Source: Candidatus Omnitrophota bacterium
GTDB lineage: Bacteria; Ratteibacteria; UBA8468; B48-G9; JAFGKM01
Direction of reading: 5' to 3'
Length of the DNA stretch: 35,804 bases
Assembly (NCBI GenBank): GCA_023819225.1
Contig: JAMWCZ010000004.1
Coordinates: 1 to 35,804, forward strand
The notes below the pieces were generated by a model. The model had not been told where the DNA came from. It was given only the letters and a program-made list of their open reading frames with translations, and searched no databases. A program made the position numbers and the translations under genes. Below are positions 1 through 35,804 of the stretch, one piece after another (the first letter of the stretch is position 1; each line of letters opens with the position of its first letter).

Positions 1-337
1 ATGGATGTATATTTATAATCTTCCCATAAAAATTTTTCAAAAATTCCTCTTTGATAACTCTCATAAAACCGGCAAGGCATACAAGGTCGGTCTTACATTC
101 CTGTAATACCTTTACATATTCCTTTTCTGTTTCATTTGAAAGGATTGTCTTATATCTCTTTTCCTGTATGCAGTAGTGTTTTATCCCTTCCTTTTTTGCT
201 ATTTCAAGTGCACCTGATGAAGGATTATCACTAAGTATTACACCTATATCAACAGGAATCTCTCCTCCCTTTACATTTTCTATGATTGCTTTTACATTAC
301 TTCCTTTACCTGATGCAAGTAGTGCTACTGTAAACAT
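1..337 (-). CDS. purN: Phosphoribosylglycinamide formyltransferase, N-terminal part (truncated by window edge)
   Basis: Manual reverse-strand translation from ATG at 337: MFTVALLASGKGSNVKAIIENVKGGEIPVDIGVILSDNPSSGALEIAKKEG...DLVCLAGFMRVIKEEFLKNFYGKIINIHP; typical PurN motifs (ASGKGSN, LAGFMR, NIHP). Absent from the ORF track because it is partial. Confidence 0.93.
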   Translation of the reverse strand, partial: MFTVALLASGKGSNVKAIIENVKGGEIPVDIGVILSDNPSSGALEIAKKEGIKHYCIQEKRYKTILSNETEKEYVKVLQECKTDLVCLAGFMRVIKEEFLKNFYGKIINIHP

Positions 338-642
338 TTTTTTATCTCCTTTATGTCTTTTAAAATATCTTTAAGGAATTTTTTTATATCTTCTTTCTTT
401 TCTTTAATATCTTTCTCTCTCAGTTTTTTCTTTACACCTCTTATTTTATATCCTTCATTATAGACCAAAAATTTTATTCTGTTAATTTTTTCAATATCTT
501 TTTCTGTATATATCCTGTGTCCTTTCTGGTCCCTTAATGGTTTTATAAAAGAGAGTTGCTTTTCCCAGAACCGGATTATATGGGCAGGCAGTTCAACCAT
601 CTTGCTTACCTCCCCTATGTAATAAAATTTCTCTTTCTCCAT
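325..642 (-). CDS. MerR-family transcriptional regulator
   Basis: YYIGEVSKMVELPAHIIRFWEKQL...GHRIYTEKDIEKI: MerR winged-helix DNA-binding signature; overlaps neighbours by a few bases. Confidence 0.85.
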   Translation of the reverse strand: MEKEKFYYIGEVSKMVELPAHIIRFWEKQLSFIKPLRDQKGHRIYTEKDIEKINRIKFLVYNEGYKIRGVKKKLREKDIKEKKEDIKKFLKDILKDIKEIKKCLQ

Positions 643-1631
643 TATTCTTCTTTCGGTCTTCTTGTCATAAGTTTTTTGATTTCCATTTCTGGCTGTGCAT
701 TTTTGTATATAATTCTATAAATTGATTCCATTATTGGTAGTTCAGCATTTAACTTTCTACTTAATCTATAAAATGCCTCTGTTGCAAAAAGTCCTTCTAT
801 TACCATCTTTTGCTCTTTAAGATACCTTTCCTTACCTGTTTTTATTATTGCCTCTCCAAATGACCTATTTCTGCTGGACTTACTGAAAGATGTAGTTATC
901 AGGTCTCCTATCCCTGAAAGTCCTCTAAATGTCTTTTCTTTCCCACCAAGCCGACATCCTATCTTAATCATCTCATTCAACCCTCTTGTAAGGTATGCGG
1001 ACTTTGTATTTATTCCCAGTCCAAGCCCATCAATTATGCCTGCACCTATGGCAATCACATTTTTAAATGCACCACCAATCTCAACACCTTTTACATCAGT
1101 ACTTGTATATATTCTTAATGTCTCGCAACCCAATATCTTTTGAAATAGAAGTCCGGTGTTTTTTCTGTTTGTTGCGACAACGGCTGCTGAAGGCATCCCT
1201 TTTGCTATTTCCTTTGCAATTGTGGGACCGGAGAGGACTCCAAAGGGGACATTACTTCCAAGTTCAGATATTATAATCTCTGACATACTGTTTCCCGTGG
1301 ATGTTTCAAGTCCTTTTGTCCCTGTAAGTAGTGGCTGCCCTCTGTAAAAATTTTTCAGTTGTTTTACTGTGTCTCTGAAAAAAGTAGACCTTACTACTAT
1401 TATAATAACATCGGAATGTAAGACAACTTTTTTTATAGAACCCGTGATATCAACATCGTCTGGAATTTTAAATCCAGGGAAATAGTCAGGACTTTCTCTT
1501 TTCTCTTTAAGTACAGCAAGATTTTTTTTAATTGGTTCCCACAGTATTATCTTGTACTCCTTTTTTTCCAGAAGACGGGTTAGAGTTATTCCCCATCCAC
1601 CTGCTCCTATGACTCCTATCTTTTCTTCCAT
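642..1631 (-). CDS. gpsA: Glycerol-3-phosphate dehydrogenase [NAD(P)+]
   Basis: N-terminal GAGGWGITL Rossmann motif, LSGPTIAKEIAKGMPSAAVVA, GLSGIGDLITT; 329 aa. Confidence 0.95.
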   Translation of the reverse strand: MEEKIGVIGAGGWGITLTRLLEKKEYKIILWEPIKKNLAVLKEKRESPDYFPGFKIPDDVDITGSIKKVVLHSDVIIIVVRSTFFRDTVKQLKNFYRGQPLLTGTKGLETSTGNSMSEIIISELGSNVPFGVLSGPTIAKEIAKGMPSAAVVATNRKNTGLLFQKILGCETLRIYTSTDVKGVEIGGAFKNVIAIGAGIIDGLGLGINTKSAYLTRGLNEMIKIGCRLGGKEKTFRGLSGIGDLITTSFSKSSRNRSFGEAIIKTGKERYLKEQKMVIEGLFATEAFYRLSRKLNAELPIMESIYRIIYKNAQPEMEIKKLMTRRPKEE

Positions 1632-2218
1632 GGCAGATTTATCCTGTTTTCTTTTTTTGTTAATAGCCGTTTTATATTACTCCTGTGAGCATAAATAATA
1701 AGGACTGATATAATAATTCCTGTGATAGTAAGAAAAATGTTTTTATGAAATAGATATACAAGAAAGGGCAGTAATAGAGACGCAGTAATAGCACCTAATG
1801 ATACATATCTGCTTGTTATAACAACAGCAAGCCATACAATCAGTGAAAGTAGAGCGGGGAAAGGGAAAAGTCCTATAACTACACCAAAACCAGTGGAGAC
1901 ACCTTTACCACCCCTACCTTTTAAAAATATAGAAAAGTTATGGCCTGCAATGGAAACAATTCCTGTGGATATTACATAAAGAACAGGGAGAGAAAAAATT
2001 TTTGCCAGAAGAACAGGAAGGAACCCTTTTAGTATATCAAACACAAGGACTGCACTGGCTAATTTGCCTCCTGCAACTCTGTATACATTGGTGGCTCCGA
2101 TATTGCCGCTTCCATATTTTCTTATATCTATCTTTTTAATAAAGCGACATAATAAATAGCCAGCAGGGATACTTCCTATCAAATAAGCCCCTATTATAAC
2201 AGATAGAAAGGTTATCAC
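1616..2218 (-). CDS. plsY: Glycerol-3-phosphate acyltransferase PlsY
   Basis: GSIPAGYLLCR, GSGNIGATNVYRVAG, GHNFSIFLKGRGGKGVSTGFG: PlsY motifs; upstream of gpsA. Confidence 0.95.
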   Translation of the reverse strand: MITFLSVIIGAYLIGSIPAGYLLCRFIKKIDIRKYGSGNIGATNVYRVAGGKLASAVLVFDILKGFLPVLLAKIFSLPVLYVISTGIVSIAGHNFSIFLKGRGGKGVSTGFGVVIGLFPFPALLSLIVWLAVVITSRYVSLGAITASLLLPFLVYLFHKNIFLTITGIIISVLIIYAHRSNIKRLLTKKENRINLPWKKR

Positions 2219-2221
2219 TTA

Positions 2222-2860
2222 TTAGATGTTCAACAACTCTTTTACTTTATCCACAGCACTTGCTGCATCAGGAGCATAGCCGTCTGCACCTATCTCATCC
2301 GCATAGCTCTGTGTTATTGGTGCTCCTCCTATGACGACCTTTACCTGGTCTTTTAATCCTTCCTTTTTAAGTGCTTCTATAACATCTTTCATCGCCACCA
2401 TAGTTGTTGTTAAAAGAGCAGAGAGCCCTAAAACTTTTGCCCCTTTTTTGGCTGCTTCAACAAATTTTTCAGGTGGCACATCTATACCAAGGTCTTCAAC
2501 TTCAAAGCCGGCGCCCTTCCACATCATAATTACTAAATTTTTTCCTATGTCGTGAAGGTCGCCCTTTACCGTTCCAATAGCAAGTTTTGCAAGTGGCTGG
2601 ATTCCTGCCTTAGCAATAAGTGGCTCTATTATGCCCATACCTGCATGCATTGCCCTTGCAGCAATTAAAACCTCCGGGACATAAAATTCATTGTTTTTGA
2701 ATTTTACGCCTACAACATTCATCCCTGCGATGAGACCCTCATTCAGGATTTTAGAAACATCAATATTTTCTCTTACTGCCTTTTCCACCAATTCTTTTGT
2801 TTTTGTTGCATTTCCTGATATTACACTTTCCTTAACCCCACCAAGAATATCCTCTGCCAT
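2222..2860 (-). CDS. Corrinoid (B12-binding) methyltransfer protein, MtaC/MtbC/MttC type
   Basis: DLHDIGKNLV (DxHxxG cobalamin motif), GxS and GGAP motifs. Start chosen at MAEDILGG (2860), preceded on the minus strand by AGGAGG; the listed ORF extends further upstream. Confidence 0.9.
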   Translation of the reverse strand: MAEDILGGVKESVISGNATKTKELVEKAVRENIDVSKILNEGLIAGMNVVGVKFKNNEFYVPEVLIAARAMHAGMGIIEPLIAKAGIQPLAKLAIGTVKGDLHDIGKNLVIMMWKGAGFEVEDLGIDVPPEKFVEAAKKGAKVLGLSALLTTTMVAMKDVIEALKKEGLKDQVKVVIGGAPITQSYADEIGADGYAPDAASAVDKVKELLNI

Positions 2861-2891
2861 TTTACCTCCTTTGTTTTGTAATGGTTTTACA

Positions 2892-2919
2892 ATTATATAC
2901 AATTTATTTTTTCTGTCAA
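2892..2919 (-). promoter_or_regulatory. Putative sigma70-type promoter of the corrinoid protein gene
   Basis: Minus strand TTGACA (2919-2914), 16-bp spacer, TATAAT (2897-2892). Confidence 0.65.
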
Positions 2920-2987
2920 GTTTGTATAAAAACAAAATTGGTGTATAATATATCACAATTATTCCGCTATTGCAAAAATAATTAACT

Positions 2988-3060
2988 GGGCGGTTAGCTC
3001 AGTGGCAAGAGCGCTACCCTTACAAGGTAGAAGTCGCAGGTTCAAGTCCTGCACCGCCCA
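2988..3060 (+). tRNA. tRNA-Val (anticodon TAC)
   Basis: GGGCGGT...ACCGCCCA acceptor pairing, CTACC-CTTACAA-GGTAG anticodon arm, GCAGG-TTCAAGT-CCTGC T arm; CCA not encoded. Confidence 0.93.
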
Positions 3061-3067
3061 TGATTAA

Positions 3068-3157
3068 CACCCCTCACCCTTACCCTCTCCTCGTAGGGAC
3101 GAGGGTAAGCCCATCACCCTGGCCCTCTCCCCATCGGGGAGAGGAGAAGGTGAGGAG
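3068..3157. repeat. GC-rich palindromic intergenic repeat (CTCACCCTCTCCCC...GGGGAGAGG...GGTGAGG type)
   Basis: CTTACCCTC (3079-3087)/GAGGGTAAG (3101-3109) and CTCTCCCC (3125-3132)/GGGGAGAG (3136-3143) inverted repeats. Confidence 0.75.
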
Positions 3158-3258
3158 GCATAATGGCCGAAGGAGAAAATAAATGGGAGAGGAGGATTGA
3201 AACTTATTAATAACTTTCTCATCTAAATTTAATAAAAAGAAAAACGGAGGGATGTAAA

Positions 3259-5142
3259 ATGGCAGAAAAAATTATTGGTATAGACCTTGGAACGAGCAAT
3301 TCTTCCGCTGCTGTTATGGAAGGAGGAAAGCCAGTTATTATTCCGAGTGCAGAAGGAACTACTATTGTTGGAGGTAAGGCATTTCCTTCATATGTTGCAT
3401 TTACAAAAGACGGGCAGGTACTGGTTGGAGAGCCGGCAAGAAGGCAGGCGGCAGTTAATCCTGAAGGGACTGTCTTTGCTGCTAAAAGGAAGATGGGGAC
3501 TGACTATAAGTATAATATTTATGGAAAGGCATATACCCCTGAACAGATTTCCGCATATATCCTCCAGAAGATAAAAAGGGATGCAGAAACATTTTTAGGG
3601 AGTCCTGTCAAGAAGGCAGTAATAACCGTTCCTGCATATTTTAATGATAACCAGAGGCAAGCAACAAAAGATGCAGGTACTATTGCAGGGCTTGAGGTTG
3701 TGCGTCTCATCAATGAGCCAACAGCGGCATCCTTTGCCTACGGGCTTGATAAACTTCAGGCAGAACTAAAGATTCTTGTCTTTGATTTTGGTGCAGGAAC
3801 ACTTGATGTCACAATTATGGATATGATGGCAGGGGTTTTCAAGGTTCTTTCCACACACGGAGATACACAATTAGGCGGAACTGATATGGATGAGGTTTTG
3901 ATAAAGTATATTGTGGAAGAGTTCAAAAAGGAGTCAGGTATAGATGTAAGCAGGGATAAAATGGCGATGCAGAGAATTAAGGAAGCGGCAGAGAAGGCAA
4001 AAATAGAACTTTCTTCTACATTAGAAACAGAGATAAATCTACCTTTTATCACAGCAGACCAGACAGGGCCAAGACACCTTCAGATGAAGATAAGAAGGGC
4101 AAAACTTGAAGAACTGGTAGAGCCAATTATAGAAAGATGTAAAGGCCCTGTACAACAGGCAATAGAAGATGCAAAGTTAAAACCATCTGAGATTAACAAG
4201 GTTATCCTTGTTGGTGGACCTACAAGGATGCCGATTGTGCAGAAGTTTATAGAGGACTTCATCGGAATAAAACCGGAAAGAGGAGTTGACCCTATGGAGT
4301 GTGTATCCATAGGTGCTGCAATTCAGGGTGCTATCTTAAGCGGAGAGATGAAAGATAAGGATATTCTTCTTTTGGATGTGACACCACTTTCCCTCGGCGT
4401 GGAGACACTGGGAGGGGTATTTACAAAGATTATAGAACGGAATACAACTATACCTGTGAAAAAGAGCCAGATATTTACAACAGCAGCAGACAACCAACCA
4501 TCCGTTGAAATAAATGTTTTACAGGGCGAAAGACCTATGGCAAAGGACAACCTTAGTTTAGGAAGGTTCCACCTTGAAGGTATTCCACCTGCTCCGAGAG
4601 GAATTCCACAGATAGAAGTTACCTTTGATATTGATGCAAATGGAATCCTCCATGTGACAGCAAAAGATAAAGGAACGGGGAAGGAGCAGTCCATCAAGAT
4701 AACTGCTTCAAAAAAACTATCTCAGGAAGATATTGAGAAGATGGTTAAAGAGGCAGAGAGGTACGCAGAGGAAGACAAAAAGCAGAGGGAACTCATAGAG
4801 GTTGTTAATCAAGCGGATTCATTAATATATAATGTAAACAAAACACTGAAAGAGCATGGAGACAAGGTATCCGAGGCAGACAGAAAAAATATACAGGAAA
4901 AGATAGATGCACTGGATAAACTTATAAAGGCAGAGAAGAAAAGTAAGGAAGATATCCAAAGGGCGATAGATGAACTACAGCAGGCAGTTCATGGACTTGC
5001 CCAGGTTATATATCAACAGGCACAGCAACAGCAAACTGCGGGACAGCAACCCACATCTGAGCAGGAGACAGAGAAGAAAGAAGATAGAGGCAATGTTGTT
5101 GATGCTGAGTATAAAGAGGTTGATGACAAGGATAAGAAGTAA
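3259..5142 (+). CDS. dnaK: Chaperone Hsp70 (DnaK)
   Basis: [68 protein letters not shown]; acidic C-terminal tail ending [11 protein letters not shown]. Confidence 0.95.
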
Positions 5143-5942
5143 TGAGGTATGTGCGTGTTGTTGTAGATGGTCTGGATGAAGAAGGAAACTACGGTATAAT
5201 TGAAGGCGAAACTATACGGATAATAAAAACATCTCCATTATTTTCTCCTTGTCAGGAAACAGGGATTAAAATTCCTTTCTCTGCGGTCAGAAAGTTTTTG
5301 CCACCTGTTGAACCACCCAACATTATTGCATTAGGGCTAAATTACAGGGAACATGCAAGAGAAAGCGATATGAAATTGCCATCTGCTCCTGTTATATTCT
5401 TGAAGGCAACCACTGCCATAACAGGTCATCTATCTCCCATTGTTCTCCCTAACGAAGCACCTGACTTTGTTGATTATGAGGCAGAACTTGTTATAGTTAT
5501 AAAGAAAAAGGCGAAAGATATTACTCCAGAAGATGCCTCTGATTATATACTGGGATATACCTGTGGCAATGATATTTCAGCAAGGGACTGTCAGCTGAAA
5601 TTAGACAGACAGTGGGCAAGGGCAAAGTCATTTGATACATTTGCTCCAGTAGGTCCCTGGATAGAAACAGATATTAATCCGGATAGTTTAGAGATTCAAT
5701 CACGGGTCAATGGTGTTATAATGCAGAAGTCAAACACAGTTGATATGATATTCAGTGTCTCAGAGATTGTTTCCTATCTTTCAAGACAGATGACGCTTCT
5801 ACCGGGAACTCTCATTATGACAGGGACACCTTCTGGTGTCGGGTTTGCAAAAAATCCCCCCATATTTCTGAGAGAAGGGGATACTGTTGAAATTGAAATA
5901 GAAGGTATAGGTATCCTGAAAAATCCTGTTGTCCGCACCTGA
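5142..5942 (+). CDS. Fumarylacetoacetate hydrolase (FAH)-family protein
   Basis: IALGLNYREHARE, DYEAELVIVIKKKAKD, GYTCGNDISARDCQ, LPGTLIMTGTPSGVGFA. Confidence 0.92.
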   Translation: MRYVRVVVDGLDEEGNYGIIEGETIRIIKTSPLFSPCQETGIKIPFSAVRKFLPPVEPPNIIALGLNYREHARESDMKLPSAPVIFLKATTAITGHLSPIVLPNEAPDFVDYEAELVIVIKKKAKDITPEDASDYILGYTCGNDISARDCQLKLDRQWARAKSFDTFAPVGPWIETDINPDSLEIQSRVNGVIMQKSNTVDMIFSVSEIVSYLSRQMTLLPGTLIMTGTPSGVGFAKNPPIFLREGDTVEIEIEGIGILKNPVVRT

Positions 5943-5990
5943 AATAAAAAACAGTGGTTAGGTCTTGCTTTTTGCATTTACCTCTCATCC

Positions 5991-6022
5991 GTATCCTCTC
6001 CTTGCAAGAGAGGGAGAATGTA
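5991..6022. repeat. Degenerate palindromic repeat related to the CTCTCC...GGAGAG family
   Basis: CTCTC-CTTGCAAG-AGAGGGAGA between convergent genes. Confidence 0.4.
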
Positions 6023-6058
6023 AAGATGAAGTGGGATTTTTATGCTTTCTGAGAAATT

Positions 6059-6679
6059 CTACTTACTGATTAACTGGATGTGTTTGAGCATTACAAGAGA
6101 TGATCTTTCTGCTTCATTGAGTTTGAATGTTATAAATCTTATGGTCTCTTCAATATTTGGTATCAGGACATATTCAAGCGCATTAACCCTTCTTCTTGTT
6201 CTTTCAATCTCTGTGGCAAAACATATCAGTTTGTTTTCAAGGAAGGCAAGGTTGAGTAATCTTTTTAATACCTCTTTACCTTTTTCTGAGAGATATTGAT
6301 GATATGGCGTGAGTAAGTAATCAGGTAGGAACCTATCAGAAGAAATATGTAGATAAATTTTTGCTACAGGAATATTAAAAAACCTCTTTGTCTCCTGTGA
6401 AAATCTGGCTTTGAAAAAGTCGTTTTCAATAAAGGCATTCCATATCTTTTCATCAATAAGTCCTTTCATCTTCAAAGTATCCAGGTAGAACTGTAATATC
6501 TCTTCCTCAACGGACTTTCTCTCTTCTCTTACTTTTCCTATAAGGGACCTGAATTCTATCAGAAGTTGTTCTTCTTTGTCTTTCAGGAGTTTATGTCCTC
6601 TTTTTGCAAGGAGTAATCTTTTTCTGAGTTTGAGAAGTTCCATCCTGTTAGGATTAACCTTCAGTTTCATTTTTACCAC
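6059..6679 (-). CDS. atpD: V/A-type ATP synthase subunit D
   Basis: [33 protein letters not shown] and C-terminal [22 protein letters not shown]. Confidence 0.93.
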
Positions 6680-8084
6680 TCCAGTGTTTTTCCATAATCT
6701 CAGGAGGTACCCGCTTTATCTCAGAGACAGGAAGTAGATGCAAAAGTTTCCAGCCGATATCCAGGGTTTGTTTTATTGTTCTCTCCTCATCTGTCTTCTG
6801 CGAGATGAATTCTTTCTCAAGTTGTCTTGCAAACGAAAGGTGTGCAATATCTGTTTCTGTAAGGGATGCCTCGCCTAAAACCACAGCAAGTTCTTCTGCT
6901 TCTTTACCTCTGGCATAAGATGCAAATAATTGACTTGCTATAGATGGATGGTCCTCACGGGTTAACTCTTTCCCTGTCTTTCTGTCAACACCTATACCTT
7001 TATCCCTTAATCTTGAAAGAGATGTAAGTATATCAATCGGAGGATATATACCTTTCAGATGTAGTTGTCGTGAAAGTATTATCTGTCCTTCAGTTATATA
7101 GCCAGTAAGGTCTGGTATGGGATGGGTTTTATCATCCTCAGGCATTGTGAGTATTGGTATCTGCGTGACAGACCCTCCCCTTCCTTTAATTCTTCCTGCC
7201 CGTTCATAGATGGTTGAAAGGTCTGTGTATAGATAGGAAGGATAACCACGGCGTCCAGGTATTTCATTTCTTGCAGCGGATATCTCCCGTAGTGCCTCAG
7301 CATAGTTTGTCATATCTGTCAGTATCACAACAACATGCATATTGAGTTCAAAGGCAAGATACTCTGCTGCTGTGAGTGCTACACGAGGGGTTGCTATCCT
7401 TTCTATCGCTGGTTCATCTGCAAGGTTGATAAATATAACACATCTTTCTATTGCCCCTGCTTCTATGAATTCCTTTTGAAAGAATGCTGCTTCTTCAAAT
7501 GTAATACCCATAGCAGCAAAGACAACCGCAAAGGCGGTCTCTTCCTTTTCAGATGGAATCTTTGCCTGTTTTACTATCTGTGTGGCAATAATGTTATGTG
7601 GAAGACCAGCCCCTGAAAATATAGGGAGTTTCTGTCCCCTGACTAAACTATTCAGCCCATCTATTGCTGATATCCCTGTCTGGATAAATTCTGATGGATA
7701 GTCCCGTCTTACAGGATTAATAGGAGAGCCATTTATATCAAGGTAGTGGTTGGGTATTATATCAGGTCCTCCGTCTCTCACTTTTCCCAGTCCTGTAAAT
7801 ACCCTGCCAAGCATTTCAGGGGAGACACCAGCCCTTATCCCCCTTCCTGTAAATCTAATCTTTGTGCTGTCTTTACTCAATCCGGATGTGCCTTCAAAGA
7901 CCTGAACGAGTGCCTTATCCTGATAAATCTCAAGGACCTTCCCTAATCTATTTTCCTTCTGCAAGGTTGAAATCTCAACGAGTTCTCCGTAAGAGGCACC
8001 TTCAATCCCTTCAATCAGTATCAGCGGACCAGATATGCTTTCTATGCTTTTATATTCACGGATTGTTTTTAATAAAGAATTCAT
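6654..8084 (-). CDS. atpB: V/A-type ATP synthase subunit B
   Basis: [84 protein letters not shown]. Confidence 0.95.
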
Positions 8085-8158
8085 AATATTTTATTATATA
8101 TCAGAATTTAGTTGTATTGCAAAATTTTGGTTTTTGTGTATTATACAAAAATAAACAA

Positions 8159-8213
8159 TGTAGCGGTGCAATTCATTACATGATGTAGCGGTCGGACTTA
8201 TCCGACGATGTTC
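8159..8213. repeat. Tandem 25-bp modular hairpin units (TGTAGCGG + variable-stem palindrome)
   Basis: TGTAGCGGTGCAATTCATTACATGA (8159-8183) followed directly by TGTAGCGGTCGGACTTATCCGACGA (8184-8208), then TGTTC at 8209. Confidence 0.7.
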
Positions 8214-8292
8214 TCCCTATATAAGGGGGAAGACAAAGTTAAGGGTGGAGAGTTGAGAAAAAAGAGAGAAAGGCGTGAGAGGTGAAAGATTT

Positions 8293-8347
8293 CCCTCCCC
8301 CTACCCCTCGCCCCGCACAGCGGGGAGAGGGTATGGGTGAGGGGAGG
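8293..8347. repeat. GC-rich palindromic intergenic repeat
   Basis: CCTCCCC (8294-8300)/GGGGAGG (8341-8347) outer and CCCCG (8311-8315)/CGGGG (8321-8325) inner inverted repeats. Confidence 0.7.
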
Positions 8348-8362
8348 CGGAAGATATGAGAA

Positions 8363-8395
8363 TGTAACGGGGCAATTCATTGCACAATGTAGAGA
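8363..8395. repeat. Additional copy of the 25-bp modular hairpin unit
   Basis: TGTAACGGGGCAATTCATTGCACAA (8363-8387) followed by a TGTAGAGA head at 8388; same period and same TTCA loop as the 8159 unit. Confidence 0.65.
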
Positions 8396-8424
8396 GTTTA
8401 GGATTTAAAGTTTGAGATTTTGAA

Positions 8425-8447
8425 GCATCGGAATTTCAATCCGATGC
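8425..8447. repeat. Perfect 8-bp-stem hairpin GCATCGGA-ATTTCAA-TCCGATGC
   Basis: Exact inverted repeat read directly. Confidence 0.8.
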
Positions 8448-8518
8448 GGGATTAGGGGGTGAACGGGGGAAACAATCTGGTTGCTCCCGTGGGGTGACAG
8501 GAAGCGAGAGCGATTATC

Positions 8519-8546
8519 TTGACAGAAGGCAAAATTGTAGTAAAGT
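8519..8546 (+). promoter_or_regulatory. Possible promoter of the ABC transporter gene
   Basis: TTGACA at 8519-8524 with a weak TAAAGT -10 candidate at 8541-8546, upstream of an AGGAG-like RBS and ATG at 8571. Confidence 0.4.
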
Positions 8547-8570
8547 AAAATCTATATCAGGAGAAGAGAT

Positions 8571-10763
8571 ATGGATGTTCCAAAAACAGTTATAGACCGT
8601 CTGGAAGAACTTGGTGTATCTCTGAAAGATATTAAACTTACTGCTGTTGCTGACCTTGATATCCAGGGTGACTTTACCACTGTATGGGTCCTTGTGTCTT
8701 CTGAAAAGATTATGGCACTTCCAGAAAAAGGTAGAGGAATGGAAGTTATAGTGGAACTGAAAGATGTTGAAAGCACAAGGGTTTACTGTACAGTGGGAAG
8801 TGCCTTCTTTCAGGCAAGGGTTGGTGGTGTCTATATTGATATAGCAAGGTTTACCAATATTCTGCGTTATAAATTTGAAAGATTGTCATCCCAGATTGAA
8901 AATCTCAGAGCAGGCAAGTTAGTAGATAACAAAGTGCTTCAGGAGCCGCATCCCCTGCTTTGTAAGACCTGTGGTATGCCGTTAAGGGAAGAGGGTGCTG
9001 CCTGTCCCAGATGTGCAAAGGAAGGGGGGATGATAAAGCGACTGCTCTCTTTGATAATGCCATATATGCACTGGATGGTTGCTATATTCTTTATCACTGC
9101 AATAGCAGTGGGGTTTAACCTCGTTCCACCTCAACTTGTAAGAATTCTTGTTGATGATGTGTTGACCACCAAGCGTCATACCGAATGGCTTATATGGCTG
9201 GTACTTGCTCTTATAGGGACAGAGGTATTCCGTGCACAGTTTAATACGTTGATAGGAACACTTTCAACATCTGTGGGTACTTTGATAACATATTCTTTGA
9301 GGACCCGTATGTTCAGAAAATTACAGGAACTGTCCATTGACTATTATGACAAAAACTCTGCCGGTATGATAATGACAAGGTTCTCTTCAGATGTAGAGCA
9401 ACTCCATGGATTTGTATCCCAGATAGGACAGGGGTTCCTTATCAATATACTTTTATTTATAGGAATAGGTATTATGCTTTTTACTATCAATGCACGTCTG
9501 GCTATTTATGTACTTGTTCCTATACCCTTTGTTGTATCAGGCACATGGTTTTTCTGGCACAAGATTTATCCGAGATATTATAAACTCTGGGATAGTCAGG
9601 CAAAGATGTCCAGTTTCCTCCACAGTATAATATCAGGAATCCGTTTAGTGCGTGCATTTGCGCAGGAAGAAAAAGAGATAGAGCGTTTTGAAAAGAGGGC
9701 GATGAATTTAAGAGATGCGAACAGGGCGGTAAACTTAAGCGTTGCTGCTTTTAACCCGCTTATGGCTTTCTTTTTCAGTTTAGGTGGGTTGATTGTATGG
9801 TATGCTGGTGGTAAGAGTGTACTTGCTGAAAAATTAACATTAGGGGAATTGATGGCTTTTTTAAGTTATATAACAATGTTTTATACCCCGCTTTCAAGTT
9901 TAACCCTCCTTTCAAACTGGTTCAGCGGTTTTATTACTGCCACCCACCGTATATTTGAGATTCTGGATACCGAGCCCACGTTGAAACCACCTGCCCGGCC
10001 GGTAGATATAAAAAAAATAGAAGGTGATATTGAATTTAGAAATGTTACATTCGGATATGACCCATATCACCCTGTTCTTAAGAATATAAGTTTTAAGATT
10101 AACAAAGGAGAGATGATAGGTATTGTTGGAAAAAGCGGTAGTGGCAAGACAACGATTGTGAATCTTATATGTAGGTTTTACGACCCACAGCAGGGAGTGG
10201 TACTTTTAGATGGATATGACGCCAGGACTATTCCATTGGAAGTTATACACAGAAATATAGGGATTGTTTTACAGGAACCATTTCTTTTCAGGGGCACAAT
10301 AGCAGAGAATATCTCCTATGGAAATCCAAAAGCCACATATAAGGAGATTATTGCTGCTGCAAAGGCAGCAAATATACACGAGTCAATAATGCAAATGCCA
10401 AGTGGATATGATTTTTACCTCGGTGAAGGTGGGGCAGGGCTTTCAGGTGGTGAAAGACAGAGAGTAGGGATAGCAAGGGTGCTGCTGTGCGACCCGCCGG
10501 TTTTGATACTGGATGAGGCAACATCTTCGGTGGATACAGAGTCGGAGATAAAGATACAGGAAGCACTTGCTGTTCTTTGTAAGGGAAGAACAACCATTGC
10601 TATAGCACACCGCCTTTCAACTCTTAAAGATGCGGACAGGTTATATGTTATTGACAGAGGCAGGATTGTAGAGTATGGAAGTCATGAGGAGTTGATGAAG
10701 AGCCGTGGTATCTATTATAAACTTGTTGAGGCACAGACAAAACTTTCTACCATTGATGAATAA
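8571..10763 (+). CDS. ABC exporter (fused permease/ATPase) with N-terminal PH-like domain and CxxC...CxxC zinc ribbon
   Basis: Walker A GKSGSGKTT, signature LSGGERQRVGIARVLL, Walker B PVLILDEATSSVD, H-loop AIAHRLS; about 150-aa N-terminal extension with CKTCGMPLREEGAACPRC preceding the TM region. Confidence 0.93.
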   Translation: MDVPKTVIDRLEELGVSLKDIKLTAVADLDIQGDFTTVWVLVSSEKIMALPEKGRGMEVIVELKDVESTRVYCTVGSAFFQARVGGVYIDIARFTNILRYKFERLSSQIENLRAGKLVDNKVLQEPHPLLCKTCGMPLREEGAACPRCAKEGGMIKRLLSLIMPYMHWMVAIFFITAIAVGFNLVPPQLVRILVDDVLTTKRHTEWLIWLVLALIGTEVFRAQFNTLIGTLSTSVGTLITYSLRTRMFRKLQELSIDYYDKNSAGMIMTRFSSDVEQLHGFVSQIGQGFLINILLFIGIGIMLFTINARLAIYVLVPIPFVVSGTWFFWHKIYPRYYKLWDSQAKMSSFLHSIISGIRLVRAFAQEEKEIERFEKRAMNLRDANRAVNLSVAAFNPLMAFFFSLGGLIVWYAGGKSVLAEKLTLGELMAFLSYITMFYTPLSSLTLLSNWFSGFITATHRIFEILDTEPTLKPPARPVDIKKIEGDIEFRNVTFGYDPYHPVLKNISFKINKGEMIGIVGKSGSGKTTIVNLICRFYDPQQGVVLLDGYDARTIPLEVIHRNIGIVLQEPFLFRGTIAENISYGNPKATYKEIIAAAKAANIHESIMQMPSGYDFYLGEGGAGLSGGERQRVGIARVLLCDPPVLILDEATSSVDTESEIKIQEALAVLCKGRTTIAIAHRLSTLKDADRLYVIDRGRIVEYGSHEELMKSRGIYYKLVEAQTKLSTIDE

Positions 10764-10777
10764 AACGCTTGTATAAC

Positions 10778-10807
10778 TTGACAGAAATCTGTGGGTGGTA
10801 GTATAAT
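10778..10807 (+). promoter_or_regulatory. Consensus sigma70-type promoter upstream of pseudopilin gene
   Basis: TTGACA (10778-10783), 18-bp spacer, TATAAT (10802-10807). Confidence 0.7.
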
Positions 10808-10907
10808 ATAGGTAAATGAAAAAGGGAGAAAGGAGGTGGTAGATATAAGGGAGAAAGGCGCGAGAGGGGAGATGTGAGAATAGGAAAAAAGAAAGGAGGA
10901 AAAGAAT

Positions 10908-11699
10908 ATGGAAAGAAGAATGAGAAAAATGGGGTTTACGTTGATAGAGTTATTGGTGGTAGTTGCAATAATTGCAATCCTTGCAGCGATGTTATTACCA
11001 GCACTATCACAGGCAAGAGAGAGGGCAAGAATGACAACCTGTATAAGCAACCTTAAGCAGATAGGGCTTGCTGTTCATATGTATGCTGCTGACTATGAGG
11101 GGATTATATCCTGCTACAATTCAAATAATAGTATCTGGTATAACTTTGCAGGAGTGCTAGAGATGTATCTCTCAAACCGTCCACTTGATACAACCAAGGG
11201 ATACAGCAAGGTATGGATATGTCCTTCTGACTATCGTTTCAAGTTATTAGGATGGAGTCCATATCCTGTATGGTGGGGCGGGATGTCCTATGGTATCCAT
11301 GTGGGTTTATACAGTGCCAGTGGTTATATGGCGGACCCTGCAAATTATGGTTGCAGATTTGTATTTGCAAAACTTGACCGGCTGGCAGCACCTTCAAGGA
11401 CCCTTTATATAGCAGAAAATGGTAGTACTGACCCAACCGCTGTGATGTATAAAGCAACAGGACCTTATTTAACGGGTAGTTGGTGGTTACTTGCAAACTT
11501 CCACGGCAGCCGTGACTATGGGAAGGCATTTACCAATGTCCTTTATGCTGATGGACATGTGAAGAGTGAATCAAATGCATGGCTTACGAGAGATGTGCCT
11601 GTTGTTACTATATGGAATGCTGAACCATGGTATCAATATCTTGGCCCTGATGGAACACAGGGTGGGTGTTGGTACACTGCCCTGGTCAAGATAAAGTAA
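10908..11699 (+). CDS. Type IV pseudopilin-like protein, prepilin-type N-terminal domain with DUF1559/H-X9-DG-like C-terminus
   Basis: [48 protein letters not shown] prepilin motif; [11 protein letters not shown] near C-terminus; RBS AAAGGAGG upstream. Confidence 0.9.
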
Positions 11700-13977
11700 A
11701 AAGAGAGACACCTGATATACCGGATTTCAGGCGTTTCCTGTCAAATGGTTCGCTATAAAGGTAGTAGTTGCTGAAAGGCCGGGAAATGTGCTTTTTTGTC
11801 TCCCGGCTTCTTGATATATTGGCAAGTGTATTATACACATCTATGTATATAATATTTCTTCCTTTACGGGTGATATCTTTTGGAGTAATAATCTGGTATG
11901 GTTGATAAGTTATAGCACCTACATATATTCCGTTCACATATATCTTTGCTGAATATCTTAAAGATGTTATGGTAAGTTTCATTTCAGAAGGGTCTTCAAG
12001 AAAAAATTCATTTTTGTATGAGACACAGCCAGAAAAACTTCTACCAAATAAACTTTTCCAGTCAGAAAATCTTTCCATATCCTTTATCTCCACCTGTTTT
12101 TCTTTGTATTTTTTATGTAGTATCCGTTTTTGTTCCATCCAATCTCAAAAACTATGGATGCCTTCCATCTATTATGAAGTTTTATCTTGCGGTTGTATAT
12201 TTTTTCAGAAGTAAACTCACCTGATGGTTGAAAGGTAAAGATAAAGGCCGTCTCACCCGGTGCAATCTCCAGATAGTAGCCACTATTTCTATGGTGTAAG
12301 GCATATATAGTAAAACCTTCATTTCTGTATCTTACAATAAATAAAGAGCATTCTTCCCTCAGTTTGATATATCCTTTGAAGTGCCTTTCTCCACTTTCAT
12401 TGAATACAAAGTATATCAGCCCTCTTCTGTCTTTAATCTTCCTTATTTTTATGGATGGTTCATCACAGGGGGGTAACAGGGACATCTTTCTTCCGAGGTC
12501 TCTATATACCATACGGGCAAAACTTCCAAGTGGATTGAGAACTTTGTGGTATTTACTTGATAGGTCAGGGCTATAGTGTATGGTATTTTTAAGGTTTAGT
12601 AGAGCAGGGGCATAGACCTTGATATCTTTACCGAAATTCTCTATAAAGGTTTTTTCTTTTTCACTGAGCGAAGATAAAGGCGGGATTATAAGTTGGGTAT
12701 ATTTTCTATACCCGTATTTGATATAACCATCTCCTTTCTGGAATTTATCTATCTCATTTGGGGAAACAATATCAAAGTCCTCTCCATTCATCAGAAGGTA
12801 TTCCATAAGTGCTTCAAAGTAAAGGCCTGTGTTTTTGCTTTCTTCGCGCCACAGGGAGGTTATCGGATACCATAAGCCAGTATCAACAACAGGGGTTTTG
12901 TCTCCCACCAGTTTTATAAATCCATCAAGGTATTTTATAAGTTCAGGAAACAGAAGCCATTGCGGTGACTGGAAGCCAAAGGCAGCGACAAAACTCAGGT
13001 TGTCCGTCCCCCAGATATATTCAGATGTTGCTGGAGTGAAAAGATATACCCCCCTTATAAGGTGATGGTCTATAACCCATTTTGTATCTTCTATGGTAGT
13101 TCCACATCCATAGGTAGCCATAATCTCACTGAGAGCATATGGACTTCCTGACTGTCTTGCTGCAGATGACGCGAACTTTGCCATATTTGTATTATATGGA
13201 AAGGCATTATAACTTAAATGACTAAACCTTGCTTTTTCTTTTTCAGGCATAATCTGCTGGCATATTATATCTATTCCGGGTATATCAAAAACCTTCATCT
13301 GTACAAGTAAATCACCTGTGGAAAAGAGATGCCTTTCTATCAGGTCATCATTATTAAAGTGCCCTGTAAAGAGCACACCATTCTCTTTACACCAGTTTTT
13401 AACAGACAGAAAAAAATTTTTCTTCAGCATTTCTGTGAGAAGACGGGCAAAGTCTTCCCTTGCCTTCTTAGATGCTTTATCATTGCCTGTGTAGTAGAAA
13501 AGGGCAGGTATGAGCTCTTTTATATCATATCCGTATCTCTCAAAAAAATTTTTTTCCATATCCTTCACCCACGGGATAGAGGTTTTATACTTACATCCTT
13601 TCCAGAAGAATATACCGTTTATAACACCTGAAAAATTACACGGCTCATCACAAAAAAATCCTTTAATAACACTTCCAAAGTATTTCCCAAAGTGCCTTTT
13701 ATATAATTCGTAAGTTGTCTCTATAAATGTTTTACCTGAACCGGGTGTGATAAGAGATACAAGCGAGGACAACGATAACACTGTACTCTTTAAAGTACTC
13801 AGAGGAAAGATACCTGCAGCCCATTGTTTCTTCAGAGTGCGGGATGGGGATGACAGATCTGCATCCTTTCTCAAAGGCGTCTCTTATCACCGCTTTTGTT
13901 CGGGTGCTTTTCAACCTCCCATTAAGAACAAACATAAGTGAAACCGGGGGAAAACTAATATTTACTTCCTTTTCCAT
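11686..13977 (-). pseudogene. Broken GH106/GH2-like glycoside hydrolase in three frames with a probable internal deletion
   Basis: N-terminal piece 13732-13977 (SLMFVLNGRLKSTRTKAVIRDAFEKGCRSVIPIPH...YLSSEYFKEY), central piece 12084-13874 (GKTFIETTYELYKRHFGKYFGSVIKGFFCDEP...SEYIWGTDNLSF), C-terminal jelly-roll piece 11686-12138 (MERFSDWKSLFGRSFSGCVSYKNEFFL...YVNGIYVG). All collinear on the minus strand but not in one frame. Confidence 0.75.
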
Positions 13978-13988
13978 TTTCCCTCCTT

Positions 13989-14867
13989 TTACAGGTACTT
14001 ATTCTTTCTGAAATTTCTTATTTCCTGGACAAAAATCTCCGGCTCATCTATAAAAGGGAAGTGCCGTGAACGCGGTATAACACACATCTCACTTTTCGGT
14101 ATCTTCCTTGCCATAAGTCCGAATGCTTCTAAAGGAAAAGAGATATCCTGCTGTCCTGCAACAAGAAGCACAGGGCATCTTATCTCTTCCATCCTTTTTA
14201 TTATCTCATTATGAATCTCTGCCTCATACCTGAAGTTGCTGTTTTTTTCATCAAGATATGTGAAGTCGGTTCTTGAGAATACCTCACAGACCTCATCACG
14301 CTTTTCATGCCAGTGGTATATAATTGCAGGTGCCTGTTCCATTACCTGCTGACGGAATGACTCATCTCCTGTAATCTCACCCCTGTTATACCTGTCACAT
14401 ATCTCTTTTACCTTTTCTGCAACATTTAACCGTTCCATCTCCTCATTATAAATTTTTCCATACCATCCACTGCGGGATATCTCAGGATATGTAACACCTC
14501 CGCATACAAGATATAATTCTTTGACACGGTGAGGATAGTTAAGGGTGAAGTAAATTGCAAGTGCAGCGCCGAAAGAGTGTCCTAATATAGATGCTTTTTC
14601 TTCCCCTGAACAATGTATAAGGTTATCAATATCTTGAGACATACCTCTGTAACTAACAAGATTTTTATCAGGCACTGGTTTGCTTTTGCCACTACCACGT
14701 TCATCTAAATAGACCATTGTCGCCTCATCTGCAAGAGGGGAAAGATACGGGATAAAGTAGTCACCTGAGTTTCCCTTACCACCATGAAGGCAGATAAACA
14801 AAGGTCCTTTCCCTTCTGTTTGATAATGGATATTCATATCAACTGAGAAGAAGTATCTGCTTTCCAC
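13989..14867 (-). CDS. Alpha/beta hydrolase (proline iminopeptidase-like)
   Basis: LFICLHGGKGNSGDYF, YLDERGSGKS, ILGHSFGAALAIYF, C-terminal SRHFPFIDEPE. GTG start at 14867 chosen because GAGGAGG lies just upstream; the ORF track extends to 14936. Confidence 0.85.
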   Translation of the reverse strand: MESRYFFSVDMNIHYQTEGKGPLFICLHGGKGNSGDYFIPYLSPLADEATMVYLDERGSGKSKPVPDKNLVSYRGMSQDIDNLIHCSGEEKASILGHSFGAALAIYFTLNYPHRVKELYLVCGGVTYPEISRSGWYGKIYNEEMERLNVAEKVKEICDRYNRGEITGDESFRQQVMEQAPAIIYHWHEKRDEVCEVFSRTDFTYLDEKNSNFRYEAEIHNEIIKRMEEIRCPVLLVAGQQDISFPLEAFGLMARKIPKSEMCVIPRSRHFPFIDEPEIFVQEIRNFRKNKYL

Positions 14868-14883
14868 TGTTTGCCTCCTCTTT

Positions 14884-15606
14884 TTAAGTATAATATTCCT
14901 TCCATTCCGGTTTACCATACCATATACGAGAACCATCGGGAAAGACCATCTTTTTAGGTGATGGTAGAGAATCTTTATTAAACAAAGGTGGTTTTCTATA
15001 TTCTAGAACAGGTGAAAGTATAATCTCTTTTCCCTCTTTCATTTTAATGGGTATATACCCCTTTTCTCCTTTAACTTCCGCAAAGTTTTTCCCGCCATTA
15101 TGGGAGATAAATATTTCTTTCCATGGACTTTTCAGTGTTACCTTCCCACCTTTTAAACTCTTTATACGGCAGAAAATAACTTCTTTCCCATTATATGAAG
15201 AAAATACCAGAAATCCACCTTCAACCCTGATATTTCTGAATGAAGCAGGTTTCCCTTCCTTCCATCCGGGGAATAACCTTATAATTCCACCGTATCCCTG
15301 AACCAGCATCTCTGTGAGAACCATAAGATAGGCGCTGGTATTTTCTAATACAGGGAAGACATATTCCTTTCCATCCAGCACAGGTGAACTTTCTTTTTTA
15401 TCAGTTTTTCAATATCCATCCCTTCCTTTATTGCTGTGATTACTTCAGAATGGGAAAGATGGTCAGGTACATCAAGCCTGGTAAGGTGATAGGGTGCATA
15501 AAAAACTGCTCCAAGGTCACCGTTTCCAAGAAGCAGCCCATCTGTCCATATACGTGGAGCGTTCTTATATATAAGGTTATACCTTTCAGATACTCCATTT
15601 TCTTTT
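14884..15606 (-). pseudogene. GH95-like glycoside hydrolase remnant: N-terminal and C-terminal segments retained, catalytic centre missing, frameshifted at junction
   Basis: N-terminal reading (about 15606-15385): NGVSERYNLIYKNAPRIWTDGLLLGNGDLGAVFYAPYHLTRLDV...; C-terminal frame (14884-15381 plus SPV): LDGKEYVFPVLENTSAYLMVLTEMLVQGYGGIIRLFPGWKEGKPASFRNIRVEGGFLV. Confidence 0.75.
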
Positions 15607-15608
15607 CC

Positions 15609-16286
15609 CTATTTTAAATTCCTTAAAAATATTGCGGTTATCTCCTTATCTTTAAGAAACCTGTTAAAAATTATCATCTCGTCAAATATAGTCATCGGTG
15701 CACCAATGCTGAAGTTGATACCACTTACCACTTCAGGGACATTATCCGTTATTCTGCTGATAAGAGTGCTATTGATGAAAAACTTTATTTCCTTTCCACT
15801 TTTCCATGAAGCTGCAATATGATACCACCGTTCCTTATCAAAGGCATAATACTTACAGGCATTTGCAGAAATTTTTTCACCCGGATAGTATATATAAAAC
15901 CTTGTCACACCCCAGTAGACATATGTAATCTGCATTGCAGGGCTACCATTAACATAAAAGAAGTTATACTGACCTGTTTTTATATCAGCACTTTTCCATC
16001 CAGCGGGTTTCATCCAGAAACTTACAGTCCCTTCTTGATTATTCATATTGCCAGTATAGGGATATGTTATCCGTCCATTTCTTATGAGGATACCTTTACC
16101 TGTAATTCCATCCGTAAACTCAAACTCTGCGGTTATATCCAGCGGGTCTGGCTTACCTTTTGAAAAATCAGCAACAGGTGATTTATCAAAACTGCAATAA
16201 AAACTTATGTGAGAACGGTCAAGTGCAAAAACTCCATCAGCAATTATAAAGATGAGGAACACTGTTAAAATTTTTTTTGTTAGCAT
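15609..16286 (-). CDS. Secreted LamG/concanavalin-A-like domain protein (possibly the N-terminal part of the adjacent broken GH95-like gene)
   Basis: Signal-peptide-like N-terminus MLTKKILTVFLIFIIADGVFA; EGTVSFWMKPAGWK, RWYHIAASWKSGKEIKFFINSTLI. Confidence 0.8.
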   Translation of the reverse strand: MLTKKILTVFLIFIIADGVFALDRSHISFYCSFDKSPVADFSKGKPDPLDITAEFEFTDGITGKGILIRNGRITYPYTGNMNNQEGTVSFWMKPAGWKSADIKTGQYNFFYVNGSPAMQITYVYWGVTRFYIYYPGEKISANACKYYAFDKERWYHIAASWKSGKEIKFFINSTLISRITDNVPEVVSGINFSIGAPMTIFDEMIIFNRFLKDKEITAIFLRNLK

Positions 16287-16294
16287 TTTTCTCT

Positions 16295-19200
16295 TTACTG
16301 AAGCAGAAGAAGACGGAAGTCCCTCTTTTTTACAGGGACTGTAACAGAACCATCTTTCATCTTGAATATCTCTTTTGTTTCAACGTCAATAAGATCAGCA
16401 TTATCCCTGTCTTTAATACCAAGGGTCTTGAAATTGAAACTTATATTAGAGGTTTTGTCTTCATCTGTATTATTAAAAATCAAGGTCAGAAGTTTGGTTT
16501 CTCTTTTCCACAGGGTGGCTACAAAATGGTCCTGGTGATAGATATTCAATGTGATATACTTGCTGTTTCTCCAGTATGGAAGACATTCAACCTTATCATC
16601 CCATCCGAATTCCCTTAAGAAAGGGAATAGTTTTATGTATGTAATACTGTGATAAGGAAATGCATCATGGACCATATTTATTGCGCACCAGTGTCTGTCG
16701 TTGAAATCGTCCCCTGGTTCCAACCAGGCATATGACTGGGTAAGAAAGGCGGTCTGTGGTCCCCATACCCATGGAGAAAATTCTGCACGATAACGTTCCA
16801 TAGGGAGTGTAAGTGTATAAGAAACAGGCCACTTCTTTCCCCCTGCCTTATACTCTGCCTTTTTTCTTACCATATAGGCAGCCCATTGCTCTCCAGGTAT
16901 AAGGACATCATTGAATGACCAGTAAGCCATAACAGGGTGTCCTGACATATGTGTGGTCATCCAATTATATTTCCCCATATCCTTTACTATTGTGTAAAGC
17001 CGCTTCATTGTTTCACGCCAGGCAAGTACAGGGACTTCTGGTTGATATGTTCCCTTCTCATCAGTATATCCGCAGTTGTGGTACTTATTTGCACAGGGAT
17101 TGGGTTCTGAGACATCAAAATATGTGGCAAAAGGTAATCCTTCAGGTTTGCTATATTTACTGAAGAATCTATGGAAATAATATACATAATAGTCCTGATA
17201 ACTTTTGGAGCCATAACATACCTGTGCAGTTTCCGATTTAGAAGTAGATAAAAGTGATTTAAAGTCAGGTCTTCCGGAAGGCGCACATCTCCATTCTTCA
17301 TAGTAATACTCAGTTTCAGGGGCAAGTGATGGATTGGCTTCTGTAATGTAATGGTTCAGATAAGGTCCCCACTGGTATTCATCCTGCATCCTGCTCTTTA
17401 ATGATAGCACCTCTTTTTTCCGCTCTTCAAAATACTCATCAGGCATATTGAGATAGTTCCATCTACCTCCTATATGTGGCTGATGAGGCCCTATCTCTAC
17501 CTTCCTTCCACCAGGGGAGAGCCATTCAAACCAGTTTATACCACCAAGATTTTTATGTCCTGCCCATGCCCACCATTGCCCGCGTATACCTTCCACAGAA
17601 TATGGCTTTGCAGGTAGCGCGTGAATACCTAACTCTACAACGAGGGGTTCTTTAATATCTACCGGATGGTCTACAATAGTAAATTCAACAATGAACCCCT
17701 CTCTCTCAGGTATAAAACGCATAGATGTTTCAGGTTTTTTTAATTTCCATCCTTTAAGGGACTGCCATACCCACTGTATTCCCTGTTCATATCCCCCTAT
17801 CCTTATTCCACTTACAGGTAAAGAGACATATTCTTTTTCTGGTGTATAACCTGATAAACTTTCAACAGGATACTGCCCGCTGTACCAGTGTGTAGCATAT
17901 TCTTTTTTAAGAGGAATAGAAAGTAAAAGTCGCTCCAGTTTTATTCCAGATATCTCGGGTATAACTTCAATCTTTATCCATAAAAATCCATCAAACTCCA
18001 GACGGTTATATGTCTTTACGGTAAAAATTCCTTTCTTATCTTCACATATAAATTCAACTGCAGAGGGTGTATTCTTTATAACTTTCATTGTAGCATTATC
18101 TGTAAGGTACCCAACCCCTTCTGAAAATATTTTCAGTATAGCAGGACTGGATAGTATGTTTTCATTAAGTATAGAGATTTCAGAAGGAAGTACAGAATTT
18201 TTGTAGCGGAAGTATTTGTCCTTACAGTATATAGTATCTCTATCTACCTTTATTTCTGTCCATGGCCAGGGTGGTTTTTCAGAATATCCCAATTTATTGT
18301 CTAACCATACAGGCCTTTCCTTTTTTTCAAATTGTAGATTGATTTCATGGAGTTTTCTCCCCTCAATTTCAAAGATAACCTTTACACTGTATATACCCGG
18401 GGATAGATTGTGTGTATTGAATTCCACCTCTTCCTCTATATATTCTATCTTTTTTATAGTTGATAGTGCCTGCTTACCATCTTTGGCTAACACATTTATA
18501 TTCGCTGAAATGCCTTCTGAGATAAGTGAATCTGAGCCGGTATGAAGATGGACTATAAGTTTATCCAGTGTCGGCAGAAAAGAAGCAGATGCATTTGATT
18601 CCAGGGTAAAGACAAAAGGAATACGTTGTCTGTACAAAAGGATATCAGTTTCATCACATATATTTATGAGGATATCACCGCATAATGGCTCTTCTATAGA
18701 AAAGAAGATAGTGGCTGGTTTATCCGGTGAAATATCTCTTTCTTCTTTTTTTATTATATCCCTTTCTTCTTCCTTTAACTCCATCTTTTCTGTATCAACA
18801 GATTCCACAGTATATTTTATAAGTGATACTTCCATCCGTGGTTTTTTTATTCCTTCTGTTTTTGCCGAAATGCTGAAATTTCCACAGGATGGGTTGGTGA
18901 TACTTTCTATATGAACTGTTTCATCTCCTCCCAATTTCATAACTGCAAGTGGAATACTTTCTTTTCCTGTTTCCCATATACTGTCCAGGTCTTTTACACG
19001 GATACTTCTGTGGTATAGATTAAACATAAGGATTTCCCCTGTTTCCATCTTTTCAATACCTGCATCCAATAGAGGGATATGAAACTCCATATGCCAGTAT
19101 TCTTCTCCTGACACAGTTGAGATAACGCGCCAATTATCACTGTTCCAGGATGTATTCCCATTTTTGGCATCATACCTTGCCATATGTGCGTTTGAAGCAA

Positions 19201-20284
19201 ACATATACAGAGTCTTCCCTTCATCAGGTGAAAGCACAATCCCGAAGTGGTCATCCTTGAATATCTCAGGTAGATCATTTTCTCTGACATTCATTTCAAG
19301 TGGTTGTCCCACATACATTACACGGTGCTCCCTGAACTCTTCAGGGATAGGATATGTGAAGTATATATGTAACTGCTTATCATCATAGTAAATCCTTACT
19401 TCTGTTAGGTCATCATTTGCTATATGGAGTATCCTGTCCTTCCATCCTTTCAGAAGCAACATCTTGCTTTTATCAGGTTCTGATAACTTTGGAATGGTAA
19501 TAAAACTCTTTCTATCCTGTGTTAATCCCTTTTTATAAAGGGCAATCGCCTCATTATTATCAATCGCTTTATCAAGAACAATAAGGTCAGCGAAAACAGT
19601 ATGATAGTTATCTGATGAACCGAGTGCAATAAAATTCACAGAGTTTCCAAAATCAGGGACAGAAGGGCCAGCATAAGGACCTATACCCACAGGTTTACCA
19701 TCTATCCAGAAAGATGTCTCTCCTGTCTTCCATGCCACAGTGATATGTCTTTCCTTCTCAGGTGTAAAGGAATCGTACTTTCTCAATTGTCTGTATACAT
19801 CTCTGTTGTCTTTCTGGTTGGAGTGATAGGATACCACACCATAGTAAGGAGTCCAGACAAAACTGAACGCCTTTTCTGTGAAGATATGGGCGATAAACCT
19901 GTCAGTATCACCACTTTTCCAGTCCAAAGGGCGCATCCAGAAACTTACAGTCCCTTCTTGAGCAGAAAGATTTCCTTTTCCTTCCCATCTCAAAGCACTT
20001 ATGTTTTTATCTACATATTCACGTAGTATGTCCACATCCAGCCAGTAGAGAAGTGGCTTTCTTATAATCTCTGTACTCCCTGTGGTTTTACCGGCAACTG
20101 CACCTTTCTTTGAAAGTATTTCATCATAAACGGGAGTGTAATCCTTACAAGGAAAAGGATTGCCTTTTGCATATTCTGCAGAAACAGTTCCATTCAGGGA
20201 TGCATAAAAAAGTATGTTTTTCCTTTCCATTGAAAACGCCATAATTTGAGGAAATAATAAAAACAGGATAAATAATCTTTTCAT
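16295..20284 (-). CDS. Large secreted multidomain carbohydrate-active protein: LamG + CBM9-like + GH123/DUF6067-like C-terminus
   Basis: 1329 aa; signal-peptide-like N-terminus; EGTVSFWMRPLDWKSGD (LamG); DDKQLHIYFTY...WNSDNWRVIS...WHMEFHIPL (CBM9-like); HWYSGQYPVESLSGY...IRIGGYEQGIQWVWQSLKGWK (GH123/DUF6067-like N-lobe). Confidence 0.75.
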   Translation of the reverse strand: MKRLFILFLLFPQIMAFSMERKNILFYASLNGTVSAEYAKGNPFPCKDYTPVYDEILSKKGAVAGKTTGSTEIIRKPLLYWLDVDILREYVDKNISALRWEGKGNLSAQEGTVSFWMRPLDWKSGDTDRFIAHIFTEKAFSFVWTPYYGVVSYHSNQKDNRDVYRQLRKYDSFTPEKERHITVAWKTGETSFWIDGKPVGIGPYAGPSVPDFGNSVNFIALGSSDNYHTVFADLIVLDKAIDNNEAIALYKKGLTQDRKSFITIPKLSEPDKSKMLLLKGWKDRILHIANDDLTEVRIYYDDKQLHIYFTYPIPEEFREHRVMYVGQPLEMNVRENDLPEIFKDDHFGIVLSPDEGKTLYMFASNAHMARYDAKNGNTSWNSDNWRVISTVSGEEYWHMEFHIPLLDAGIEKMETGEILMFNLYHRSIRVKDLDSIWETGKESIPLAVMKLGGDETVHIESITNPSCGNFSISAKTEGIKKPRMEVSLIKYTVESVDTEKMELKEEERDIIKKEERDISPDKPATIFFSIEEPLCGDILINICDETDILLYRQRIPFVFTLESNASASFLPTLDKLIVHLHTGSDSLISEGISANINVLAKDGKQALSTIKKIEYIEEEVEFNTHNLSPGIYSVKVIFEIEGRKLHEINLQFEKKERPVWLDNKLGYSEKPPWPWTEIKVDRDTIYCKDKYFRYKNSVLPSEISILNENILSSPAILKIFSEGVGYLTDNATMKVIKNTPSAVEFICEDKKGIFTVKTYNRLEFDGFLWIKIEVIPEISGIKLERLLLSIPLKKEYATHWYSGQYPVESLSGYTPEKEYVSLPVSGIRIGGYEQGIQWVWQSLKGWKLKKPETSMRFIPEREGFIVEFTIVDHPVDIKEPLVVELGIHALPAKPYSVEGIRGQWWAWAGHKNLGGINWFEWLSPGGRKVEIGPHQPHIGGRWNYLNMPDEYFEERKKEVLSLKSRMQDEYQWGPYLNHYITEANPSLAPETEYYYEEWRCAPSGRPDFKSLLSTSKSETAQVCYGSKSYQDYYVYYFHRFFSKYSKPEGLPFATYFDVSEPNPCANKYHNCGYTDEKGTYQPEVPVLAWRETMKRLYTIVKDMGKYNWMTTHMSGHPVMAYWSFNDVLIPGEQWAAYMVRKKAEYKAGGKKWPVSYTLTLPMERYRAEFSPWVWGPQTAFLTQSYAWLEPGDDFNDRHWCAINMVHDAFPYHSITYIKLFPFLREFGWDDKVECLPYWRNSKYITLNIYHQDHFVATLWKRETKLLTLIFNNTDEDKTSNISFNFKTLGIKDRDNADLIDVETKEIFKMKDGSVTVPVKKRDFRLLLLQ

Positions 20285-20333
20285 TATATACCCATCATTT
20301 TTTCAGGTGTATTATAATATAAAAAAAGCCACC

Positions 20334-20361
20334 TTGACAAAATCCAGTTGAAGCATATAAT
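20334..20361 (+). promoter_or_regulatory. Putative sigma70-type promoter upstream of the C45-type gene
   Basis: TTGACA (20334-20339), 16-bp spacer, TATAAT (20356-20361). Confidence 0.65.
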
Positions 20362-20384
20362 AACCAGAAGGACCGGGAGGAAAA

Positions 20385-21413
20385 ATGTTAAGGGTCTTTC
20401 TTTCAGGGAACAGTAAGGATATAGGTGTGAAACGAGCAGAAGAATTAAGAAGTACTATATTGCTGGTATTGGAACATTTTCTATACCACCATACATTTGG
20501 ACCTGAAAAATGTATAAAGTGGGCAAAGAGATGGAAAAAACAGACAGAAGAGATGTTTCCTTCCCTCCTTGAAGAAATAAAATTTTTAAGCAAGGCATTA
20601 AACATAGATGAGGAGATAATCTTTGCCTTTAACTTCCGTGCGTGGAATGCCCTTTATTCACATCCCTCACATCTTGCGTGTTATAACATAGGGTTTTTTG
20701 ATGCGACAGAAGGCCCTTTACTTGGGGGAGTACTTGAGGATGGTCCACCATTTTATATATTGGAGGAGATTGAACCTTCATCTGGATATAAACACTATTC
20801 TGTTGCACTGGCAGGGACAGTATGGGCCGTGAGGGGACTGAACTCTGAGGGGCTGGCTGTGGGGCAGGTCTCTGCTTTTCCTGGTATGGAGGTTAGAAAA
20901 ACCGATTTTCACTTCGGGACAGAGGACTATGCAAGGAGTTATTTCATTATGAGATATATTTTACAATACTGCAAGGATATAAAAGAAGCAATAGATGTTT
21001 TCAAAAGATATCCTGCACTTGGTAATTTTATGATGGCTGACAATAGAGATATTGCAGTTGTGGAAAAAGCGGGGAATTTAACAGGTATACGTTTCTGCAA
21101 GGATAAGTACATAATAGCAGGTGGCCACTACCTTGATAGTAACCTCGTTACATACCTTTCCGGAAAAGGAATAATCCATATCCCTGATGCTATGAGTGTA
21201 AGACGGCAACAGGCAGTCAGTTTCAGTGTAGAGAAAGAAAGGCCTTCTTTAAAACTTATGAAAAAGATACTACTTTCTCATAGCGAAGAGGAAGGAAGGT
21301 TCTGTAATGATATTATCCAGGCAACAACCATTGCCATCCCTGTAAAGAAACAGTTTTATGTAGCAGGTCCTTTTCCCTGTCATAATATGTTTAAAGTTCT
21401 CAGATTGGATTGA
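20385..21413 (+). CDS. C45-family (acyl-CoA:6-aminopenicillanic acid acyltransferase-like) Ntn hydrolase
   Basis: SHLACYNIGFFDATEGPLLGGVLEDGP candidate Cys nucleophile region, GTVWAVRGLNSEGLAVGQVSAFPG, GNFMMADNRDIAVVEKAG; RBS GGGAGG. Confidence 0.75.
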   Translation: MLRVFLSGNSKDIGVKRAEELRSTILLVLEHFLYHHTFGPEKCIKWAKRWKKQTEEMFPSLLEEIKFLSKALNIDEEIIFAFNFRAWNALYSHPSHLACYNIGFFDATEGPLLGGVLEDGPPFYILEEIEPSSGYKHYSVALAGTVWAVRGLNSEGLAVGQVSAFPGMEVRKTDFHFGTEDYARSYFIMRYILQYCKDIKEAIDVFKRYPALGNFMMADNRDIAVVEKAGNLTGIRFCKDKYIIAGGHYLDSNLVTYLSGKGIIHIPDAMSVRRQQAVSFSVEKERPSLKLMKKILLSHSEEEGRFCNDIIQATTIAIPVKKQFYVAGPFPCHNMFKVLRLD

Positions 21414-21436
21414 TTTTATATTTGAACCGTGGTACA

Positions 21437-21770
21437 AAAATCCTGTTGCCTCATTAATTTTTCTATACAAAAATTTCTTCTTTTTCCAATTTTTTCTCCT
21501 GCAGTTGTTCAATCTCTCTTTTTAACTCTCCCGGATTTAAACTTTTATAAATCTCTTCTAACTTCTCTTAATAATCTATCAATACTGGACCGGCTGCACT
21601 TGTCTTCAATTCCCCTTTCTCCTTTAAAATACACACTATTTCTTTTAAGTATGGGACTAACCTTTTCCCTCCTGCCATATCAAACCTCTCTCTTAAGGAG
21701 ATGGATATTTTTGCATAGATTTTTAATGAGGCAATTCGAAAATTTGACAGAAGGGATTTTTTATTTACAA
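21437..21770 (-). mobile_element. Degenerate, internally deleted IS/transposase remnant (integrase-core DDE type) with short inverted repeats
   Basis: Minus strand: LRERFDMAGGKRLVPYLKEIVCILKEKGELKTS, frameshift, SRSSIDRLLREVRRDL, frameshift, EKLEEIYKSLNPGELKREIEQLQEKK. This is the N-terminal HTH region fused to the extreme C-terminus of this transposase type, with no DDE core. TTGCCTCATTAA (21446-21457) inverted at 21723-21734. Confidence 0.65.
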
Positions 21771-21778
21771 TAATTCCT

Positions 21779-22879
21779 ATGAATAATCTTGAAAGATTTA
21801 AAAAAGTTTTAAGTTTTGAAGATGTTGACCATCCTCCTATTGAGCCAGGTATCAGAATATGGAAAGATACACTTAAAAGGTGGAATAGGGAAGGGTATCC
21901 TGAAGGTGTTAACATCTTTGAGTATTTTGGGTTGGAAAAGTTAAAATTTGTATATGCCGGTCCAGATACAGGACCATATCCTCATTTTGTAGAAAAAGTT
22001 ATATCCGAAGATGATAATGCGGTTATAAAGACAGATAAATACGGAAGAAAAATTAAGGACTTTAAGGATGCGACAACTATGCCTGAATGGCTTGAGTTTC
22101 CAGTAAAAAACAGAAACGACCTTGAAAAGGTAATAAAGGAAAGATTTGACCTTTCTCTCCTCAATGATAGATGGTCCTCTGATTTCAATAAAAAGATAGA
22201 AGAATGGAAAGATGAAAAAAGAAATTATATTCTGTTCCTTGATGGTGGATGCTACTATGGTGTTTTGAGAAATCTGGCAGGAGTTGAATATTCTTCATAT
22301 CTTTTTTATGATGCACCTGATTTAGTTGATGAGTTATTTGAGAGGATAAATATAATATGCATTGAAGGGATAAAAAGGATATTATCAGCAGAAGTTAAGG
22401 TTGATTATCTTGGTTTTGGAGAGGATATCGCTTATAAAACATCAACGCTGATATCTCCACCTATGTTTAAAAGGTTTCTTTTCTCCAGATATAAGAAGGT
22501 GTGTGAGATAGCAAAAAAGTATGAGTTGAATATAACTCTGTATGATAGTGATGGAAATCTCAATCCTTTTATGGAATTATATTTTGAAACAGGGATTAAT
22601 TGTTTTACACCCTGTGAGGTTGCTGCTGATATGGACCCTGTGGATTTAAGGAAAAGATATGGAAAGAATATAAAGATGATGGGAGGACTTGACAAAAGAA
22701 AATTTACAAAAGGCAGGGATGATATAAAAGAAGAGATATATAAAAAGATACCTGTTATAGAAGAAGGTGGATATATACCCGGTATTGACCACTCTGTATC
22801 ATCTGATATATCCTTTGAAAACTTTTCATATTATATCAAACTTTTGAAAGAAATCTATGGAATAGGAGAAATAAAATGA
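21779..22879 (+). CDS. Uroporphyrinogen decarboxylase (URO-D) family methyltransferase
   Basis: GFGEDIAYKTSTLISPPMFKRFLFSRYKKV, LYDSDGNL, NIKMMGGLDKRKFTKG: URO-D/MtaA-like pattern. Confidence 0.88.
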   Translation: MNNLERFKKVLSFEDVDHPPIEPGIRIWKDTLKRWNREGYPEGVNIFEYFGLEKLKFVYAGPDTGPYPHFVEKVISEDDNAVIKTDKYGRKIKDFKDATTMPEWLEFPVKNRNDLEKVIKERFDLSLLNDRWSSDFNKKIEEWKDEKRNYILFLDGGCYYGVLRNLAGVEYSSYLFYDAPDLVDELFERINIICIEGIKRILSAEVKVDYLGFGEDIAYKTSTLISPPMFKRFLFSRYKKVCEIAKKYELNITLYDSDGNLNPFMELYFETGINCFTPCEVAADMDPVDLRKRYGKNIKMMGGLDKRKFTKGRDDIKEEIYKKIPVIEEGGYIPGIDHSVSSDISFENFSYYIKLLKEIYGIGEIK

Positions 22880-23952
22880 CCGATTTGAGATGGGAAACAT
22901 TAATGGGAAGAGGTCCCAAAAAAATTGTCCACTGGGAACACTGGTCCAATCCTGATGCAGCAACCTATATTTCCGGCGTAGATTTTTACCAGCACCCTAA
23001 GAAATGCATGGAGAAGATTAATGAGATGTATCCCTTTTTATATCTACCTGTTCCTGCAAGTGATGACCCATTACCACGTCCCGAGGAACAGAAGAATAAA
23101 GGTAAGGGTCGCTGGGGACATACCTGTCGTGATTACTGGCAGCAGGAAGAAGCAAAGCATTTTTTTAGAGACAAAGAGGAGATACTGAAATTCAGCCCAC
23201 TTGAAAATCCAGATTTTTCATCCTGGAAGATTCCTGAAGCAGGTGATTATAGGGATGAAGAAACGATATATCAGAGATTTAGAAAAAATTTTCCTGCTGA
23301 ATGGGATGATAATCCACCTAAAGATTCATGGATTGCCGGAGTTGGTTTTTATAATACGATGTTTATGTGGCCTATACTTGTTTTTGGATATGAGAACTTC
23401 TTAAATGTATGCCTTGAGCCTGAATTTGAAAGAATTATGGAAGAGTTTGCTGAAATTAACCGGCGTGTATTCCGTGCCATTGCACGACTTCCTATAAACT
23501 GGGTATGTTGCCATGATGATATTGTAACGACAAGCGGCCCTCTTGTCAGTCCTGCATGGATGAGAAGATATATCTTTCCAAGATATGAAGAATTCTGGAG
23601 TATACTTAAAAGTGCAGGGAAAGAGGTTGTTTTTATGTCTGATGGATGTCTTGATATTTTTGTTGATGACCTTATGTCTCTTGGAATTCGCGGGATTATC
23701 AGTGAGCCATATACAAATTATAAACCTATAGCGAGAAAATATAAGGATTGTTTTCTTGCAGGAGAGGGTGATGTAAGAATACTAATGGAAAACAATCCAG
23801 AAGAGATTAAAAATATGGTTATTTCTATGGTGGAAACAGGTAAGATGTGCAGCGGTTATATGATGTGTATAGGGAACCATATACCTTTTAATGTTCCCTC
23901 ACCTGCTGTAAAATTGTATTTTGACCTTTCGGCAGAGATAGGGTACCGTTGA
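22876..23952 (+). CDS. URO-D family methyltransferase, second copy
   Basis: HDDIVTTSGPLVSPAWMRRYIFPRYEEFW, VVFMSDGCLDIFVDDL, GEGDVRILMENNPEEI; overlaps the preceding gene by 4 bp. Confidence 0.85.
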   Translation: MTDLRWETLMGRGPKKIVHWEHWSNPDAATYISGVDFYQHPKKCMEKINEMYPFLYLPVPASDDPLPRPEEQKNKGKGRWGHTCRDYWQQEEAKHFFRDKEEILKFSPLENPDFSSWKIPEAGDYRDEETIYQRFRKNFPAEWDDNPPKDSWIAGVGFYNTMFMWPILVFGYENFLNVCLEPEFERIMEEFAEINRRVFRAIARLPINWVCCHDDIVTTSGPLVSPAWMRRYIFPRYEEFWSILKSAGKEVVFMSDGCLDIFVDDLMSLGIRGIISEPYTNYKPIARKYKDCFLAGEGDVRILMENNPEEIKNMVISMVETGKMCSGYMMCIGNHIPFNVPSPAVKLYFDLSAEIGYR

Positions 23953-24491
23953 AAATGGAAGAGAAAAAAAGTCGACTTGAAGAAATAGAAGTGAGAGCAC
24001 TAAAACCTGAAGAAGTGAAAATTTTCAGGGGGGCATTTAATCTTATGCATGTGATGATAGCAAATGGTATCCTTTACAGAGGTGTATATGCCATAAGGGC
24101 ATTTCCTATAAGATATCCGGATAAGTATATATTCCTTTTCTACTATGATGAAAATGATAGGGTTCAGGAGATAGGTATGATAGAAGACCTCAATATATTT
24201 CCTGAAGAGACGAGGCAGATTATTTTAGATGCAATGAGGAAACAGTACTTTGCATATACGATAGAATCTATATATAGCATAAAACTTGAGTTCGGTGTAT
24301 TACACTTTGAGGTTGAGACAGATAAAGGGCAAAAGACATTTTATATGAGATGGGCATCACACAGAACCCTTGACTTTGGAGAGAGAGGCAAGATTCTCCT
24401 TGATATTTTTGATGATAGATATATACTCCCTAATATAGAAAAACTCACAAAGACAGAACAGGACCTATTCACACGCTATATCTACTGGTAA
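23949..24491 (+). CDS. DUF1854-family protein
   Basis: GVYAIRAFPIRYPDKYIFLFYYDENDRVQEIGMIEDLNIFPEETRQIILDAM...FEVETDKGQKTFYMRWASHRTLDFGERGKILLDIFDDRYILPNIEKL. Confidence 0.75.
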   Translation: MKMEEKKSRLEEIEVRALKPEEVKIFRGAFNLMHVMIANGILYRGVYAIRAFPIRYPDKYIFLFYYDENDRVQEIGMIEDLNIFPEETRQIILDAMRKQYFAYTIESIYSIKLEFGVLHFEVETDKGQKTFYMRWASHRTLDFGERGKILLDIFDDRYILPNIEKLTKTEQDLFTRYIYW

Positions 24492-24607
24492 CCTATTATA
24501 TCTCGTCTTTCACTCTTTACATCTATCTAACTTGTCCATAGCAAAAATCTATGGTATTATTTTTCTCTGTCTGTGTTTTTTTAATTTTTCAAACACTGGA
24601 GAGCAAA

Positions 24608-25105
24608 ATGACACTTAAAGGTAATGTACATAAATTCGGGGATGATATAAATACTGACTACATTATCTCAGGCAAGTATAAATTTAAAACACTTGATATG
24701 AATGAACTGGCTACGCATCTAATGGAAGACATAGTCCCTGATTTCTATAAAAAAGTAAAGGAAGGGGATTTTATTGTTGCCGGTAAAAACTTCGGATGTG
24801 GTTCAAGTAGAGAGCAGGCACCACTTGTTATAAAATATGCAGGTATTCCTGCGGTCATTGCTAAAAGTTTTGCAAGGATATTTTTCAGGAACGGTATAAA
24901 TGTGGGATTGGTTCTTATAGAGGCAGATACAGATGGTATTGATACAGGGGATGAAATAGAAGCGGATATTGAAAAAGGAGAGATAAGAAATATAACAAAG
25001 GGGACTTTCATAAAGTCATCGGTACTACCTGGTTTTATGTTGAAGATTATAAAATCAGGAGGAGTTGTTAACTATATAAAGGAAAATAAGGAATTTAAAT
25101 TATAA
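24608..25105 (+). CDS. Aconitase-superfamily small subunit (LeuD/HacB-like)
   Basis: [55 protein letters not shown]; internal ATG at 24608 ([10 protein letters not shown]) chosen. Confidence 0.88.
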
Positions 25106-25117
25106 GAGGTGTTAATA

Positions 25118-26203
25118 ATGGGATATAGGATTACACTTATACCAGGAGATGGAATAGGTCCTGAAATTACCGATGTGGTAAAGGAATGTATAGAAGCAAC
25201 AGGTGTGGAGATAGAGTGGGATATACAGGAGGCAGGTGAATGTGCTATTGAAAAGTATGGAACACCTATACCAGAAAAGACACTTAAATCCATAGAAGAA
25301 AATAAGGTATGTCTTAAAGCACCACTTACCACACCTGTGGGTAGTGGCTTCAGAAGTGTGAATGTTTATATAAGGCAGCACTTTAATCTTTATGTTTGTC
25401 TCAGACCATTTAAGTTCTATGAGGGTGTAAGAAGCAGATACAGTAATATTGATATCATAGTGATAAGGGAGAATATGGAAGACCTTTATGCAGGAATTGA
25501 ATTTCAGCAGGGAAATAAAGAGACAGAAGAACTCATTGACTTTATAGAGAAAAAGATAGGAAAGCGGATAAACAGGGATTCAGGGATAAGCATAAAGCCA
25601 ATATCAATAACAAACTCTGAAAGGATTGTACGGTTTGCCTTTGAATATGCAAGAAAAAACAGAAGAAAAAAGGTTACGGCAATACACAAGGCAAATATAA
25701 TGAAGTTTACTGATGGGCTTTTTCTTGATATTTCAAGAAGAGTTGCACACGAGTACAGTGATATTGAATTTGAAGATAAAATTGTTGATAATATGGCTAT
25801 GCAACTGGTTCAGAAGCCCGAACTTTATGATGTGCTTGTATGTCCTAACCTTTACGGAGATATTCTTTCCGACCTGTGTGCCGGTCTGATTGGGGGGCTG
25901 GGACTTTCCCCTGGTGCCAATATAGGAGAGGATATAGCGGTATTTGAAGCAACACATGGCAGTGCGCCTAAATATAAAGGGTTAAACAGGGTGAACCCAT
26001 CTGCCTTACTTCTTGCCGGTATTATGATGCTTGACTATATCGGTGAGAGTAAAAGAGCAACAAAACTTGAAGAGGCACTAGCAGATGTGATTAAGGAAGG
26101 GTTGTATCTTACCTATGATTTCAGGGACCCTGGTGATACCAATTATGTCGGAACAAGAGAGATGGGAAGGGCAATTGTTGAGAAGGTAAGGGAGAAGATA
26201 TAA
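25118..26203 (+). CDS. Isocitrate/isopropylmalate dehydrogenase family, isocitrate-dehydrogenase-like
   Basis: ITLIPGDGIGPEITDVV; TTPVGSGFRSVNVYIRQHFNLYVCLRPFKFYEG; NIMKFTDGLF; NLYGDILSDLCAGLIGGLGLSPGANIG. Start ATG at 25118. Confidence 0.9.
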   Translation: MGYRITLIPGDGIGPEITDVVKECIEATGVEIEWDIQEAGECAIEKYGTPIPEKTLKSIEENKVCLKAPLTTPVGSGFRSVNVYIRQHFNLYVCLRPFKFYEGVRSRYSNIDIIVIRENMEDLYAGIEFQQGNKETEELIDFIEKKIGKRINRDSGISIKPISITNSERIVRFAFEYARKNRRKKVTAIHKANIMKFTDGLFLDISRRVAHEYSDIEFEDKIVDNMAMQLVQKPELYDVLVCPNLYGDILSDLCAGLIGGLGLSPGANIGEDIAVFEATHGSAPKYKGLNRVNPSALLLAGIMMLDYIGESKRATKLEEALADVIKEGLYLTYDFRDPGDTNYVGTREMGRAIVEKVREKI

Positions 26204-27477
26204 TGATAACGGTTGTAGTAGGAACACAGTGGGGAGATGAAGGAAAAGGTAAGATTATTGATTATCTTGCCAAGGATGCTGATATTGTAGCAAGATATCA
26301 AGGTGGTGGAAATGCAGGCCATACTGTGGTCTTGAAAGATAAAAAGTATATCTTTCATTTAATCCCATCCGGTATTCTATATCCTGACAAGATATGTGTT
26401 ATAGGTAGTGGTGTTGTGCTTGACCCTGCATCACTTTTTGAAGAGATTGACTATCTTGAAAAAAGTGGTATTTCTGTGGACGGGCGGCTTTTCATAGCAG
26501 AAAATGCGCATATGACACTGCCATATCACAAGATACTGGACCAGATAGAAGATAAATTCCGTGGCAGGGGTGCGCTTGGAACAACAGGAAGAGGAATAGG
26601 AACAACATATGCGGATAAGTTTAACAGGATAGGTATAAGGGTTATTGACTTCCTTGAAGAAGATACCTTTATGGAAAAACTGAAGATTGCCCTTGAACTG
26701 AAAAACTATCTTTTCAGGGAATACTATAAAGAACAGATGCTCTCACCTGACAGAATTTATAAAGAAACAAAAATTTATAGAGACAGAATAAAAAAGATGG
26801 TGAAAAATATAGCCATCTATCTTAATGAAGAAATAGAAAAGGGAAAGAATATTCTTGCAGAAGGTGCACAGGGAACATTTCTTGACATTGACTTCGGTAC
26901 ATACCCCTATGTTACTGCATCAAACTGTATTGCAGGTGGTGTCTGTACTGGTTTGGGGGTCTCTCCCAAAAAAGTAAGTAGTATTATAGGAGTGGTTAAG
27001 AGTTATACTACCCGGGTAGGAATGGGCCCATTCCCTACAGAACTTAAAGGGATAGAAGGAGAAGTACTGAGAAAAACAGGAAATGAGTATGGGGCTACCA
27101 CAGGAAGACCGAGAAGGTGTGGATGGTTTGATGCCGTTCTGGTAAGGTTTGCTGCATCAGTTAATGGACTGGATGAACTTGTTATGACAAAATTAGATGT
27201 TCTTACCGGTATTGAAAAGATTAAGATAGCAGTGGCATATAAATTTGACGGTAAACTTTATAAGGATTATCCTTTAAATACAAAGGTATTTTCAAACTGT
27301 GATGTTGTATATGAAGAATTAGATGGTTGGAAAGATGATATATCAACAATTACAAGTTATAATAAACTTCCTGCTAATGCAAAAAAGTATATAGACAGAA
27401 TTGAAGAAATGATAGGAGTGCCAATAACAAAAATTTCTGTAGGGTCTTCCCGTGAACAGATGGTAATAAGAAAATGA
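26203..27477 (+). CDS. purA: Adenylosuccinate synthetase
   Basis: [69 protein letters not shown]-like [17 protein letters not shown]. Confidence 0.97.
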
Positions 27478-27493
27478 AGGGCAAGGAGAAAAA

Positions 27494-29161
27494 ATGACTG
27501 GTGCAGAGATAATGGTGGAGGCGCTTAAAAAAGAAGGGGTTGATATTATATTTGGATATCCGGGGGGCGTGCTTCTTCCTTTATGTGACAAATTATATGA
27601 TAGTGGCATAAATGTTATACTTGTTAGACATGAACAGGGAGCAGCACATGCTGCAGATGGATATGCAAGGTCTTCAGGAAGGGTGGGTGTGTGTATGGCA
27701 ACATCAGGACCTGGTGCGACAAATCTTGTTACAGGTATAGCGACTGCCTATATGGATTCTGTTCCTGTTGTAGCTATAACAGGGCAAGTAGCCACACATC
27801 TTATAGGAAGTGATGCGTTTCAGGAGGTTGATATTACAGGAATAACCAGACCCATAACAAAGCATAATTATCTTATAAAAGATGTGAAGGATATAACAAG
27901 GACTGTTAAAGAAGCATTTTATATAGCAAAATCTGGCAGACCTGGACCTGTATTGATTGACTTACCTGTGGATGTTCAGAGGGCAGAGGGGAAATTTGAA
28001 TATCCTGATGAGATTGAGATAAGAAGTTATAAACCCACATATGAAGGACATCCATTACAGATAGAAAGGGCATGGAAGGCAATTAAAGAAGCGAAGAGAC
28101 CATTGTTTCTTGTTGGCGGTGGTGTAATAAGTTCAGGGGCATCAGAACACCTGAGAAATTTTGTTGAGAAGACAGGGATACCTGTTGTTTTTACTCTTAT
28201 GGGGCTTGGTAGTATCCCCGGAGACCATCCGCTTGCCCTCGGTATGCTTGGTATGCATGGAACAAAATATGCCAATTATGCTGTTGTTGAGTCAGACCTT
28301 TTGATTGCTGTGGGGTGCAGATTTGATGATAGAATAACCGGTAAGATTGAAACATTTGCACCCCATGCAAAAATTATCCATATTGATATAGACCCATCAT
28401 CCATAAGTAAAAATATAGTGGTAGATATTCCAATAGTTGGCGATGCAAAAAATATTCTGAGTAAACTTGTTGAAAATGCAGAGAAACTTCACATAGAAGC
28501 ATGGGTTAAAAAAATAATGGACTGGAAGGAGAAACATCCACTTACTTATGAAAAGAATGGGTTGAAGCCCCAGTATATTATAGAGAAACTTTCTGGAATG
28601 CTTCCAGATGATGCTATTATATGCACTGAAGTTGGACAAAACCAGATGTGGACTGCTCAGTATTATAAGTTCAGAAAGCCAAGGACGCTTGTAACATCCG
28701 GTGGACTTGGAACTATGGGGTTTGGTTTTCCTGCTGCAATTGGTACCCAGGTAGCAAATCCAGATAAGATAGTGTTGGATATAGCAGGTGATGGTAGTAT
28801 CCAGATGAATATACAGGAACTTGCCACTGCTGTTTATAACAAACTGCCTGTAAAAATTATTATTCTGAATAACCGTTGTCTTGGTATGGTAAGACAGTGG
28901 CAGCAGTTGTTTTATAAAAAAAGATATGCTTTTACCTGCCTTGAAGATGCAGAGCCGGACTTTGTAAAACTTGCTGATGCATATGGTGCTATTGGATACA
29001 GGGTTAATTCAACTGAAGAGTTTGATAAAATTATTCCCAAGGTGCTTAAAGAGAAGGAAAAGCCGGTACTTGTGGATTGCTGGATATGTGAAGAGGAGAA
29101 TGTGTTTCCTATGGTTCCTGCAGGCGCTTCATTAGACCAGATGCTTGAGGGCCTGGCTTAA
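27494..29161 (+). CDS. ilvB: Acetolactate synthase large subunit
   Basis: [88 protein letters not shown]. Confidence 0.97.
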
Positions 29162-29181
29162 TAAGCCCAAAGGAGAGATAT

Positions 29182-29700
29182 ATGGTAGAAAACGGTGAAA
29201 AAGAGCAGAAGGCACATACAATAGTCATAGCGGTTGAGAATAAGTCAGGTGTGCTTGCCAGAATTGCAGGTCTTTTCTCTGCAAGGGGCTATAACATAGA
29301 CAGTTTATGTGTTTCTGAGACAGAAGACCCATCTATTTCCAAGATGACGCTTACAGTAAAGGGTGATGAACGGATACTTGAGCAGATTTATAAACAACTC
29401 AACAAACTTATTGATGTAATAAAAGTGTTTGACCTGACAGAGGGAGATTTTATTGACAGGGAACTTGCACTTGTGAAGGTAAAAACGCTTAACGCTGCTG
29501 CAAGACAGGATATAATGCAGATAGCAAGTATTTTCAGAGCAAAGGTTGTGGATATAGGCAGACAATCTCTTACCCTTGAAGTTGCGGGAAAGACATCCAA
29601 AGTAAATGCAATGATAGAGATGCTGAAAAGTTACGGTATAAAAGAGATGATAAAAACCGGCAAAATTGCTATGGCAAGGGAATTTAACCAAAAAAAATAA
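29182..29700 (+). CDS. ilvN: Acetolactate synthase small (regulatory) subunit
   Basis: ACT domain VENKSGVLARIAGLFSARGYNIDSLCVSETEDPSISKMTL. Confidence 0.95.
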   Translation: MVENGEKEQKAHTIVIAVENKSGVLARIAGLFSARGYNIDSLCVSETEDPSISKMTLTVKGDERILEQIYKQLNKLIDVIKVFDLTEGDFIDRELALVKVKTLNAAARQDIMQIASIFRAKVVDIGRQSLTLEVAGKTSKVNAMIEMLKSYGIKEMIKTGKIAMAREFNQKK

Positions 29701-29724
29701 TCTTATAAATAAAGGAGGAAAGAT

Positions 29725-30723
29725 ATGGCGGCGAAAATATATTATGAAAAAGACGCAGATATAAATTTTTTCAAAGGGAAGAAGGTGGGAATTATCGGTT
29801 ATGGGAGCCAGGGCAGGGCACATGCATTAAACCTCAAGGATAGTGGTGTAGAAGTTCTTGTAAGTGAATTAGAAGGGACATCCAATTACAAAAAGGCGTT
29901 GGACGATGGATTTAAACCGCTTTCTGCTGCTGAAGTCACAAAAAAGAGTGATGCGATAATGATGCTGGTTCAGGATAATGCGCAGCCCTTTGTTTATAGA
30001 GAATTCATTGCCCCCAATCTTTCAGAAGGTAAAGCCCTGGGATTTGCACATGGTTTCTCTATCCATTTTCACCAGATAGTCCCTCCTTCCAACATTGATG
30101 TATATATGGTTGCTCCCAAAGGGCCCGGGGACCTTGTAAGAGACCAGTTTATACAGGGCAAAGGGGTTCCTTGTATAGTTGCTGTTCAGCAAAACTACAC
30201 AGGCAACGCTATGAAACTCGCACTTGCCTATGCTAAGGGGCTCGGTGGAACACGTTGCGGTGTTGTAGAAACCACATTTAAGGAAGAGACAGAGACAGAC
30301 CTTTTTGGAGAGCAGGTAGTGCTGTGTGGAGGAGCAACACAACTTATAAAATATGCATTTGAAACACTGGTAGAGGCAGGATATCAGCCAGAGGTTGCAT
30401 ACTATGAAACCTGTCATGAACTTAAACTTATAGTGGACCTTATCATTGAAAGGGGTATACAGGGTATGAGACAGGTTATCAGTGATACAGCAGAGTATGG
30501 GGATATGACCAGAGGCCCTGTTGTTATAGATGAAGGTGTAAAAGAAAATATGAAACAGGTCCTTGCGGATATACAGAGTGGTGCCTTTGCGAGAGAATGG
30601 ATTGTTGAAAATACTGTCGGTAGGCCTGTATACAATGCGCTAAAGAAACAGGCAGAACAGCATCTCATAGAAGAAGTCGGTAAAAAGATGCGGGATATGA
30701 TGCCCTGGCTGAAGAAGAAATAA
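29725..30723 (+). CDS. ilvC: Ketol-acid reductoisomerase
   Basis: [68 protein letters not shown]. Confidence 0.97.
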
Positions 30724-30769
30724 CTGGAATTTCCTTCTCCTCAGGGGAGATAAGCAGGGTGGATTAAAA

Positions 30770-31327
30770 GTGCGTCTATTTATAGGAATTAGAATTCCTG
30801 ATGAGATAAAGAAAAAGATAGAAGAGACAGTTGTTTCTGACATCAGAAAGAAGATAAGAGAAGCACGGATAATCCCATCTGAAAATCTGCACCTTACTTT
30901 GAAATTTATCGGAGAGACATCAGAAAATAATATCCCTTATATTGAAAAAATCATCTCTTCTTCAGTGGAAAACTTTTTACCGATAAAAGCAATTATAAAA
31001 GGTACCGGTGTTTTCCCTGATAATAAAAGTGCGAGGGTCTTCTGGATAGGCATGGACTCTCAAGGTACTTTAAAAAAACTCAACAACATCATTGAAACCG
31101 AACTTGATAAGACAGGGATAAGCAAAAAAGAAGGCAGGTTTAAAGAGCATATAACCATAGCCAGATTTAAGTCAGTTCCTAAACTCTCTTCCCTGGGAGA
31201 AATTCTTGAGAGATATAGCGATGAGGTCTTCGGAACGATGGATATAATAGAAATTGAACTTATCAAAAGCGACCTGAAAAGTTCTGGAGCGATGTACACT
31301 ACCATTTTTAAAACACCGAGAAAATAA
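30770..31327 (+). CDS. thpR: RNA 2',3'-cyclic phosphodiesterase (LigT/ThpR)
   Basis: GTG start; RLFIGIRIPDEIKKKIEE, NLHLTLKFIGE (HxTxxFxG), EHITIARFK (second HxT). Confidence 0.9.
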   Translation: MRLFIGIRIPDEIKKKIEETVVSDIRKKIREARIIPSENLHLTLKFIGETSENNIPYIEKIISSSVENFLPIKAIIKGTGVFPDNKSARVFWIGMDSQGTLKKLNNIIETELDKTGISKKEGRFKEHITIARFKSVPKLSSLGEILERYSDEVFGTMDIIEIELIKSDLKSSGAMYTTIFKTPRK

Positions 31328-31342
31328 AAGAGAGGAAGGGAT

Positions 31343-32077
31343 ATGAACAAAGAGAGAATAAATAAAGAAAAAAGATTGTTTGTACCAAAAGAAGTGGTTG
31401 CTACATATACAAAGACGCCGGTTATTATAGATGGTAAACTTGATGACTATGCATGGAAGAAGGCGGTTCGTTATAAATTGTCTCTGAGCAGAGACAGGAA
31501 ACCTGATATTCCACAGGAAGGTGGTGAAGTGATGCTAACGTGGGACGATGAACATCTATATATAGGGGCATATCTTATTGATTCTGATATAGTCCAGAAA
31601 GGGGATGAAGACCAGATGCACTTTTATACTACGGGTGATGTACTTGAAGTTTTTCTTAAACCGGATATAGAAGAATGGTACTGGGAACTCTATGGAACAC
31701 CAAATAACAAAAAAACCGTCTTCTGGTTCCCTTCCCGTAAATTTCTGGGTATCTTCCGTAATATGGACAAATGGATGAAGGATATGGTTGATATGAAGGT
31801 GGCAGCACAGATAGAAGGTACATTGAATAACAGTAATGATAAGGATAGATACTGGACGATAGAGATATCTCTGCCTGTGAGGAATATTGCCCCATGGTAT
31901 ATGTTTACTCCGAGGCAGGAATATTACTTCGGTCCGGGTTCTGAATGGAGGATACTCATTTCCAGATATAATTACTCAAGGTATCTTGAAAAAGAAGAAT
32001 TAAGTATGTTTCCGCAGTTATCACAGACAAACTTCCATTTTCTTGAAGAGTACGGAGTCATCCGTTTTAAAAGATAG
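31343..32077 (+). CDS. CBM9-like carbohydrate-binding domain protein
   Basis: VIIDGKLDDYAWKKAVRYKL...VMLTWDDEHLYIGAYLIDSDI...GDVLEVFLKP...WTIEISLPVRNI. Confidence 0.8.
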   Translation: MNKERINKEKRLFVPKEVVATYTKTPVIIDGKLDDYAWKKAVRYKLSLSRDRKPDIPQEGGEVMLTWDDEHLYIGAYLIDSDIVQKGDEDQMHFYTTGDVLEVFLKPDIEEWYWELYGTPNNKKTVFWFPSRKFLGIFRNMDKWMKDMVDMKVAAQIEGTLNNSNDKDRYWTIEISLPVRNIAPWYMFTPRQEYYFGPGSEWRILISRYNYSRYLEKEELSMFPQLSQTNFHFLEEYGVIRFKR

Positions 32078-32082
32078 GTTTG

Positions 32083-33249
32083 CTAATTTTCAAAAGATTG
32101 AAGTGCCGATTTTAACACTTGAAGGTATGAAGTTCCATATTTTCTTTCAGGTAGTAGATACATTCCTTCTGTCCACTCGTTCCATGCGTTAATAAAGATA
32201 GCCCGCGGTTCTCTGTTTTTACGGCTCTGGTTTATAGCTGCTTTGCAGAGTTCTTCAAATTTTTCAGGTGTATTACCTGTAACGATAGGTTCGTAATGCA
32301 GTTTTTTAAAGTCAAAGGGCAGTTTCACTCCTCTATGCCATCTTGGTGTTACATCACATCCAAAGGTAATCACAGGAAAATGGATAAGACCTTTTTCTTC
32401 TATTTTTCCCCATGAGTATTTATGAGAGGCAATGACATTTTCATATGGTACAACGGGCATTAATTCCGGAAGAGAAAGATAATCAGGTGTCCTTACAATA
32501 TTATATGCAAATATCGCTGAAAAACCAAGTGCTTCGGCATCAGGAATTCTGTCCCATCCACAGCAATATATATTATCTTCACAGCAACCGATATTTGCAA
32601 CAAACCAGATTCCGGGAAATCCCCATTTCTTTGCACAATCATTCATTCTTTGAAGAGATTCTTTAGCTCTTTCCTTTCCACCCAAAAGTGTGGTAAATGT
32701 GGATATATCGTAGATGATAAAAACAGGCATTCCATTTATCTTCCAGTAATTTTCTTTTAGAAAATAATTTTCACAACAGTAATTACAGGCATCTTCTGTA
32801 TCTGCAATCCAATGTCTTATCGGCAGCCATATATGCTGTCCTGCCATTCCTGGAATACCTGTGACTGCAGGCCAGGCGCCCCAGGTATGATTAGCCCACA
32901 TTACACAGAACTTTAACCGTTTAGAGTTATCCGCCTTCAAAAAACCTTTTTCAAGTGCATTTGAGAGAAATCTTACTCCGCTATACCAGTACCAGTCAAA
33001 CATAAAAACAGTAATACCGTGGTCGGCAGCAAGGTCAATCTGTTTTTCTGCCCATAAGGGATTGCTCTCATCAAAGTATCCCCATTCAGGAACCTTTGGT
33101 TGATGATGTTTTTCAAACAATGGTTTTGCAGTTTTTACCAGTTCCCACTCTGTAAATCCCTTTCCATACCATGACTGGTAATGGGCATCAGGATGCCAGC
33201 TTGGGAAATAGATAACGACAACCTCTCCTTTGTAATTTTTATCTACCAT
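32083..33249 (-). CDS. WbsX/GH99-like glycoside hydrolase-type protein
   Basis: VIYFPSWHPDAHYQSWYGKGFTEWELVKTAKPLFEKHHQPKVPEWGYFD, ITVFMFDWYWYSGVRFL, IFINAWNEWTEGMYLLPERKYG. Confidence 0.88.
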   Translation of the reverse strand: MVDKNYKGEVVVIYFPSWHPDAHYQSWYGKGFTEWELVKTAKPLFEKHHQPKVPEWGYFDESNPLWAEKQIDLAADHGITVFMFDWYWYSGVRFLSNALEKGFLKADNSKRLKFCVMWANHTWGAWPAVTGIPGMAGQHIWLPIRHWIADTEDACNYCCENYFLKENYWKINGMPVFIIYDISTFTTLLGGKERAKESLQRMNDCAKKWGFPGIWFVANIGCCEDNIYCCGWDRIPDAEALGFSAIFAYNIVRTPDYLSLPELMPVVPYENVIASHKYSWGKIEEKGLIHFPVITFGCDVTPRWHRGVKLPFDFKKLHYEPIVTGNTPEKFEELCKAAINQSRKNREPRAIFINAWNEWTEGMYLLPERKYGTSYLQVLKSALQSFEN

Positions 33250-33264
33250 CTATCACCCCTTTAT

Positions 33265-34257
33265 TCAAAAAAGCCTGATAGAAACAGGTATTCCATTTTT
33301 TGCTGATTCTATAGATGTAAATACCATAGATAAACTGTAAAGATTATCCTTCCCACTTGTCTCTGGCTCTCTATTTTCCTTTAAGGCACAGTAAAACTCA
33401 TACAGGGAAAGGTATCTATCCTCTCTTTCCATTTTTATTGGCTCAATTTCTTCTGTTTTTCCATTTGATATAAAGTATATCCTGCCATTCTTCCATACAA
33501 TAGAACCTTTTTCTCCATATATTTCCCAGTCTCCATCCCATGATGTCTCTCTTCCTGTACTTACCCAGCTACCGGAATATGAAACCTGGATGTTATTGTT
33601 AAATTCAATTGAGAGATTAACAGATGCATCTCTTTTAAACCAGCTCCAGTAGGGATTCCAACTTTTTGCGTATAGAGATACAGGATTTTCTCCTGTGATA
33701 TACCTCATCAGGTCAAAGTGATGGATTGCCATATCAATTAAAAGGGGATATTCCATCTCTTCCCTGAAGCCACCAAAATGAGGTCCTTTCTGAAAATTTA
33801 TTGTTGCATAACCTATCCTACCAATAATACCATTTTCAATAACATTTCTTATAGTTCTTGGTTGATTTCTGTATCTATAATTCTGACTCACCATAAGTTT
33901 TTTACCTTTCTTTTCAGCATAGGAGACCATATCCTGTGCATCTCTTATATTATTTGAGAGAGGTTTCTCTACAATGACATTCAACCCTGCATCAAAAGCA
34001 AGCAAAGAGACATTTTTATGAAACTGTGGTGGTGTAGCATTCATCAATGCAGAAGGGTCTGTTTTTTTAATAGCTTCTTCTATGGATGTGAAACACTTTT
34101 CTTCTGGAATATTGTATTCATGTGCCACTGATTGAAGAGTTTCTCTATTTATATCCACTATACCAGCCAGTTCCCATTCCGGAGATTTTTTTATAATCTC
34201 AATCCAGCTTTTTCCAAAGTTTCCGGTCCCGACCTGCAAAATTTTTATCTTTCCCAT
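33265..34257 (-). CDS. Gfo/Idh/MocA-family oxidoreductase
   Basis: MGKIKILQVGTGNFGKSWIE, NVIVEKPLSNNIRDAQDMV, MVSQNYRYR, AIHHFDLMRY. Start at internal ATG 34257 with GAGG upstream; an in-frame ATG lies at 34272. Confidence 0.92.
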   Translation of the reverse strand: MGKIKILQVGTGNFGKSWIEIIKKSPEWELAGIVDINRETLQSVAHEYNIPEEKCFTSIEEAIKKTDPSALMNATPPQFHKNVSLLAFDAGLNVIVEKPLSNNIRDAQDMVSYAEKKGKKLMVSQNYRYRNQPRTIRNVIENGIIGRIGYATINFQKGPHFGGFREEMEYPLLIDMAIHHFDLMRYITGENPVSLYAKSWNPYWSWFKRDASVNLSIEFNNNIQVSYSGSWVSTGRETSWDGDWEIYGEKGSIVWKNGRIYFISNGKTEEIEPIKMEREDRYLSLYEFYCALKENREPETSGKDNLYSLSMVFTSIESAKNGIPVSIRLF

Positions 34258-34266
34258 TTTCTTTTT

Positions 34267-34330
34267 CCTCACCCCTTGCGACAGTCCGCCACTGTCTCAG
34301 TGATGAAAGAGAAGAGGGTGCAGGGTGAGG
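34267..34330. repeat. GC-rich palindromic intergenic repeat
   Basis: CCTCACCC (34267-34274)/GGGTGAGG (34323-34330) with internal GACAGT (34280-34285)/ACTGTC (34291-34296). Confidence 0.7.
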
Positions 34331-34436
34331 GTGTGACCTTTCCTGTGCCCCCCACCCTACCTTTATCCTCATGCCTAAGGTATCTCAAATTCTGTAAATA
34401 AAATTCTATTGTTAATAGAACCGATAAAACGATAAT

Positions 34437-34692
34437 TCAACCTTTGATGTTGAACTTTTCAACGATTTTTATCTCCTCTTCTACTAGATTATAAAGTTTA
34501 TAAACAAGATGGTCAATCCCGTTAGATGTGAAACTATCTAACGGGGTCAATCTGATGTTTGTAATCTTTAACTTGGGCTTGTTTTTGGGGATTTTGTAGA
34601 TAATAATCGTCTTTTGTGATGGCAAGGATTTTATTCGACTTTAAAATGCTAAATTCATAGAAAAATTCTTCCTTTGGGTTATGTGTAATAAT
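34437..34692 (-). pseudogene. C-terminal remnant of a restriction-modification N6-adenine DNA methyltransferase (Eco57I/type II R-M-like tail), interrupted by a 34-bp hairpin insertion
   Basis: Reading with 34 bp removed: KIITHNPKEEFFYEFSILKSNKILAITKDDYYLQNPQKQAQVKDYKHQIDHLVYKLYNLVEEEIKIVEKFNIKG*; the (I)DxLVYxLYxLxxEEIxIVE ending is characteristic of these enzymes. An in-frame TAG lies just upstream, so no more of the gene remains. Confidence 0.7.
34511..34552. repeat. Short palindromic insertion flanked by 8-bp direct repeats
   Basis: Plus strand GGTCAATC-CCGTTAGAT-GTGAAACT-ATCTAACGG-GGTCAATC: direct repeats 34511-34518 and 34545-34552; inverted repeat CCCGTTAGAT (34518-34527)/ATCTAACGGG (34536-34545). 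Confidence 0.85.
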
Positions 34693-35026
34693 TTTCTATC
34701 CGTTCTTTATTGCAGTCACGGTCCTCCTTTTCTTTATAATATATTTCTATAAATTCAATTTTGTCCTCATTCGGTAAATACGCATAAACTATTCTTATGC
34801 CACTATGACTTCCTTTGCCTTTCATATCTTTACATCTAAAATGTTTTACTTTATATATCTCAGTTTTAACTCCTAAACCGCTTATTCTAACAATACCGGG
34901 TGGATATCCACGAGGCACTTGTTGTAGAACATTTTTTAATCTTTCTAAATCACTTTTTAAGCTTGGCCATTTTTTGAGTAAGCCATCAAATTCTTTTTTA
35001 AATTCTGAATGAGAAACGAATTCCAT
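34679..35026 (-). CDS. RelE/ParE-superfamily toxin-like protein
   Basis: FKKEFDGLLKKWPSLKSDLERLKNVL...KTEIYKVKHFRCKDMKGKGSHSGIRIVYAYLPNEDKIEFIEIYYKEKEDRD: RelE-fold pattern; directly downstream of an HTH antitoxin-like gene. Confidence 0.72.
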   Translation of the reverse strand: MEFVSHSEFKKEFDGLLKKWPSLKSDLERLKNVLQQVPRGYPPGIVRISGLGVKTEIYKVKHFRCKDMKGKGSHSGIRIVYAYLPNEDKIEFIEIYYKEKEDRDCNKERIENYYT

Positions 35027-35032
35027 AAAACT

Positions 35033-35794
35033 TTATTTTTCTGGATAACTTCTTATAGAATAAGGCGGGGTCCTGTAAAAAACAAGTTCGTAATCAATAA
35101 CTTCTCTATCGTTTGTCGCTTTCCATGGAATATCTTCATGTGAATAGTCACTAATAGTTTTTGCATCTAATGATGCTAAAGTTTCTATAACCCTATCAAT
35201 AATTTCTTTCTGTTTAGCAGTCAATTTACTTAAATCTGGTTCAATTAGTGGTAAGTATTTTGTTTGAGGTTGATTATAGTATTCAGTTGGAACCTCTTTT
35301 ATTTGCTTTTCTTTTTTCATTTCTTCAATTATATCTTCAAATTCACAAGGAGCAGGACCATAAGTTATTTTTCTATATGAAGCACCTGTAAGTGGTTCTT
35401 CATACAACTCATAGTAATTGAAATCACAAAAATAAAGTAGTTTATACAAAACTGTTTTTCCCACATTTGGTCTTGCACCACATTTCTCTAAGATATAAAG
35501 TAGCACCTGTTTAAATATTTCTTTATTAAAATATGGTGATTTGCCTTTATGTTTTGATTTTGCCATCTTCTTTTTTGCCTCATCCGGGTTCATTAAATCC
35601 TCCATAGGCACTTCAAATATCTGTGATAATTTATCAAGTTCAGAAGCACTAATTTCCCTCTGGCCAGATTCAATCTGTGAAATAGAAGGTCGTGGGATAC
35701 CTAACTTTTTAGCTAATTCTTCTTGGGTTAAATTAAACTTCGTCCGCAACTTTTTTATCTTTCCCCCAATTATTGAATTCAAATTCTTACGCAT
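35033..35794 (-). CDS. HTH (XRE) + Panacea/SocA-like (DUF4065) domain antitoxin
   Basis: N-terminal IKKLRTKFNLTQEELAKKLGIPRPSISQIESGQREISASELDKLSQIF (XRE HTH); C-terminal VGKTVLYKLLYFCDFNYYELYEEPLTGASYRKITYGPAPCEFEDII (Panacea/DUF4065). Confidence 0.82.
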   Translation of the reverse strand: MRKNLNSIIGGKIKKLRTKFNLTQEELAKKLGIPRPSISQIESGQREISASELDKLSQIFEVPMEDLMNPDEAKKKMAKSKHKGKSPYFNKEIFKQVLLYILEKCGARPNVGKTVLYKLLYFCDFNYYELYEEPLTGASYRKITYGPAPCEFEDIIEEMKKEKQIKEVPTEYYNQPQTKYLPLIEPDLSKLTAKQKEIIDRVIETLASLDAKTISDYSHEDIPWKATNDREVIDYELVFYRTPPYSIRSYPEK

Positions 35795-35804
35795 CTTTCC
35801 CCCT

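Follow-up and report, generated by a model that had tools for sequence, protein, structure and literature searches.

A short array of hairpins in a 35,804-nt stretch of DNA from a Candidatus Omnitrophota bacterium (the window) very probably belongs to a family of REP elements copied by a REP-associated tyrosine transposase (RAYT, or TnpAREP). The transposase would read the head and the loop of each unit and would need the stem to pair, with only loose constraint on its sequence, and the family would be an orphan relic in the source genome (G000). This reading draws on the anatomy of the units, compensation within their stems, the bracketing of RAYT genes by units in relatives, the presence and absence of units at an orthologous site, and a complete lack of equal stems in inverted neighbours. 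An earlier note on this DNA had described constant heads and covarying stems; it missed the REP with its transposase partner, the majority of inverted dimers, and the unlike stems of inverted neighbours.

The array lies in a 486-nt gap between two genes, which holds three 25-nt units, starting at 8159, 8184 and 8363, together with other repeats.

6654-8084, minus strand: ATP synthase subunit gene, V/A-type (ATP-synt_ab), left neighbour of the array
8159-8183, plus strand: putative REP unit 1, TGTAGCG / GTGCAA / TTCA / TTACAT / GA, with one mismatch and one wobble in the stem
8184-8208, plus strand: putative REP unit 2, TGTAGCG / GTCGGA / CTTA / TCCGAC / GA, with a perfect stem, head-to-tail with unit 1 and abutting it
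8293-8347, no strand assigned: GC-rich palindromic dispersed repeat of the CCCCTCRCCC...GGGTGAGGGG family, outside the REP family
8363-8387, plus strand: putative REP unit 3, TGTAACG / GGGCAA / TTCA / TTGCAC / AA, with one mismatch in the stem
8388-8394, plus strand: TGTAGAG, possibly a head alone (no stem follows), at +25 nt from unit 3
8424-8447, no strand assigned: hairpin without a GTAG head, outside the family, GCATCGGA-ATTTCAA-TCCGATGC (z = -4.1)
8571-10763, plus strand: ABC transporter gene, right neighbour of the array

The three units were found where the earlier note had placed them, on a common plan of TGTARCG, a 6-nt arm, a 4-nt loop, a second 6-nt arm and 2 nt. The stems of the first two had been called palindromic; the stem is perfect in unit 2 only, as units 1 and 3 carry one mismatch each. 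A TGT at 8209, taken then as a fragment of a third head, is too short to be given any weight. At 8388, where the note had pointed to a sequence 25 bp after the third unit, TGTAGAG may be a bare head but no stem comes after it; the same string also follows a copy on contig C37 of the source genome. There is slight decay in units 1 and 3, but unit 2 is intact: its hairpin reaches -6.1 kcal/mol when folded as DNA, and its 25-mer recurs unchanged on contig C42 of the same genome (L204), although its loop, CTTA, departs from the usual TTTA or TTCA. Hairpins with TGTARCG and at least five of six base pairs number three in the window versus a mean of 0.09 in 300 dinucleotide shuffles, none of which reached three. 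The GC-rich palindrome at 8293-8347 had rightly been regarded as unrelated to the units; it is a separate dispersed repeat, very abundant and often clustered, with many loci in the source genome and in its congener G001. Sub-threshold matches to a miRNA family and a frameshift element all fell on this palindrome, and known RNAs were rejected. A CRISPR-like array was also rejected, as there is no constant repeat with unique spacers.

Across genomes the 25-nt unit reads TGTAGCG, GTNNNA, TTYA, TNNNAC and 2 nt, with GTAG at the 5' base of a short palindrome, as is expected of a REP. The loop is TTTA or TTCA in 314 of 337 units, a count for which it was left free in the own-genome search and fixed in the cross-genome patterns at the copies searched; units were partly chosen on the basis of the head, the loop and the outer bases of the stem, and never by pairing of the three variable positions. 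Both searches proposed earlier, of the genome and of relatives, brought further units to light. The strict form TGTAGCGGTNNNATTTATNNNAC occurs 17 times in the 1.52 Mb of G000, compared with 0 for the reversed control, and 53 relaxed units, as dispersed singles and inverted dimers, make up the own-genome sample, whose statistics were computed on selected stretches of G000. The GTDB genome collection contains at least 110 stretches with units. Among the matches listed there are MAGs of about ten phyla, with labels that include Omnitrophota, Ratteibacteria, Elusimicrobia, WOR-3, Stahlbacteria, Sumerlaeota, Zixibacteria, Planctomycetota, Bacillota/Clostridia and others. Within the genus the spread is patchy, the strict form being present in G000 and G001 and not found on searching congeners G002-G004. 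Viral contigs gave no match to the units, and a literature search found nothing on REPs in Omnitrophota or Elusimicrobia. Eight of 64 stem triplets (GCG, CGG, CGC, TTG, GGC, GCA, GTG and GCC) account for 245 of 257 perfect units, and the same few come back across phyla. A lone TGTAGCGGTGCAATTTATTGCAC unit, facing an overlapping partner, was seen in the cultured gammaproteobacterium Pantoea dispersa (L071:336-380). Long-loop relatives of the unit, in which CCCGCCACTAAA-ATTTGGCGGGCAGG separates the 5' arm from the TTTA loop, lie at L119:1445-1500, L221:258-322, L210:288 and L019:1501; some such relatives keep the 5' half only.

All three variable pairs are formed in 275 of the 337 units, compared with 56 after shuffling of the arms, in a sample that was not chosen for pairing at NNN and may count copies twice where loci overlap. 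Among 60 distinct units, five of the six pairs vary on both sides, 74 cells are changed on both sides versus 26 after shuffling, and shifting the partner column by 1-3 positions destroys the covariation signal; the sampling favours the fixed outer pairs and did not choose units by pairing at the three variable ones. With a covariation score of 0.518, against 0.141+/-0.019 after shuffling, this test of compensatory change upholds the original proposal that the head is constant and the stems co-vary for foldability and not for sequence. A paired change in situ was found at one orthologous unit with well-conserved flanks, where T-A in G000 is C-G in L089 (JAMWBP). G-U pairs occupy 15 cells.

It is conceivable, but rather unlikely, that this compensation is mutational: the hairpin itself would give rise to it by template switching or by correction of mismatches, and folding would not be under selection. 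Paired changes would then appear in one step, and units with mixed arms do exist (GTGTGA/TTGCAC in L137, and GTCGGA/TTGCAC on contig C40 of the source genome). The same mixed-arm units show, however, that correction is not automatic, and the fixed head and loop and the rule of different stems described below would be left unexplained. Mutational compensation may nevertheless act alongside copying of REPs by a RAYT.

The arrangement of neighbours was analysed for 338 units from 30 genomes, with pairs taken up to 70 nt apart. Linked copies are mostly inverted dimers of ~50 nt, along with some direct tandems of 24-26 nt like that in the window, and inverted heads-out pairs (n=76) outnumber direct pairs (n=45). 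The fixed period of 25 bp suggested by the window is seen as a spacing of 24-26 nt in 29/45 direct neighbours, but it is one spacing among several, and inverted dimers are commoner. Doublets are frequent, and near-identical inverted ones are repeated on contigs C82 and C90 of the source genome. In G062, identical CGG/GCG heads-out pairs, 46 nt apart, lie at the ends of contigs C41, C53, C62, C68, C72, C74 and C83 (first 120 nt), which suggests a longer repeated element carrying this dimer.

Inverted neighbours never have equal stems. Equal stems were counted in 0/76 heads-out neighbours (20.2 expected; 0/5000 permutations) and 0/21 heads-in neighbours (4.8 expected; P = 0.003), and in 13/45 direct neighbours (8.9 expected). 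Restricting the analysis to well-paired units gave 0/64, 0/20 and 8/37, respectively, and with one count per genome-by-combination there were 0/47 equal stems versus about 10.9 expected. Two separate hairpins are kept in the predicted DNA folds of 41/47 real heads-out dimers, and of 0/47 with the stems equalised. Other GTAG families at the same loci have unlike stems in 10/10 heads-out pairs sharing a head.

Equal-stem palindromes might break short-read assemblies, and it could be argued that the rule is an artefact of this kind, since the data are nearly all MAGs, many of them with short contigs, and a large number of the G062 units lie where a contig ends. This is quite improbable. Common assembly k-mers are longer than the palindrome of ~51 nt, which counts against such an artefact, as does the finding that heads-in pairs with spacers between them also show no equal stems. 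Moreover, a heterodimer preference was reported in 2013 for several other REP families, for which SbcCD protection was suggested (Di Nocera et al. 2013, PMC3733652). As an alternative to SbcCD protection, the two hairpins of a dimer may have to fold separately as transposase substrates; the data fit either.

Short HUH Y1 transposases bracketed by TGTAGCG units in three genomes of two phyla are candidates for the transposase partner.

L183, genome G029: bracketed RAYT
L064, Stahlbacteria JAUVZL, the same place as L270 of G391: bracketed RAYT
L271, genome G381: bracketed RAYT, with the right-hand unit copies decayed and the reading frame interrupted

These RAYTs carry H-L-H (HUH) and a candidate catalytic Y in YIQENP. 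They score 60-82 bits with NF047646 (REP_Tyr_transpos), two of the three falling below its cut-off of 80, and their closest solved structure is TnpArep, PDB 4er8 (E 2.7e-11). The L183 and L064 proteins are 64% identical and form one clade at 100/99, in a tree that also took in L186/L252 but not L271. Among 147 genomes of one phylum, both such RAYTs occur in two of the five genomes having at least five units. An Elusimicrobia RAYT (L186/L252) has units on both sides yet falls outside the L183/L064 clade, so in some cases REPs may simply have inserted next to a RAYT; it also has REPs of another family inside the gene, and is ambiguous as a cognate RAYT.

A search for a cognate RAYT in G000 at E<=1e-12 found none in this genome, which is 91.7% complete, and a cognate RAYT is also absent from several unit-rich genomes (G062, with 49 units, G061 and G394). 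The units of G000 therefore look like orphans, with a RAYT gene that has been lost, lies in the missing 8%, or is supplied from outside. Since REPs can outlast the loss of REPtrons (PMC3733652), the missing RAYT bears on activity in G000 and not on the kind of element. The two Y1 transposases of G000 itself were rejected as movers, having other terminal repeats (GGGGTCAGGTCTTGC..., of TIRtron type, and CCGCCCCCGCAGTGG...). At L031 (contig C52 of the source genome), L011:1421 and L137:4841, a TIRtron-type transposase with ends GGGGTCAGGTCTTGCTTTTTGCA and stray copies of its end were seen, the stray copies next to REP clusters.

The interval 8128-8517 spans 390 nt in the window versus about 51 nt in G001, which has no units there, between flanks that are 85-91% identical. 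G002 and G004 likewise have no units at the orthologous site. As units are missing in all three aligned congeners, the alignments favour gain of the array in the window lineage, together with the other repeats, rather than loss. The empty site in the nearest relative, along with the lack of a detectable cognate RAYT, makes it probable that the window array was inserted recently and has since decayed in part. L080 was rejected as an orthologous site because it shares no flanks with the array. A role in RNA, in which the units would be retained as terminators, mRNA stabilisers or processing signals and selection would act on RNA folding, is the least probable explanation: G-U pairs are present and REPs are often transcribed (PMC3733652), but the array lies between divergently transcribed genes, downstream of neither, a close relative lacks units at the site, Rfam gave no family match, and the fixed GTAG, 2 nt and TTYA fit the requirements of a DNA transposase.

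The REP elements proposed here resemble several described systems. GTAG-tagged REPs of families GTAG-1 and GTAG-2, which have stem variants and a heterodimer preference (Di Nocera et al. 2013, PMC3733652), share with them the GTAG head followed by two unpaired nucleotides ahead of the stem, a short 3' tail and RAYT association, as well as subfamilies with alternative complementary stem residues and inverted dimers that are often unlike-stemmed. In contrast to those families, the extra bases here are CG and not GW, the loop is TTYA, and the elements are from uncultured phyla. Several known REP families form mostly homodimers, whereas none occurs here in 97 inverted pairs. In REPtron Mb of Marinomonas sp. 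MWYL1 (group 3 TnpAREP), the transposase uses GTAG and a 2-nt gap and requires the loop T-T-N-A, while stem positions 2 and 3 are exchangeable and a mismatch is harmful (PMC8266576). REPMb has the same succession of GTAG, 2 nt, paired stem and TTTA loop, with a third loop position that is free, as TTTA and TTCA alternate here; its stem, however, is of 5 bp, whereas the present family has 6 bp and many stem variants side by side. By analogy, the RAYT of the family may behave like TnpAMb. Inverted REP doublets, or REPINs, are the apparent replicating unit in Pseudomonas fluorescens and are tied to a RAYT (PMC3116915). Inverted doublets are frequent here too, but the REPINs of Pseudomonas are symmetric and form one long hairpin, whereas these dimers are asymmetric, with a short head-head stem that bears two hairpins. 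A sister family, GTAGGGG-NNNNA-TTYA, found in the present analysis in L235, L236, L253, L039 and L128, has the same loop, the same inner stem (TCGGA..TCCGA) and related RAYTs, but its stem is of 8 bp and starts directly after GTAG. The units very probably constitute a new REP family of known kind with a probable cognate RAYT. What appears to be new is the family itself, its RAYT and the absolute form of the unlike-stem rule, the last being the most notable.

As REPs, the units would be non-autonomous hairpins, copied by the RAYT via single-stranded DNA. The transposase would recognise GTAG, the 2-nt gap, the TTYA loop and probably the stem ends, and would require a paired stem while being largely indifferent to its middle base pairs. 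With these pairs hardly read, any paired stem could survive, and a few would have been amplified; the recurrence of the same few stems across phyla speaks against free drift of the stem. Facing units would persist only with differing stems, since two equal ones would fold together as a single long, deletion-prone hairpin that hides both recognition hairpins. In G000, where no cognate RAYT was detected, the family would probably be an orphan relic. More tentatively, and with the balance tipped against it, the stems may be mutually orthogonal pairing codes: selection, and not mere tolerance, would keep facing hairpins unlike, each folding alone as a transposase substrate, and the repertoire of eight triplets would be kept across phyla, possibly as the RAYT reads part of the stem.

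An unnamed repeat of uncultured phyla is thereby tied to a probable transposase. Its constant head and loop and its free but paired stem make it a natural experiment, unusually clean, on what these transposases recognise, and the total lack of inverted dimers with equal stems is relevant to a preference for which, in 2013, no obvious explanation was said to exist. Transposase genes that hold their own substrates merit separate study. In related RAYT genes (L234, L252, L254, L255, L257, L260, L261 and L263-L269; around 1600-1870 in most of these loci), GTAG hairpins lie within the coding region at two positions that recur, mostly heads-out and with unlike stems. In L267, the REP family found inside the RAYT gene also flanks that gene.
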